Assembly (NCBI GenBank): GCA_026004795.1
Contig: BPJV01000003.1
Location: 496,001 to 560,000 of the forward strand
Direction of reading: 5' to 3'
DNA from: Pirellulaceae bacterium
GTDB taxonomy: Bacteria > Planctomycetota > Planctomycetia > Pirellulales > Pirellulaceae
Length of the DNA stretch: 64,000 nucleotides
A program made the translations under genes and the position numbers. The notes beneath the pieces were generated by a model. That model was not told the origin of the DNA and ran no database searches. It worked only from the letters and a program-made list of their open reading frames with translations. How positions within the stretch are numbered: position 1 is the first letter of the stretch; each line of letters starts with the position of its first letter. Positions 1 through 64,000 of the stretch are shown in pieces.

Positions 1-185
1 GAGTGTCTGTCCATTGCATCCTTTGTCCTCCACCTGCCGTTAGGGCCCACCATCGGTCGCCATTTCTCATTCGTACACCACATTTCGGCTCGACGCGAGC
101 AGCGTTACGATGTTACCACGTTACGCGGGAGCGTTGGTGCTCTGAAGCCTGACGAAAGCCAGCATTTAACAGGCGGGAGAGATCC

Positions 186-1508
186 GTGGAAGACTCATCT
201 ACTATCGCCGCACCAGCGGGCCGGGCCCCGTCCCCGACTCTTTTCCGCGACCGATCGTTTTGGGGTTTGATGTGCACCCAATTCCTGGGGGCGTTCAATG
301 ACAACCTCTATAAACAGATGATGCTGCTTCTGGCGATTCCTGCTGCAGCGGCGGCCGTAGGAACCGAGTCGGACGTGCAGGGATGGGCAACGATGGTCTT
401 TTCCCTACCTTTCGTACTTTTCAGTGGCTTCGCCGGCTATCTCTCGGACCGGTACAGCAAGACACCGATCATCGTGGCCTGCAAGTTTGCCGAGATCGTC
501 ATCATGTTCATGGGCCTCGTGGCGTTCTACTACTACGACGTCTTCGGAACGTGGGGAACGTGGACCGTTCTCTTTTTGATGGCCACGCAGAGTGCCTTTT
601 TTGGTCCTGGCAAGTACGGCATTCTTCCCGAGTTGTTTGCCGAAAAGGACTTGCCCCGCGCCAACGGGTTGATGTTGATGACCACTTTCCTGGCCATCAT
701 TTTTGGCATGGTCTTTGCCGGCGCGATGACGGCCGTCTTGCTGGGCGAAGAAGGAACCGCTCGCCATCTGGCCGGAGGCATGGTGGTGTGCATTCTTATC
801 GCGATCGCCGGCACGCTGACAGCGTTGCTGATTCGCCGCGTTCCTCAAGCGCAACCAAATGCAAAACTGAGCTGGGATGCTCTATGGATTCCCCGCGATA
901 TCCGTCGGCTGCTCCTGCAGGATCGGCCGCTATTGGGAGCCATCCTTGTTTCCAGCCTTTTTTGGCTCGTCAGCGGCATGGCGGCCCCCACCGTCAACCG
1001 CTTGGGGCTTGAGATGCTGGGTCAGAACGAACTGGGGGCTAGCGTACTTACCGCATTCATTGCCTTCGGAATTATGATCGGGGCCGTGTTCGCCGGTTGG
1101 CTATGCCGACGCGGCCTCAGCTCGCATTGCGTGTCGGGCGGTCTGGCCGGGATCTGCCTCTGCCTCTTCCTGCTCGGCATCTGGACACCAGGCCCAGAGC
1201 ATTGGCTCGGCTTTGCCGGGAGCCTCGCGGCCTTGTTGGTCCTGGGCATCGCCGCTGCCATCTTCTCCATCCCCGTGCAGGTATTCCTGCAGACACGCCC
1301 TCCGCGAACGTTGAAAGGACGCATGATCGCCACGATGAACCAGGCCAACTTTTTGGGCATCATGCTTTCCGGGCCACTGTATCAGATGTTTGAAGCATTG
1401 GCCGCTTGGCTGCAGTGGCCCATCTGTAGCGTCTTCTGGATGATCATGCTGCTGGTCCTACCGGCCGCCATCGGCTATCGGCTGCGAGAGGCCGAGCGTA
1501 GCGTTTGA
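186..1508 (+). CDS. MFS transporter, lysophospholipid-transporter-like
   Basis: A 440-residue polytopic membrane protein of the major facilitator superfamily. About twelve hydrophobic segments are visible, and the opening helix contains QFLGAFNDNLYK, a pattern typical of the MFS branch that includes LplT and the transporter half of acyltransferase fusions (lysophospholipid flipping at the inner membrane). Here there is no acyltransferase domain. The GTG start at 186 is supported by a GGGAGA ribosome site just upstream. The 3' end overlaps the end of the convergent gene on the other strand by 34 bp. Substrate assignment is inference from family resemblance; the MFS call is firm. Confidence 0.8.
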   Translation: MEDSSTIAAPAGRAPSPTLFRDRSFWGLMCTQFLGAFNDNLYKQMMLLLAIPAAAAAVGTESDVQGWATMVFSLPFVLFSGFAGYLSDRYSKTPIIVACKFAEIVIMFMGLVAFYYYDVFGTWGTWTVLFLMATQSAFFGPGKYGILPELFAEKDLPRANGLMLMTTFLAIIFGMVFAGAMTAVLLGEEGTARHLAGGMVVCILIAIAGTLTALLIRRVPQAQPNAKLSWDALWIPRDIRRLLLQDRPLLGAILVSSLFWLVSGMAAPTVNRLGLEMLGQNELGASVLTAFIAFGIMIGAVFAGWLCRRGLSSHCVSGGLAGICLCLFLLGIWTPGPEHWLGFAGSLAALLVLGIAAAIFSIPVQVFLQTRPPRTLKGRMIATMNQANFLGIMLSGPLYQMFEALAAWLQWPICSVFWMIMLLVLPAAIGYRLREAERSV

Positions 1509-2416
1509 GGTTGCAACTCCTCGACGAACTTGGCATCATAGCGCAACGAGGTGTTCGGCCCGCGAAAACTGACGACCTCCTCGTCCCATTCCAAGAGCTT
1601 GCTCAGAACTTGTCCACGGTCGATGTCGAATTTGATCGTTCCCTGACTCAACTGCTGCATCAATTGCGACTCGACCGCCGGAGAACGTACCGGAGTCAAA
1701 GGGTGGGAGTCCACGCTAATGGTAGCGATGCCGTGCGCTACCTTCTCCAACGTGTAGTGCTCGCGAATCTTGATCCGCTTGTAGGAACCGTCATCCAACT
1801 TCACCCGTACCTCTCGATGAACATCCCAACTATCTCCCACGGCGACTGGCTTATCGGGCAGCGGAACGGTAAATTCCCCCATGCCAAGGTTTTCAGAGTT
1901 GAACTGCTTGTCCCGTTCCAGGACACGACCGTGGCGATCGATGGTCACGCGTGCCAGGGGAGTGTCAACCGTGGCGGCAATCGCTTGAAACAACTCGGGC
2001 ACGGTACCTTCCTTGCGTGAGTCGTAGGTAACCTCTTGGCCCTCGCCCACCGACTGCGCCATGTCCACCCACTCGATACGATACACCAAGGTGGCGTTCC
2101 CCTCGCCTGACACCTCTTCGACCTCCCACACCTTCTGGGTGATCGTGCGGGAAAAGCCACGTTCGTGTCGCTCGGCCATGATGGTATAGGTTTCCGCAAA
2201 ATGCTCGACTCGCATCACCAGGCGCTGCCCGGGCTGAAACTTATAAGCCAACTCGATGCGCGGCTCCCCGGCGGGCAAGCGACCGGAAAAAACCATGACG
2301 CCCACTAGAAGCAGGAGCAGCCCCCCAGCACCGGTCCAGTGCCGATAGTGAGTGTCGATGCGGAGGCCCAAACGTGAGAATGAGTCGACTTGGTATGTTC
2401 GCGTTGCGTGGTTCAT
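1475..2416 (-). CDS. Membrane-anchored hypothetical protein, DUF6263-like
   Basis: A 313-residue protein with an N-terminal hydrophobic segment (residues about 29-43, rich in L, V and G) followed by a soluble beta-rich region. I chose the ATG at 2416 because AGGGAGGT sits at ribosome-site distance; a longer reading frame continues upstream without support. The body starts with a stretch like IELAYKFQPGQRLVMRVEH and contains VTIDRHGRVL and PVAVGDSWDV, features typical of planctomycete envelope proteins of the DUF6263 type. No catalytic motif is visible. It lies 38 bp downstream of nadK and probably shares its transcript. Function is unknown. Confidence 0.7.
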   Translation of the reverse strand: MNHATRTYQVDSFSRLGLRIDTHYRHWTGAGGLLLLLVGVMVFSGRLPAGEPRIELAYKFQPGQRLVMRVEHFAETYTIMAERHERGFSRTITQKVWEVEEVSGEGNATLVYRIEWVDMAQSVGEGQEVTYDSRKEGTVPELFQAIAATVDTPLARVTIDRHGRVLERDKQFNSENLGMGEFTVPLPDKPVAVGDSWDVHREVRVKLDDGSYKRIKIREHYTLEKVAHGIATISVDSHPLTPVRSPAVESQLMQQLSQGTIKFDIDRGQVLSKLLEWDEEVVSFRGPNTSLRYDAKFVEELQPQTLRSASRSR

Positions 2417-2454
2417 TGCCTGCTGTACCTCCCTGCGTTGACTGCGTGCGTGCC

Positions 2455-3387
2455 TCAATCGGACTCTTCCAATCTTGGCGAACCTCCCCATCCCAATTTC
2501 TCTCGCAACGTCTTGTATTCATTCTTGTGAGGCAACCGAAGCATCTGGAACGGCACCTCGGCTCGCGTGATCCGCAAGCAATCCCCTGGACCAAGAGGAT
2601 TCAGCAAACGGCCATCGCATACGGCATAGACGTTGTCGTGCCCGCGTCGGACATAGATCTCAAAGATTCGATCACAGTGATCAACGACCGGGCGCATGGT
2701 CAGGGTATGTGGACTCAATGGACTAATCACCACGGCCTCCAACCGCCGGTGCAGAATGGGGCCACCTGCCGACAAATTGTGAGCCGTCGATCCCACCGGA
2801 GTACTGATGATTAAGCCGTCACAGCTATAAGTAGACGCCAATTCTCCGTCCACGTAAAGATCGATCTGGAGCATCGAAAACGGTGGCCCCCCCAGCACGC
2901 TCGCCTCGTTTAACGCCAGCTGGGCGACTTCCTCCCGGCATTCCTGCTCCGCCACCTTCCTTGGTTCGCCCGGCTGCGTTCGGGGGTTGCCGGGACGAGC
3001 GGGCTGCCAACAGCAGCGGAGCATGATGTGAGGGTCAATGGGAAACTCCCCGCGACAGATCCGAGGCCAATACTGTTGCAATTCCTCTTCGCCCAAATCT
3101 GCCAAAAAGCCGAGCCGTCCCAGATTCACTCCCAACACGGGAACCTGCCGAGTTCCCATCCGCCGCGCCGCCGAAAGAATCGACCCATCTCCTCCGAGGA
3201 CGACTACTAAATCGATTTCATCGCCAGATTGGAAATCATACGATTGATCGCAATCGACGGCGATCAACTCTGCACCGTGGCGCAGGACGGTGACGATCTC
3301 ATCCAGTTTTTCGAGAACTCGGGGGCGATTGGCCGCGGCAAGCACGACGACACGTGGACGTCCGGTGGCGCTCCAAGGAGCTTGCAT
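2455..3387 (-). CDS. nadK: NAD kinase
   Basis: ATP-NAD kinase, phosphorylating NAD to NADP in the cytosol. The 310-residue product has the catalytic GGDGS motif (VVLGGDGSILSAARR), the following NLGRLGFLADL segment, and the substrate-binding DGLIISTPVGSTAHNLSAGGP block, all in family order. A hydrophilic insertion rich in P, R and E lies between the two conserved halves, around residues 115-145. I place the start at the ATG at 3387, which follows GGGGTA; an ATG at 3432 is possible but lacks a ribosome site. It follows dxs by 52 bp in the same direction, so the NADPH supply gene travels with the isoprenoid genes. Confidence 0.92.
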   Translation of the reverse strand: MQAPWSATGRPRVVVLAAANRPRVLEKLDEIVTVLRHGAELIAVDCDQSYDFQSGDEIDLVVVLGGDGSILSAARRMGTRQVPVLGVNLGRLGFLADLGEEELQQYWPRICRGEFPIDPHIMLRCCWQPARPGNPRTQPGEPRKVAEQECREEVAQLALNEASVLGGPPFSMLQIDLYVDGELASTYSCDGLIISTPVGSTAHNLSAGGPILHRRLEAVVISPLSPHTLTMRPVVDHCDRIFEIYVRRGHDNVYAVCDGRLLNPLGPGDCLRITRAEVPFQMLRLPHKNEYKTLREKLGWGGSPRLEESD

Positions 3388-3439
3388 CGCTGTACCCCGC
3401 TGTGAACTAGAGGAAGAATGCGCCAGCCCCATGATGACG

Positions 3440-5344
3440 TCAAAGCGCCGGAGCACTTTCGGATGCCAGGTCCCGACAAGCGAGCACCAAACCGTCGACC
3501 GACAGCCCAAGCTCGTCCAACAACTCCTGCCGCTCTCCATGCTCCACAAAGCGATCGGGAATCCCCAGGCGACGGAAGTGACGCGTTTCCCATCCTCGAT
3601 CGATCGCCAACTCTGCTACCGCGCTGCCGAATCCACCGGCCAACGCTCCCTCTTCAATCGAGACGATGAATCGCGAGGATTGGAATACCCGCTCTAGCAG
3701 CGATTCGTCGAGGGGTTTAATAAACCGCGGATTGATCACCGCCACATCCAATCCCTCTTCATCGTACAACCGTTGAGCGGCTTGCAACGCAGCTTCCAGC
3801 ATGGCGCCGAGGGCGAGAATGGCACCGTCACTTCCTTCTCGAACGACAACGCCGCGTCCCAATTCCACGGGAGGCAAGGGAGAGTCGGACTCGTCCCGAT
3901 GAAGAACCGCGGCTTTGGGATAGCGAATCGAGCAGGGGTGGTCCTGTGCCAAGGCGAAATCAAGCATGGCGGCCACCTCCTGCCCGTAGGCCGGGGCCAT
4001 GCATATCAGATTCGGAAACAACCGCATGTAGCCCACATCAAAAACACCATGGTGCGTGGGCCCATCGGGACCAGCCAGCCCAGCACGATCCATCATGAAG
4101 ACCACGGGCAAATCCTGCAGGGCGACTTCTTGGAAAACCTGATCGAAGCTCCGTTGCAAAAAAGTGCTATAAATGGCCACGATGGGACGCAGGCCCGTCT
4201 TGGCTTGCCCAGCAGCGAACGCCACGGCATGGGATTCGCAAATGCCCACGTCGAAGAAGCGCTCAGGAAAGGCATCGCGCACCGGCTCCAGCTTGTTCCC
4301 TTGGCACATGGCGGCCGTCATTACGGTAACGCGTTCATCGCGCCGCATAGCATTGAAAATCGCGTCACGGGCGAAGTTCGTATAAGCCGGCCGACCACCA
4401 CCACTCTTGATCTTCGGCTTCCCCTGTTCGTCCTGAAAAGCGGGCGGAGTGTGAAAGAAGACGGGATCCTGCTCGGCCGGCTGATAGCCATGCCCCTTGT
4501 TGGTCACCACATGCAACAACACCGGTCCTTCTTTGTCCTTCACCATCCGCAAATACTTGCGCATCAAACCGATATCATGGCCATCGATGGGACCGACATA
4601 ATGGATACCGAGATCTTCAAATAGCATTCCTCCATGCAGACCGGCCTTGGCAGCTTCTTTCAACTGAGCCAGCAGACGTTCGGTGGGATCTCCGAAGACC
4701 GGCACGTGACTGAGCACCTTGGCGATCTCTGTCTTCAGACCGGTGTAGAACGGATTGGCGCGGAGGCGATCGAGGTACCGAGCCACTGCGCCGACGCGAG
4801 GACAAATGCTCATGCGGTTGTCGTTGAGCACGATTAGCATCCGCTTGCCCAGCTCTCCGGCGTTGTTCAACGCTTCAAACACGATCCCCGAAGGAAACGC
4901 GCCATCGCCGATCACCGCGACGCTATAGCGGTCCGCCTCGCCCTGCAAATCATCGCCGCATTTCAACCCCAACGCCGTGGACACGCTACAGCCGGCATGC
5001 CCCGTCATAAACAGGTCGTAGATGCTCTCGGCCGGGTTGGGATAGCCCATCAAGCCCCCACGCGTGCGGATGGTGGAAAACGCGGAGTACCTGCCAGTGA
5101 CCAGTTTATGTGGATAGATTTGGTGCCCCGTATCCCAGATCAAACGATCTCGCCGGAAGTCGTAAGTGCTATGAAGTGCCAAACATAGCTCCACCACCCC
5201 CAGATTGGAAGCAAAATGGGCCGTGCGGATACTCAACAGCCCGCAGAGAACCTCACGGATTTCTCCGGCAAGTGCGTTCAGCTCGACGACGCTCATCGAG
5301 TGCAAGTCGATGGCCGATTCGATTTGTTCCAGGAGTTTCGGCAT
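3440..5344 (-). CDS. dxs: 1-deoxy-D-xylulose-5-phosphate synthase
   Basis: Thiamine-diphosphate enzyme that condenses pyruvate and glyceraldehyde 3-phosphate, the first step of the MEP isoprenoid pathway. The 634 residues match the usual length. Visible landmarks are DTGHQIYPHKLVTGR near residue 70, the ThDP-binding GDGAFPSG followed about 26 residues later by NDN, GPIDGHD in the middle, and the transketolase pyrimidine-domain MDRAGLAGPDGPTHHG. The C-terminal transketolase domain ends with EEGALAGGFGSAV. It starts 7 bp after the ispA stop, so translation is probably coupled; the order xseB-ispA-dxs is the same as in many proteobacteria. Confidence 0.95.
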   Translation of the reverse strand: MPKLLEQIESAIDLHSMSVVELNALAGEIREVLCGLLSIRTAHFASNLGVVELCLALHSTYDFRRDRLIWDTGHQIYPHKLVTGRYSAFSTIRTRGGLMGYPNPAESIYDLFMTGHAGCSVSTALGLKCGDDLQGEADRYSVAVIGDGAFPSGIVFEALNNAGELGKRMLIVLNDNRMSICPRVGAVARYLDRLRANPFYTGLKTEIAKVLSHVPVFGDPTERLLAQLKEAAKAGLHGGMLFEDLGIHYVGPIDGHDIGLMRKYLRMVKDKEGPVLLHVVTNKGHGYQPAEQDPVFFHTPPAFQDEQGKPKIKSGGGRPAYTNFARDAIFNAMRRDERVTVMTAAMCQGNKLEPVRDAFPERFFDVGICESHAVAFAAGQAKTGLRPIVAIYSTFLQRSFDQVFQEVALQDLPVVFMMDRAGLAGPDGPTHHGVFDVGYMRLFPNLICMAPAYGQEVAAMLDFALAQDHPCSIRYPKAAVLHRDESDSPLPPVELGRGVVVREGSDGAILALGAMLEAALQAAQRLYDEEGLDVAVINPRFIKPLDESLLERVFQSSRFIVSIEEGALAGGFGSAVAELAIDRGWETRHFRRLGIPDRFVEHGERQELLDELGLSVDGLVLACRDLASESAPAL

Positions 5345-5351
5345 CTGTCTT

Positions 5352-6278
5352 TTATGAGGTGCGTGAGACGATGAAGTTGGCCAAGTCGACGAGCGCGGCG
5401 GCCCTCTCTCCCAACGGGCTGATCGTGGCGATCGCCGCGTCGACCAACTCGCGCGCCATCGCTCGCGACCGCTCCAAGCCGATCAACGAGGGAAAAGTAA
5501 GCTTCCCGGCCGTCCGGTCTTTGCCGGTGCGTTTGCCCAACTGGTCGACAAGTCCGTCAATGTCGAGGCAATCGTCGACGATCTGAAATGCTAGGCCAAT
5601 GTTTTTTCCATATTCTTTCAGTCTATTAACATGATCTAAAGGCGCATCGGACGCTACCCCTCCCAATTCCGCACTCGCCTCGATCAGCGCCGCGGTTTTG
5701 CGCAGATGGATGGCGCGCAGAAAGGCGAACTTTTCGTCTTCGCTGGTCAACGGCAAGGCTCCGTAGCGCCCTTCGGCGGCCAAGTCATCTGCCTGCCCAC
5801 CCACCAGACGACTGCGTCCGGCCGCCACGGCCAAGATATGGCAACACCGAGCGGCCATCGCCGGCGGCAACTCAGCGGTCAATACCTCCATGGCAAGCAT
5901 CTGCAAGCTGTCGCCGACCAGTATGGCAGTCGCTTCATCATAAGCCCGATGGCAAGTCGGCCGCCCGCGCCGCAAGTCGTCGTCGTCCATCGCCGGCAAA
6001 TCGTCATGAACCAGAGAGTAGGCATGCACCATCTCCACCGCGCAGGCAATGGGCAAAGCTGCCGACCACTGACCACCGGTCGCTTGGCAGCTGAGCAGGA
6101 CGAGCAGCGGCCTAAACCGCTTCCCCGGTGCCAACAAGCTGTAGCGGATTGCCTCCCCCAACCGCGGCGGACATCCCTCCACCTCGGATGAATAACGATC
6201 CAACGATGCCTCGATCGCCGCTCGCATAGGAGTCCAATGGCGAACTAGTCGATCTTCAAGTTCCTTGGCCTGATGCAA
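5352..6278 (-). CDS. ispA: Polyprenyl diphosphate synthase (farnesyl/geranylgeranyl type)
   Basis: Class I trans-prenyltransferase that elongates DMAPP with IPP. Both aspartate-rich motifs are present: the first, DDLPAMDDDDLRRGRPTCH (residues about 92-110, the longer bacterial DDx4D type), and the second, DDCLDIDG, near residue 237. GKRFRPLL marks the substrate phosphate-binding region near residue 53. The 308 residues fit the family. The start is a TTG at 6278 preceded by AGAGG; an internal ATG 17 codons later would still leave the catalytic core. Chain length cannot be decided from sequence alone. It is followed closely by dxs and preceded by xseB. Confidence 0.92.
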   Translation of the reverse strand: MHQAKELEDRLVRHWTPMRAAIEASLDRYSSEVEGCPPRLGEAIRYSLLAPGKRFRPLLVLLSCQATGGQWSAALPIACAVEMVHAYSLVHDDLPAMDDDDLRRGRPTCHRAYDEATAILVGDSLQMLAMEVLTAELPPAMAARCCHILAVAAGRSRLVGGQADDLAAEGRYGALPLTSEDEKFAFLRAIHLRKTAALIEASAELGGVASDAPLDHVNRLKEYGKNIGLAFQIVDDCLDIDGLVDQLGKRTGKDRTAGKLTFPSLIGLERSRAMARELVDAAIATISPLGERAAALVDLANFIVSRTS

Positions 6279-6482
6279 TGCGTGCCTCTTCGTTCTCTAC
6301 TTTTCCTCGAATCGATGGTTTTTTCGTCTTCTACGGTTCACGACCAGCGGTAGTGGGCGATGGCGTTCCCCGTCAGCGCCCCGTATCGGCAAACCTTCTC
6401 CCAACCAGGCGACGATGCCCCGGTAGACCGCCACAAGCGAAATATCGCCCCTCACGACCACCGCAGTCCCACTGGTCGCCCG

Positions 6483-6824
6483 CTAACGGCGACTGCGGCG
6501 GCTTGAGGTCGCCGTTTCGGAACTTTCCAAGCCCAAGGTCTCATCCTCGACCGATTCCACCACGGGGTTGCCCTCGGCATCGATCCGGCTAAGCATCTCG
6601 ATTTGATGTTCGGCCTGATCCAGTACTTGGTGACATCGCCGGATCAATTTGACCGCCAGAGCGTACTCCCGCAACGCTTCGTCCAACGGCACGTCACCTG
6701 ATTCGAGTTGGCCGACGATCTCTTCAAGTCGCTGCAACGCAGCTTCAAACGGTAGTTCCTCGACGGCCTCCTGAGGCTCTAAGCCGGTGGTCTCATCCTG
6801 CTCGACACGTTTCTTCTTCGCCAT
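6483..6824 (-). CDS. xseB: Exodeoxyribonuclease VII small subunit
   Basis: Small helical subunit of exonuclease VII, which with XseA degrades single-stranded DNA. The 113-residue product holds the family core FEAALQRLEEIVGQLESG followed by PLDEALREYALAVKLIRRC, which forms the characteristic antiparallel helical hairpin. The N-terminal 30 residues (KKK, acidic) and the C-terminal SSRRSRR tail are outside the family core. I chose ATG 6824, next to AGGCGG. No xseA is nearby. It heads the xseB-ispA-dxs-nadK group, with a 204-bp gap before ispA. Confidence 0.9.
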   Translation of the reverse strand: MAKKKRVEQDETTGLEPQEAVEELPFEAALQRLEEIVGQLESGDVPLDEALREYALAVKLIRRCHQVLDQAEHQIEMLSRIDAEGNPVVESVEDETLGLESSETATSSRRSRR

Positions 6825-6923
6825 CCGCCTGAAGCCTTCTATCGTTAATCCTTGCCCATCCCGTACAACCCGCCAGAACCCGGCTCTCCGCGCTTGGGAA
6901 GCCCAAATATGCGTTGAACCATT

Positions 6924-6952
6924 TTGACGGCGGTAGTTAAAAAACCTATGAA
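6924..6952 (+). promoter_or_regulatory. Candidate sigma70-type promoter
   Basis: TTGACG at 6924-6929 and TATGAA at 6947-6952 are separated by exactly 17 bp and lie about 60 bp upstream of the coiled-coil gene starting at 7012. The -35 matches consensus at five of six positions and the -10 at four. It sits in the divergent region between xseB and that gene. Confidence 0.4.
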
Positions 6953-7011
6953 ATCGTAGTAACCCTACATAAATTGTGCTAGCGGCGCCCTCATAATCCA
7001 ATCGGTCCACC

Positions 7012-8223
7012 ATGACGCATGATAACCTCAATCCGATCGCCACAGCTCAATGGCTGGAAAGCCTACGCCGCGAGCAGAGCGAGGAGCATGGTGAGCAGAA
7101 CCAACCGCAGACCGCCCCCAGCACCACCTCTTCCCCGGAAATTCTACAGCAGTTGGGGCTGCTGCTCGACGCGGCCGATGCCTCGGCGCGTGACCCGTCA
7201 TCCACGACGACGCCTGAACCGTCCTGCGTTCCCCCCGCTTCGTCCTCCTGGTCGCCTCCCCCTGACTCCTCTCCCACAACATCGTTAACCCATCTCGAGG
7301 AATGCTTGAAGACGCTTCCTACCGAGATCGCTCAGCACACCGCGAAAGCTATCTTAGAACCACTGGCGCGTCCACTCCTTCAAATAACCGACCTATGTGA
7401 GGAGTTGCGTGAGCAGATCGCCTCGCTCACTTCCGCTTCCTCCGCGCCCCCCCCATCGACGACCGTAGATGAAACCAGCGCGGGGGAGGACAACGATGCA
7501 TTGATCCTCCACCACCTCCGCCAGGCGTCGGCAGGCTACGAACAGAGAGACGAAGAGCTGTTGGCCATCAAGGAGCAGTTGGAGGCGGCCCTACGCGAGA
7601 TCGAGGATCTGAAACAACAGAACACCGATTTGGCATCTCAGCTGGCCAAAGCACAGGTCTCGCAGTCCGGCCACCACTCGCACATCAACTTTGATGCCGA
7701 AAGCCTTCCGTGGGAAGAGCGAAAAAAACGCATTCTCGCTCAACTGGAGGCGGATGAAGAGGATGTGGAGAGCGATGAAGCTCCTGAAGCTGCATCGCAG
7801 CGCGAGGAAACGCGATTGGAGGTCGAGCGGATCGTCGCGCTTACCGACCGCGAAATCCAACGCCGCGACCGGGAAATCGCCGAACTTCGCATGCTCGTGG
7901 AGCAACAGGCCGAAGCCCACCAAGGTGTCGCTGTCGGCGCGGCTGCCGTGGCACAAATGCTGGAGTCCGACGCGCTAATTGTCGAGGAGCGAAGAAAACT
8001 GCAGGAAATTCAGCAGCAGTGGGAAGAGAAACTGCGGCAGGCGGAAATCGATTTATCCATGGAACGGGCCAAATTAGCTCGACAGCGCCGGGAATTGGAG
8101 GCCGAACGCGAGCAACTGCGTAACCAGCTCGAAGTGTTGGAGAAGTCAGCTACCACCCCCACGGGACGACGACGGCGGTGGCTAGACCACCTCGGGCTCG
8201 GCGATGACGGCTCTGCCCAGTAG
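7012..8223 (+). CDS. Coiled-coil protein of unknown function
   Basis: A 403-residue soluble protein with no enzymatic motif I recognise. Residues about 25-95 are low in complexity (S, T, P rich) and probably disordered. From about residue 165 to 390 there are long heptad stretches rich in E, Q, R, L and A, such as DEELLAIKEQLEAALREIED and a later run around ERAKLARQRRELEAEREQLR, predicting an extended coiled coil. The C-terminus is basic (TGRRRRWLDHLGLGDDG). There is no signal peptide or membrane segment. A structural or scaffolding role is plausible but is inference. It is divergent from xseB. Confidence 0.7.
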   Translation: MTHDNLNPIATAQWLESLRREQSEEHGEQNQPQTAPSTTSSPEILQQLGLLLDAADASARDPSSTTTPEPSCVPPASSSWSPPPDSSPTTSLTHLEECLKTLPTEIAQHTAKAILEPLARPLLQITDLCEELREQIASLTSASSAPPPSTTVDETSAGEDNDALILHHLRQASAGYEQRDEELLAIKEQLEAALREIEDLKQQNTDLASQLAKAQVSQSGHHSHINFDAESLPWEERKKRILAQLEADEEDVESDEAPEAASQREETRLEVERIVALTDREIQRRDREIAELRMLVEQQAEAHQGVAVGAAAVAQMLESDALIVEERRKLQEIQQQWEEKLRQAEIDLSMERAKLARQRRELEAEREQLRNQLEVLEKSATTPTGRRRRWLDHLGLGDDGSAQ

Positions 8224-8642
8224 CACCGTGACGGTGGCTGGCAGCGACCACCGGTTCCCGTTCTTCCCTAGGGATTACCTGTGCTCAGCTCCCTTTCCGA
8301 ATAGACTTACCAATGTTGGCATCCGTCGTCAGCGCGAGCCGGTCTCCTCAAACGATGGCACCCAACGCCCCGATGTACGATTTATTCCGTACTACGCCGT
8401 AGCCATCTGGTTCCGGCAACATGCGCCAGGATCTGGTTCCAGGTAGGGCCAGGTTTTGGGTAGGGCCAGGTTCGGCTCGGCGACGGGCGAACAATTGAGT
8501 AAGGGGACGAAGCCATGCACCAATCGCCTCATCCACAGCACAGACGTCACTTGATTGGGGACCGCGGCGAGAGAATCTGGCTATCCGGGCACGGCATGCG
8601 ACGTGGGAGAGGAAACAGGCATGGTCAGGCAACCGCCCGAGG
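8224..8642. other. Non-coding interval with short direct repeats
   Basis: No convincing gene in 419 bp. Two nested direct repeats are present: ATCTGGTTCC at 8404 and 8431, and TAGGGCCAGGTT at 8444-8455 and 8461-8472. They look like local slippage duplications. No mobile-element ends are visible. Confidence 0.5.
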
Positions 8643-10352
8643 ATGGCGATGAAGATTAGCTCGATCCCGCAACTTTACCGCAACCTACGGCGATGGCAGG
8701 AGATCCTGGCCGTCCTACGACGCTACGGCTTGGCCGATTGGTTGAGTCAATTGAAATACGACTTTATCCGCGATTGGATCAAAGATGAGGCAGGCGTCCC
8801 GTTGGCCAGCTATTCCCGGGAGACCCGCATTCGCATGGCCCTGACGGAGCTGGGGCCAACCTTCATCAAACTGGGTCAGGTCCTGAGCTTGCGTCCTGAT
8901 TTGGTCGGTCCCACCCTGGCGGCAGAGCTTTCGCGACTGCAAAGCAAAGTGCCGGCCGATCCTCCGGACACCGTGCGGCAGACCGTGGAAACAGAATTGG
9001 GGCAACCGCTGGAAGAAGTCTTCGCCGAATTCGACTTTGAGGCGATCGCTTCGGCATCGATCGGCCAGGTGCACCGGGCGCGGCTCAAGAGTGGTCCAGA
9101 GGTGGTCGTCAAGGTGCAACATGCGGGTATCCAACGCAAAGTTCGCGAGGACTTAGAAATCCTGGCCGGCCTGGCCGTGCTGGCCGAACACATTCCGGAC
9201 TTCGCCGTCTGGAAACCACGTGTTCTCGTGGAGCAGCTAGCGCGATCACTGCGGCGAGAACTGAATTTCTCCCGGGAAATGATCAACCTGCAGCTTTTTC
9301 GGCGACAATTCAAGGATCGAGGCGACTTGGTGATACCCGAGCCGTTCCCTGAATACTCGACGGCGCGGATGCTGATCATGGAGTATGTGCCTGGACAACC
9401 GGTCGACGAATTCGCACGGGAGCATCGCGGCCAGATCGATCGTCCGGTGCGGGAACATCTGGTTCGACTGGCTGCGGAAGTCTACGTGGACATGGTCTTC
9501 GTCCACGGCGTCTACCATGCCGATCCGCATCCAGGAAACGTTGTTGTCGTCGACCCTCAACGATTGGGCCTGCTGGACTTCGGCATGGTTGGCCGGATCG
9601 ACGATCGTTTGCGAGAGAACATCGAGGAGATGTTGATCGCCGTCGGCAGTCAGGACGTGCAATTGCTAACCATTTTGATCAAGCGGGTTGGGAACGTGCC
9701 TCCCCGGTTGGATGAAGCCGCGTTGGCCATCGATGTGGCGGATTTCGTCGCCATCTACGGCTCACAGCCACTCGAGTCGTTCGACCTGGCGGGTGCTCTG
9801 TACGACATGACCGACATCATGCATCGCCATCAAATATCCCTTCCGCCACAGACCTCGTTGCTGATCAAAATGCTCATCACTCTCGAAGGCACCCTGCACC
9901 TGCTGTCTCCCAAGTTCAGCCTTCTGGAATTCATGCAACCGTTCTTTCGCAAGATGTGGTGGCGGCGTATCTCACCGCGCCGGCAAACCAAACGCTTGCG
10001 GCGGTTGTACTTGGAGTTGGACGCCCTGGTCGAAAGACTGCCGGGGCAGATCAGTAGCATTCTCCAGCTAGTCCAGGAAGGACGGCTCGATGTTCACTTG
10101 GCCCACAAAGGTCTTTCTCCATCGGTCAATCGTATTGTGCTGGGAATTCTAGTCAGCTCGATCTTCCTCGGCTCCTCACTGCTCCTGGCATTCAAAGTCC
10201 CCCCAGTCCTTTTCCCGCAGCCGACATGGTTGGGCCTGGAGCGTCTGAGCGTCTTCGGATTGATTGGCTACGCGATCAGCATCCTCGCCGGGTTGCGTCT
10301 GATTCGTGCCATCTACCGCTCCGGCCACTTGGATCGGTCGGATATCGACTGA
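8643..10352 (+). CDS. ubiB: UbiB/AarF (ABC1) family atypical kinase
   Basis: A 569-residue member of the ABC1/ADCK family of protein-kinase-like ATPases linked to quinone biosynthesis and membrane lipid metabolism. Diagnostic family motifs are present: [14 protein letters not shown] (KxGQ motif, around residue 79), [11 protein letters not shown] (the alanine/serine-rich nucleotide loop), VVVKVQH (catalytic lysine), HADPHPGN (catalytic loop) and LLDFGMVG (metal-binding DFG). Two C-terminal hydrophobic helices (about 500-520 and 535-555) should anchor it in the membrane. A second in-frame ATG at 8649 has GAGGATGG at better spacing and may be the true start. No ubiquinone or menaquinone gene is adjacent. 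Confidence 0.9.
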
Positions 10353-10494
10353 TAGGCCCATCTCCTGCCGTCCCCATTCTGCTCGGCTGGCCAGCTGGCG
10401 CCGTTCGGTTAACATGCGCCCAAGTTCACCAGTTCGGCAAAAGCGCAAGGAGACAAGCCGTCGCGTTGGATGCCACTTCCTAGGAGAAGCGCGC

Positions 10495-11229
10495 ATGAGT
10501 CACGAGAACATCCCATCGTCAGCAACCGGTTCCCCTGCCGTCGTTCTTCTCAGTGGAGGCCTGGACTCGGCGACGGTCTTGGCCATCGCCCAGCACGCCG
10601 GCCATGCGCTCCACGCCATCAGCTTCCGTTACGGTCAACGCCACGCGGTCGAACTGCAACGGGCGCAACAGATCGCCGCCCGCCATCAAGTCGTCGAACA
10701 CGTCATCGTCGATATCGATTTATCCCAATTCGGCGGATCGGCTCTGACGACCGACTGGGAAGTCCCCAAACACGACTCGGCCGCACAAATCGGCGGTGGC
10801 ATACCGATCACCTATGTCCCAGCCAGGAACACCGTCTTCCTGTCGTTGGCCCTGGCCTTTGCCGAAACGCGTGGCGCGCACGACATCTACCTAGGCGTCA
10901 ACGCTCTCGACTATAGCGGCTACCCCGACTGCCGCCCCGAATTCATTGCCGCCTTCGAACGGTTGGCCAATCTGGCCACCAAAGCGGCGGTGGAAGGCGA
11001 GCAACCGCTGCGCATCCATGCCCCGTTGATTCATTGGACGAAAGCGCAGATCATTGCCGCAGGGACGGAGTTAGGAGTCGATTACGGGCTGACGACCAGT
11101 TGTTACGATCCGGCCCCCGACGGTCGCCCCTGTCTGCATTGCGATTCCTGCTTACTGCGCCTCAAAGGATTTGCCGAGGTCGGGCTGCGCGACCCTCTTC
11201 TCGATCGGTTTGACCTTCGCGAAGCATAA
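10495..11229 (+). CDS. queC: 7-cyano-7-deazaguanine synthase
   Basis: QueC converts 7-carboxy-7-deazaguanine to preQ0 using ATP and ammonia, in queuosine biosynthesis. The 244-residue product carries the PP-loop [11 protein letters not shown] near residue 20, the [18 protein letters not shown] segment, and a C-terminal zinc site, C followed by [12 protein letters not shown] chose ATG 10495, preceded by TAGGAG; the open frame extends upstream into the end of the preceding gene without support. It stands alone: no queD, queE or queF is in the window. Confidence 0.95.
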
Positions 11230-11451
11230 CCACCGCCCTCATCTCGCGCATTCTATTTACCGATCTTCATCCCCCTATCAGGCCTTCAAGACAAGGTGGA
11301 GGGGATGCGATACAATGGCCGCCGACGGGCTCGAAAACCGCTTGAACAAAGCGTGTACCGCTGCTCAATCAGTTGAAAAACCCACACACCATAAACTATC
11401 GATACGACCTCAAGCTTGACACACGACTGAACCGACGGAAAGGATCCCCAG

Positions 11452-14158
11452 ATGACGGACCCATTTCAAGCGAGAACCACCTTCGAAGGCCCTGATGGCT
11501 CTTGTGGAATGTACCGCTTGCAGAAGTTGCAAGAGGACGGTGTGGCCGAAATTTCCCGGCTTCCGATCTCGATCCGCATGCTATTGGAAGCCGCTTTGCG
11601 CAACTGCGACGGCTACCTGGTCCGAGAAGAAGATGTCGTCAACCTGGCCAAATGGCAACAGACGAGCCCCACCGGGGTCGAGATCCCTTTCCTACCGGCC
11701 CGCGTCGTCCTCCAAGACTTTACCGGTGTGCCGTGCGTGGTCGACTTGGCCGCCATGCGAGATGGCATGAAGGAATTGGGGGGAGATGCATCCAAGATCA
11801 ATCCACTGATTCCAGTCGATTTGGTGATCGACCATTCCATCCAGGTCGACGTCTTCGGCACACCAGAGGCCTTGGAACGCAATGTCGAGATCGAGTTCCA
11901 ACGCAACCGGGAACGCTATGAGTTTCTCCGTTGGGGCCAGCAAGCATTCCAGAACCTGCGCGTTATTCCCCCGAACACGGGGATCGTCCACCAAGTCAAC
12001 TTGGAGTACCTCGCCAAGAGCGTCTTCGTCGGCGAGGACGAACACGGTCCGGTGGCCTACCCGGATACCTTGGTAGGCACCGATAGCCATACGACGATGA
12101 TCAATGGGCTGGGCGTCCTGGGCTGGGGCGTGGGAGGCATCGAAGCGGAAGCGGCCATGCTCGGCCAACCGTTGTACATGCTGTTGCCCGAAGTCATCGG
12201 CGTACGTCTCGTCGGCCGCTTGCCGACCGGCGCCACGGCAACCGATCTGGTCTTGCGCGTCACGGAGATGCTGCGTGCCGAAGGGGTGGTGGGCAAGTTC
12301 GTCGAGTTCTTCGGCCCGGGCGTCGCCGCCATGACGCTGGCCGACCGCGCAACCATTGCCAACATGGCTCCTGAATACGGTGCGACGATGGGCTTCTTTG
12401 GCGTCGATCAGGAAACCCTCCGCTACCTTCGGGCTACGGGTCGACCGGAGAAGCAAGTGGCACTGGTAGAGGCGTACATGAAAGCTCAGGGGCTGTTCTG
12501 CGAAGCCCCCGAACAGGAGCTCGACTACACGAAAGTGCTCGAATTGGACCTGAATGAAATCGAGCCCTCATTGGCAGGCCCCAAACGCCCGCAAGACCGC
12601 GTTCCGCTGCGAAAGATGAAAGAATCGTTTGAAACGACCTTGCGCGCACCGCTCAACCAGCGCGGCTTCGCCCTCGACGACGAGGCGATTCAACGCACGG
12701 CAAAAGTAGAGCACAACGGGCAGGCGACGGAGATTGGCCATGGAGCCGTCGTCATCGCCGCCATCACCAGTTGTACCAACACCTCGAATCCCTCCGTAAT
12801 GGTCGGTGCTGGATTGCTAGCCAAACGGGCGGCGGAGAAGGGATTGTCAGTGCAGTCGTATGTAAAAACGTCGCTCGCCCCCGGCTCGCGGGTGGTCACC
12901 GAGTATCTCACTCGGGCCGGGTTGACCGAGCCGCTGGCCGCCCTCCGTTTTCACACCGTCGGTTACGGCTGTACTACCTGCATCGGCAACAGCGGCCCAT
13001 TGCCCGAACCGGTAGCCCAAGGCGGTCGTGGAGAAGGATCTCGTCGCTGCCTCGGTACTGAGTGGAAACCGAAACTTCGAAGGTCGCGTCAACCCGCTGG
13101 TCAAGGCCAACTATCTGGCCAGTCCACCGCTGGTGGTCGCCTACGCCTTGGCCGGTCGCGTCGATATCGATATGGAGAAAGAGCCCATCGGGATGGATCG
13201 GGAGGGCAATCCCGTGTTCCTCCGCGAGTTGTGGCCCTCGCCGGAGGAAATCAATGCCACGATCGATCAGTGCATGGAACCGGAAATGTTTCTCACGCAG
13301 TACGAAACCGCCATCAGCACCAATGAACGCTGGAACGCCATCACCGTTTCCGGCGGCGAACTCTATGACTGGAATCCCGACAGCACCTATATCCAGCGCC
13401 CGCCATTCCTCGAAGGCATCACGCCGGAGCCCCAGCCGCCCCAGCCGATTCGCGGGGCTCGCTGCCTGGTGCTGTTGGGCGACTCGGTCACTACCGACCA
13501 CATTTCCCCGGCCGGAGCGATAGCCCAAGACAGTCCGGCCGGACGTTATTTGATCGAACACGGCGTCGATCCGCGCGACTTCAACAGCTACGGGGCACGT
13601 CGGGGTAATGACCGTGTCATGGTCCGTGGAACCTTCGCCAACATCCGCTTGCGCAATCAACTGGTGCCTGGATCGGAAGGTGGAGTCACTCGTCATTTCC
13701 CCGATGGCACGGAGATGACCATTTTCGATGCAGCGATGAAGTACCGTGAAGAAGGTGTGCCGCTGGTCGTCTTGGCAGGCTCCGAATACGGCACGGGAAG
13801 CAGCCGTGACTGGGCGGCCAAGGGAACCTTGCTACTGGGGATTCGCGCCGTGATCGCTGCCAGCTTCGAACGGATTCATCGTAGTAACCTCGTCGGTATG
13901 GGAGTGCTCCCCTTGCAATTCCTTGCAGGTGAGACCTGGCAGAGCTTGGGCCTAACGGGCGAGGAAACATACGACATCGGCACTTCGGACCAATCTTTGG
14001 AGCCCCTGGGAACGTTGACTGTTACGGCGACGGGCCCTGACGGTTCCACTAAGAAGTTCGATGTGAAAGTACGCATCGATACACCGGTGGAGCTAGATTA
14101 CTACCGCCACGGCGGTATTCTCCCGGCCGTGCTGCGTAAGCTGGCCAAATCGGCTTGA
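11452..14158 (+). CDS. acnA: Aconitate hydratase A, interrupted by a one-base frameshift
   Basis: TCA-cycle aconitase interconverting citrate and isocitrate through a [4Fe-4S] cluster. The first part (from ATG 11452) has [20 protein letters not shown] and the cluster cysteines in [12 protein letters not shown] and [12 protein letters not shown]. Straight after GPLPEPVA the frame is lost and the product would run to an aberrant stop at 13326. Conserved sequence resumes one base later ([21 protein letters not shown]) and continues through [16 protein letters not shown] to the stop at 14158. Removing one C from the CCC at 13016-13018 gives a continuous 901-residue protein of normal aconitase A length. 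As written the sequence encodes a truncated protein without domain 4; I judge a sequencing insertion more likely than a true pseudogene because this is a core enzyme and both halves are intact. Confidence 0.93.
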
Positions 14159-14401
14159 GAACCACCGGTTGCCAAGCTTCCCCGTACTGCTGCCTCTCCC
14201 GCGACACGCCTCCGTCCGCGGCAGGAACAAGACGTGTCCGGGCGGCGCACGGGAGAACTTCGGCGGCGCATTCCCTGCGGCGTCGTAAAATCGGCTACCG
14301 TCACCATGGAGACTGGAGCCGCGCTGCGATGCTGCGGCCCTGCCTCGTCGCTTCCGAGTAGAATGAAGTTCATCGGCGATTGAGGAGGATCAAGGAACCG
14401 A

Positions 14402-17400
14402 ATGGGTAGTGCACTATGGCCAACAAGCGGATTGCCAGAGGATTTTTCATCGGACTGCTGGGCCTTGTTCTTGCCATGGGTGCCTGGTGGTGGTTGTGGC
14501 ACCAGGCGCGCCCGCGTCCAGGTGAAGGAGAAGAGGATGGCCCCCCTCTCCCCTCCCCTACCCTGCCCCCCGCGATCCGAGGTTACCATCGCGTTGATGC
14601 GAGACGCCATCTCCGCGGTGGCTGCCGCAGAGGACCTCGACTTTTCTCGATCGGTGCCGCTGTGGGACCGGCTGGCCGACGCCCTGCCTGCCAACCCATC
14701 GATTCGCCTCAACCGGGCAATCACGGTACTCAAATGGATCGATGAGACGCACAATCTGTTGGCTAGTGGCAAAGTACAGGAAGAGGCGGCCCGCAGGACG
14801 ATCGAAAGCGAACTGGCAGCAGCCTACGCGAAAGCAGAAGCGGTTGTAGGATCGCTCAGAGAGTTGCACATCACCGATTATCGTGCGGCGCTGTTGGAAG
14901 CCGAGTTGCTGCGCGCCAAGGCGCGGCAAGTCGATTTGGAGGCGGGGCAGCGATTGAGGCGGCAGGCAGTTCAGATTCTTTATGACGCTCTTGCCCCAAA
15001 TCCCGCCCAACCGATTCTGGCGGCCAGCTACGATGACCTGGTGCAGGAGTTTTTGACGGCGACCCCCGAACTGGGCGAGCTGCAAGCAGATGCACTGTAT
15101 GCCTCATCCCAAGCGATGCCGCGCAATCTGTTCCTCCTGTTTCGAGCTTGCGATGTCTTGGTGCGCAGTGAGGATCCACGGCTAGCCGATCTGTTGGACC
15201 GCACCCTGGAGCTGACGCTTCCCATGCGCGGCGATGTAGCCAACTACTTGCGCCGTTTGGATCCGCAAGAATTGGTGGCGGAGACCAAGCGTGCGATTGC
15301 GGCAGGGGACTGGAGCAGCGCACGGGGTATTATCCGATGGATCAATCTGTTCAAAGGGATGGCCGGCTTTAAAACGGACCGCAGATTGGTCAAACCCGAC
15401 TTATTGGCCTTATTGGAGGTCGACTTCCTGGACCAACTGGCCCAACAACTTCCTGCCGTTGCCGCGCACGTCACTCCTCCCCCTACGCAGCAAACCCGCC
15501 TGCTTCACGAATTGACCACTGCTACGTGGTACGACTTCGACCTCGACCTCGACTTCGACCTCGCCATAATCGATGCCACCCTGCTGACGATTTGGCGCAA
15601 TGACGATGGTGAGCTGCATCGGAGTTACGAAGTTGAGCTTCCGTGGCCAGCCGCAGGCGCCGTCGCGGTGGATCTATTTCCGGTCGACGCCCCGAATCGT
15701 CCCCGCGTCGATTCCGTGGCCGCCTGGATGCAAGAACATCACGATGCTGTCGGCAATTCCCCTAGCGCGTCAACCGCAACCACCAACCAACCGACGGCCG
15801 AAGATATCGTGCGTGGGCGACGCCACGATACCCCACAAGCCTTATTGATCTTTGGTTCCCAGGGACTGGCCGTCGTTCAACCTCAGCCCGGTCCTGATCA
15901 ACTCATCAGTCGCGTCGATCTGGTCGATGTGTCCTGGCCACAGGAGATCACCAGCGTGCAGTCAGTCGTGCCGCTGGACATCGAATCGGACGGCGATCTC
16001 GACCTGCTCGTCAGCACCGCCAACGGTCCTCGCGTGCTCCAGAACAACGGTGATGGCTCGTTCAGCGACACGACCCAGTTCAGTTCGTTCACCGAAGGGC
16101 TGGTCCTTGATTCCTTACGCGCTGGCGATTGGGATCGTGACTTGGATCAAGATGTGATCGGGATCGATACGGTCAGTGGGAAAGTGATCCTTCTCGAAAA
16201 CATCCTGCACGGCCAACTGCGCAGTGTCGATTTATCGCAGCAGGGTTGGCCGCTACCCTCAAGCAGCGGGGCCCGCCAGGTGGCGATCAGCGACCTGAAT
16301 GGAGACGGCAGTTGGGACATCGTTTCCGCTGGTGACCAGGAAGTCGTCATTGCCTTCGGTCATCGACCGGAGCCGTATGCGTGGAGGCCCCTGCGGTCGG
16401 TGCGGACGTCTGTGCCTGGTAGTGCCGTCGAAGTAGGGGACTGGAACAATGATGGTTATAGCGATGTGATTGTGGCCGCCAACAAGGGCACGTTCTTGAT
16501 TCTCGGCTCGGCCGACTGGCTCACGGCTCCTCCGCTTCACCCCTTGTCCGACACGGAAAATGTTCTCGCCATCGACGCCATCGACGCCAATGGCGACGGC
16601 ACGCTGGACGTGGTGGAAACCTCTTCGTCGAGCACCAATTTGATAAGCAGTTTGGGTGCGGAGTCGCAGGGGTACCTGTTGGCCCGGGTACGTGGGATCG
16701 CCGACGACAATGGCGGTGGACGCATCAACCACTACGCTGTGGGCACTCTCCTCGAATTGCGAAGTGGCGGATGGGCAGCGAGAAGGGTCGTGAAACACCC
16801 GACCACGCATTTTGGTATCGGAGAATTGATACCGGACAACTTGCGGATCGTTTTTCCCAACGGGTTGACGCAGAACGTCCAACAGCCCGGCCGCAATGTC
16901 CTGATCGAGGAGAAACAAGAACTGAAAGGCTCCTGCCCCTTCGTCTACGGTTGGAACGGACAACGCTTTGAATTGATCACGGACCTGTTATGGAATGCTC
17001 CGTTGGGCCTCCAGATCGCCCCTGGAGAAGTGCTGCCGGACCGTCGCTGGGAATACCTATTCCTGCCCGGTGAACTGGTGCAGGCGAAGGATGGATACAT
17101 CGAATTGCGGATTACCGAGGAGTTGTGGGAGGTAGCGTACTTCGACCACGTCGCCCTTTCCGCCGTGGATCATCCTGTAGAGACACCTGTGCTCACCAAT
17201 GAAAAAGTGGGACCACCTCACCTGGCCCAACCACGCCTGTACCAAATCCACCACACCCGGGAATTGGTGCGTGCCGTCGATGGCAGCGGTCGTGACTGGA
17301 CGGCGACTCTGGCTGTCGCCGACGACAACTTCACACAGTCGTTCGACGCGTTGCGATGCCAAGGATTAGCCGACCCTCATTTTATTGAACTGGATTTCGG

Positions 17401-18190
17401 CACGTTACCCACCGAGAAGGACTTGAAGCTTGTGTTGCGTGGTTGGATGCACCCCACCGATACCTCGCTGAACATCTCCTTGTCCCAGAACTCGCGCCTA
17501 TTGGCTCCCGAGCCCCCATCGCTGTGGGTGCTCGACGAACAGGGACAATGGGTCTGCGCGCAACCCTTCATGGGGTTTCCCGGCGGGAAACCGAAGACCA
17601 TCGTGGTCGATCTCCAGGATGTATTCCGCGCGGACGATCATCGTTTGCGGATCGCGACCACCCAACAGATCTATTGGGACTACGCCTCAGTGGCTTGGGA
17701 TACGGAACCATCTGAGTTGCATCAGGAACCCTTACCTTTAGTTGCAGCAGAATTGCGCTATCGTGGCTTCGGGCGACTGCTTCCCCGCCGCAGCGACCAA
17801 CCGCATTGGTACGACTATCATGACGCCGACCCCACACCTAAGTGGCCACCGATCGAAGGTCCATTCACACGGTTCGGTGACGTGCGGGAGCTATTGGCAG
17901 CGGACGACGACCGATTGGTGGTGATGACCAGCGGTGACGAAATTGTGCTGCGATTCCGCTTACCGGAAGCACACTTACCCTCGGGCTGGAAGCGCGACTA
18001 CGTCTTGCACAGCGTCGGGTGGGACAAGGATGCCGACTTGAACACGTTGGCCGGTCAGAGTTCGTTGCCACTACCCTTCCGCGCTCAGACAGGCTATCCA
18101 CCGCCGCCGGAGCAAGAGGAGGAAGCGGCCCGTGTATGGGCGTTGAACCGCCCTACCCTCACCCGAGTGCAACAGTACGCCGTAGAATGA
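14402..18190 (+). CDS. Large FG-GAP/ASPIC (CRTAC-like) protein, N-terminal frameshift
   Basis: About 1,260 residues. Three regions are visible: a helical, TPR-like part (about residues 60-360); four or five FG-GAP/VCBS calcium-binding repeats (about 510-760), recognisable by DIESDGDLDLL, DLNGDGSWDI, DWNNDGYSDV and DANGDGTLDVV; then an ASPIC/UnbV-like stretch (RINHYAVGTLLELRSG, FGIGE, VFPNG) and a 400-residue C-terminal region opening with CPFVYGWNG. ATG 14402 has AAGGA in front but gives a non-secretory N-terminus. The overlapping frame from ATG 14416 encodes a textbook signal anchor (MANKRIARGFFIGLLGLVLA). Removing one C from either C6 run (near 14540 or 14566) fuses the two. The protein is then membrane-anchored and extracytoplasmic. 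Enzymatic role unknown. Confidence 0.8.
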   Translation: MGSALWPTSGLPEDFSSDCWALFLPWVPGGGCGTRRARVQVKEKRMAPLSPPLPCPPRSEVTIALMRDAISAVAAAEDLDFSRSVPLWDRLADALPANPSIRLNRAITVLKWIDETHNLLASGKVQEEAARRTIESELAAAYAKAEAVVGSLRELHITDYRAALLEAELLRAKARQVDLEAGQRLRRQAVQILYDALAPNPAQPILAASYDDLVQEFLTATPELGELQADALYASSQAMPRNLFLLFRACDVLVRSEDPRLADLLDRTLELTLPMRGDVANYLRRLDPQELVAETKRAIAAGDWSSARGIIRWINLFKGMAGFKTDRRLVKPDLLALLEVDFLDQLAQQLPAVAAHVTPPPTQQTRLLHELTTATWYDFDLDLDFDLAIIDATLLTIWRNDDGELHRSYEVELPWPAAGAVAVDLFPVDAPNRPRVDSVAAWMQEHHDAVGNSPSASTATTNQPTAEDIVRGRRHDTPQALLIFGSQGLAVVQPQPGPDQLISRVDLVDVSWPQEITSVQSVVPLDIESDGDLDLLVSTANGPRVLQNNGDGSFSDTTQFSSFTEGLVLDSLRAGDWDRDLDQDVIGIDTVSGKVILLENILHGQLRSVDLSQQGWPLPSSSGARQVAISDLNGDGSWDIVSAGDQEVVIAFGHRPEPYAWRPLRSVRTSVPGSAVEVGDWNNDGYSDVIVAANKGTFLILGSADWLTAPPLHPLSDTENVLAIDAIDANGDGTLDVVETSSSSTNLISSLGAESQGYLLARVRGIADDNGGGRINHYAVGTLLELRSGGWAARRVVKHPTTHFGIGELIPDNLRIVFPNGLTQNVQQPGRNVLIEEKQELKGSCPFVYGWNGQRFELITDLLWNAPLGLQIAPGEVLPDRRWEYLFLPGELVQAKDGYIELRITEELWEVAYFDHVALSAVDHPVETPVLTNEKVGPPHLAQPRLYQIHHTRELVRAVDGSGRDWTATLAVADDNFTQSFDALRCQGLADPHFIELDFGTLPTEKDLKLVLRGWMHPTDTSLNISLSQNSRLLAPEPPSLWVLDEQGQWVCAQPFMGFPGGKPKTIVVDLQDVFRADDHRLRIATTQQIYWDYASVAWDTEPSELHQEPLPLVAAELRYRGFGRLLPRRSDQPHWYDYHDADPTPKWPPIEGPFTRFGDVRELLAADDDRLVVMTSGDEIVLRFRLPEAHLPSGWKRDYVLHSVGWDKDADLNTLAGQSSLPLPFRAQTGYPPPPEQEEEAARVWALNRPTLTRVQQYAVE

Positions 18191-18303
18191 GGCCGGACGC
18201 TCCTGGCGGGAAGGCCAGTCCTTCCGAGTGGATGCCCCGGAGACAAGATGTGGTCGGCAGCACCGCAGCAATGGCCGCATGCCAAGTATTCCGCACCGCT
18301 ATC

Positions 18304-18323
18304 AGCCGCTCCATACGGCGGCT
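18304..18323 (-). terminator. Possible hairpin after flhB
   Basis: AGCCGC and GCGGCT form a 6-bp stem with an 8-base loop, 7 bp beyond the flhB stop and between two convergent genes. There is no T tract, so this is weak as an intrinsic terminator. Confidence 0.25.
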
Positions 18324-18330
18324 TGTCGCC

Positions 18331-19407
18331 TTAACTGGCTTTGGGCAATTCTTTGCCTTGCAACTGATAGACGTAGCGCAAGACTTCGGCGACCGCGGCG
18401 TAATGTTCGCTGGGAATCGCCTGCCCTATATCGACCGTTTCGAACAATGCCCGCGCTAATGGCTTCCGCTCCAACACCGGTACTCCCGCCTCCAAAGCCA
18501 ACTTGCGGATGCGTGCCGCGATGAATCCCGCTCCCTTGGCGACCACCACTGGCGCGACCATGGAGGTGGGATCGTACTTGATGGCAATGGCCAATTCCGT
18601 GGGGTTGGTGATGACCACGTCCGCCTTGGGAACCGCTGACTGAATACGCGCCAGAGCCAATTGCCGCTGGACTTCGCGTCGTCGAGCGAGCACTTGAGGG
18701 TCGCCGTTCATCATTTTCATTTCATCGCGCAATTCCTGGTCGGTCATGCGCAGGTCCTGCTCCATCTTCCACCACTGAAAGCCGTAATCGGCCAGGGCCA
18801 GGATCGTCAACAGCCCGGCGGTCCACATGCAGGTTTTCAGTATCGTTCCCCAGACCAGACCGGCAACGTCGACCAGCGAGAGTTTGTAGGCCGCCAAGAT
18901 GCCTTCCCACTGAGTCCACAGGCCGAACACGATGACGCATCCCACCAGACAGATTTTCAGCAGGCCGAATCCTAAACGCATGGCATTCTTTAACGAGGCG
19001 ATGCGCTGAAGTCCTTTCAGAGGATCTACGTGTCGCCAATCCATCGCCAGGCGTTCGGGGAGAAATAGAAAGCCGATCTGCAACCAATTGTTGACCAGGA
19101 TGGTGAGGATCACGCCGAGCATCAGCGGCAGCAAACTCCAGCCGCACTGCGACAGCGTCGCTACCATCCACCCCAGAACCGACGTATCGTGAAAATCCCA
19201 GTAGCGTTGCTGAGTGAAGGAACTGTGCATCACCTGCATCAACGCACCGGCAATGCTCGCGCCGCTCCACCACAACAGCGCCACCGAACAAAGCAGCACG
19301 AGGGCCGATCCCAGGTCTTGGCTGCGCGCAACTTGACCCTTCTCCCGCGCTTTCTGACGCCGGTACGGAGTCGCTGAGTGCTTTTTCTCGCCTGCCGTCT
19401 CTGCCAC
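18331..19407 (-). CDS. flhB: Flagellar export switch protein FlhB
   Basis: Inner-membrane component of the flagellar type III export apparatus that switches substrate specificity from rod/hook to filament. The 358-residue product starts with the family's polar N-terminus (SATPYRRQKAREKGQVARS), has four hydrophobic segments between about residues 30 and 215, and a cytoplasmic domain with the autocleavage region VVITNPTELAIAIKYDP near residue 262. The usual NPTH reads NPTE here; the Asn-Pro scissile pair is kept. The start is GTG at 19407, behind AGAGGATGAG. It is the last gene of the flagellar operon, 23 bp after fliR. Confidence 0.95.
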   Translation of the reverse strand: MAETAGEKKHSATPYRRQKAREKGQVARSQDLGSALVLLCSVALLWWSGASIAGALMQVMHSSFTQQRYWDFHDTSVLGWMVATLSQCGWSLLPLMLGVILTILVNNWLQIGFLFLPERLAMDWRHVDPLKGLQRIASLKNAMRLGFGLLKICLVGCVIVFGLWTQWEGILAAYKLSLVDVAGLVWGTILKTCMWTAGLLTILALADYGFQWWKMEQDLRMTDQELRDEMKMMNGDPQVLARRREVQRQLALARIQSAVPKADVVITNPTELAIAIKYDPTSMVAPVVVAKGAGFIAARIRKLALEAGVPVLERKPLARALFETVDIGQAIPSEHYAAVAEVLRYVYQLQGKELPKAS

Positions 19408-19430
19408 GGGAACTCATCCTCTACCACACG

Positions 19431-20225
19431 TCAGGGATCCGTAGCGACAATACGGTGGCAACTGGCGATCCACGAAGATAGCTCATACTGAAACACGTAG
19501 CTGATTCCTCCCATCGTGATCAGCAGCAGTGTCAGCAGGGCCAGTGCGTTGATATTGAAGCCCACCGCAAGAACGTTCAATTGAGGCAGAGTTCTCGCCA
19601 ACAACCCAGTAACCAGATTGGCCAGTAGTAAAGCGATCCCCATGGGAGCCGCCGCGCGGATGCCCACTTCAAATGCATGCTGCAGAACATGGACCGCTTC
19701 GCGCCACCAATCCTCGTGCAACGTTACCATGCCTACCGGATAGCGAGCAAAACTCTCCAGGCAGCACTCGAGAAGTTGTCGGTGGCCTCCCAGGATCAGG
19801 AGTAAGATCATTGCCAACCATCCCAACAGATTCGAAATCACGGGAATATCATCACTGGAACCGGGGTCGGCCGCTGTCGCCATATCGAAGCCCGCCAGAT
19901 GGCTGGCGATCTGACCGGCGATTTGCATGCCCATGATGGCCATCATGACCACTGTTCCCAGTAGGAGTCCCAACAGGGCTTCTTTGGCGACGGCCAGAAC
20001 CAGATGGATCATATCGGTGGGCATGGGCATGGCCTGGGACATCACTACCGGGGTGAGCAAGGCGGCTGCGGCCAGGGCGACCAGCGCTCGAATTCGCATG
20101 GGTATCGCTAAGGATCGCGTGGGAGGCGCCAACATCAACACGGGACTGAGCCGCGATAACACGGAAATGAAAACCCACAACGGTTGCGCTAACAGATGCA
20201 CCAGTGCTTCGTTCATCGCCGCCAT
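19431..20225 (-). CDS. fliR: Flagellar biosynthesis protein FliR
   Basis: Export-gate membrane protein of the flagellar type III secretion system. The 264 residues contain six or so hydrophobic segments, the expected N-terminal FISVLSRLSPVLMLAP, and the conserved AGQIASHLAGFDMATAADP region around residue 105. Start ATG 20225 follows GAGGAGGGGC. It lies 22 bp after fliQ, in the canonical fliP-fliQ-fliR-flhB order. Confidence 0.95.
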   Translation of the reverse strand: MAAMNEALVHLLAQPLWVFISVLSRLSPVLMLAPPTRSLAIPMRIRALVALAAAALLTPVVMSQAMPMPTDMIHLVLAVAKEALLGLLLGTVVMMAIMGMQIAGQIASHLAGFDMATAADPGSSDDIPVISNLLGWLAMILLLILGGHRQLLECCLESFARYPVGMVTLHEDWWREAVHVLQHAFEVGIRAAAPMGIALLLANLVTGLLARTLPQLNVLAVGFNINALALLTLLLITMGGISYVFQYELSSWIASCHRIVATDP

Positions 20226-20247
20226 GCCCCTCCTCTGCTCCGTCGAC

Positions 20248-20520
20248 TCACTGGCGAACCACTTGGGGAATATTCATGTACGTCGCACGGGTGTATTCGA
20301 TCATGCGGCTGGCGATCCACGGCAAACAGAAGACCAGCGCCAAGACCATCGCTAGGATCTTCGGTACCGCGTTGAGAGTTTGATCCTGGATCTGCGTCAG
20401 CGCTTGCAGCAGACTGATTACCAGACCAACCACCATGCCAATGACCAACAGTGGTGCGCCGATGAGCAAGGCGTTGAGGACGGCAGCACGCACTAAGTCG
20501 ACGGCAGCGTCGATACTCAT
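20248..20520 (-). CDS. fliQ: Flagellar biosynthesis protein FliQ
   Basis: Export-gate subunit with two transmembrane helices. From ATG 20520 the product is 90 residues, the normal FliQ size, with GMVVGLVISLLQALTQIQDQTL in the first hairpin (split by the family QxQ motif) and KILAMVLALVFCLPWIASRM in the second. The open frame continues upstream to 20574, but the shorter start matches the family length and follows AAAGAG. It sits 34 bp downstream of fliP. Confidence 0.95.
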   Translation of the reverse strand: MSIDAAVDLVRAAVLNALLIGAPLLVIGMVVGLVISLLQALTQIQDQTLNAVPKILAMVLALVFCLPWIASRMIEYTRATYMNIPQVVRQ

Positions 20521-20554
20521 GCTCTTTTCTCCCAGTGTTCGGGGGCATGGCCCC

Positions 20555-21529
20555 TCAGGTGACCAACGTGCCAAAACTTTCCAACAACATGCCTACAACC
20601 AAGTGCCATCCGTCGATCATCACGAACAGTAACAGCTTGAACGGCAGCGAAATCATGGCCGGCGGAAGCATCATCATGCCCATGGAGATGGTTACCGAGG
20701 CAACGACCAAATCGATGAGCAAGAACGGTAGAAAGATTTGAAACCCCATGAGAAAAGCGGTCTTCAGTTCGCTCAGCATGTAGGCGGGAAGCAGGACGCG
20801 CAAGGGCACTTCCTCGTACGTCGAAGGAGGCGTGGCTCCGGCATCGTAGTACCGCCAAAACAAATGGACGTCGTCGTGATTTCCGGCCATGGCAATCTGA
20901 CGACTCATGAAAGCACGTACAGGTGCGGCCCCACGCTCCCATGCCTCCCATAAAGACAACTGCGAGCCGGGCGCCGTGTAGGGCACAATGGCCTCGTGAT
21001 ACACGTCGTTCCACACCGGTGCCATGATGAACATCGTCATGAACAACGAGATGGACGTGATGACTTGACTGGGGGGAAGCTGTCCGGTTCCCAACGCTTG
21101 TTTAAGCAGTCCGAAGACGACGATGATGCGCACATAGCAGGTGGTCATCAACAAAATGGCCGGCGCTAGGCTGAGGACGGTCAACAAGAGGAGGATTTGG
21201 ATGCTGCTGGAAAGCCCCTCGCGGCTCGTCCATCGCCGCGGACCGTCCAGGAAAAAGTTTCCCTCCGCAGGGGTTGCTTCCGCCACGGCTTCCTGCCGCT
21301 GCTCCATCGACTGACTGACCTGTTCAATGAGCTGCCCGAGGGGGGCATCGGGCGGAGGGGCCACTTGGCCTGATGATATCGAGCGCACCTGCTGAGCGAC
21401 CAATGCCGCTGGAGTGGACACGCCCAGTAGCCACATCACCGTCAACCACGCCCACCATGGACGACACCACTGCTTGCCCCCAACGACGAATCGTCGCATG
21501 CCTCTGCGCGTCCCACCAACGTCACTCAT
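20555..21529 (-). CDS. fliP: Flagellar biosynthesis protein FliP
   Basis: Core export-gate subunit. The 324-residue precursor is longer than the enterobacterial 245. It has a hydrophobic signal segment (residues about 22-42, ending near LVAQQ), a Q/E/P-rich linker of about 65 residues, then the family core: [69 protein letters not shown] and [11 protein letters not shown]-type helices. The ATG at 21529 overlaps the fliO stop as ATGA and follows GGAGAT, so start choice and translational coupling are clear. Confidence 0.96.
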
Positions 21530-22362
21530 CGCGCATCTCCTTGAGCGAGAATGCTGCGGAAGGATTGGGTAACGCTTCCCGGCTGAGCGCTCTCGCATTC
21601 TCCCATGATGCGATCAACTTCCAGCGGATCGGTGATCTCGGTCAACGACCGCATCTCTCCCTGGATGGAACTGACCAGCACCAGCTTCGGCCCCACGCGC
21701 AACAGGATCAACTGTTGACGCGGGCCAACGGTACTGCGACCGAGCACTTGGAGAACGTGCTTCGGCAATTGCCCCCCCCCCACGGCTCCCATACTGCGAC
21801 GATAACACCATGCTACACCGCAGAACAGGCCGAGGACGACCAGCAAACTCGAACCAACGGTCGTCAACGTCTGCCAGCCACTGCCCGGCGCAGGACCGAC
21901 GCTCGCTGGCGGTGCACCCGAGGGTGGACTGAGAGGAGTTCCCGTCGACGGCCGGTGGTGCGGTATGGTCGTTTCGGCAGCGTTCCTAGTCGCGATCGCC
22001 GACGGGGTCAACTCTTCCCCAGCGGCGCGCTCTGCTACCGGGCTGGAAACAGCATTGCGGGAGGGGGCCTCAGGGCTTTGGCCCCTTTGCACTTCGAGAA
22101 CCGACGCTGGCCGATAGGGGCTAGCCACCTCGTCCGGTCGGGCGGCACCGGCCGCCTGGGCACTATCGGGTGGGCGACTGTCGAGAGGACGTCGTAACCA
22201 CGACGAGTTTTCTGGAGGAGTCGCCTCCTGGCGGTCGGCAGCGACGGCCGGTCGACGTGTGGTACCGATGCTGAACTGGGGTGCTTCCTGAGCGGACACA
22301 ACCGGCCCGGCCCATGAGCAAACGCACCACACCGCCGCAATGGTGAATCCGAAAAGTCGCAT
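21526..22362 (-). CDS. fliO: Flagellar biosynthetic protein FliO
   Basis: Bitopic assembly factor for the FliPQR gate. The 278-residue product has a signal peptide (residues 1-25, ending VVSAQ), a long proline/serine-rich periplasmic-type region, one transmembrane helix ([18 protein letters not shown], near residue 150), and the FliO cytoplasmic domain with [21 protein letters not shown] and a C-terminal LTEITDP. I chose ATG 22362 after GGAAG; ATG 22389 is also possible. A nine-C tract at 21773-21781 runs through the gene without breaking the frame. Position between fliN and fliP supports the call. Confidence 0.88.
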
Positions 22363-22424
22363 CACATTCTTCCATGATCGATGATCCATCCTCGAGCAGA
22401 ACACGGCACCTTCCACTCGCTCTA

Positions 22425-22889
22425 CTATTCTGTCAGCGCATCGGAACCGACCAACTCTCCTACCCGCACGCAAAAGTTGTCGTTGAGAACCAGCACTTCA
22501 CCGCGCGCAACGAGCCTGCCGTTGACGTAGAGATCAACCGGATCACCGGCCAGCTTGTCGAGGGTGACCACCGAACCACGGCGGAGTTTCAGCACGTCCT
22601 CCAGCAACATGTGCGTACGCCCAAGCTCGATGCGCAGGTTCAAATCGACGTCACGCAGAAGATCGAGGGAGCACTTCTCTGGAGGCCCTTCCGCACCGAC
22701 GATTTCCTCCAATACAAACGGAGACGGAGCCTCCGCATCGGCGACGGTTGCCTCATCCAACTGATCCAAGGCCGCTTCCGCTTCCTCCAGAATCTTTTCC
22801 GCCGCGGACTCGACCGGGGCGGCTTCGTCCCCGATCATCCCGTCCGCTGCGTTCGTCGGTTGATCCGACGCAGGATTTTTTTCCGTCAT
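22425..22889 (-). CDS. fliN: Flagellar motor switch protein FliN
   Basis: C-ring component that, with FliM and FliG, sets rotation direction. The 154 residues split into an acidic, probably disordered first half and a C-terminal SpoA domain (about 72-150) with [50 protein letters not shown] and FCVRVGEL. Start ATG 22889 follows GGGAGG. No fliM is in the window, although fliM usually precedes fliN. Confidence 0.94.
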
Positions 22890-22940
22890 CGCATGCCTCC
22901 CTGCATGTTCGCCCCGACGTCTTGGGGCCTACGGCTAGCC

Positions 22941-23519
22941 TTACTCCTCCATCACGGTGTATCCCGGAAGGGAAACGCCAAGAATCAGCGGTTCTCCTTC
23001 ACTGAGCACTTCGTTACTTGTCGCAAGTAGACGCCGCTGGATCAAGCCCAACTGGTTTTCCATCAGCTCGTCGACCGTCGCATTGCGGATCTCTAACATG
23101 ATGCGATGCTGAAAAGATGCCTTCTTCCGTGCGTAGATCTCTTCCAGCTGCCGCTGGTTCTTCGCCCGCACCGATCCGAATAACTGGAATTCCACGCGAT
23201 ACTGGCGATCGGAACCGGGAGGAATGAAGGAGACTCCGTACTCGCCCAACGGAAAGTCGACCAAGTCCTCTTGGTCGGTCACTGGCGTCTGGCCATCGGC
23301 CTCCATCTCTGCCTCTACCCGCGCCAGCACTTTGGCCTCCGCCAGCGCCGCCACTTCCTCCGCCGAGGGGACGAGCAAGAAAAAGATGGCTGTCTCGGCG
23401 ATGGCTACCAACGAGATGAACCCACCGATCATCAGTTTGGGCACCAAAGATCGCCTGGTCTCCTCCTTGGCAGGTTCCGCACCGGTTTCTTCTTGTGGCT
23501 TCTTTGCTGCATCACTCAT
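22941..23519 (-). CDS. fliL: Flagellar basal-body-associated protein FliL
   Basis: Single-pass membrane protein associated with the stator. The 192-residue product has a charged cytoplasmic N-terminus, one transmembrane helix (LMIGGFISLVAIAETAIFFLL-like, residues about 29-49) and an extracytoplasmic domain with KKASFQHRIMLEIRNATVDEL and a C-terminal LILGVSLPGY. It starts 6 bp after motB and its ribosome site lies in the motB end. Confidence 0.85.
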   Translation of the reverse strand: MSDAAKKPQEETGAEPAKEETRRSLVPKLMIGGFISLVAIAETAIFFLLVPSAEEVAALAEAKVLARVEAEMEADGQTPVTDQEDLVDFPLGEYGVSFIPPGSDRQYRVEFQLFGSVRAKNQRQLEEIYARKKASFQHRIMLEIRNATVDELMENQLGLIQRRLLATSNEVLSEGEPLILGVSLPGYTVMEE

Positions 23520-23525
23520 CTGCGA

Positions 23526-24299
23526 CTACTCCTGATTCGCCTGGGAATCCGGCTGAACAACCTTCTGCGCGCGTTCGTCTGCCGTACCGATCAGGTCGCT
23601 GACCGTTTCTTCGAGCAGAAAGACTTCGACGCGCGGATTCATCCGCATTTTTTCCGGATCATCCGATAAAAACATAGGTTCTCCCGCACCGGCAGGCGCC
23701 AAGCGAATACGTTCTGGGGGAATTCCGTGCTTGTCCACCAGGTAATCCATCACGCTACGGCAGCGACGATAGGCCAGGTCCATGGCCAACAAGGGGTCGT
23801 TCCCCGGGCCAGCCAGCTGCTGCGAAGTATGGCCTCGAATCTCGATTTTTTGCGGTTTACCGATCAGCTCCCCCACTTCCAAGTCGAGCGCTTGCTTGGC
23901 CTTGTCCGTCAATTCGGCGGAGCCATCGTCGAAAAAGATGACCGTACCGATCGCCGTATTGCGCCCCGGCCGAATAATTCGCACCCGTTCCTCATCTCCA
24001 TGAGGAGCCTTGATGGGATTTCCACCACGATGGGTATCCTTCCGTTTAGCGCGCCCCGTGGTCGACAACACTCGGAAGGCACTGGTCCGTGAACGAAGTT
24101 CTCCCGGTTGAATGCTCTCCACACTCAAATCGTGACCAAACTGACGCTTGATCGATTCGACCATCGCCTGAAACTTCTCTTCCTCTTTGATTTCACTCAT
24201 CGAAACCAACATGATGAAGAACGTCAGCAGGAGCGACATCATGTCCCCGAAGGTCACCACCCACTCGGGAATGCCCATGGCCTCATCTTCTTCGTGCAT
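23526..24299 (-). CDS. motB: Flagellar motor stator protein MotB
   Basis: Peptidoglycan-anchored stator subunit. The 257 residues begin with the plug/transmembrane segment EWVVTFGDMMSLLLTFFIML, where Asp-19 is the expected ion-binding aspartate, then a linker and an OmpA-like peptidoglycan-binding domain (about 115-235) with KIEIRGHTSQ and LAYRRCRSVMDYLV. ATG 24299 follows AGGAGG, 9 bp after motA. Whether the ion is proton or sodium cannot be told with confidence. Confidence 0.94.
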   Translation of the reverse strand: MHEEDEAMGIPEWVVTFGDMMSLLLTFFIMLVSMSEIKEEEKFQAMVESIKRQFGHDLSVESIQPGELRSRTSAFRVLSTTGRAKRKDTHRGGNPIKAPHGDEERVRIIRPGRNTAIGTVIFFDDGSAELTDKAKQALDLEVGELIGKPQKIEIRGHTSQQLAGPGNDPLLAMDLAYRRCRSVMDYLVDKHGIPPERIRLAPAGAGEPMFLSDDPEKMRMNPRVEVFLLEETVSDLIGTADERAQKVVQPDSQANQE

Positions 24300-24308
24300 G
24301 GCATCCTC

Positions 24309-25073
24309 CTAATCCTTAACGGGTCGTTTCTTCGGATGGATGTAGGTCAACAATCGCTGCTCTAGCGCCCGCGGGCTTTCTCCGGACTGAATTGCCAACA
24401 CCCCTCGCACGACCAACTCCATGGCATTCAACTCATACTTGCTCAACAACCCCAGCTTCTCCGCAAAGGGCTGAAACGCCACGTTGGCGGCGATGGCGCC
24501 GTAAAGGGTGGTGATCAAAGCCACGGCCATCCCTGCCCCGATCGAGGACGGGTCGGACATGTCCGAAAGCATCATGATCAACCCCATCAACGTCCCGATC
24601 ATCCCATAGGCTGGCGCGAAGCGCGCCAGCTGGTCGAGAATCGACTTGCCTTCCTTATGCCGTCGCGCCATGGCTTCCATCTCCGACCGCATGACCGCTT
24701 CGATCGTTTCCGCGTCGTTTCCATCGACAGCCATTTGCAATCCCGAGCGAATGACCGGATTCTCGATCTCCTCCATCTTGCTTTCCAACGCCAGCAATCC
24801 ATCCCGCCGGGCGACTTCCGCCAAGGCAACCAACTGGTTGATGATCTCTACCAAGTCCTCTTGCTTGTTGAGAAACGCCTTTTTGAACACCATGGGAAGC
24901 GCCAGGAAGCTCTTCAACGGGAAAGCCATCATGCCGGCAGCCATCGCTCCTCCAAAGACCACCAGAATCGACGGAACATCGATAAAGGCGGTAAACGGAG
25001 CACTGCCGAGCAAGATCGACCCGAGGATCAAGCCAACTGCTAGCAAGAAACCGATAAGAGAGGTAATATCCAT
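24309..25073 (-). CDS. motA: Flagellar motor stator protein MotA
   Basis: Ion-channel stator subunit. The 254 residues have four transmembrane helices: two at the N-terminus (residues about 4-22 and 33-50) and two near 150-200 (AYGMIGTLMGLIMMLSDM, GMAVALITTLYGAIAANVAFQP), separated by a charged cytoplasmic loop that engages FliG. The Pro of FAPAYGMIGT corresponds to the conserved MotA proline. It starts 6 bp after flbD. Confidence 0.95.
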   Translation of the reverse strand: MDITSLIGFLLAVGLILGSILLGSAPFTAFIDVPSILVVFGGAMAAGMMAFPLKSFLALPMVFKKAFLNKQEDLVEIINQLVALAEVARRDGLLALESKMEEIENPVIRSGLQMAVDGNDAETIEAVMRSEMEAMARRHKEGKSILDQLARFAPAYGMIGTLMGLIMMLSDMSDPSSIGAGMAVALITTLYGAIAANVAFQPFAEKLGLLSKYELNAMELVVRGVLAIQSGESPRALEQRLLTYIHPKKRPVKD

Positions 25074-25079
25074 TCGCGA

Positions 25080-25307
25080 TTATCCTTGCTCGTTTCTCGG
25101 GGTACCACTGTGCACGAACGAAGGCAGCATGGCCTTGCGCTGCTGATACTCCACTGCTTTCTCAACGACCTCATCCATCGATTCGGCGACCACAATACGC
25201 TCACCGGAAATCAGCGTCACGAACGTGTCGGGACGCTGTTCAACGCAGCGAATCAAATCGGCGTTGAGGATGAATGCTTGCCCATCAAGTCGCGTGAGTT
25301 TAATCAT
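25080..25307 (-). CDS. flbD: FlbD family flagellar protein
   Basis: A 75-residue FlbD-family protein (FlbD of the spirochete/firmicute type, not the Caulobacter regulator). The conserved pattern MIKLTRLDGQAFILNADLI is followed by VEQRPDTFVTLISGERIVVAESMDEVVEK. It is the first gene of the flagellar operon, immediately before motA, as in many bacteria. Molecular role is not established. Confidence 0.9.
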   Translation of the reverse strand: MIKLTRLDGQAFILNADLIRCVEQRPDTFVTLISGERIVVAESMDEVVEKAVEYQQRKAMLPSFVHSGTPRNEQG

Positions 25308-25837
25308 GGTGATACGTTCTGATTTCCCTGGATGTTGCTTCTCATCACTCCCCGCGCACTATTTGCCGAGTCCCTATTCGATTCCGTGGGGAGCAGCGAG
25401 ATGGAGACAGGACCGCCTGGGGACCGTCTGCTTCACTGCCTTTGCTCGTGGACCTCGATCACCGCGGTAGGATCCCGGGACCGATGGCACTGCAAGGCGA
25501 TTCCATCCAAAAGTAGGTCGCGCTTGGCGTTTCCGTTTTCCCCGTCCACGATTTTTCTTCCTCCCGTGCTCGGTCAACCGTAGTAGTCGTCATAAGTCCT
25601 ACCACCGTACCTCCATACCGCGCTGCCCTTCCTGACCCGCCCTCTCGTCGGCCACTCGGTACAGGGGCACCCAGGCGAGCACTCCTGTGTGTTAGCGATG
25701 GCAGCGACGACGACTCTTCCCGGTTTGCCCCTTTTGCTTGATCCGCACAAGGCATCGAACCGATACATGTTGAGGCAACGACAGATTCGTTCGGGCCAGC
25801 TGACCACAACGGGATGGTAGCCAAAGTGACGGATATC
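25308..25837. other. Divergent non-coding interval
   Basis: About 530 bp between the divergent flagellar operon and the HEAT-hydrolase gene. It must hold both promoters. I searched by eye for sigma54 (GG-N10-GC) and sigma28 elements and did not find a convincing match. No small gene is supported. Confidence 0.4.
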
Positions 25838-28800
25838 ATGCGAAGAAATCTGTTTTCGGTAACTGCGCTGTTCGTGTTGGGGGCTGCGCTGTGCTGGACC
25901 GCCTCCATGGCCAGGGGGCAAACCCCGATGCCGATCGAACAATGGATCGCGCAACTGAGCGATCCCTCACCAACCTATCGCGTGCAGGCGGTGATAGCGT
26001 TGGGCAGAATGGGACGCGATGCCACTGGCGCTACCCCACACCTCATTGCCAGCTTGAGCGATGACCATCCCGACGTGCGAATGCAAGCAATCCTCGCGTT
26101 GGTTCTGGTGACCGATCATCCGTTGGAGACAGCTGCAGAGATCGTTCGTTGCGTCGGCGATGCCGATGAACATGTGGATTACGCCGCGCAATGGGGCATC
26201 CATCGATTATTCTTGCAGGCGCGGCAGACCACTTCGTGGTCCCTCGTGCAATGGCAAGCCTGGAGGACCATCCTCGCGGAGGCGTGTCAGCATCTCTCTC
26301 CCCAGGCACCTGCCACTCACCTGGCAGAGACCTTGCGTCATTACCTGCAAAGCTGCCGGACGGAGGTCGCGCGTCTAGAACTCCAGCAGCAGCAGGAGCG
26401 TGAAAGAGCGCTGGCCCAACAACGTCGCGTCGCTGCCTGGGAAGCACTGCAGCAGCGGCTGGCCCTTTTTGCTAGCGGTGGTGTCCTTGATCAACTGCAA
26501 GTGATTGACGAACTTTCGGCCGCCGGCCTCGAGCAATCCCGCTGGGACGATGGCTTGACCTCGGAGGACCTGATCGAGGCGAGAATCGAACTGCTGCGTA
26601 GCATCAAGCGGGAGCCCAGGTACTTTTTTGACACGTACGTGGCGGACCGTTGGCAGGAGGATTTCCATCAGGCGGTATGGCGGTTGGTCCAAACCGCGCG
26701 CGCCGGCCAAAACATCGACCGCATCGCGCTCGATTGGTTGGAGACTCTTCCCGTACGTACCGCCGAGGAGTTGCAGTTTATCGAGTCGCTCGTGTTGGAT
26801 CGGGAGTGCGACGATGAGACGCGCCACGCTGCGCTCCAGGCTTTAAGCCATGCGTCGGTCGATCCCGATCACATCGTACCGGTCGCCATGCGCGTAGCTA
26901 GCATATCCTCCGAATGGATCGAGCCGGCCCTGTGGCTGCTGAGAAATGTTGGGGAAAGACCGGTACCGATTGCGGATAGGACCCGGGAGCTTGTCGAACA
27001 ATGGATCTGCCAACTACTTGCCTCTCCGCACCTCGATTCCAATCAGCGCCGTCTGGCCTTTTCCGTCGGTGGTTGTTACTGCCCTCAATCGCGGCACAGC
27101 GTCGAAACGTTACTCGCCCACCTCGATGTCAACGCATTGCACGAGCAAGAATTGGGGGATTACGTCGCCGCACTGGCGAAGTATCAGCACGCTGCCTTGG
27201 GCGATGCTCTCATCCTGCGCGCTATGGAGAGCCGGGAACCGTGGCTGCGTGGCCAAGCCATCGACGCGGTGGACCGTTTAGGAAGCGCCACTGCCGTCGC
27301 CTACTTGATGGCACTTCTCCGCACTCCCGATGAACCGTTCGAAAACCGTGTGCGGGCAGTGCAACAACTTGCCAACCTTGCCCCGCGCGCGCTGGCGCAG
27401 ATAGCCACGGAAACTCGGCAGCAAGCCGCACAGCATGCCGCCATGAACCTACTGGCCATCTCCCGTGTAGCCCAGGTTTGCCCGGAGTTGCTCCCGGTCT
27501 GCGTTGACTGGCTGGAAGACTCCAAAGCCTCGCACAAGGTGCACGGTGCGGTGTTGATGTGCCTGGCCCGCCTGGGACCGACCGCCCAGGATGCTGCCCC
27601 CCTGGTCGAGCAACTCGTTAGCCCACGTGCCTCCGGTCCTCCTGCCTCCCATCCGGAGGTACGGGCATTGGCACTGATTGCTCTGGAGGAACTAGTTGGC
27701 CTGACCGCCGAACAATTGGCCCTTTCGATGCAATCCGAAGAACCCGAGTCCGCAATTGCCGCACTGCGCATCTCTGCCCTGCGTGGTGACCATCAGGCAC
27801 TGCTGCGTCTTGTGTCTCTCACCACCAGCGAGTACGAGGAGCTGGCCTGGACGGCACTGCAAGATATCCGCGGGGCGGTACACCGGGAATTGCTCGAACT
27901 GGCATACCGTACCGATCTCGAGCCTACGGTCCGGGCAACCGCCCTGCAACTCGCCGCGACCGATCCGCGCGTCAGCGTGGACGTCGTGCTTGCCTTCCTC
28001 GACGAGCGCCCCGCTGATCGAGAATTCTTGTGGGCCATCGAGGCCGCGGCATGCAACCACCCGGCCGCGGCCCTTCGCCAGATCATGCGTCGCGTCCAAG
28101 CGACTGCCGATAGCGGACGGCTTGCCAGCCTGGAGCGAATTGCCACATCCATCGTCACCGGCCTGGGTGCCGGCGGAGATGGTGAGGAATCGTTGGTGGC
28201 CGATGGACTGCAGAACTTGCTGATCGGTACGGACGCTGTGGACCGTTGGGCGACCATGGACGCCCAAGAGGAAACCATTCTCGCCGCGGTGGAAAACGAT
28301 GCTACGTCGGACGATAAGCCTGCCAACGTGGGGCCGCCGCCTCCTGTCCCCAGCGTCGACTCGTTCGTCGGTGATGACCACCAACTCCACGTCGGCGACG
28401 CCATGGCAGCGGACCATCACCCTCCTTCGACGCCACTCCAGGATCCGCCCCGGGAATCAACTCCCCACCAAGATGAGACGCCACTTTCCTCCACCGCTCT
28501 CTCGTCCACCACGACCAACGCCATCGGTTCGCTGGCCAGAACCGTGCCGAGTGACTCAGCCTTCCCCCTGGCTGCCGAACCGACCACCACCAACACCTTG
28601 CATGAAGTCCGAGTGTTTTACGCCACCAACCGAGCGCGTCGCCTCGAACAGGATGCGCTGGCGCGGCCCGAGCAATCATCCAGTCCCGTGGGATGGCTGA
28701 TCGCCGCATCGGCCTTCGCCTTGGGGATCTTGTGGTCACGAACCCGGGTGTTGAGCCTGATAGGCATGCTTGGCAGTCTAACCGCATTTGTCTATCAGGT

Positions 28801-29839
28801 TCATCAGGACGGTCGACCGCCGACCTGGGAACACGTTGCTGGTCGTCAGCAGCAGATTGAATACACCTCCTCGGTAGACAACGTATTGCACTGGGGAGAG
28901 TGCCAAGTCACGCTGCCCCCTAATCATCGATCGGGTGAAGTCGAGCGTCCACGTATATGGCGATTCGAATTGCGTGAAACTCCGCAACGGCACGTTATGA
29001 TTCACTCGATCCGCGAGTTGCCAAGTGATGAATTTTTTGGAACGCTCGAGCGAGAGATTCACGAAAAAGGGGGGGGAATCTTGGTCTTTGTTCACGGTTA
29101 CAACGTGGCATTCGACGACGCCGTGATGCGCGCTGCCCAGTTGACCCACGATTTGAACTATCCTGGCGCGGCATTCACCTTTAGCTGGCCATCGCACGGC
29201 GATTGGTACAAGTACAAATCGGATCGCAAGAACATTGAACTAAGTGTCCCGGCGATTCGCCGCTGCCTGGAGGAGCTTGCTACACGCTCCGGTGCAAAAT
29301 CAATCGACGTGATCGCCCACAGCATGGGCAACGTGGGGCTGACCCAAGCCTTGGTGGAAATGGAGCAGCAACCGAGCACCTCGGTCAATAATTTGATCCT
29401 CGCCGCTCCCGACATCGACGCGGACATCTTCGCCCAACGTATCGCGCCGCGACTGCAAGACAAGGCTCGCCGCGTCACCATGTACACTTCGAAAGTCGAT
29501 CTAGCGCTACGTGCCAGTCGGTACTTCAATACGGGGCCGCGCGCCGGCGAGACGCTGCAGCCCCCTCGACTCTATTCAGGAATCGATGTGATCGATGCGA
29601 CAGGGTGCGACCTGAGCCTGCTGGGGCATTCGTACTATGGCAGTAGCATCGGGGTCTTGGCCGACTTGGCTCTTGTCCTCCAGGGCACGCCGCTCGACCA
29701 GCGTCCCTATGTGCGCATGGCGCGACTGGGAGAAGCCGCCTACCACTTTCTACTGACTGGATCTACCACCGAAGAAGCGGCCCTGGCCTTTCCCCCGATG
29801 CCCCAGCTTCCTGGACCGCACCACGAGGATCATCAATGA
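25838..29839 (+). CDS. HEAT-repeat / DUF900 alpha-beta hydrolase fusion
   Basis: About 1,333 residues from ATG 25838; the first 26 residues form a signal peptide (MRRNLFSVTALFVLGAAL, then ARGQ). Residues about 30-800 are helical HEAT-like repeats, for example YRVQAVIALGRMGRDATGATP. A long S/T/P-rich linker follows. The C-terminal part opens with the DUF900 signature EVRVFYATNRAR, is interrupted by a hydrophobic hairpin (VGWLIAASAFALGILW and a second helix), and resumes with YTSSVDNVLHWGECQVTLPPNHRSGE. The hydrolase motifs are FVHGYN and the nucleophile AHSMGN near residue 1162. The protein is probably envelope-located; substrate is unknown. The end overlaps the convergent glycosyltransferase gene by 7 bp. 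Confidence 0.85.
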   Translation: MRRNLFSVTALFVLGAALCWTASMARGQTPMPIEQWIAQLSDPSPTYRVQAVIALGRMGRDATGATPHLIASLSDDHPDVRMQAILALVLVTDHPLETAAEIVRCVGDADEHVDYAAQWGIHRLFLQARQTTSWSLVQWQAWRTILAEACQHLSPQAPATHLAETLRHYLQSCRTEVARLELQQQQERERALAQQRRVAAWEALQQRLALFASGGVLDQLQVIDELSAAGLEQSRWDDGLTSEDLIEARIELLRSIKREPRYFFDTYVADRWQEDFHQAVWRLVQTARAGQNIDRIALDWLETLPVRTAEELQFIESLVLDRECDDETRHAALQALSHASVDPDHIVPVAMRVASISSEWIEPALWLLRNVGERPVPIADRTRELVEQWICQLLASPHLDSNQRRLAFSVGGCYCPQSRHSVETLLAHLDVNALHEQELGDYVAALAKYQHAALGDALILRAMESREPWLRGQAIDAVDRLGSATAVAYLMALLRTPDEPFENRVRAVQQLANLAPRALAQIATETRQQAAQHAAMNLLAISRVAQVCPELLPVCVDWLEDSKASHKVHGAVLMCLARLGPTAQDAAPLVEQLVSPRASGPPASHPEVRALALIALEELVGLTAEQLALSMQSEEPESAIAALRISALRGDHQALLRLVSLTTSEYEELAWTALQDIRGAVHRELLELAYRTDLEPTVRATALQLAATDPRVSVDVVLAFLDERPADREFLWAIEAAACNHPAAALRQIMRRVQATADSGRLASLERIATSIVTGLGAGGDGEESLVADGLQNLLIGTDAVDRWATMDAQEETILAAVENDATSDDKPANVGPPPPVPSVDSFVGDDHQLHVGDAMAADHHPPSTPLQDPPRESTPHQDETPLSSTALSSTTTNAIGSLARTVPSDSAFPLAAEPTTTNTLHEVRVFYATNRARRLEQDALARPEQSSSPVGWLIAASAFALGILWSRTRVLSLIGMLGSLTAFVYQVHQDGRPPTWEHVAGRQQQIEYTSSVDNVLHWGECQVTLPPNHRSGEVERPRIWRFELRETPQRHVMIHSIRELPSDEFFGTLEREIHEKGGGILVFVHGYNVAFDDAVMRAAQLTHDLNYPGAAFTFSWPSHGDWYKYKSDRKNIELSVPAIRRCLEELATRSGAKSIDVIAHSMGNVGLTQALVEMEQQPSTSVNNLILAAPDIDADIFAQRIAPRLQDKARRVTMYTSKVDLALRASRYFNTGPRAGETLQPPRLYSGIDVIDATGCDLSLLGHSYYGSSIGVLADLALVLQGTPLDQRPYVRMARLGEAAYHFLLTGSTTEEAALAFPPMPQLPGPHHEDHQ

Positions 29840-30948
29840 GGCGGCACGGTTAATAGATGCGCCAGGATGTCCGCCAACCGTCGGGCACTTCCATGGATAT
29901 CGTAATTCTCCAGTGCATACCGTTGCGCGCGATCCAGATTGGCATGCAGTAGCTCAGCCTCCGATGAGGAACGGATCGCCTGATAGGCCGTTGCCATGGC
30001 ATCGGCCAGTTCGTGCACCGACCGGGGCGGCACGGTCCACAATCCCGGCGCGCTGCCGGCGGCCAGCACCTCGGCCGCTCCCCCAACCTGCGTCGCCACG
30101 ATCGGCCGTCGCAGCATCTGGGCTTGGATGAGCACCAAGGACAACCCCTCCGCATGGGACGGATGAACGATCAGGTCGGCCGCTTGCATCAACGCTGGGA
30201 CGTCATCATGGAATCCCAGCATGGTCACCTTGGATTCGATACCACATCGCCGCGCCTCGGCAAGCAGCCGCTGACGCTCCGCCCCCTCTCCGGCGAGGTA
30301 CAATCGCATCGATGCATGCGAACGCAAAACCCCCATGGCCCGAATCAGCTCCCGGTGCCCCTTGCACGGCAAGAGATTCCCCACGGCCAGCACCATGAAG
30401 TCACCATCCCCCAGGCTCAAAGAGGCTCGCATGTACCGCCGCACTTCCTCCTGAAACTCCACGGGACGAATACCGCCAGGGACGACAAAGGTGCATGATT
30501 CAGGAAAACCACCCTGCACCACGGTCTTTTGGGCCGCAGCCGATACGCAAAACACACGATCGCAAAGCAGGCGGTACTTGAAGCGGCTGCGCAGCGGAAA
30601 GATCGTATGCTTGACGGCCACGCGCAATGGTCGGTGCTGTCCACACAAGAAACTGGCCACACCTCCGGCGGCCACCGCGTGCGTATCGTTCATGATGAAC
30701 ACATCCGGCACGCGCTGACGCAGCACCCGGGCGATGGCACGAAAGGCCGACGGTCCTCGCCCTCGCCCGTGAATCGATCCCCAAATAGATTGGCGATAGG
30801 TATTCGTTATCCGCCGCTGCGGTTCTCCTCCTTGGCGAACAATCCACCCCACCGAATGTCCCTGCCGTCGCAACGCTGCGGCCAAATCGGCGGCCAGTAC
30901 CTCACCTCCCCCCCAATCCTTTTGCGTTGTGTAGAACGCGATGTTCAT
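29833..30948 (-). CDS. Glycosyltransferase family 4 protein
   Basis: A GT-B fold retaining glycosyltransferase of 371 residues. The N-terminal half starts MNIAFYTTQKDWGGGEVLAADLA, the sugar-acceptor Rossmann domain. The C-terminal half has VLAVGNLLPCKGHRELIRAM, LYLAGEGAERQRL, TMLGFHDDVPALMQAADLIVHPSHAEGLSLVLIQAQ and PIVATQVGGAAEVL, covering the GT4 nucleotide-sugar site with the EX7E-type region (E of AEGLS). I chose ATG 30948 after GGAGGGCAGGCGG; 32 upstream codons lack support. No other polysaccharide gene is nearby, so the glycan is unknown. Confidence 0.9.
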   Translation of the reverse strand: MNIAFYTTQKDWGGGEVLAADLAAALRRQGHSVGWIVRQGGEPQRRITNTYRQSIWGSIHGRGRGPSAFRAIARVLRQRVPDVFIMNDTHAVAAGGVASFLCGQHRPLRVAVKHTIFPLRSRFKYRLLCDRVFCVSAAAQKTVVQGGFPESCTFVVPGGIRPVEFQEEVRRYMRASLSLGDGDFMVLAVGNLLPCKGHRELIRAMGVLRSHASMRLYLAGEGAERQRLLAEARRCGIESKVTMLGFHDDVPALMQAADLIVHPSHAEGLSLVLIQAQMLRRPIVATQVGGAAEVLAAGSAPGLWTVPPRSVHELADAMATAYQAIRSSSEAELLHANLDRAQRYALENYDIHGSARRLADILAHLLTVPPH

Positions 30949-31146
30949 TGCCGCCTGCCCTCCGAACAGGCGCAGGAATGGCCCCGATGCCCACGGTCTT
31001 CTACCAGGTTCGCCAGCCGCTGGAAAACACCGCCGATCGACCACCAGGTCGTCTGTCGCAGCCCCCGGGCACGCCCCTCCCCGGCGTCCCTACCTACCAG
31101 GCATCGAGGTCGAGAAGATGGCAGCATTCCTGGTTCCATCACCAAT

Positions 31147-31746
31147 TCAGCTCGCCTTGCGGCCGCGCAATAGTTGCCACGTGATGCGTGCAACCCGCTC
31201 ACCATATTGCTCTGCCGTTTCCAGGTCGCCGGGCCCAGGAGCCCCAGGAGGATCGACTTGAAAACTCGCCGCCATGGGACCGACGAACGATCCCACACGG
31301 TTGTGAGCATCGGGAGTCGGCCCCTGCAATGACTCCATGTCTTGCGGACGATTGGCCGAGGGCAACATGCCGAGCCCAACATAAATCATCCCGTGCTGCA
31401 TCGCGTGGATGACCAAACCCAACAGCGTATTGAGCTTGTCTCCCGAAAACGATGAGGAATTGGTGAACGCGCCGGCAACCTTATCTCTCCACGCTTGAGA
31501 GAACCACTTGCCCACCGTGGCCTCCATAAAAGCCTTCATCCCCGCAGAGATGTTTCCCATGTAGGTGGGGCAACCGAACAGGATCGCATCGGCCTCATCC
31601 AATTCATCCAGCCGCTCGGTTGCCTCTTCCACCGTATAGAGCTGAGCAGTGACTCCCTCGACCGAACCGGCCCCCCGACAAACCGCTTCCGCCATGAGTT
31701 TGGTATGCCCAAAACGCGAATGATAGATCACAGCAACTTTTGCCAT
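31147..31746 (-). CDS. wrbA: NAD(P)H:quinone oxidoreductase WrbA
   Basis: Flavodoxin-like FMN enzyme that reduces quinones by two electrons. From ATG 31746 (GAGGT at good spacing) the product is 199 residues, the standard WrbA length. It has the FMN phosphate loop in AVIYHSRFGHTKLMAEAV, CPTYMGNISAGMKAFMEATVG around residue 80, and FTNSSSFSGDKLNTLLGLV. The region around residue 125 matches WrbA loosely (HAMQHGMIYVGLG). It stands 199 bp downstream in the transcription direction from nothing obvious and is probably monocistronic. Confidence 0.92.
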   Translation of the reverse strand: MAKVAVIYHSRFGHTKLMAEAVCRGAGSVEGVTAQLYTVEEATERLDELDEADAILFGCPTYMGNISAGMKAFMEATVGKWFSQAWRDKVAGAFTNSSSFSGDKLNTLLGLVIHAMQHGMIYVGLGMLPSANRPQDMESLQGPTPDAHNRVGSFVGPMAASFQVDPPGAPGPGDLETAEQYGERVARITWQLLRGRKAS

Positions 31747-32141
31747 CGTTGATACCTCGGATTTCCAGTTCTCATTCAGGGGCAAACCACCTGTTGGCTG
31801 CAGCCTGCCGATAAAGACTCGCTTACCCTCTGGGGTTGGAGGCAAGTGCCGTTAAGTCTACCGGCATGCAGGCGCATTGTCGAATCGACTTTGGGGCCAC
31901 ACGAACTGGTACGACCGTCAATGCAAGCAAAACAAGAATTCAATGGGAATGAACAATTGTCCACCTCGAGGAATCCGATACCAAGTGTACAACTCAGCTT
32001 TCTCAGGCTTACCAGCGGCCCTGGCCATCGGACGGCTAACATCCTGCACGGACGCGATCCCGCAAAGGTCTTGACCTGACCACCTTCTCACTCCTATAAG
32101 TGCAAGGAATCGAATTGTCCGCGCAGGGAGAAAAATCCGTC
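31747..32141. other. Divergent non-coding interval
   Basis: 395 bp between the divergent wrbA and flgM genes. No gene, RNA or strong promoter is evident; the sequence before flgM (CCTATAAGTG at about 32092) resembles a -10 but I find no matching -35. Confidence 0.35.
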
Positions 32142-32432
32142 ATGCACATTCACGGCTTGAATCACGCTCAATCGACGCATTCCGTCTCATCACCCCACGC
32201 GGCCCGCAAGCCGGGTGGCCCCACGGGAGCTGAAACCAATAGGTCGATTGCTGACCAGCTCGACCTGTCCCCGGAAGCCCAGGCTCTCAGCGCCGGTCAG
32301 GAGATCGCTCCGTCGGAGGGAATCCGCACTGAGAAAGTAGCTGCCATTCGACAGGCGATCGCCGACGGCACGTACGAGACGCCCGAGAAGCTTTCGGCGG
32401 CCCTCGATCGACTGCTCGACACGTTTGCCTGA
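32142..32432 (+). CDS. flgM: FlgM family anti-sigma-28 factor
   Basis: A 96-residue protein whose C-terminal third carries the FlgM pattern: IRTEKVAAIRQAIADGTY followed by EKLSAALDRLLD, the helices that bind flagellar sigma factor FliA. The first 55 residues are low complexity (H, S, A, G), as in other FlgM proteins that are unfolded before binding. ATG 32142 follows GGGAG. It would hold back late flagellar genes until exported through the hook. It lies apart from the flagellar operon at 18-25 kb and next to Tad-type genes. Confidence 0.85.
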   Translation: MHIHGLNHAQSTHSVSSPHAARKPGGPTGAETNRSIADQLDLSPEAQALSAGQEIAPSEGIRTEKVAAIRQAIADGTYETPEKLSAALDRLLDTFA

Positions 32433-32844
32433 TCGTCTGGGGCATTCTCCCCCATCTGGGAACCATGGAGCGGAACTTACCTGGAGACAGGTCAGCTACG
32501 GTCGGTGGCAGCAATGGCCGGCCACGACCGACCGTTTATAGGGACGGATGCGGCGCAGCCGATCGCCGGCCGACTACCATCGCGCAGTCTCTAGCGACAT
32601 GCCGGCTCGCGCCACCCCTGGGCCCTGATGAATCGGCAAGCGTGGAGAGGCATCGCTCGTTAAAAAGCGCTCAATTCATACGAAACCTACCCCGGCCTGC
32701 TTTCGTGGTACGAGAAACCACACCATTGAACAACGATTTCTTTGCTCTCCCTTGAGAATTGACCTACTTTTTTAATTGACCTCCCTGCTTTCTGCATGTC
32801 CCGGGAGCGTCTGTCAATTCATCTGTTTGAGGGAGATGGTACCG
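32433..32844. repeat. Non-coding interval with a 9-bp tandem motif before tadE
   Basis: AATTGACCT occurs at 32757-32765 and again at 32774-32782 (17-bp period), about 65 bp upstream of the tadE start, in an AT-rich patch with a T7 run. The spacing of less than two helical turns would suit a regulator site or an alternative promoter; no protein can be named. The remainder of the 412 bp shows nothing. Confidence 0.4.
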
Positions 32845-33246
32845 ATGCTTCACCGAAGAAAAAAACGCACCGGTGCAGCGACCGTCGAGCTGGCAATCTT
32901 CTTGCCGCTTTTGGTGATTCTTACTTTTGGTGCCATCGAGCTGACAAGCCTTATTTACCTCAAGCAGCGTTTGCTCACCGCGGCGTACGAAGCAGCCAGA
33001 ATCGCGTCTGGCCCGCGCCAAACATCGACCGCAGCGATCAACACGGGAATGGCGGTCCTATCTGCTCGCGGAATCACCAACGGCTCGATCGCCATCTCCC
33101 CAGATCCAGTCACGATCAACACTCCGTCAGGTACGGAGATAAGCGCCACGGCGTCGGCCCCCTTCGCGGAAAACGCCAGCCTTCCGCCATTCGTTCTTCC
33201 CAACTTCGACGACGTGACGGTAACGGTCGTGATGATGCGCCAATGA
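32845..33246 (+). CDS. TadE-like pseudopilin/assembly protein
   Basis: A 133-residue TadE-family protein. After a basic N-terminus (MLHRRKKRTGA) comes ATVELAIFLPLLVILTFGAIELTSLIYLK, the TadE prepilin-like motif (ExxxxxPLL...E) processed by TadV-type peptidases and placing one helix in the membrane. The rest is an extracytoplasmic beta-rich domain. ATG 32845 follows GGGAGATGG. It is the first gene of a tadE-tadG-tadE trio; no Tad ATPase or platform gene is in the window. Confidence 0.85.
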   Translation: MLHRRKKRTGAATVELAIFLPLLVILTFGAIELTSLIYLKQRLLTAAYEAARIASGPRQTSTAAINTGMAVLSARGITNGSIAISPDPVTINTPSGTEISATASAPFAENASLPPFVLPNFDDVTVTVVMMRQ

Positions 33247-33276
33247 TGTTTCTTTCTTCGCTGAGGAACACGTCCC

Positions 33277-34611
33277 ATGAGACGATCGACCGGGAGACAT
33301 AGATTCGCCGAGGTTCGCTGCCATATCGCAACAGTGCCTGCGGCTAGCAAGCCGATTCGCCGCGGCGCTATGTCCGTGATGGTCGCCGTGTCCCTCATCG
33401 TCTTATTGGTGGCCGTCGCCTTCTCCGTCGATGTGGCCTACATGAGTTGCGTGCGACAAGAACTACGAGTGGCGAGCGACAGTGCGGCCAAGGCGGCGGT
33501 CACCGAACTGTCCCTGGGAGGAACACAACAGCAGGCAATCGATCGCGCTATTTCCTATGCGGCGAAGAACTCTGTGGCCGGCAACCCTTTAAACCTGGCT
33601 GCGGATAATGTCACGCTGGGGAGCATCAGTTACGAATCGACCGGAAAGTGGCTCTTTCAACCAGCCGTGCAACCCATCACGGCAGCACGAGTCGAAGTGG
33701 ACATGTCCGACGACTCGCCAGCCGGCGCGGTCAACTTGTTGTTCGGCCGGATTCTAGGGACCGAAAAATTCTCGCCGCGGGCGACCGCCACTGCTGCCTT
33801 TGTGCGCAACAAGGTCTGCCTGTGCCTGGATCGCTCGCGTTCGATGACATTCGACCTTACGGGAATCAGCGAACGGTGGCCGGCCTCCGAAGACGGCTAT
33901 CCGCACGGCGTTCCCTCCAGTGCTCGTTACGTGCGCATCGGCAGAAGAACGTACGACTTCCGGTGGCTTTACCCTCCCTGCAACGAAAGTCGGTGGTATT
34001 ACCTGGCCAATGGCGTCAATGCCTACCTGGATGAAATTGAAAACGCTCCCGTGGAAACGCAGGTATCCCTGGTAACCTGGGCCTCATCCACCCACAACGC
34101 ATCATCGAGAGACAGTTACGGTTATTACCATACCTATACCGGCGACACGCTCAATTGGAGTTCATCTTTAACCTACTTCTCCGGCCAAACGATCGATTCG
34201 GGTTTTGTCACCGAATACGATGCCATTCGTGAGCAGATTGCCAGCCGTGGACAGCATTCCATGCTCGGTGGCACCGATACCAATTCAGGGCTGCAAGAAG
34301 CGATCGATTTGTTTGCCCAGACCGACGATGGTCTTCCGTGCAATAAAGTGATCGTGCTGTTCTCCGATGGCATGTGGAACGTCGGCGTCGATCCGGTCAC
34401 CAATGCGGCGGTCAACGCCAAGAATGCCAACATCGTGATCCACACCATCGGGTTCATGCTGAACGACAGCGATGCGTTGTACGGGACGGAGACCCTCCAG
34501 CAAATCGCTGAAGTGACCGGGGGTACCTTCTATGAAGCCACCGACGGTGAATCCTTACAAGATGCCTTCGAAGAACTGGCACGCAATCTACCTGTCGTTC
34601 TGACCGAATAG
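33277..34611 (+). CDS. TadG-like protein with von Willebrand factor A domain
   Basis: A 444-residue protein. Residues about 28-55 (RRGAMSVMVAVSLIVLLVAVAFSVDVAYM) form the TadG/TadE-type N-terminal helix. A beta-rich region follows, and from about residue 184 a vWA domain: the metal-ion site DRSRSM (DxSxS), then GGTDTNSGLQEAI with the MIDAS threonine, and FSDGMWNVG. The pattern is that of Tad (Flp) pilus-associated adhesins. ATG 33277 follows GAGGA. It is 30 bp after the first tadE and 22 bp before the second. Confidence 0.85.
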   Translation: MRRSTGRHRFAEVRCHIATVPAASKPIRRGAMSVMVAVSLIVLLVAVAFSVDVAYMSCVRQELRVASDSAAKAAVTELSLGGTQQQAIDRAISYAAKNSVAGNPLNLAADNVTLGSISYESTGKWLFQPAVQPITAARVEVDMSDDSPAGAVNLLFGRILGTEKFSPRATATAAFVRNKVCLCLDRSRSMTFDLTGISERWPASEDGYPHGVPSSARYVRIGRRTYDFRWLYPPCNESRWYYLANGVNAYLDEIENAPVETQVSLVTWASSTHNASSRDSYGYYHTYTGDTLNWSSSLTYFSGQTIDSGFVTEYDAIREQIASRGQHSMLGGTDTNSGLQEAIDLFAQTDDGLPCNKVIVLFSDGMWNVGVDPVTNAAVNAKNANIVIHTIGFMLNDSDALYGTETLQQIAEVTGGTFYEATDGESLQDAFEELARNLPVVLTE

Positions 34612-34633
34612 CACGTAGAGGAAAGGCTGATTG

Positions 34634-35084
34634 ATGATGACTTGCAACTCCTCTAAGGCTCATAGAGCCTCGTGGCAAGCGAAAACGTTCTCGGAACGGT
34701 TCCACGGTCGTCGAGTTTGCCTTGACCTTGCCTTTACTGCTGCTATTCCTGCTGGGAGCCCTGGAGATCAGCAGGATGAACATGATTTTAGAAACGGCGA
34801 ACAATGCGGCTTACGAGGCGGCACGCGCATGCATCGTACCGGGCGCGACCAGTGAGGATGGGATCACGGCAGCCAGCGCGACGCTCAACGCCATCGGGGT
34901 CACGGGTGTGGAGGTGGTGATTGAACCATCCAACATCACCAATGCAACTCCCTCGGTCACCGCCACCGTCAGCATCCCTTACTCCGACAATCTCTGGTTG
35001 CCCGCCTCCTACGCCACGGGCTCGGCCAACGTCAGTTGCACCTTGACACGAGACTGGTTTATTGCCACTCAAGGCGTGCCATAA
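34634..35084 (+). CDS. Second TadE-like protein, frameshifted near the N-terminus
   Basis: The main frame encodes VVEFALTLPLLLLFLLGALEISRMN and an extracytoplasmic domain ending GSANVSCTLTRDWF, clearly TadE-like, but it has no usable start codon before an in-frame stop at 34638. The ATG pair at 34634/34637, behind GAGGAAAGG, opens a different frame (MMTCNSSKAHRASWQAK). Removing one A from AAAA at 34682-34685 joins them into a 149-residue protein with the basic segment KRSRNGST directly before the helix, exactly as in the first tadE. As sequenced, the gene would not make TadE unless a downstream TTG is used. Confidence 0.8.
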
Positions 35085-35149
35085 GGCGCATCGAGTCAGT
35101 CGCCGCACGTCGCATTCTCCCCCCATTGCCACTTGGGATCGATGCGCCT
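35084..35149. terminator. Inverted repeat between convergent genes
   Basis: AGGCGCATCGA at 35084-35094 is perfectly repeated in inverse at 35139-35149, touching the stop codons of the two convergent genes. The loop is 44 bases, long for an intrinsic terminator, and there is no T tract, but the position suits a bidirectional one. Confidence 0.35.
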
Positions 35150-36565
35150 CAGCGAACGACGTGGAAATCGATTTTCCCTTGCCCGAATTTGTGCCCCTTC
35201 ATATCTTCAATCGTCAACCGCAATTCATGTCGACCGGGCTCCAGCCGGGATGGCATGTGAAATCGATAGGCGACATAGAAGTCTTCCCGCTGATTGCCGC
35301 AAAAGTCCGTATCCTCCGGTAGAATCTGGTCCGCGATACGGCGCCCTTGGGCATCGACAATTTCGTAACTTCCCTGCAATTGAGTCTCATAGCCTCCCCG
35401 CACGGCCTGGCTGACGAAATTTTCCAACTCGCAATATAACAGCACCTCTTGATCCGGCCGGAAATGGTATTGGGGGAATTTGGTAATCACGCCAAAACTG
35501 AGCACTTCGGTGCAAAAAGCGAGATTCTTGACTTCCAGATTGGCCAGTTTCGCCAACGCGTTCTCCGCCGTCCGATGACTTCGCAAAGCCAACGTCCAAC
35601 GACGATTGGCAACCGGATTTCCGTTGATGTCGGTGGCATCGTAAAGCGCCTGAAACGTGTGCGCGACATAGTCCTGCGCTTCGGGTTGCAAATCGGGTAT
35701 CGGTTGCAGGGCGCCATCCAAATCGTCGATTACCAGATTGACCAGCCGTCGTTTCTTCGCGTAGTCAACTTGCTCATCCGGGTTGGAGGTCTGCTCGGCC
35801 GCCCCCTCCAGCTTGTCGATCAACGCCAAAGCCAACTGACGAATTGTCGCTGACTTCAGCGCGGCCTCCCCGGTGACGGCTCCCCCCTCGCCGGCTCCAT
35901 CCCCCGCCGAACGCTGGGGAATTGGTTGCTCGTCAAGCGTTGGTTCTCGCACCGCGTCCGACGATCCCCCGGTGACTTTCTTGGCGCTCGCCAGCACAAC
36001 GGCAGAATTCGTGTCGCGTTCCTCTTGGTCGTTGGTCGACAAGGCAGCGGGAACCTCGTCGACGTAGCGATTGCGAGGCTTCTTACGGATCGTGGTTTCC
36101 TGTTCCGTAGTTTTCTCCGTGTCACCATCGCTCAAGTGATACACCGCCGGTTGTGCTTCCCCCCCCGCCTTCAGAACCCGATGCGGCCGCCGAAACGACG
36201 CGGTCATCGCTGGCCGCCTCCGGCTCGTTAGCGTGCTGAATGGCTCGTGAAATACGCTCCAACAATTGCTCCTCACGACTGGGCACTGAGGACTCACTTT
36301 TCCCCTCCACCTTGCTCCTGCCGGATCCCTCGCCGGACGATGAAGCCTCAGTCGATGACGCAAGCGTCGCTGCCGAACTGCTTCCCGGTCGGTGCGATGA
36401 AGAGATCGACTGATGTGCGGCTCGCTGTTCAATGTCAATCAACTCGTGAAAATCCGGCTCCGCAGGCTTGTTCAACCTCCACGGTGCCCGGCACCCCAAC
36501 AACAGAGCGCTCGCCAGCGACGAACCTAGGAGCGCCCATCGGACCTTGTGAACTCGCTGTGCCAT
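35149..36565 (-). CDS. Lipoprotein of unknown function, frameshifted in a C8 tract
   Basis: ATG 36565, behind GGAAGGAAG, begins a lipoprotein signal: ALLGSSLASALLLGC, cysteine near residue 22. This frame continues through a serine-rich region and ends in poly-Gly. A second frame starting inside continues with EAQPAVYHLSDGDTEK and runs to 35149 with a conserved-looking C-terminal half (LYCELENFVSQAV, RRIADQILPEDTDFCGNQREDFY, RHELRLTIEDMKGHKFGQG). Removing one base from the C8 run at 36159-36166 gives a single 471-residue lipoprotein. The C-terminal 130 residues resemble a beta-sandwich. Role unknown. Confidence 0.75.
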
Positions 36566-37748
36566 TATCGTGCTTCCTTCCCTGGGAGCCCTGTCATCGT
36601 TCCGCCTGCGTCTCATCCTGCCACCTCCGCGCAGGCGGAGTAAATGGCGGTTGTCTGTCGCTCGATCATAGGAAATTGCCACCTTCGATCACAACCCGGA
36701 TTCCCCCCTCCCTATGGGTGTCTCGGTGCCCTTTCACCCCTTCCCCCTGCTCAGCACCGCGACATCCCAGAAAAGTCTCGACTGTCGCTCTCGCCTCCGA
36801 AATGTAGGTGTTCGCCCTTGCTCCGTTGCGATTCACCGCTACGAACAGGCTGGAAGAGACGGTTATTGCGGCTCATGACGGGTCGACCAGAGTTGGCGGA
36901 CCGACCACGGCGAGGCGATTTGAGGGTGGCGGACACAGCGGAGCCCACCAGCTTATGCGACCGCAGGCCGGTTGGGTAACCTGACAGGTTGCGGTCCATG
37001 CTTGTTTCGTACCCAAGCTTTTTCTTGTACCGAGGCTCTGCCTGGCCGAATTCTACTACCGAGGCTCTGTCAGGGTAGGCGTTGCCACTAGAGGCCGTTG
37101 TTGGCGATGGCAGCGGCGGAGCCTGCTGGGCCACGATCTCTTAGGCAGCGTCCTGTACTAGCCAACGATGGGCGACCTCATCGACGCTTCCGATGGTGCT
37201 ATCCATGGCTAGATTCGTCTGGAAAGAAACGCTGACTTTCCCAGCTGCTCGCCCTTGATCGCTCCGCCCCCATCCACTACAATCACCACTATTGAGACCG
37301 AGTCTCATTATCACCGCCGCTTTAGCCCGCTATCTCGTAGCAAGCCTCCCAGGCCAGCCAACGCCAGCTCCGCGGCACCGGCAACTTCTTTTGTTTTTCT
37401 GCGCGTCCTGGGAGCCCTGACGATGACTCCGACCGCCAACAGGCAGCCCGCGCCCCTGCGCCCCTGGAGGGCGGCGAGGCGCCGCACAACCTGGCAGGCT
37501 TCCTGTCAGGCGGCTTGCCGCCGGCACCGGTCGGTGACATCGAGCCTTGCCCGCGCCCATCGCTTGCTTCCCTCCCCACACGGCGATGCCACCACCCCTC
37601 GGCCTGCGCGCTCCCCACCGAGACGAAGGCGCTTACGGCACTGGTGGCCCCCTGCCGTCCCCATCCCGCTCACAACACCCGACGCGGCTCACATCGAGCA
37701 CTTGAGTTGCCCCTGCGCCACCGCGCGAGGCCCTACGGAGAGAACACG
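36566..37748. other. Long non-coding interval with a short direct repeat
   Basis: Nearly 1.2 kb without a convincing gene; open frames here (for example 36751-37134 on the minus strand) lack ribosome sites and protein-like composition. TACCGAGGCTCTG is repeated at 37028-37040 and 37057-37069, the first copy followed by CC so that AGGC...GCCT can form a small hairpin; this resembles the dispersed GAGGCTCTGCCTGG-type palindromes of some bacterial genomes. The last 500 bp contain the promoter and operator described separately. Confidence 0.5.
37255..37307 (+). promoter_or_regulatory. Sigma70-like promoter with Fur-box-like palindrome
   Basis: TTGATC (37255-37260), 17 bp, TACAAT (37278-37283), then, 9 bp later, TGAGACCGAGTCTCA (37293-37307), a palindrome with perfect 6-bp arms, followed by TTATCA. 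The arms and the 7-1-7 spacing resemble a Fur operator (TGATAATNATTATCA), and its position over the likely transcription start suits repression by iron-loaded Fur. The first downstream gene starts at 37749, leaving a 450-base leader. Assignment to Fur is inference. Confidence 0.55.
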
Positions 37749-37916
37749 ATGACGAAGACGCTGTGTGAACTGAAAAAGCCACTGAAGAAGGACACCGTGG
37801 AGTACCTGAAGAAGGTGCGCGACGCCACGCACGCTTGCCACAAGTGCGGCCGCGCTGCCAATGACCGTCGGTTGCTATGCAAACCGATTGACCTGACCAA
37901 TAGCCCTGAGGCTTGA
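37749..37916 (+). CDS. CxxC mini-protein of unknown function
   Basis: A 55-residue protein from ATG 37749, preceded by GGAGAG. It is lysine-rich at the N-terminus (TLCELKKPLKKDTVEYLKK) and has four cysteines: Cys-6, the CHKC pair near residue 31, and a later LLCKP. The CxxC...C layout could bind zinc or iron, or be redox-active. There is no signal peptide. It is 22 bp upstream of the TPR gene with the AAAGGAG ribosome site between them, and probably starts the transcript from the Fur-like promoter. I do not recognise a named family. Confidence 0.65.
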   Translation: MTKTLCELKKPLKKDTVEYLKKVRDATHACHKCGRAANDRRLLCKPIDLTNSPEA

Positions 37917-37938
37917 GTTTCGAAAGGAGAATCGCCGG

Positions 37939-38697
37939 ATGGACGATCGAGATTCGACATTAAAAACCGTTGCCACGCTGTACGAACAAGGGTACTACGA
38001 ACAGGCACGAGACCTAGCCCACAGCACCTTGCAGCAACACCCCGATGACGGCAAACTCTGGGAACTCTGCGGACTGTGCCACGACGCCCTCAACGACGTG
38101 GCCGCAGCCACGAGGGCCCTGGAAAAAGCCACGCTGCTCGTCCCCCTTTCGGCGGCCGGGCAATGCGTACTTGCCAGATGCTATGCGGTCACGGGCCACC
38201 GCGACTTGGCTCGCCAGATGTATCGCCATGTCTTCTCCATGGCGGACCTGCCTAGCAGGTTGCTACCGATGCTGGCCGCTGGGTTAGGAAGCGCCGGCGA
38301 CTGCGAACTTGCCCTGCAGGCCTGCCGTCAGGCGGCAGCCCTACAACTGGACAGCGGTCAACCCTTCTACGGCATGGCGCACTACATGGGGCGACTGGGC
38401 TATCCGCTGGAGATGATCGCCAACGTCCTTCGCCGCGCCGTGGCGATCGAACCCGACGTATTTCAGTATCGCTTTGCGCTGGCCGTCGCCTGCGGGCACC
38501 TCGGACACCTCGAAGATGCCTATCACGTACTGCGACCGGCGATCGATGCCGAGCTGATTGGCAGCATCCAGTGTGTGCACTGCCTACGCCACCTGGAATG
38601 GATCCTGGCCTCCAACGAGGACGCCTTGAGCGGCATCTGCTGCAGTCGAATCCTGCAATTGACCAACTCCGAAGACGACACGCTGCTGCAAGGGTAA
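37939..38697 (+). CDS. Tetratricopeptide-repeat protein
   Basis: A 252-residue, all-helical soluble protein. TPR-like units are visible at ATLYEQGYYEQARDLAHSTL, LWELCGLCHDALNDVAAATRAL, LARCYAVTGHRDLARQMY and the following 34-residue blocks, with the usual small-residue spacing (W/L-G-Y-A-P). No signal peptide or membrane segment, so probably a cytosolic scaffold or adaptor. It is rich in cysteine for a TPR protein (about 11). ATG 37939 follows AAAGGAG. It is second in the putative iron-responsive unit, and its stop lies 2 bp before the next start. Confidence 0.75.
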   Translation: MDDRDSTLKTVATLYEQGYYEQARDLAHSTLQQHPDDGKLWELCGLCHDALNDVAAATRALEKATLLVPLSAAGQCVLARCYAVTGHRDLARQMYRHVFSMADLPSRLLPMLAAGLGSAGDCELALQACRQAAALQLDSGQPFYGMAHYMGRLGYPLEMIANVLRRAVAIEPDVFQYRFALAVACGHLGHLEDAYHVLRPAIDAELIGSIQCVHCLRHLEWILASNEDALSGICCSRILQLTNSEDDTLLQG

Positions 38698-38699
38698 CC

Positions 38700-39224
38700 A
38701 TGACGGGATTTACAGTACGCCATGAAGAACCGGTGGCCGCGTGGTACCTGGCGGCCCTGCTGACGGCGGCCGGATGCGAGCAGGCAAAGCCCCCCTTATC
38801 GACACAGGCCCCCACCCCGGCAGGATGCGGCCTGCCAGCCGATCGCACGGCGAACCGGCCCGCGGAAGAACCATACCGCTTGACGACCACCGCACTGGTG
38901 CCGTGCCATGAACTGACCGGTGCGGGCAGGAAGACCTGGCATGTCGTGAAGGCCGAGTGGGACGGCCATCCGACCCGCCCTCCCTTCCATGCGCTCACGT
39001 TCTTCGCTGGCGGCGGCTGGAGGGATTCCAGCTGCGTCGGTGGGATATGGCGATTCGACCCCCACCCAAATCGGCTGTATTTCGAACTGGGTGAGTTTGA
39101 AGCCCTCATCAGTGCTGAGGTGCTACAGCTTACGGAGGACCGCCTGGTGATCGAGTTTGCCAACTATGCTCCATCGATGGTTTTAACCCTCACTCCCAGC
39201 AACCGTATGTCGAGCAATGAATGA
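38700..39224 (+). CDS. Hypothetical protein in the Fur-like unit
   Basis: A 174-residue protein from ATG 38700. No family recognised. The N-terminus is weakly hydrophobic (AAWYLAALLTAAGCEQAK) and could be a poor lipoprotein signal with a cysteine near residue 26. The C-terminal half contains LTFFAGGGWRDSSCVGGIWRF and LYFELGEFEALISAEVLQL, then a beta-rich tail. It starts 2 bp after the TPR stop and ends in ATGA shared with the next small gene, so the three genes are tightly coupled. Confidence 0.6.
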   Translation: MTGFTVRHEEPVAAWYLAALLTAAGCEQAKPPLSTQAPTPAGCGLPADRTANRPAEEPYRLTTTALVPCHELTGAGRKTWHVVKAEWDGHPTRPPFHALTFFAGGGWRDSSCVGGIWRFDPHPNRLYFELGEFEALISAEVLQLTEDRLVIEFANYAPSMVLTLTPSNRMSSNE

Positions 39225-39406
39225 TCCAGTCGAAGCCACCGAGACGGAAGCGTGCGACCGGCAAAACGGCTGTCCGTGATGGGGCGAACCACATGGCGAT
39301 CTGGTGCTTGATCTGGTTACACGCCAAGATCTTTGCCACGACGGCAGTGGCCACGCTTGCGGTGAACCTGCTGTACAAGGTCGCCCAGAGATGGGGTAAG
39401 CCATGA
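39221..39406 (+). CDS. Single-helix small membrane protein
   Basis: A 61-residue protein. Its ATG overlaps the upstream stop as ATGA (39221-39224), a classic coupling arrangement. The first 24 residues are basic (KPPRRKRATGK), followed by one membrane helix (IWCLIWLHAKIFATTAVATLAVNLLY) and a short cytoplasmic tail KVAQRWGKP. Positive-inside topology places the N-terminus in the cytoplasm, but both ends are basic. No family recognised; the coupling is the main reason to accept it. Confidence 0.5.
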   Translation: MIQSKPPRRKRATGKTAVRDGANHMAIWCLIWLHAKIFATTAVATLAVNLLYKVAQRWGKP

Positions 39407-39720
39407 TGCCACCAGGCAAGCATTCCCATGGGGAGGCGACAGGAATCCTGCAGATTACCGCTCCCCGTTCCCGTGGACGACCGCGCTGCCGACCACCCCC
39501 GAATCACCAGCCTCATGGATTGCGTCCACCGAACACCAGGTCCCTCTTGTACGCGAAGCCACCCGCACTACAATCCTAAGCTACTGAGACTCAATATCAC
39601 ATCCGCTTGTTGCTTCCCGCCAGCCAGATGCCGGCGCCTTGTCGCGTGCGGCTCAGCGAGCCAGATTCCAACGACATGCGGGTCAAACCTACCATGAACC
39701 CGTTTTTTAAGGAGTCTGTG
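39407..39720. other. Short non-coding interval carrying a second promoter
   Basis: 314 bp between the small membrane-protein gene and the DUF1559 gene. It holds the second promoter and operator, described separately, and no gene. Confidence 0.5.
39547..39599 (+). promoter_or_regulatory. Second sigma70-like promoter with Fur-like site
   Basis: TTGTAC (39547-39552), 16 bp, TACAAT (39569-39574), then, 10 bp later, TGAGACTCAATATCA (39585-39599). It shares CACTACAATC, the TGAGAC half-site at nearly the same distance, and the trailing TATCAC with the promoter at 37255, 2.3 kb upstream. The palindrome is imperfect. The DUF1559 gene starts at 39721. Confidence 0.5.
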
Positions 39721-40638
39721 ATGCGCACAGTTCTTCGTACCGCGCCCCGCGCCGGTTTTACCTTGGTCGAATTGTTGGTGGTGATTGCCATCATTGGCAT
39801 CTTGGTGGGATTGTTGCTGCCCGCCGTGCAATCTGCCCGCGAAGCGGCGCGGCGAATGAGTTGCCAAAACAACCTCAAGCAAATGGGTTTGGCGCTCCAC
39901 AATTACCACGACACCTACAAGTCACTCCCTCCGGGCTGGGCAGATTGGTACGGAGTGTGGAATCCGCCGCTCCACTCGGCCCACGCCAACGTCGCGATGC
40001 TCCCCTATCTAGAACAGACGAACCTGGCCGCTCAGTATGACTTCAATGTGGCCTGGGACCACATCAACAATCAACCACTGCTGACGCTCATGCCCCCGGT
40101 GTATGCCTGTCCTTCCGCCCCAGGTGCCGGCGACGCGGCCCCCGATGGCTACCAAACATCAGATTATGCCTATGTGCGTAGTGCTTCGGATTGGAATGCC
40201 CACCAAGGGCGTGAGCATGCCATGTTTGAGATCAATCACTTTCGCAAGTTTCGCGATGTGATCGATGGATTGTCCAATACGATTCTGCAGTACGAATCGG
40301 CGGGCCGCACGCAGTCCTACGTCTACGGTCAGGTTACCACGCCTCCGTCCTGGTGGAATGGTGCCTATCGAGCATGGACCGGCAACTTCAACGCGAGTTG
40401 GTTCTACCCGGCTCACTTCACCCTCGATCCCAACGGTGGCGAACCAAGCGTCAATTGGTTTGTCGGCTCAGAGATTATCAACACCCACAACTGGAACGCC
40501 CCCTATTCCTTCCACGTGGGCGGGATTCAGATCAGCCTGGGCGATGGCTCTGTCCGCTTCTTAGCGGAGAACGTCGACGTGGAAATCATCAATACCATCA
40601 CGTCCATCAACGGCGGTGAAGTGCTGGGAGAGTTTTGA
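39721..40638 (+). CDS. DUF1559 prepilin-like protein (H-X9-DG)
   Basis: A 305-residue protein typical of planctomycetes. It has the type IV prepilin N-terminus [34 protein letters not shown] in segments (F at +1, E at +5) after a short leader, then [23 protein letters not shown], and near the C-terminus [19 protein letters not shown], the H-X9-DG signature. ATG 39721 follows AAGGAG. Such proteins are thought to be exported by a type II-like pseudopilus route; their function is not settled. The next gene starts 2 bp downstream, so they form a transcript with the PepSY gene. Confidence 0.92.
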
Positions 40639-40640
40639 AC

Positions 40641-41186
40641 ATGAGCAGCCAACACACACGGCGACAGTCGACTAGGAGCCGCGAACGTTGGTCCGCGCGA
40701 TCCGTTGTTATCCCCACCGTCATTTGGGCATTGTTTTTTGCTTCTGGCTGTGGCGATGCGGATTGGCATGCGGAAACCCATCCAGCCCAAGGTCGAATCA
40801 CCATCAACGGCTCGCCCCCTGTAGGTGCAGTGATAACGCTCTATCCAACCGGTGGCAAAGTGGATACGCGAAACTCCACGCCCTGGGCGTTGGTAGAGGA
40901 AGATGGCTCGTTCACCCTCAGTACGTACGAACTAGGGGACGGGGCACCAGCAGGAGCATACAAACTGACCGTGCGGTGGCCCGTCGATGTTACCGACATG
41001 TCAGCGGCGCTGACCGATCGCCTGCAAGGTGCCTACTCCCGGCCCGAGCGATCGCAGTGGACGGTAACGATCGAGGAAGGCGAAAACCAGTTGCCACCGA
41101 TCGAGATCACTGGCGCCAAGGTCCTTGCCGAGGAACGTTCCACGAAATTGCGTGGCGGTCCGAACGGGCCCCCCAGGGGGCGTTAG
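40641..41186 (+). CDS. Small lipoprotein with carboxypeptidase-regulatory-like domain
   Basis: A 181-residue protein from ATG 40641, behind GGGAGAG. A lipoprotein signal ends in FFASGC at about residue 38. The mature part resembles the short beta-sandwich proteins that commonly follow DUF1559 genes in planctomycetes, with GRITINGSPPVGAVITLYPTGG, DGSFTLSTYELGDGAPAGAYKLTV and a C-terminal EGENQLPPIEI. It starts 2 bp after the DUF1559 stop. Likely an envelope binding or structural partner; function unproven. Confidence 0.8.
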   Translation: MSSQHTRRQSTRSRERWSARSVVIPTVIWALFFASGCGDADWHAETHPAQGRITINGSPPVGAVITLYPTGGKVDTRNSTPWALVEEDGSFTLSTYELGDGAPAGAYKLTVRWPVDVTDMSAALTDRLQGAYSRPERSQWTVTIEEGENQLPPIEITGAKVLAEERSTKLRGGPNGPPRGR

Positions 41187-41242
41187 GGCGTCCTTGCGCA
41201 CCCTTAGTTCTGTTGCCACCACCGCTCGTCGCCTTGAAAAAC

Positions 41243-42412
41243 ATGAAAATGCACCGACTTCGCAAAACCTGGTTACAGATCCACCGTTGGCTCGGGGTAT
41301 GGATAGGGCTCTTATTTGCCTTGGTCGGTTTGACCGGCAGCCTGCTCGTTTTCGACCACGCCATCGATGAGTGGCTCAACCCCGAGCTATTGCTGACGAA
41401 GGGAAACGGCAGTCGCCGCCCCCTTACAGATGTCGTCCGTGCGGCAGAACAGTATTATGCCCCCCCTGAAAAGACTGCTTTCTCTGTCAACCGTCCGCGG
41501 GTGCCAAACGGTGTCTGGACGGTATGGTTTGTCGAAGGTTCGGCTCACGATCGAAAATTCGTTGCGGTCTACGTCGACCCCTACACAGCGCAGGTTACCG
41601 GCCGGCGCGTGTGGGGAGAAGATTTGATGTCCGGGATTTACAATCTGCACTTCCGTTTGATGGCAGGAAGACCCGGAGGCATCATCGTCGGCCTGATCGG
41701 ATGTTGCTTGCTGTTGTCGATTGCCACCGGACTGTGGCTGTGGTGGCCGTTGTGGAAACGAAGTTGGCGAGCTGCCTTCGCTGTGCGTCGCGGCAGGTTG
41801 CTCAACTTTGATATCCACAAGGTGGTGGGCACCATCAGCAGCGCGTTCTTGGTGACCCTTGCGTTTACGGGGGTTTACATGGAGTTCCCCGGCCTTTTCA
41901 AGAAGATTGTCACGAGCGTCGCTCCGCTGAGCCATCCACCCGAGGGACTGCAATCCACACGGCAAGAGGGAAACGAACCGATATCGCCAGACGCCGCCGT
42001 GGCGATCGCCCAGCAGAGGTTTCCCAACGCGCAATTCGATCACCTCCACCTACCCACCGACGACGACGGTGTCTATGAGGTCGCGTTGCGACAGCCAGAC
42101 GAAATCCAGGAGTCGTTTGGCCGCACGCAGGTGTTCATCGACCAATACGACGGCAGTATCCTGGCGGTATACCAACCTGCAGATTATACGGCGGCCGACG
42201 CTTTCTTCGCATGGCAATTCCCTCTGCATAATGGTGAAGCATTCGGGCTGGTGGGCCGCTGGTTCGTCTTGGTCGCCGGATTAACTCCCTCCATCCTCTA
42301 TGTCACCGGAATTGCTATTTGGTGGAGAAAGTCGCGGACCGCAAAGCAAAGAATGACGCCAAACCCCACCGGCGAACGATCGTCGGCGATCGATAAGGCG
42401 GCCGTCGCCTGA
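41243..42412 (+). CDS. PepSY-associated transmembrane protein
   Basis: A 389-residue inner-membrane protein of the PepSY-TM family, many members of which are iron-regulated and found with siderophore receptors. Four transmembrane segments are visible: KTWLQIHRWLGVWIGLLFAL near the start (with the family histidine in the HRW motif), VGLIGCCLLLSIATGLWLWW near residue 150, VGTISSAFLVTLAFTGVY, and GRWFVLVAGLTPSILYVTGIAIW at the C-terminus. Two PepSY-like periplasmic stretches lie between (around residues 60-110 and 240-310). Starts at ATG 41243 or 41249. It closes the DUF1559 unit, 56 bp after the lipoprotein. Confidence 0.88.
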   Translation: MKMHRLRKTWLQIHRWLGVWIGLLFALVGLTGSLLVFDHAIDEWLNPELLLTKGNGSRRPLTDVVRAAEQYYAPPEKTAFSVNRPRVPNGVWTVWFVEGSAHDRKFVAVYVDPYTAQVTGRRVWGEDLMSGIYNLHFRLMAGRPGGIIVGLIGCCLLLSIATGLWLWWPLWKRSWRAAFAVRRGRLLNFDIHKVVGTISSAFLVTLAFTGVYMEFPGLFKKIVTSVAPLSHPPEGLQSTRQEGNEPISPDAAVAIAQQRFPNAQFDHLHLPTDDDGVYEVALRQPDEIQESFGRTQVFIDQYDGSILAVYQPADYTAADAFFAWQFPLHNGEAFGLVGRWFVLVAGLTPSILYVTGIAIWWRKSRTAKQRMTPNPTGERSSAIDKAAVA

Positions 42413-43212
42413 GCCTCAGGGGCACCCTCCATCGGCATGTACTATCGATGACGCGCAACAAGCGCTGGGACGACAACCGTTTGGCCGGCGCGAACAGCTC
42501 GGGCCCCGCGTGTCTTACTCGCCCCCTCTCACTGGTAGAACGGGCTTGTTGGGCACGGCACTGCTCCGATCTGCATGTAGCTAGCATTTCAATCGCGGGC
42601 AATAGGTTGACCATTTTTTCGTAAGCAACCGGAGATGTTGCCCCAACCTGCAATGGCGCTTGGACTTCAACTCAGCTGCTCCCATCCGTGACTGTTTCTC
42701 CAACGTCGTTGATCTATCTTCCCATCACAAGTTGGTCCTCATCATCAACCGCTGCCCGTCATGACCTGGCCTCCACCAGCGGGCGTCTCCGTCCCGAACC
42801 AAGTTGATCGCTGGTGCCACTGAGCAACCTTCCTCGTGGTGAGGGTGGGCTGGCACTCCTTCTCACAACGCCACTATGGCACAAGCTTTATCACCACCGA
42901 AAACAGTTCCGTTGGCTGAAAGTAACCATAGAAGACCGGGCCTGCCGTCAGGATGCCGATGCAGACTCCCGCATACCGATTCGTTGGACCAGCGAGGCGC
43001 CTTTCCTGCCGCAAATTTGCCGACCTGCCAACCTGCCATCTAGCTTCGGTTCCCATAGACTCGGCACCCGCAGAGAAGCTAATCTACAGCAGAGGGCTCG
43101 GGGGCATCTCTCTCGATTAGCCCCGTCGGTCCGTTCGCTACGCAGTGGAGAGAAGTCGTCCGGTCAAGTCGCCATCAGCACTCGAAGCCGTTTTCGACAG
43201 CACGGAGATTCC
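42413..43212. other. Non-coding interval
   Basis: About 800 bp with no supported gene. The upstream extension of the next frame (from 42814) has an unbiased composition and no ribosome site. No promoter or repeat stands out. Confidence 0.4.
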
Positions 43213-44556
43213 ATGCATAGGAGGTTGCACGAATCGACTAGCCGTGGATTATGCCGCGCGACCATTGTCTTGCTGGCCATCGTGCCGCTGGTCGCCACGC
43301 TAGCATTCAGTGCATGGATTCACCTGCCTCTGTACCGCCAGCAGGCACAGAAATACTGGGAACGTCAATTCGCGTCTGCTTTGGGAGCGATAACCAAGGT
43401 CAGCGGGCTGCGCCGAGAGGCACCAGGAAGCACGTACTTGGAAGAGCTTCAGTTCTATCACCCCGAGAGCGGAGAGCCACTGGGTTCGGCTCATGGCCTG
43501 CATGTCGTGCGTCGTGGAGATCAATGGCTGCTGCATATCGACCACATGGAAATGGAGGCGAGCAAATTAGCATCGGCCTGGTGGGTGATGGAACCGTACG
43601 TGTTGCGGCGCCCGGCGCAGGTTGCCGTCGCCAGCTTGAAGGTGGAGCGGGTGCGCATCGCTGATACCACCTCCCGAACGTCCACGGAATTGACGGACCT
43701 GCGGATCGCCTTTCTTCCAGACGCCACGGCATCGCGATTGAGCGTCGAGTGGCAATGGGCAGCACGAAGCGATGATTCCCGCTCATCCCCAGGAACTCCC
43801 GACTCCCAGCATCCATCTCCGCGAGTGAACATCAAGCGTTTGCACAAGGAAGAGGGCCTTCCCACTCTGATACAGTTGAGGACCGGCGCCACCCCCCTCC
43901 CCTGCTCCATGCTAGCATCGTTTTGGCCATCGGTCCGCACGCTGGGAAGGAACGCCACCGTGGAAGGGATCATCGACTGGCGCGCCGACCATGGGCGTTG
44001 GCAACTTCTGGTCAACCGAGACGAGCGTGCGGCTGCCGAGACAGCTCCGCATCAGGCAGGAGGTCTACTGATCCGCAACATCGATTACGCTCGGCTCCCA
44101 TGGCAGCAAGACCTGGCCATGACTGGCCAAGGTTGGGTATGGCTGAGCCAAGCCCGAATTGAGGGGGGAAGCATTCAGCTATTGCGTGGTGCGATCCAAA
44201 GCGGCCCTGGCCGGATAAGCCATGGTTTACTAACCCTGTGCCACAGCCATCTCGGGCTTCAGCTGGCACCGGGAATCGCAACGAGCAACGTACCGATCCT
44301 TCCCTATGATCAAGCGCTGGTTCACTTCCAGATCGCGCCGGCTACGTTTCAGATCGCCGGTGCGATGGAAGGGGGCGCTGCCATCGTCGATCGCAACGGT
44401 CCCTTGGCGCAGCGCCCCGACTGGCACACCCCTCTGCCCCTACAACTATTGGCAGGAGCGTTGGACACCGTGCTCGCTCCCTCCCTCTCTGACCACCCGG
44501 CTGAGAAAGACAGGCTATTGCGGATGGCCAGCAGCTGGCTGCCCTTGGAACGTTGA
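43213..44556 (+). CDS. Membrane-anchored protein of unknown function
   Basis: A 447-residue protein from ATG 43213, behind GGAG. Residues about 14-37 form one transmembrane helix (ATIVLLAIVPLVATLAFSAW). The rest is extracytoplasmic and beta-rich, with repeated short modules such as VEGIIDWRADHGRWQLLVN and VHFQIAPATFQIAGAM, resembling the lineage-specific AsmA-like proteins of planctomycetes, but I cannot assign a family. It ends 35 bp before the convergent App1-like gene. Confidence 0.6.
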   Translation: MHRRLHESTSRGLCRATIVLLAIVPLVATLAFSAWIHLPLYRQQAQKYWERQFASALGAITKVSGLRREAPGSTYLEELQFYHPESGEPLGSAHGLHVVRRGDQWLLHIDHMEMEASKLASAWWVMEPYVLRRPAQVAVASLKVERVRIADTTSRTSTELTDLRIAFLPDATASRLSVEWQWAARSDDSRSSPGTPDSQHPSPRVNIKRLHKEEGLPTLIQLRTGATPLPCSMLASFWPSVRTLGRNATVEGIIDWRADHGRWQLLVNRDERAAAETAPHQAGGLLIRNIDYARLPWQQDLAMTGQGWVWLSQARIEGGSIQLLRGAIQSGPGRISHGLLTLCHSHLGLQLAPGIATSNVPILPYDQALVHFQIAPATFQIAGAMEGGAAIVDRNGPLAQRPDWHTPLPLQLLAGALDTVLAPSLSDHPAEKDRLLRMASSWLPLER

Positions 44557-44591
44557 CGCATCTCGCTGGCCGCTTCCCGCTCCCATCGGCA

Positions 44592-45671
44592 TCAGTTTCC
44601 CATGAGCCGCTCCGCAATACCCTCTATCTGGCGAGCACTGTCAAACACATGCACGGGAACCATTGAGGCAAGGTCTCGCAGTCGACCGGCTCGCCTGCCT
44701 GCCAGCGGCCGTTGCGGGAGATTGCGGATACAGATCGCAGCCACCTTGGTGGGAAACTTTTTGGCCAAGAACCAATAGATCTCTGGATCGCGCTCTCCAC
44801 TATCCCCTACGAGGATGAAACGTCGCATTGGCAGCCGGCGCATCAAGTGCACCATGATACCCACCTTGGAGTTATGCCGTAGCGGTCGAAAGCGCTTCAG
44901 CATCTCATCACGTACTCGAAAATAGCGCAAATGCATGCTACCCGCGGGGAATCCGTGTTGGCGACACAGCGCTGCCAAAGGATGGAACAGTTGCCACGGA
45001 CTGCTCGACACGTAGTGAAAACTGCAGCCAACTGCCGCCCACCTGCTATACACCTCGCTCATCCCTTCAATCGGCTCAAAGGGATGAAGAAACGTGTTGG
45101 CCAACAACGCCTTCCGGTTGGTGGCATCGGTAAGCTTGATCGTATCATCGATGTCGCTGATCACGCTTACGCCCTGCGGGGGAACATAATGGATGGCTCC
45201 CACGACATGGTCCTGCGCCCCTGACGTCGCTTCATCCCCGGGGCGAATCAACTGACTGGTCAATTCGCACGGCCGCGGGTGGAACGGTGCAATCAGATCG
45301 CTGGGAATCGCCAACGTACCGAAGAAGGTGCCGTCTTTGCGCGACCTGCGTCGGAGACGAAATCGATGCTCGCCGATTTGCAACACAATGCGACGACGCT
45401 TCCCCGGGGCGCCGAGAAAGCCATCGATGCGCTCTCGGAAAATCTCGCTCAACAACAATTGGTCGTCGAGCTGCATGGCCTTCTTCAACCCACGCAACAG
45501 AAAACGCGTCCCGAGAGGTATCTTCTGCGTGTCAAACACCCGCCCGTGAATCAGAGCGCGACATGCCCCGCGCCGTATATCCGTGTACGCCAAAGACGGA
45601 AACAGCGTAGCACGATGAGTAGGCTTCAAATCGGAAACCTGACGCACAGAATCGCCTGTTCTCACTTTCAA
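44592..45671 (-). CDS. App1-like (DUF2183) phosphatase
   Basis: A 359-residue protein of the App1/DUF2183 family, HAD-like phosphatases related to yeast phosphatidate phosphatase App1. The catalytic DIDDTIKLTD (DxDxT) is near residue 178, followed by HYVSSSPWQLF and the GDSGERDPEIY acidic motif near residue 300. An N-terminal beta domain precedes the catalytic part. The start is uncertain: there is no ATG, and I use TTG 45671, after GGTGG; GTG 45665 is an alternative. It begins 37 bp after the esterase gene in the same direction. Lipid substrate in this organism is inference. Confidence 0.8.
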   Translation of the reverse strand: MKVRTGDSVRQVSDLKPTHRATLFPSLAYTDIRRGACRALIHGRVFDTQKIPLGTRFLLRGLKKAMQLDDQLLLSEIFRERIDGFLGAPGKRRRIVLQIGEHRFRLRRRSRKDGTFFGTLAIPSDLIAPFHPRPCELTSQLIRPGDEATSGAQDHVVGAIHYVPPQGVSVISDIDDTIKLTDATNRKALLANTFLHPFEPIEGMSEVYSRWAAVGCSFHYVSSSPWQLFHPLAALCRQHGFPAGSMHLRYFRVRDEMLKRFRPLRHNSKVGIMVHLMRRLPMRRFILVGDSGERDPEIYWFLAKKFPTKVAAICIRNLPQRPLAGRRAGRLRDLASMVPVHVFDSARQIEGIAERLMGN

Positions 45672-45708
45672 TGCCAGCCACCAATACCGGTCACCGTAAT
45701 CAAACCGT

Positions 45709-46590
45709 TTACTGCCCCGGGGAGGAAGCACGCCTGTGGGCGAACAGCCAGCGGTATAGTTCCGGGTCGGCGTACGTTTGCGTCCAGCTATCGTGCGCGG
45801 CTTCCGGATACTCGGTGTACCGCGGACTCCCCCCTGCATCGCGGAGAGCTTGGATCATCTTCCTCGACAATTCCACCGGAACGACTGGATCCTGAGCGCC
45901 ATGGAAACACCAAATGGGCAGGTCCTTGATCCGTGGCGCAGTGCGAAGATCGCCTCCTCCGCAGATGGGAACGGCAGCCGCAAAGAAACTCGGACGCCGC
46001 GCAATGGCATCCCACGTTCCAAAGCCACCCATCGACAACCCCGTGATATAAATCCGAGTTTTGTCCACCGCAGCCGAGTCGATCATTTGATCGAGCAATT
46101 CGAGCGTCAACTTCATGGGCAAAGTCGGCTCGGTCGGTTGGGTAACCTCCGTAGAACGCCAATCGAGGTTCGCCCACTTGTCTCCTGTGGGACACTGCGG
46201 AGCGAGTACGTAACAGGGATAGGCTTGGCGGCGGCCCGGCTCACAAAACTCCGCCATGCCATGCTTCAACTGCGCTACATTGTCGTCGCCTCGCTCGCCG
46301 GCACCATGCAGAAACAAGACCAGAGGATATTTTCGATCGGGGTCGAAATCTTTTGGCTTCAACAGGCGGTACCGCAAGACGTTCCCCTCCGCGTCAGCAT
46401 ACTCACGGGGCTCGAACAATTCGGCTGGCGAATGCCCCTCCTCTTGTGCGGACGTGCCTTGATGTTCGTCCTCTGCCCCGTACGTGGTCATTACTTGCCA
46501 TCCGATCATCAACGCGACGACACTTGCTACCGAAACGTTCCGAAATGAAACTAACCTACCGACATCGATTCGAGACGCTCTACAGGCCAT
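45709..46590 (-). CDS. Secreted alpha/beta-hydrolase (esterase/phospholipase-like)
   Basis: A 293-residue hydrolase from ATG 46590, behind AGGAGG. A signal segment (residues about 14-38, VSVASVVALMIGWQV) suggests export. The core shows LVLFLHGAGERGDD (oxyanion region), the nucleophile ITGLSMGGFGTWDAIARRP near residue 180, and C-terminal acid and histidine in GAQDPVVP and EAAHDSW. This is the pattern of the prolyl-oligopeptidase/phospholipase-carboxylesterase family with an N-terminal extension. It is upstream of, and probably cotranscribed with, the App1-like gene. Substrate unknown. Confidence 0.85.
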   Translation of the reverse strand: MACRASRIDVGRLVSFRNVSVASVVALMIGWQVMTTYGAEDEHQGTSAQEEGHSPAELFEPREYADAEGNVLRYRLLKPKDFDPDRKYPLVLFLHGAGERGDDNVAQLKHGMAEFCEPGRRQAYPCYVLAPQCPTGDKWANLDWRSTEVTQPTEPTLPMKLTLELLDQMIDSAAVDKTRIYITGLSMGGFGTWDAIARRPSFFAAAVPICGGGDLRTAPRIKDLPIWCFHGAQDPVVPVELSRKMIQALRDAGGSPRYTEYPEAAHDSWTQTYADPELYRWLFAHRRASSPGQ

Positions 46591-47349
46591 TACCCCCATC
46601 CTCCTCATACAATTTATCTGCCTCACCTTCATCTGCCGCACCATAGCCGTTGCTCAGCGGAATCTGCTCAGCGACTTACCAGTCAGCTCCTGGGAGGAGC
46701 TCGGATTTTCGTCCTGCTCCTACCGCTGCCCCCTGCCGCTTTTCCTCAACCCGAACTTTGCCGCGCACCTTGTTGAACAAGTAGACATCGGCCCTCCAAC
46801 CTATCGCTTTCCGGCTGTGGGGTTCCCCAACGCTCCTTTTCGGGCCATCAAGGTCAGAAAGTTGCCCATGCAAGCAACCGGTTGCACGTTTCTCTTCCGT
46901 GAGCCACCCGGGTAGGCCACCACCGCCACTTTTACTACAACCCATTGTGCCACATCCAGTTGCGATTGCCGACCACCACCCCGATGAATCGCCCAGCCTC
47001 TTTCCATCGCTCCACGACTGGCAAAACAGGAAGACTTTGACGGTTACGTCACGATTTCCTCCCATTCTGAACACAACAAAGGTTCCCGCTGGAGGGATGA
47101 CGATATCCCTACCAGTTTATGCCGATTGTAGCTGATCCACCAGACTGACGGAAATTGAGGAAGATGAAGATTGCAGCAACTTCCGTGATCCGGCGACCCT
47201 GTCGTATCAGCGCACCGTGCATATCCATCGATTGTTCGCCCGAGCAAAGTGCCTTGAACTCTACCAGCATGGACCGTTGCGTTGCTCTAGCGCGAATTCA
47301 CACAATTTCGTGAAAACCGTTATTTCAAATCACAGAAGGAGCCCCAGCC
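46591..47349. other. Divergent non-coding interval
   Basis: About 760 bp between the divergent esterase and outer-membrane-protein genes. The last 70 bp before 47350 have TTGCGT and CACAAT spaced 18 bp (about 47278 to 47307), a weak promoter candidate. No gene is supported. Confidence 0.35.
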
Positions 47350-48552
47350 ATGCGCCGTATGCATCCATGGGCAACGTCAGTCCTCTTGTTCCTCGCCAGC
47401 ATCAGCTATTGCCCTGCGCAGGAATCGACCGACTCGGCAGCGCCCATCGTGTCGCTTGAATCGTACTATGCCCCTTCCCGGGTAGAAGGCAATGGAAACT
47501 GGCAAGAGACAGGATCGCTCGCCCCCTCCGGTGTTATCCCTGCCAGCCACCTTCACGGACTAGCCACCAGTACTGCTTGTGATCAAGGGCGCTGCGACAG
47601 TATCCTTGGTAGCTGTAGCGGTGGATGTACTAGCGGCTGTAGCGATTGCTTGCCGTGGTGGGCGCACTGCCATAGTGTCTTCGGCGAACTTCTGTTCCTC
47701 AATCCCGGCAGCAGCGATTTGATCTATGCCGTCGAGCAGACCGATCCGACCCCTTCGGCCTCACCCACCGGCCCCATGGGAATCTCCAACGTGGAAGACG
47801 AATTGGGATATCGCGTCGGAGGCGCCTACGCACTGTCTTGCAAGAGCAGCCTGGTCGGCACCTTCACCCGTTGGGATGGGGACACCACCGACGTGCTCAA
47901 CGCTACTGGCAACAACGTTTTGAACTCCCAGGTGATCCATCCCAGCACGGCAACGACTGGTGCGGCTAGCTTGCAGGCAACGGCCTACCAGCGTATTGGA
48001 TTCCAATTGGCCGACCTCGTCTATCGACGCGTGCATCGTGCCTGGGACTGCGGCGTCATCAACTGGAACATGGGTGTCCGCTACAGCAACTTGGAGCAAG
48101 GTCTCGTGGCCAGCCAAACGGTCAGCGTACCCTCCGGGTTGACGACCGTCACCACGGATGTCGACTTTGAAGGCTTCGGCATTCTCGCGGGGATCGATGG
48201 TGAGCGACGGGCCCCCTGCAGCGGTTGCCTGATCTACGGCAAGGTTCTCGGCAGCATGAACGCGGGTAACTGGCAAGCCGACTACACGCAAACCAACCAG
48301 TTCGGTGGTGGTGTGATCGCCAATCACTACGAAGACTTCCGTATCACTCCCATCCTCGACACCGAACTGGGATTCGGTTGGCAGAGCAAATGCGGAACTT
48401 GGCGGGTTACCAGCGGATACATGTTCAGCACCTGGTTCAACTCGGTGAACAACCGTGACTATATCGCCGCCGTCCGCAGTGGCAATATGCTTGAACTGGA
48501 CGACTGGATCACCTTCAGCGGTTTGACCTTCCGCACTGAAGCGCGTTGGTAA
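47350..48552 (+). CDS. Lpg1974-like pore-forming outer-membrane protein
   Basis: A 400-residue precursor with a signal peptide ending at CPAQ (residue about 25), a cysteine-rich N-terminal loop (SCSGGCTSGCSDCLPWW), and a beta-barrel-like body, with alternating aromatic patterns such as VFGELLFLNPGSSDLIYAV and CGVINWNMGVRYSNLEQGL, and a terminal TFRTEARW ending in an aromatic residue, the usual signal for outer-membrane insertion. This resembles the Legionella MOMP-like family (Lpg1974), found in several copies in planctomycetes. ATG 47350 follows AGAAGGAG. Confidence 0.72.
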   Translation: MRRMHPWATSVLLFLASISYCPAQESTDSAAPIVSLESYYAPSRVEGNGNWQETGSLAPSGVIPASHLHGLATSTACDQGRCDSILGSCSGGCTSGCSDCLPWWAHCHSVFGELLFLNPGSSDLIYAVEQTDPTPSASPTGPMGISNVEDELGYRVGGAYALSCKSSLVGTFTRWDGDTTDVLNATGNNVLNSQVIHPSTATTGAASLQATAYQRIGFQLADLVYRRVHRAWDCGVINWNMGVRYSNLEQGLVASQTVSVPSGLTTVTTDVDFEGFGILAGIDGERRAPCSGCLIYGKVLGSMNAGNWQADYTQTNQFGGGVIANHYEDFRITPILDTELGFGWQSKCGTWRVTSGYMFSTWFNSVNNRDYIAAVRSGNMLELDDWITFSGLTFRTEARW

Positions 48553-48613
48553 GAATCGGACAAGCGCGTTTCCGCCCGATCGCAGTCCAATTCCCATCCT
48601 CCGCAACGACAGA

Positions 48614-48638
48614 GGGCGTTAGTCCAAGACTAGCGCCC
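48614..48638. terminator. Bidirectional hairpin terminator candidate
   Basis: GGGCGTTAGT (48614-48623) and ACTAGCGCCC (48629-48638) form a 10-bp stem with one G-T pair and a 5-base loop, between the convergent outer-membrane-protein and giant surface-protein genes. There is no long T run, but the stem strength and position favour a terminator. Confidence 0.55.
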
Positions 48639-48672
48639 CTGTTGCATTATGCCCACGCCATGAAGATTCCAC

Positions 48673-51600
48673 CTACGACCGTTTCTTAAGTCGCTCTAGC
48701 TCCAATTCCAGGCTCGCCAATTGGGCAACCACCATATCTTCCTCACCAGCCAGAACCTCATCGACCGCCTGTTCATAAACGGAGGAAGAACGATCGCCCA
48801 ACGCGGCGGCACGGAACTCTCCTTCACCGCGCGCTGAACCACGGTTCAATGCATTGATCACCAACAACGCGTCGATCGGTGAAACGGCTCGGTCGTTATT
48901 GGCATCCATCGTGTAATTACCGAGAACAGCCAAAGCCCGTACGGGATCATCCGTGGGAACCGGACCACGATTCAAGGCGTTGATCACCAGCAACGCGTCA
49001 AGCGGCGTTACGAAACCGTCGCCATTGATGTCGTAACGATTCTCACTGCGATGAAGCACGTTGCCGAGCCCACCGGATGATGATTGGATGGGGGGATCGA
49101 AATTACCGAAGATGGGCAACGCATAATCATCCCCGAACTGGAAAAACAAATCATTGCCCAGCGGCGCCGGGCTGTAGGCGTCGAACACGTCGGCTGGGTT
49201 GGCCGCCAGTCGATCGGAGACCCAGAAGAAGAATTCTCCACTGTTTCTCGGCAAAGTCCCTTCACGATCCTTCACCCACAACCCGATGTCGTCGATACCA
49301 TCCAGATTCAAGTCGCCGGCCACCGGGCGATCAGTAAACCCAGCCATGCCAACAAACCGCCCCACATCATCGGTCACGTCCCAGGTAAAGTCCGCCACAC
49401 CATCTCGATTCGTGTCGAAGGTGAAGCGATTGGTGGCATTGTCGAATACGGCAAGATCATCGCTGCCATCCCCGTTGAAGTCGCCGACTACGGGAATACC
49501 GTTGTAACCAGCCGTGAACCGTTCACCCAGTTCGATCACGTTGTCGCCGTCGATATCCAGGTACCAGAACGAACCGTCGAACAGGCCGATTTCATCTCCC
49601 GGGTGCGCCGCACTGAAGTCGCCCGCCACTGGGATACCATTGACCTGGAACGCAGGCGGCATGGCCGAGGCAAAATCACCCACCCCATCATCGTCGGTAT
49701 CGATCAAAAAGGTATACACACCACCAAACTGCCCGTAGACCCCCAGTTTGTCAAAACCACTGGCCGAGGCGGCACCGGCCGGAGCAAAATTGCCGGCGAA
49801 GTGAGCGTCGGTCGAACGGCCAATCTGGAATACCAAATCCCGATTGGTAGCATCGTTGTCCTGACCTTCGGGATCCCACGTGCCGTTGCCATTGATGTCG
49901 ACATAGACCACGCCCGTGCTGATGACACCAACCTCCGGTCGGCTGTCGACGGTGAACCGGGCCACGAAGGAACCGCCGGGCACTCCATCCCCCGATGGGA
50001 AGCTAGGCGCACCGTTCGGCTCGCTGGCATTGCTTTCGCCATCCAGCGCGTTACCCGCCGGATCGACCAGGCCATCCGAGACGGTCAGAGTGAACCGGTC
50101 GTCGGGCAACGGACTGAAGAACGTCAATCGAACCGTGCCCGTCGCCGCCGCTCCGGCCACCACCGGATTCGGGATGAAATCGATGCTGCGGATGGCGATC
50201 ACACCGCTGTGATCTCCGACCACGCGGAACAATCCGTCTTCCTCGCCCGGCGCCCCGCCGTCGCGCTGCAGAGCGTCGTAAAGGAATCCGGCCACGCGAG
50301 CCGGGAGATCCGAAATGCTGATGTCCAGTCCATTGACCGCCGGGGTCGGGCCTTGATGCACCGTTCCATCTTTTACGTCGAACAAGTTGAAGGCGGGCTG
50401 CCCAGTGATCCGCACATCGGTCACTCGCGGTCCTTGCGTATCCAGCAAGATGTTCAATTGCTGAACGAGTGCCGGGTTGGTCGGGTCGGTGATGTTGCCA
50501 GCCACATCTTCGGCTGTAATCAAAATCGTCCGCAATCCGTCGATGGGTGGTGATAGAGGCGTTGGGAACGCCGCCGGATCGTTCAAGTCGACCACGGAGG
50601 TCAACTGCCAGGCCCCGACACCTTCGCCCAGCCCGCCCGGAGCCGGGATATTGCCAAACTGCTCATTGCCATCCAGCGGCTGAGCCACTGCGGCACCGAT
50701 GAACACGTCGGTTGCATCGACGATGCCATTGGCGTTTACATCGACATACGCCCGAACGATCGCATTGGCCTCGGCCGTACCCCAGAACGTGGGAGTCGAA
50801 TCGGAGGTGATTCGATCGGACAGCGTGGCCGCGTTGCCGCTACCGGCAACCCCCGTATCACTGTCCGGATGCAAACCATCGGTCGTCGCCGATCCGCCCA
50901 GCGACTCGGCCAGGCCGAAATGCACGGCCGGAGGCGCGGTGTCGACGATGATCTCCAGCGACTGGCTGCGCGAACCGAAACCGGTCTGCAGCGGATTGGC
51001 CGGGTCGATCATCTGCACTTTGGCAGAGAGGAAGTGGGAACCGTCGGCCAGGGTGTACGGCGCGGCCAGCGCGTCGGTAGCGAAATCGAACACGTATACG
51101 CCATCCACACCGGCCACCTTCCGCGCGTAGCCGATCGGCACCTGAGGATCCTGTCCCGTTTGTTGCGGGTCCCCTTCGATAAACACCGCGACGCGATATC
51201 CGGCCGTAGTGGGAGCCGCCGTCGGCTCGGTATTGAACGGGATCGGAATGACCTCATCGGGAGGACTATCTGGTCCCGGATTGCCAGGCAGGTCCTCCAA
51301 CAGCAGATCGTCATCCAGACGGAAGTAGATCGTCGGCGTGTTGTCGTAGGTGATGTTGTCGCGATTGGACCGACCCGTATCGCTGTTGTCCGATTGCCCG
51401 GGCGGATTCGGCGTGCCGTTGACCACCAGGTCGTTCAACTCGATGTCCGTGGGCACCGGTGCCGGCGTATTGATCACGGTGAAGCTGTAAGCGTTGATCG
51501 CGCCGTCCAGTCCGAACACGTGCAGGTAGTACGTTTGCCCAGCCACGGCCGGAATCCGCACCCGCTCGTCGTCGTTCGCGTCGTTGGCACCGAAGCCGGT

Positions 51601-54600
51601 GATGACGTTGCCGGCCGCATCCAGCACTTCGATCTGCAAATCACCATCGACCGGCAATCCGGGCCGACCGCTGGGTACCGCAGCGATCTGTTCGAAGTAA
51701 ACCTGGAAATCGAGCGTCCCGGTCGCTTCGGCGACGAAGCGGTAATAGTCCTCGTCGCCAGGGATCGGGAACGCCGGATCGGTTGTATCCGGTCCCGGAT
51801 CGATGGTGGGATCGACGTTGAGCGTCGCTCCGCTGCCGATGAACGTGGCCGTATCGCGACGGTTGTTCGATTCGAACGGATCGTGCTTGAAGACCACCAC
51901 GTCGCCGTCATTAGGCGACCCGGCCGGCGTGGCGGCGGTCGCGTACTCGACGTCGCTGTAGGTCGCCAGCAGCGGTTCGTTATTACCCGGGCCGATCTGG
52001 AACGAACCGCTCTGACCGTCCGCGCCGATCCGATGGACGACCAGATCCCCCGTGCCCTCGTCAAACACGGCCAGCGTGTCGCTGGTCGCATCGGCGCCGC
52101 CCACGACGTCCATCCGCAACGCATTGTCCAAAAGGTCGATCCCCAGGCCGTCGGCCCAAGAGACTCGAATCGTGTCCGCGCCGGAACCGCTTTCCAGTCG
52201 CAGCGCCTCGACCGTCTTCACACCCGCCGTCAACACGAGCGTCTCGGTCTCGGTCGCGCCGTTGATCGTGTGAGTCACCGTGGTGGCCGCCGACTGATTG
52301 ACCGTGATCTGATCGGCGCCAGAAGTGCCGCGAACCAGCAGGGTATCGAAGCCCGCCCCACCGTCGTAGGTGTCGTTGCCCCCGTGGCCGATCATCGTGT
52401 CCTCGCCATCGCCGCCGAAAAAGCTGTCGTCGCCAGCGCCGCCTTCGAGGAAGTCATCACCCGGTCCGCCGAAGATCAACGCATCGGCGCTCAAGTGGTC
52501 GTTGCCCGCGCCACCATACACGCTGACCACGGCCACCGACTCGACGCCCGCCACCGGATCAGACGCTACCTTGATCGTATCGTCGCCAGCCTGTCCGAGC
52601 AGCTTGAAAGCGTCATCTCGCTGCGACTCCCGCACCTGCACGCCGAAGCTCATGCCGCTGACGGCGATCGCTCCGGCCACCAGGTTGGCATCGATCGCGT
52701 CGTTGCTGCCCGTGCCGTGGATTTCGACGGCGTCCACGGCATTGGCCGCCTCGCCACCCAGGCTAACCGCGACATTCTGAACACTGGTGTGCGCCAGATC
52801 GGTGCCGACCTGAATGGCCGAACCGGTGGTCGTCGTCGCATCGGACTGATTGTTGAGTACAAACGTATCGGCGCCTTCATCCAAATCGACATCCAGGCTT
52901 TCGACATCCGCCATATTGAGGAATACCTGAGCCGTATCCGGCCCGGTGGAATTCAACGCCAGGATCGCGCGACCTGGATTGTTCAGGTGCGAAGGATCGA
53001 ACAACCCGGGCGCCGGATTGGCGGTGCTGCCGAACCGACCGCCGCCGGTAACGTCGATGCGGTTATCGCCTGTGTTGCCGATGAACAGCAGTTTGTCCGC
53101 GCCCCCGGCACCGCCTTCGATCAAGTCGGTACCATCACCGGCCACCCACACGATCGTATCGCTGCCGTCACCGCCGTCCATCAGATCGCGACCGCGGCCG
53201 CCTTCCAGATAGTCATCGCCAGGGCCACCGAACAAGAAATCGCCGAGCGCCGAGCCGGTCGTCGAGTCGGCCCCGACGATCGTATCGTTGCCGTCATCGC
53301 CAAACAATCGTAATCGGACGGCATCGTCGGTCACGGCTTCAGCATTGATCGAGTCATCGCCCGCTCCACCGCTGACCATCACATTCGGTCGGGTGACTCC
53401 GGTAAGCGTGATGGTATCATTGCCGTCCAGCCCATGCAGATTGACCGCATCGACATTGGGGCCGGCGACCAACTGGATGGTATCGACCGTGATCGTGTTG
53501 CCGATCATCGACATCGTGTTGTCCAGCTCCGTGCCCCACACGTTCAGGGAAAGCGGCGTCAGAGTAGCGCCGCTCTGGTCGAACGTCACCGTGCCAGTAT
53601 CGGTGGAGTATTCAAACAGGGTATCCGGCGCGTCCTGCAAACGGAAGCTTGCCGAGTTCGGTGCGCCGAGCAACACTGGGCTCGGGATGACATCGATCGG
53701 CCCGGCGGTAGAGGTCACGTTTAAATCATTTGGACCGGAAAGGACGGTTGCTTTGGCGATGTTCGTAAAAAATAGGAATCGTCCCAATTGCATAATGCCG
53801 AAACCACCAATCGTCGTAGTAGCGCCGGGAGCAGCAAAGGCGTGGTAACGCAATTGATCTCCGTCCGAGATATTCCCGCCCTCGACTTTTATGTTGGTAG
53901 CGAGCGGCCCATCGACGATAAACCAATCCTCGCCACCGTACCCCCGCATCGTGATGTCCTCAGAGATCGGAAAAATCGGTATGTATTCCAATGGCGCGAA
54001 GAGTCGCGTTACCTCCAAATTCTTGCGGAAACCGTCGAAACCAAAGTGAAATCTTTCGTCGGCATCGGTTCCATGAACAGCCACCTTATCTGGCGAAGGC
54101 CCGATGCCGGCGAACACTTCCCCCACGGTCAATTCCGCCGTAGATCCGAGGTTGCGATAATCGATCCTCGGATACGTGATCGAGGCGTCGAATTCCTTCT
54201 GCACCGTAATCGATCCGGCGTCGGCTTCGCTACCCAACCAAATGTCGAAAAGGTCGACACCGTCTGGACTGCTGACGGTCAACAAGTCACTTCCGCCGCC
54301 GCCGTCGTAGGTCAGATGTTCGGTGCTTGCCAGTGTAATCGTCGGCCGACCGGCTTCGGTAATCGTGGCCGCGCCGGTGCCTGTCGGCAGGATCTCGACC
54401 GTGTTCTGGGCCGACGTACCGGTGACCACCACCGCATCGCTGGCCGTCGGATCGCCACCGATCACGCGGATGTTCGTCAATCCAGTCGGGGTCGAAGGAT
54501 TGTTCAGCGAAATCGAATCGCTGCCCGCCCCGGCATCCAACACCAACTCCGTCTTGTTGGTGAAATCGATGAACTCGAAGGCATCGACCGTGACCCGCCC

Positions 54601-56539
54601 CCAAGTCGCCCCACCCAGCGGGCTCTCGCTGTACGAGATTTGATTGTCGTCCTGCAGGAGGCTGGCTAGTCCCGGCAGCGCCGCGATATGGTAACTGGCG
54701 GCGGGTACCGCATCGAGAATCGGTTCCAGGTTGGTGAAGTCAACCTGCTGCGAACCGGCTCCGACGATCAAACTGCGCCCCGTTCCCCAGTCCTGCCCTG
54801 GATGCAACGTCGACCGCTCGTGAGTCGGTCCGCCCGTTTGAACGAGGTGAAGCTCATCGAATCCGGTTCCGCCGTCGTAGGTGATCCCACCAGGCACGTC
54901 AACCAGCCCGCCCGTGCTGTCGACATGCAACTCGTCATTCCCGGCATCGGTCTGGACCGCAATACGATTGACCCCGGACACGGTAATTGGAGTCACCGCG
55001 GTGCTTCCGTTGACCGTTCCGGATACTCGGTACCCGCTGGCCGTCTTTTCTACCTTGAACTGATCATCACCTGGCGTACCTTGAACGAAGTACGTACCGG
55101 CATTTTGGATCGAAACGCTGCTGGCACCTTCGTAGTTGTAGTATCGAATGGAGGACATACCGACCTGAACGGTGCCACCAAAACTGGGAACCATGTCAGC
55201 TCCAGTGGGAGCGGTCGGGGTTCGGCCGATGCTGCACATTGGCCGCCCCCTGGGCATCGACCACCAGCGAATCGGTCCCCAACATGCCGTCGATTTCCAC
55301 ATCGACTCCCAAATCGCCTTTGATCACCACGCGGTCGTCGGAACCGCCCGCATAGACGAGGATCGGCCTGGTCAATGGAATCGAGTAGCTGTAAACATTG
55401 TCTCCTTCGCCGGGGACAGTGATCGCCGAGGTGTACGCCGCATCGCCAAATGCCTCGATGGTGACGTCGGCAACCGCACCATTGCGCGAAATCGTAATGA
55501 TGTCGTGTGCACCCGTCCCAGTAATAAACGTGAAATTAGGGTTGGGACCTACATTTGGGTCGGCGGCCAACTGATCGTAAATGGTAGTTTGCCCATTCCT
55601 GGCCGCCAGGTCGTTGTAATCGACCAGATTCCCGGATGAGGGCGAATTGTCATCCCCGCGAATCATTGGGAAACGCGTGAATGCGGAGGAACTGGTATCG
55701 TTCGTATTCTGATACGACATGATTTCCAGTTGGTGGAACAAGTTCACGTTCGCTTGATTCGTGGCGTCGGTGATGGAATGCTGCAAGCCGAGCAAGTGCC
55801 CCGCCTCGTGCGCGATGTTATTGGCCGTGTTCAAAGAGAACCCACCATCGCTGTACACCACCGCCACGTCGTCATGATTGTTCGCCGCATCGACCAAATC
55901 CGAATTGACACCCAGTGTGGGGCTATCAGGCGACAACCCACCGCCACCGGGACCGTAGGTCTTTTCGTCCGCTCCACCAGGATCAACGATGAAAGTGGCC
56001 ACGAACACATAAGCGTCCTTGGCACTCGCGCTGCCCCCGCGCAAAGTATTGATCACGTCGTTCATCGTAGTAGCGGCGGCGACGGTCCTTCCATCGGCCA
56101 GCGTCAACGGACTCGATGTCAACTCGACAACCTCCATGTCGATCGGACGGAAGGCACGAGAGACGATCTCCAGCATGTCAGCCCGTTCCTGGGCAGTGAA
56201 CGACTGGGCCACGATATCCAACTGCGTTCCCGCGTTGAAATTATCCGATGCATCGAGCAGTTGCGTACCGAGAATCTTGTCCCCCGGATTGGGAGAGTCC
56301 GCCACGTCGCGAAAAGCCCCCTGCGTCGTGCTCAACACTCCGGCTGGGAAGTTATCGCCATAATCGACAAATAAATACGCCGTCAGTGGAAGACGCTGCT
56401 CCAAGCCTTCCACGAGCGTGGTGCGCACTCGCAATCGGGCGGAGCGTTGCAGTTGCTTCTGCCGTTTCCCACGAAGCGCTTGCAGGCGTTGACGCAAACC
56501 ACCGGCCAAACCGGACGCTCTTTTTGCAATCTCGTTCAT
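48673..56539 (-). CDS. Giant metzincin / RTX / dockerin surface protein, frameshifted
   Basis: Read as one gene this is about 2,621 residues. It starts at ATG 56539 with a basic segment and LEGLEQRLPLTA (residues about 45-56), the planctomycete export-associated N-terminal motif. Then comes a metzincin protease domain with HEAGHLLGLQH (HExxHxxGxxH, 244-254) and EIMSY as Met-turn. Regions of beta repeats follow, with RTX nonapeptides such as GGPGDDYLEGGRGRD (about 1110) and GGAGDDSFFGGDGED (about 1380). A pre-peptidase C-terminal-like domain (about 1550-1690), Ig-like regions, FG-GAP repeats (about 2200-2480) and two dockerin EF-hands (DINGDGFVTPLDALLVINAL, DANNDRAVSPIDALLVINAL) complete it. 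The 5' frame stops at 55196 while the 3' frame is open from 55302; dropping one base of GGGG at 55217-55220 joins them. Secreted; calcium-binding repeats are certain, protease activity is inference. Confidence 0.85.
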
Positions 56540-56908
56540 CGGACTCTCTCTGATGCGGGGACAAGTTGCCTTGGCGCACCTAACCGAGCACGCTGGCATT
56601 CAAAGGCACGCACCAGGGGTTAAAATAGCGAACCTAGGAACAAAGAAACAACCGCCTGGCGCGAATTAAACGATTTTTTCTGCCCGATTACCCCTCAGGT
56701 AAGGGAAAGCCAATCGGCCATATCCCTCACCTCAGGGAAACGATCCGGCCATCCCAGCGTCGCATTGCTTGCCATTCAAATCCCATGACGATGGCGACCG
56801 GAATACGCGAATGCAGGGAGGCGGTGGTTAGACAGACGCGGTGCGGGCACAACCAAAGTGGGCGGCGTTTGAAGAAAAGAATACAGTTCTTAGGAGAATC
56901 GGAATTGG
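56540..56908. other. Non-coding interval upstream of the giant gene
   Basis: 370 bp separating the giant surface-protein gene from lipA, both on the minus strand. AT-rich patches near 56625-56690 (GCGAATTAAACGATTTTTTC) could include the promoter; no clear -35/-10 pair. No gene seen. Confidence 0.35.
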
Positions 56909-57862
56909 TCAGCTTTCCGCCATGTCGCGAGCGTGGTAGCTGGAGCGGACGAAGGGGCCGGAGGCGACTTTGGTAAACCCCATCGATCGAGCAAGTGCAC
57001 CGAGTTCGTCGAATTCCTCTGGCGGTACATATCGTTGCACCGGCAGATATTTAGGGCCGGGTTGCAGGTACTGTCCCAGCGTCAAGAACTCACAATCGAC
57101 GCGACGCAAGTCGGCCAGACAAGCCAGCAGCTCGTCACGCGTCTCCCCCAATCCCAGCATCAAACCGCTCTTGGTGCGAATCGCCGGATTGCGGCGCTTG
57201 ACGTGCGCCAGCAACTCGAGCGTCCACCCGTACTTGCTGCGCGGACCGCGCACGCGACGGTACAGTCGTGGCACGGTTTCCATGTTGTGATTGAACACCT
57301 CCGGTGCGGCGTCGATGACGCGGTCCAACCCTGCGGGATGAAGCACGAAATCGGGCGTGAGCACTTCGACACTCGCTCCTGTTCGTTTTCTCACGGCAAC
57401 GACGGTTTGATAAAAATGCTCACCACCACCGTCGGGCAAATCGTCTCGCGTGACCGAGGTAATCACCACATGCCGCAATCCCAGTCGCGCGGCCGCTTCC
57501 GCCACTCGTTCTGGCTCATCCGCTTCCAAGGCATCGGGGCGGCCGCGGGAAACAGCGCAAAAGCCGCACGGCCGCGTGCACACGTTGCCGAGAATCATGA
57601 AGGTGGCCGTCTTCTGCGAGTAGCACTCCATCCGGTTAGGACACTTGGCGTTGTCGCAAACCGTTTCCAGCCGCAGTTCCTCCAGCAACCCGGCAGTAAA
57701 ATGATTGAAGTTGCCTCGCGGCAAGTCGCGGCGCAGCCAGCCAGGCAAACGACGGGGCCGGCCCCCGCTTAGACCGTCGTCTCGCCCCTCACCTCTACGG
57801 CAACCGCTCGAAACGGCAGGGGAATGGGAACCGCGATCGACGACGGGAAGTTGAATGTTCAT
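56909..57862 (-). CDS. lipA: Lipoyl synthase
   Basis: Radical SAM enzyme that inserts two sulfurs into octanoyl groups bound to lipoyl domains. The 317-residue product carries the auxiliary cluster cysteines in CDNAKCPNRMEC (CX4CX5C, near residue 69), the radical SAM CTRPCGFC (CX3CX2C, near residue 97), and the C-terminal VRSSYHA containing the serine ligand. ATG 57862 follows AAGGTG. The first 40 residues are a less conserved basic extension. No lipB is adjacent; it is divergent from smpB. Confidence 0.96.
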   Translation of the reverse strand: MNIQLPVVDRGSHSPAVSSGCRRGEGRDDGLSGGRPRRLPGWLRRDLPRGNFNHFTAGLLEELRLETVCDNAKCPNRMECYSQKTATFMILGNVCTRPCGFCAVSRGRPDALEADEPERVAEAAARLGLRHVVITSVTRDDLPDGGGEHFYQTVVAVRKRTGASVEVLTPDFVLHPAGLDRVIDAAPEVFNHNMETVPRLYRRVRGPRSKYGWTLELLAHVKRRNPAIRTKSGLMLGLGETRDELLACLADLRRVDCEFLTLGQYLQPGPKYLPVQRYVPPEEFDELGALARSMGFTKVASGPFVRSSYHARDMAES

Positions 57863-57998
57863 GGCACCTTGGCAACGAAATAGGACAGCATGTTGTGAGA
57901 GATCGGAGGATCACTAGCATTGTAGATACTCGCCGGGGAGTGGCGAGCCGACTAGAACACGACTGGCCCAAAATTCCTTACACTGCCGGAGAGCGAGT

Positions 57999-58520
57999 TT
58001 GAGCAAGAAAGGCAAGAAAAAAGGTTCAACCAAGGTTGGAAACGGACCACAGAAACCTACCAGCGGCCGGCGCAGCGTCGTGGAGAACCGTAAGGTACGG
58101 CATCACTACGAGATCCTCGATCGCATCGAGTGCGGCATGATCTTGCGAGGAAGCGAGGTGAAAAGCCTGCGGACGGGGAAATGCCAACTCGACGAAGCCT
58201 ACGGCCGCATCAAGGAAGATAAGCTTTGGTTGGTTGGCTGTGACATCCCGGAGTACCCTCAGGCCTCGGTCTGGAACCACGAACCGAAACGCCCCCGTCA
58301 GTTGTTGGTGCACCGCCGTGAATTGACCCGTTTCTTGGGGAAAGCCAAGGAAAAGGGGCTGACCCTCATCCCCTTGCGGATCTACTTCAACGAGCGTGGT
58401 ATTGCCAAGTGCGAATTGGCCCTTTGCCGTGGCCTGAAGGTTTACGACAAACGAGAAAAAATGAGAAAAGCCGATGCCCGCCGCGAAATCGAACGGGTGA
58501 TGAAACGTAGCTATCGATAG
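57999..58520 (+). CDS. smpB: SsrA-binding protein SmpB
   Basis: tmRNA cofactor for rescue of stalled ribosomes. From TTG 57999, behind GGAGAG, the product is 173 residues with the SmpB landmarks NRKVRHHYEILDRIECGMIL, GSEVKSLRTGKCQLDEAYGRI and the C-terminal KGLKVYDKREKMRKADARREIERVMKR-type basic tail (seen in pieces: YDKREKMRKADARREIER). The lysine-rich N-terminal 25 residues exceed the family core. No tmRNA gene is visible nearby. The next gene starts 105 bp downstream. Confidence 0.96.
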   Translation: MSKKGKKKGSTKVGNGPQKPTSGRRSVVENRKVRHHYEILDRIECGMILRGSEVKSLRTGKCQLDEAYGRIKEDKLWLVGCDIPEYPQASVWNHEPKRPRQLLVHRRELTRFLGKAKEKGLTLIPLRIYFNERGIAKCELALCRGLKVYDKREKMRKADARREIERVMKRSYR

Positions 58521-58625
58521 CCCGGCATCGGCCATACCGGCCATTGCCCCGGCTGCCTATCACTTAAGGAAACCGCATCCTGCCGAGCGTTAGGCAATAG
58601 AAGCGAGCAAGAGAGAAGAACAAGC

Positions 58626-59321
58626 ATGCTTGAAGTTCACGGATTGCAGAAATCGTTTGTCCTACCGGATCGCACGCAAATTCCGGTGCTCGAGATCTCG
58701 GAGCTGGTGCTACCGGCGGGAGATCAAGCCGTGTTGATCGGCGAAAGCGGTTGCGGAAAGACAACCCTGCTGCATTGCTTATCCGGAATCATGACCGCCG
58801 ACGCCGGCTCGATAAAAATCGATGGGATCGAAATCACCCGCCTGAGCGAATCGGGGCGTGATCGCGTCCGGGCGAGCAAAATCGGCTATGTGTTCCAAAC
58901 GTTCAATCTGTTGGCGGGATTCACCGCCCTGGAAAATGTTCGTTTAGGCATGACCTTCAGCAGTGGTTCCAAGGACCGCCACCGCGCCGTGGAAATGCTG
59001 GAACGTGTAGGGCTCGGCGATCGCTTGCATCACAAGCCATCCGCCCTGTCGGTCGGTCAGCAGCAGCGAGTAGCCGTCGCCCGCGCGCTGGTCAACCGCC
59101 CCAAATTGTTGCTGGCCGATGAGCCGACCGCCAATGTCGACCCGGCCAATCAGCAAAAGATCATCGACTTGATCCGCGAATGTTGCGACGAGGATCGCAT
59201 TGCCCTACTGATGGTAACGCACTCGATGCAGGTAGCCGAACAGTTCGATCGGATCATCCGGTTGGAAGAGATCAATCATGCGGTGCGCGATGTGTTGGCG
59301 GCCCCAGCCGCCGACCATTAA
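58626..59321 (+). CDS. ABC transporter ATP-binding protein, LolD/MacB type
   Basis: A 231-residue ATPase with Walker A GESGCGKTTLL (near residue 40), the signature LSVGQQQRVAVARAL, Walker B LLLADEPTANVD, and the D-loop/H-loop TH after it (LMVTHSMQ). The family is that of LolD, MacB and FtsE, which work with permeases that have large periplasmic domains. It is followed 83 bp later by such a permease. Substrate (lipoprotein, peptide or other) is unclear. Confidence 0.93.
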   Translation: MLEVHGLQKSFVLPDRTQIPVLEISELVLPAGDQAVLIGESGCGKTTLLHCLSGIMTADAGSIKIDGIEITRLSESGRDRVRASKIGYVFQTFNLLAGFTALENVRLGMTFSSGSKDRHRAVEMLERVGLGDRLHHKPSALSVGQQQRVAVARALVNRPKLLLADEPTANVDPANQQKIIDLIRECCDEDRIALLMVTHSMQVAEQFDRIIRLEEINHAVRDVLAAPAADH

Positions 59322-59404
59322 CCGTCGGCAAGCACTGCTTTGTGCCACGGACGATACCGCCCGACGCATTTCGACTCGAGGAACTTCGTAAGCTAAGGAT
59401 CGAC

Positions 59405-60784
59405 ATGAATCTGTTACACATCGCGTTTCGGAACATGCAACAACGCGGGCTGGCATCCAGCCTGACGATGATCAGCATGGCGCTGGGCGTGGCGCTAGTC
59501 GTCATCGTGCTGAGCATCAGTTGGGTCATTACCGAATCGTTCGACCGCAACAGCAATGTCGGTTACAACCTCATCGTGGGGGCCAAAGGCGGTTCGCTGC
59601 AATTGGCGCTGAACACTGTGTTTTATCTGAGCCAGCCAATCGAAGTGATTCCCTACGAAGAGTATCTCGAATTCCTCCCCGGTCCTGACGGAAGGCCCAA
59701 CGAGATCAAAAAGATCGGTGGTTGGATTGCCGAGCCGGAGCGCAAGGGGATCTTCAGTGCTTACACGACCGGAGGATTCGCCATCCCCGTCTGCCTGGGC
59801 GATTACGTAGGGCGATTTCGCGTCGTCGCCACTAAGCCGGAGTTCTTCGAGAAGTTGCGATACGGTCAAGCCGCCGACCAGGAATACACGTTCGCCGCCG
59901 GACGCAATTTCCAAGAATACTCGGAGGAACACGGGTACTTCGAAGCGGTCGTGGGGGCCAACGTGGCCAGGGAACTCGGCTTACGTATTGGTGATACCAT
60001 CAAGACGACCCATGGAGACCCCGAGGGCGAAGGCCACGGACAACCGTTCACCGTAGTAGGTATCCTCCATCCCACGGGGACTCCCAACGATCGCGCCGCT
60101 TTTGTAAACCTCGAAGGTTTCTATCTCATCGATGGGCACGCGCGCGCGTTTGAAGATGAGGCGCATCCGGAATCGGAAAAGGTCTATGTCGAGCCGCAGT
60201 TGCCTCCCGGCCAGCCACCTCGACTTCCGCTGGAAAAACGCGATCTGACGGCCGTGTTGGTCCGCGCTGGACAACCGATGTTCGCGGTCCATATGGAACG
60301 CCCCATCAACAAACGGTTGCGCACCCAAGCTGTCAGCCCCGTGAAAGAGGTGACCAACATGCTCAACATGTTCGTCACCCCAGTGCGCAACGCCCTGTTG
60401 GCAGTGACGATCGTCGTCTGCGTGGTAAGCGGCGTAAGCATCTTGGTTAGCATTTACAATTCCATGAACGAACGTCGACGCGACATCGCGATCATGCGTG
60501 CTTTGGGAGCGCGACGCGATGTGGTGCTGATGATCGTCCTGTTGGAATCGTTATTGATTGCGGTAGGAGGTGGTTTGCTGGGATGGCTCGGCGGGCATGC
60601 GCTGGCCGCCCTCAGCAGCCCTGTGGTGGAAGCGCGTACCGGCATCCGCATCAGTTTCTTCAATTCGATCACCTGGGTAGAACTATCCTTGGTGCCGGGT
60701 ATCGTGGTGCTGGCCACTCTGGCGGGAATCGTCCCCGCTCTAGCAGCTTATCGCACCGATGTTTCCAAGCATTTGTCGAATTAA
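59405..60784 (+). CDS. ABC transporter permease, MacB/FtsX type
   Basis: A 459-residue permease from ATG 59405, behind AAGGATCG. It has an N-terminal transmembrane helix (SLTMISMALGVALVVIVLSI), a long extracytoplasmic domain (about residues 45-320) and three C-terminal helices (LLAVTIVVCVVSGVSILVSI, IVLLESLLIAVGGGLLGWLGG and SLVPGIVVLATLAGIVPALAA), the MacB_PCD/FtsX architecture. The Glu-Arg-Arg-Arg-Asp-Ile-Ala element (NERRRDIAIMRALGA) is typical. It forms an exporter with the upstream ATPase. The comEC-like gene starts 26 bp later and may be cotranscribed. Confidence 0.92.
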   Translation: MNLLHIAFRNMQQRGLASSLTMISMALGVALVVIVLSISWVITESFDRNSNVGYNLIVGAKGGSLQLALNTVFYLSQPIEVIPYEEYLEFLPGPDGRPNEIKKIGGWIAEPERKGIFSAYTTGGFAIPVCLGDYVGRFRVVATKPEFFEKLRYGQAADQEYTFAAGRNFQEYSEEHGYFEAVVGANVARELGLRIGDTIKTTHGDPEGEGHGQPFTVVGILHPTGTPNDRAAFVNLEGFYLIDGHARAFEDEAHPESEKVYVEPQLPPGQPPRLPLEKRDLTAVLVRAGQPMFAVHMERPINKRLRTQAVSPVKEVTNMLNMFVTPVRNALLAVTIVVCVVSGVSILVSIYNSMNERRRDIAIMRALGARRDVVLMIVLLESLLIAVGGGLLGWLGGHALAALSSPVVEARTGIRISFFNSITWVELSLVPGIVVLATLAGIVPALAAYRTDVSKHLSN

Positions 60785-60810
60785 TTGCGTCCTGGCCGCA
60801 GAGAGTTCGC

Positions 60811-63453
60811 GTGGCTGCCCCCCAGTCCTTTGATACGCCTGTTGCATCCCACGACCACCCCCAATGGACTCCACGGGTGGCATGGGGAAGAGCCATGCTC
60901 CAGGGCTGGCAATCAACGTGCTCCGCGACTGTTCGCCGTTACCCCATGCTGTGGGCGGCGGCCCTGGTCATCCTCGGTGGGCAAATCCCCTGGTACCAGA
61001 ATTGGGATTCCTCACTGTTTCAAGCGACTGCGTTCACCGCCGCTGTGGTCCTGGTCTTGCTGACAGTGATGGGGACGCGGCGATATCAGCCCTGGTGCCT
61101 GCTATCGGCAGGTGCGGCCCTGTTCCTGTTCGGCGCTTGGTATGCCAGCATCACCCTGCCACCAGACAGCGACGATCTGATGGGATGGGCCAACCGTGAA
61201 CCTACTCCTGTCTTGATAAAGGGAGTGATCGCCAGCGCGGGCAGTTGGCGCCCCACGGCCACCTACCGCGCCGACGAACCGCATGATCATCGCTGGAGAA
61301 CCGAGTGGAAACTACGCTGTACCGCCATGCAAGACCAGGGCCGCTGGGTACCAATTTCCGCTCAGGTACTGCTTAACGCCCGCGGACGCATTACCGATAT
61401 CTTGCCAGGTGATCAGGTCGAGGTCCGGGGAGATCTGTCGCGCATTCTGCCTCCCACCAATCCCGGTGGCTTCGACTATGCCACCTACCTGCGCGGCCAA
61501 GGAATTTTCACTACATTGCGCGCGGAAAGTAGAGACCAGGTACATCCCTGCGGCCGCGACGCTGGATGGTGGTACGCCCGCGTCCGAGCCCAGATAGTCC
61601 GTGCGGTTGACCGCACTCTGTGGGATCATGTAGGCCCAACCCACGGCGCGTTAGCCACCGCTTTGGTGATCGGACAACGCCAGCAAGTGGACTGGGAATC
61701 GCAACAGGCGTTGATGGCAACCGGAACCCTCCACCTGCTGGCCATCAGCGGTCTGCATGTGGAGATCGTCGCCTGGTCCCTGCTGCTCTTGTGCGCCCTT
61801 TTCCACGTCGATGGATCAGCGCGACTCATGGGCATCGCCGCCCTCTGTATCTTCTACGCCTTGTTGGCCGATGCGAAACCTCCCGTGGTGCGCGCCGTGG
61901 TTCTCGTGTTGGCCTTCGAGTACAGCCGCTGGTGGGGACGCCCCACGCGACTGACCAACCTGTTGGCTTTAGCAGCCCTCATCCTGTTTCTGATACGGGT
62001 CAACCACTTCGAGGATGCCGGCGTACAACTATCATTCCTGGCGGTAGCGGCGATCGGAGCGCTGGTGACGACGCGCGCCGACGCTCCCGCTTGGCTATGG
62101 CGACTGCCGGTGCCGAGCGAGCCAACACCCGATCGGTCCTTGCGACGCAGCCTCTGGCGAGGCGCACGTCGCTGGATGACCAGCATGCTGAGGCTGAGCT
62201 TTTGGGTGTGGCTGGCCACCTGCCCTTTGGTATGGACGCATTTTCATGTAATTGCCCCTGTAGGGGTGCTGCTGAACATCCTCCTTGCCATCCCCTTGGC
62301 CTTGGCCTTGTTAAGCGGACTGTTGACGGCAGCGGTTGGCTGGATCGGTCCGCTGGCGGCAGCGACCGGCATCTGTTGCCACTTCGCGTTGGAAGCAATC
62401 ACCTACTTGGTCGCCTGGGGATCCTCTTTGCCAGGAGGTCACTTCTGGTTGCCCAGCCCGCCTGTCGGGTGGACGGTCGCATTTTACGGCTATCTCGTGC
62501 TGCACCTCCTCTGGCTGCGCAACCGCTATCGCATGCTGTTGAGCACACTCTTGTTATCCTGGATCGCCATCGGGATGGGATGGACACTTTGGAAGCCTCA
62601 CCGCGTGGCGCCGGCACTCGATACCTGGGGCGATGCCGAACAACCGCGTTTGGCTGCCACCTTTCTGGATGTAGGACACGGGCTGTCGGTGATCATCGAA
62701 CACCCCCATGGCGAGGTGTGGTTGTATGACGCCGGTCGACTCGGCCCATCGCAGCAGCACTTCCGTACGATTGCTGACGCTTTGTGGGCATTGGGAATCA
62801 CACGGATCGATCGCCTGATCCTATCCCACGCCGATTCCGATCACTACAACGCAGTACCGGGATTGATTCCACGCTTTCGCATCGGCGAAGCCGTCAGTAC
62901 GCCTCAGTTTTGGAACAGTAACGAAGGAGAAGCACAGAAGTTGAAACAACTTCTCCGGCAATCGACTATCCCTGTGGTAAGCTGGTCGACGGATACGACC
63001 GCCTCGCTCTCATCTGGTGCTACCCAATGGGCGGTTCTCCATCCCCCTGCCGAGTGGCAGGGCGAGAGCGACAATGCGGCCAGCCTCACGCTGTTGATCG
63101 AACATGCCGATCGAAGGCTCCTGTTACCCGGCGATCTCGAAGGTCGTGGCCTGCTCGACCTCGCTCAACTACCGCCGCGGCCCTGCGATATCCTACTCGT
63201 TCCTCACCATGGAAGTTTGAACACCGATCCTCGTCCCTTGATCCAGTGGTGCCGCCCGGAATGGATGATCATCAGTGGTGGGATTCGCGCTGGTCGTCCC
63301 GAAGTAATCGAACACTACCACGGTGCCCGATCCGGGTTGGCCATAACCTTTCTTCACGGAGCCGTCCGCTGCGAAATCGATCATGTGGGAAACCTTTACG
63401 TCGCCCACTGGGTCGATGACGGCTGGATCGATCTCAGTCCCCCAACTCCCTAA
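60811..63453 (+). CDS. comEC: ComEC/Rec2 family DNA-uptake channel
   Basis: An 880-residue polytopic protein. The N-terminal third has two hydrophobic segments and an OB-like soluble region (DUF4131). The competence domain, with helices around LATALVIGQRQQVDWESQQAL and LLAISGLHVEIVAWSLLLL, forms the DNA channel. The C-terminal metallo-beta-lactamase domain has TFLDVGHGLSVIIE, ILSHADSDHYNAVPGL and LLVPHHGSLN, consistent with a nuclease that degrades one strand. I chose GTG 60811. It is downstream of the ABC exporter. The stop overlaps that of the convergent sigma gene by 4 bp. No other competence gene is here. Confidence 0.9.
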   Translation: MAAPQSFDTPVASHDHPQWTPRVAWGRAMLQGWQSTCSATVRRYPMLWAAALVILGGQIPWYQNWDSSLFQATAFTAAVVLVLLTVMGTRRYQPWCLLSAGAALFLFGAWYASITLPPDSDDLMGWANREPTPVLIKGVIASAGSWRPTATYRADEPHDHRWRTEWKLRCTAMQDQGRWVPISAQVLLNARGRITDILPGDQVEVRGDLSRILPPTNPGGFDYATYLRGQGIFTTLRAESRDQVHPCGRDAGWWYARVRAQIVRAVDRTLWDHVGPTHGALATALVIGQRQQVDWESQQALMATGTLHLLAISGLHVEIVAWSLLLLCALFHVDGSARLMGIAALCIFYALLADAKPPVVRAVVLVLAFEYSRWWGRPTRLTNLLALAALILFLIRVNHFEDAGVQLSFLAVAAIGALVTTRADAPAWLWRLPVPSEPTPDRSLRRSLWRGARRWMTSMLRLSFWVWLATCPLVWTHFHVIAPVGVLLNILLAIPLALALLSGLLTAAVGWIGPLAAATGICCHFALEAITYLVAWGSSLPGGHFWLPSPPVGWTVAFYGYLVLHLLWLRNRYRMLLSTLLLSWIAIGMGWTLWKPHRVAPALDTWGDAEQPRLAATFLDVGHGLSVIIEHPHGEVWLYDAGRLGPSQQHFRTIADALWALGITRIDRLILSHADSDHYNAVPGLIPRFRIGEAVSTPQFWNSNEGEAQKLKQLLRQSTIPVVSWSTDTTASLSSGATQWAVLHPPAEWQGESDNAASLTLLIEHADRRLLLPGDLEGRGLLDLAQLPPRPCDILLVPHHGSLNTDPRPLIQWCRPEWMIISGGIRAGRPEVIEHYHGARSGLAITFLHGAVRCEIDHVGNLYVAHWVDDGWIDLSPPTP

Positions 63454-64000
63454 GCCCCCTCGGACAGCAATTGTTCGAGCTGCAACTTGAGCTGTTCTCG
63501 GGCCCGGGATAGTCGACTACGGACCGTGCCGATATTGAGCGAGAGAATTTGCGCAATCTCTTCATAGGAAAGCTCCTCCATCTCCCTCAACACGAGAATC
63601 TCACGATGCTCCGGCGTCAACCGCTCCAGAGCATACCGCACCATGGCCACTCGCTCGTCGCGCAGCAGCGGTTCTTCAGGCGATTCGCCATCATCATGAG
63701 GATCGCTTCCGGTCAATTCGCGGTTTCGATCGATGGAAATTTCCGCCCGGTAGCGGCGACGCTTGCTCAGCGCATTGTTAAACGCGATTCGATACAACCA
63801 GGTATAGAACTGGCTATTCCCCCGAAACGTATGCAGCTTTACATACGCTTGGACAAACGTTTCTTGCACGACATCCTCGGCTTCTTCATGATGGTTCACC
63901 ACGTGCAGCATGGCGGCGAACAAACGGCTATGAAAACGTTCGACCAACTGGCCATAGGAAGCCGTATCGCCGTTGAGCGCCTCGTCGATTAGCTCAGTCT
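63450..64000 (-). CDS. ECF RNA polymerase sigma factor, partial
   Basis: An extracytoplasmic-function sigma factor. The reading frame runs open past 63947 to the window edge and upstream residues there (TELIDEALNGDTASYGQLVERF) match region 2.1, so the gene begins just outside. Region 2 is EDVVQETFVQAYVKLHTF and TWLYRIAFNNALSKRRR; region 4.2 is LTPEHREILVLREMEELSYEEIAQ followed by NIGTVRSRLSRAREQLK. At least 183 residues are present. The promoter class and anti-sigma factor cannot be read from this window. It ends within the last bases of comEC. Confidence 0.9.
   Translation of the reverse strand, partial: TELIDEALNGDTASYGQLVERFHSRLFAAMLHVVNHHEEAEDVVQETFVQAYVKLHTFRGNSQFYTWLYRIAFNNALSKRRRYRAEISIDRNRELTGSDPHDDGESPEEPLLRDERVAMVRYALERLTPEHREILVLREMEELSYEEIAQILSLNIGTVRSRLSRAREQLKLQLEQLLSEGA

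Follow-up and report, generated by a model that had tools for sequence, protein, structure and literature searches.

Paired promoters with predicted Fur-type operators upstream of TPR and DUF1559-PepSY genes in a member of the Pirellulaceae

Two similar promoters and the genes behind them

The window analyzed is a 64,000-nt stretch (positions 496,001 to 560,000) of contig BPJV01000003.1 of a Pirellulaceae bacterium; all features of the window described below lie on its + strand. Two promoter-like elements can be read directly in the sequence. At site 1 (37255 to 37283), TTGATC (37255 to 37260) is followed after 17 bp by TACAAT (37278 to 37283) and then, 9 bp further, by TGAGACCGAGTCTCA (37293 to 37307). 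At site 2 (39547 to 39574), TTGTAC (39547 to 39552), a 16-bp spacer, and TACAAT (39569 to 39574) are followed after 10 bp by TGAGACTCAATATCA (39585 to 39599). A preliminary description had reported twin promoters 2.3 kb apart with one layout (a TTG −35 element, 16 to 17 bp, TACAAT, 9 to 10 bp, and a box) and palindromes at 37293 and 39585; on rereading, both promoters and both palindromes are where it placed them. Probable targets and a lineage-specific consensus followed by the box lay beyond the view of that description.

Both palindromes form the 7-1-7 inverted repeat of a Fur box, and the 10-mer CACTACAATC is common to the two sites. Box 1 (TTGAGACCGAGTCTCAT, 37292 to 37308) lies over the expected transcription start, its heptamer arms matching by eye at six of seven positions, and differs from TTGAGACTNAGTCTCAA by two mismatches. 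Box 2 (CTGAGACTCAATATCAC, 39584 to 39600) has five of seven matching arm positions and four mismatches to TTGAGACTNAGTCTCAA. The distance from TACAAT to the 17-mer box is 8 to 9 bases at the two sites, as judged from sequence and a predicted start. Promoter-like hexamers with at least 9 of 12 matching positions precede only 6 of 28 boxes tested (0.5% in shuffles); site 1 has 9/12 (P = 0.015 versus shuffles), and site 2 has 8/12, using a −35 element other than the one first described.

Behind box 1 lie a small open reading frame (ORF) of 55 amino acids with a CxxC motif (37749 to 37916, inside the ORF 37515 to 37916; no Pfam match), a gene for a TPR protein of 252 amino acids (37939 to 38697; Pfam TPR), and an ORF of 174 amino acids (38700 to 39224; no Pfam match). 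None of the three has a relative in the nine named PepSY loci of other species, and relatives of the TPR protein were found in only 27 of 149 genomes of the family.

Box 2 is followed by a gene for a DUF1559 (SBP_bac_10) protein with a prepilin-type N terminus (39721 to 40638; Pfam 2.1e-58, N_methyl), an ORF of 183 amino acids, named lipoprotein-like by eye (40635 to 41186; no Pfam match, kept in 9/9 planctomycete relatives), and a gene for a PepSY_TM protein (41240 to 42412, start codon not settled; Pfam 9.9e-69); the genome has no other PepSY_TM match. At the level of sequence, the last protein matches PDB entry 7abw over its full length (E value, 2.9e-26) with the histidines aligned; we take 7abw to be the FoxB siderophore reductase. 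DUF1559 matches number 48 in this genome. A strand-aware scan of 30 of these loci (one, L088, could not be oriented) found the box at three, with scores of 18.7, 23.9, and 26.2, the next best being 7.6.

The box in this genome and across relatives

The scoring matrix, trained only on boxes at loci of nine other species and used with a cutoff of 15, gives 20.1 for box 1 and 18.7 for box 2. In 20 Mb of random DNA, three sites reach 18.7 (approximately 0.8 per 5.6 Mb), and the window holds two such sites only 2.3 kb apart, each behind a −10-like hexamer. The box is conserved in position among relatives: it has a score of at least 15 at 26 of the 28 feoB loci that could be evaluated, which makes feoB the most consistent target among the loci examined, at 19 of 29 DUF1559-lipoprotein loci (the other 10 have no box of at least 15), and within 1.5 kb upstream at 11 of 14 TPR loci (3 have none in that interval). 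At the planctomycete PepSY loci, a box is found at the place corresponding to box 2 in 9/9 relatives. With the same matrix, Methylophaga yields boxes of the proteobacterial type, e.g., ATGATAATCATTCTCAA, approximately 2 to 6 kb from PepSY genes.

Across 98 genomes of the class, 54 copies of the exact consensus TTGAGAYTNARTCTCAA were counted, versus 0 for the reversed control; 60 of the 98, including this genome, have no copy. Among 30 exact sites inspected, 11 precede feo genes, 9 precede DUF1559 genes, and 4 precede relatives of the TPR gene (24/30 together). On this distribution, box 1 most likely controls the TPR gene, and box 2 most likely controls the DUF1559, lipoprotein-like, and FoxB-like PepSY reductase genes. 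In the whole genome, four sites have two or fewer mismatches to TTGAGACTNAGTCTCAA: site 1, the feoA site, and two DUF1559 promoters. At three mismatches there is no enrichment in this genome (8 sites versus 6 for the reversed control). Two hundred column-permuted matrices found on average 0.49 feoB, 0.20 DUF1559-lipoprotein, and 0.13 TPR loci; some reached 16/28, 10/29, and 3/14, respectively, and these high-scoring permutations are probably close to the original matrix.

The two promoters can be aligned with each other (local score of 30; 200 shuffles averaged 17 and reached at most 27), so the twin arrangement could have arisen by local duplication, with the palindromes being chance or structural features rather than operators. 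The weakness of site 2 by itself (18.7) also speaks for this explanation. However, its place is kept in 9/9 relatives and the box recurs at 26/28 feoB loci, and cross-species position together with the 54-to-0 count of the exact consensus argues against chance palindromes; the probability left to this explanation as a whole is close to negligible.

The preliminary description had read the sites as Fur boxes and had suggested looking for the motif at known iron genes of the same genome. Among the iron genes examined here (feoAB, fur, and the TonB receptor gene), the motif is present before feoAB: TTGACACTGAGTCTCAA lies 5′ of feoA-feoA-feoB, 17 bp ahead of the first feoA (matrix score, 23.6). 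This shared occurrence, with that at the feoB loci of relatives, supports Fur boxes as the probable identity of the sites. The fur gene itself has no match above 10.0 across its 12-kb stretch, and the one TonB receptor locus of the genome has no upstream box; thus, not every expected target is covered.

A single Fur-family gene (PF01475; C3:257416-257775) was detectable in this genome, which is 96.8% complete. Its product aligns to Fur structures, e.g., 5fd6 and 6d57, and has both CxxC pairs of 6d57. Fur-family paralogues can have similar 7-1-7 boxes, and the protein has weaker matches to PerR and Zur structures as well; the box might then serve a regulator sensing another metal or peroxide, with feoAB and the other genes in its regulon. 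The detection of only one Fur-family gene, the consistency of feoB as a target among the loci examined, and the FoxB-like reductase at the end of the predicted box 2 operon all argue against a Zur- or PerR-like sensor, which we consider highly improbable. Both sites are very probably operators of the only detectable Fur-family protein of the genome and would mediate iron-dependent repression.

Leader elements behind the boxes

A leader with GCCAGC repeats is often found with the boxes. At site 1, AGC..GC and GCCAGCC repeats surround GCCT-AGGC (37337 to 37363; stem P = 0.018), and at site 2, GCCAGCC repeats surround GCCG-CGGC (39616 to 39666; stem P = 0.24, not significant alone). In this genome, GCCAGCCA or AGCCAGCC occurs in 3/3 leaders of boxed DUF1559 genes versus 1 of the 27 unboxed ones scanned, and 19 chosen leaders contain 30 copies of GCCAGC versus approximately 3 in shuffles. 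These associations would suit control exerted mainly by the leader, e.g., as a structured RNA, with the box secondary. Against this, the short leader of the boxed feoA gene lacks the GCCAGC element, and several boxed DUF1559 relatives (e.g., L102, L104, L106, and L115 to L117) also lack it.

Stem shuffles of 18 hand-chosen intervals gave an overall Fisher P of about 9e-7, with 7 intervals below 0.05 alone and 11 not significant, and single-sequence folds had z values below −2 in 3 of 13 leaders. RNAalifold, given 15 leader pieces aligned with MAFFT, returned no consensus pairs, so the case for a hairpin rests on the shuffles of the 18 hand-chosen intervals. A known Rfam leader family was also sought, and Rfam 15 had no match in the window at 37000 to 40000 or in the leaders of L042, L043, L072, and L063. 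A covariance model seemed unsuited to so short and variable a motif. The structure and function of the leader hairpin are thus only suggestive, and primary control by the leader is very unlikely; operators of Fur remain the preferred reading of the boxes.

Predicted regulation and comparison with known systems

With ample iron, a Fur dimer with iron as corepressor would occupy the 7-1-7 palindrome at the predicted transcription start and obstruct RNA polymerase; under iron limitation, both sites would be open. Transcription from site 1 would then cover the TPR gene, along with the 55-amino-acid ORF ahead of it and possibly the ORFs behind, and the genes expressed from site 2 would be those for the DUF1559 protein, the lipoprotein, and the FoxB-like PepSY ferric reductase. 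Through the shared box, two planctomycete protein families that are little understood would be connected with the supply of iron. Of the dozens of DUF1559 copies, the box marks the few that merit testing for such a role, and it likewise points to a TPR family without an assigned function.

A search of 59 sampled genomes of the class detected the TonB Plug domain in 18 and not in the other 41, which puts the outer-membrane iron route of the latter in question and makes the boxed operons direct candidates. A tentative and rather doubtful extension is that the DUF1559 protein, the lipoprotein, and the FoxB-like reductase, all under Fur control, make up an iron acquisition machine of planctomycetes that takes the role TonB receptors have elsewhere, with the TPR protein as a partner and the GCCAGC hairpin leader as a second, RNA-level control. 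If true, this would assign a first defined function to some DUF1559 proteins, a small branch of their family. Planctomycetes have few genetic tools, and the present consensus for the predicted iron operator of the class can be used to read regulons from genomes.

In the 7-1-7 model, the Fur box is TGATAATnATTATCA. The planctomycete sites resemble it in having two inverted heptamers about one base, in their association with feoAB and a reductase operon, and in overlapping copies 6 bp apart at three loci (L096, L106, and L119); their predicted position at the start point would be a further likeness. They differ in their consensus, TTGAGA(C/T)TNA(A/G)TCTCAA, rather than arms of the GATAAT type, and in targets that include DUF1559 and TPR genes besides feo. 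The PepSY protein shares with the FoxB-type reductase (7abw) histidines in HRxxG, the LHF/FHH region, FDxH, and Q(F/Y)P(L/I)H. Unlike that system, its gene lies behind the DUF1559 gene and the lipoprotein-like ORF and has no adjoining TonB receptor, the one Plug match of the genome being on another contig. Among the titles and opening parts of abstracts listed by the searches, none reported a planctomycete Fur box or DUF1559 genes under Fur or iron control. The DUF1559 protein of the window is a clear member of the planctomycete DUF1559/SBP_bac_10 proteins. In R. baltica, 74 DUF1559 genes are present, and nine of them respond to cold and salt shock with up-regulation (PMC2754498). Whereas the titles and abstract openings searched link DUF1559 proteins elsewhere to no iron function, here 3 of the 30 copies scanned carry the box.

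Twin promoters and the iron genes of the genome

The preliminary description had two promoters of the same layout with palindromes at 37293 and 39585, and reading the sequence bore this out. Site 1, ahead of a 252-aa TPR gene, consists of TTGATC, 17 bp, TACAAT, 9 bp and TGAGACCGAGTCTCA (box 1, 37293); site 2, ahead of a DUF1559 gene, a lipoprotein-like ORF and a PepSY gene, consists of TTGTAC, 16 bp, TACAAT, 10 bp and TGAGACTCAATATCA (box 2, 39585). CACTACAATC is common to both, and the promoters gave a local alignment score of 30, versus a maximum of 27 in 200 shuffles.

The genome (5.59 Mb in 17 contigs, with the window at C3:496001-560000, and planctomycete judging from its DUF1559 genes and relatives) encodes one FeoB proper (N-terminal domain span C3:310142-310615, E 1.2e-56); the remaining nine G-domain matches had E values of 1.2e-11 or weaker. 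Two feoA genes precede feoB, and TTGACACTGAGTCTCAA lies 17 bp 5' of the first, placing the same box 5' of feoA-feoA-feoB. This box had already surfaced in a pattern search preceding any search for feoB. There is a single Fur-family match, and the structures best aligned to this protein are Fur proteins (5fd6, 5fd5, 6d57, and 4ets). The earlier suggestion of Fur operators has nearly all the support that sequence evidence can give.

Boxes in the genome and its relatives

The PepSY protein as query retrieved 17 loci, nine of them planctomycete, and in all nine the order DUF1559, lipoprotein-like ORF, PepSY was kept, with a box immediately 5' of DUF1559. Seven of these boxes had ≤3 mismatches to TTGAGACTNAGTCTCAA; the looser boxes of L043 and L045 were chosen by eye, and the aligner put both in register. 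A matrix built from these nine boxes, with no site from the genome itself, scored box 1 at 20.1, box 2 at 18.7 (a score reached by 3 matches per 20 Mb of random DNA), and the feoA box at 23.6. It also scored boxes before DUF1559 genes on C9 (L026:4211-6171; 23.9), with a nitroreductase-family ORF after DUF1559, and at C3:3315 (L089:3315-6680; 26.2), followed by DUF1559, a small ORF and a DUF4198-Kelch protein. Another box, on C4 (L027:6346-6362; 19.1), lies between divergent genes for ferredoxin and fabH, the latter named by eye. Four sites in the genome had ≤2 mismatches to the consensus, all among the matrix-scored set; allowing ≤3 added four (total of 8 versus 6 for the reversed control), which is no enrichment. 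A weaker match in the window (35374-35390, CTGCAATTGAGTCTCAT; 14.2) lies within an other-strand ORF and is probably due to chance. The genome has 48 DUF1559 matches, fragments among them, and 3 of the 30 delivered loci scanned were boxed, with a top score of 7.6 among the others; the box is thus a feature of a few DUF1559 copies and not of the family.

Wider samples, each comprising the best-matching delivered loci rather than all genomes, were scored with the same matrix at ≥15. Boxes were found at 26 of 28 evaluable feoB loci (feoB present in 103/118 class genomes; 29 non-own loci delivered, L128 being left out because its contig starts 62 bases before the placing motif) and at 19 of 29 non-own loci with DUF1559 before a lipoprotein gene (arrangement found in 215/297 genomes). 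Three of these 19 were training loci (L094, L096, and L100, with boxes and leaders identical to those of L046, L047, and L042). TPR relatives occurred in 27/149 family genomes, and 11 of 14 non-own loci delivered had a box within 1.5 kb. Column-permuted matrices (n = 200) gave means of 0.49, 0.20, and 0.13 loci and maxima of 16, 10, and 3 for feoB, DUF1559-lipoprotein, and TPR, respectively. In 13 of the 14 wider TPR regions, a box scoring ≥17 lay before the TPR gene or at its called ORF start. The order in L168 and L169 is box, DUF1559, TPR, and L169 has a Kelch protein separating the last two; given also the order at C3:3315, these loci bring DUF1559, Kelch and TPR genes together behind the box.

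Pairs of boxes that overlap with a 6-bp offset, an arrangement known from extended Fur arrays, were seen at L096:370-392 and, on the reverse strand, in L119 (254-276) and L106 (453-475; both reverse-complement positions). The planctomycete matrix also found proteobacterial-type boxes, ATGATAATCATTCTCA(A/G), in Methylophaga (L053:6185, L054:4551, and L055:5306), with PepSY genes 2 to 6 kb away.

The exact consensus, TTGAGAYTNARTCTCAA, occurred with zero mismatches at 54 sites in 38/98 class genomes, and its reverse at none in the same 98. Twenty-three of the 54 lay <2 kb before a FeoB match (30 FeoB coordinates entered), two of them belonging to one gene. Among 30 delivered neighborhoods (one site per genome, with genes counted on the strand pointing away from the box), 11 sites preceded feo genes, 9 preceded DUF1559 (beginning 0.55 to 0.67 kb from the box in L193, L194, and L207; a short match in L184 was left out), 4 preceded relatives of the TPR gene (L196, L197, L198, and L201), and 6 had none of these. 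The twin sites thus stand before genes of two kinds that the box accompanies most often. Of the 6 remaining sites, three touch or overlap ORFs that have weak cupredoxin-like matches (L189, L192, and L202; one over Pfam's cutoff) and two adjoin prolyl-oligopeptidase-like ORFs (L209 and L211), all possible further iron targets.

Leader element and putative function

GCCAGC repeats are found downstream of the box and ahead of the start codon in many DUF1559 leaders (L042 to L049, L057, L089, and L026; the 19 leaders in the repeat count were chosen for a visible motif), often flanking a short stem whose sequence varies between species. The elements lie at 37337-37363 for site 1, with no DUF1559 gene directly after, and at 39616-39666 for site 2, where the stem was not significant alone (P = 0.24). 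GCCAGCCA or AGCCAGCC occurred in 3/3 boxed versus 1/27 unboxed DUF1559 leaders of the genome. The boxed feoA leader of the genome and the leaders of several boxed relatives lack the element, and consensus folding of the leaders found no pairs. The repeat is treated as a real sequence element with putative structure and function.

The PepSY protein matched 7abw over its length (E 2.9e-26), and histidines of the HRxxG, FDxH, and Q(F/Y)P(L/I)H motifs line up. The 7abw record is titled PepSY domain-containing protein, and we take it to be the ferric-siderophore reductase FoxB. The DUF1559 protein has a prepilin-type N terminus; we know of no proven role for this family. Since a TonB Plug domain was found in 18/59 class genomes, and the single Plug locus here has no box upstream, a TonB-independent iron route through the boxed operons is possible but unproven.

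By analogy with the Fur family, iron-loaded Fur would sit over the start site and repress transcription from the box, and scarce iron would release it. The literature searched contained neither a class consensus of the Fur box nor any connection between iron and a TPR family or one branch of DUF1559. As a predicted Fur operator system, the arrangement is known in kind.
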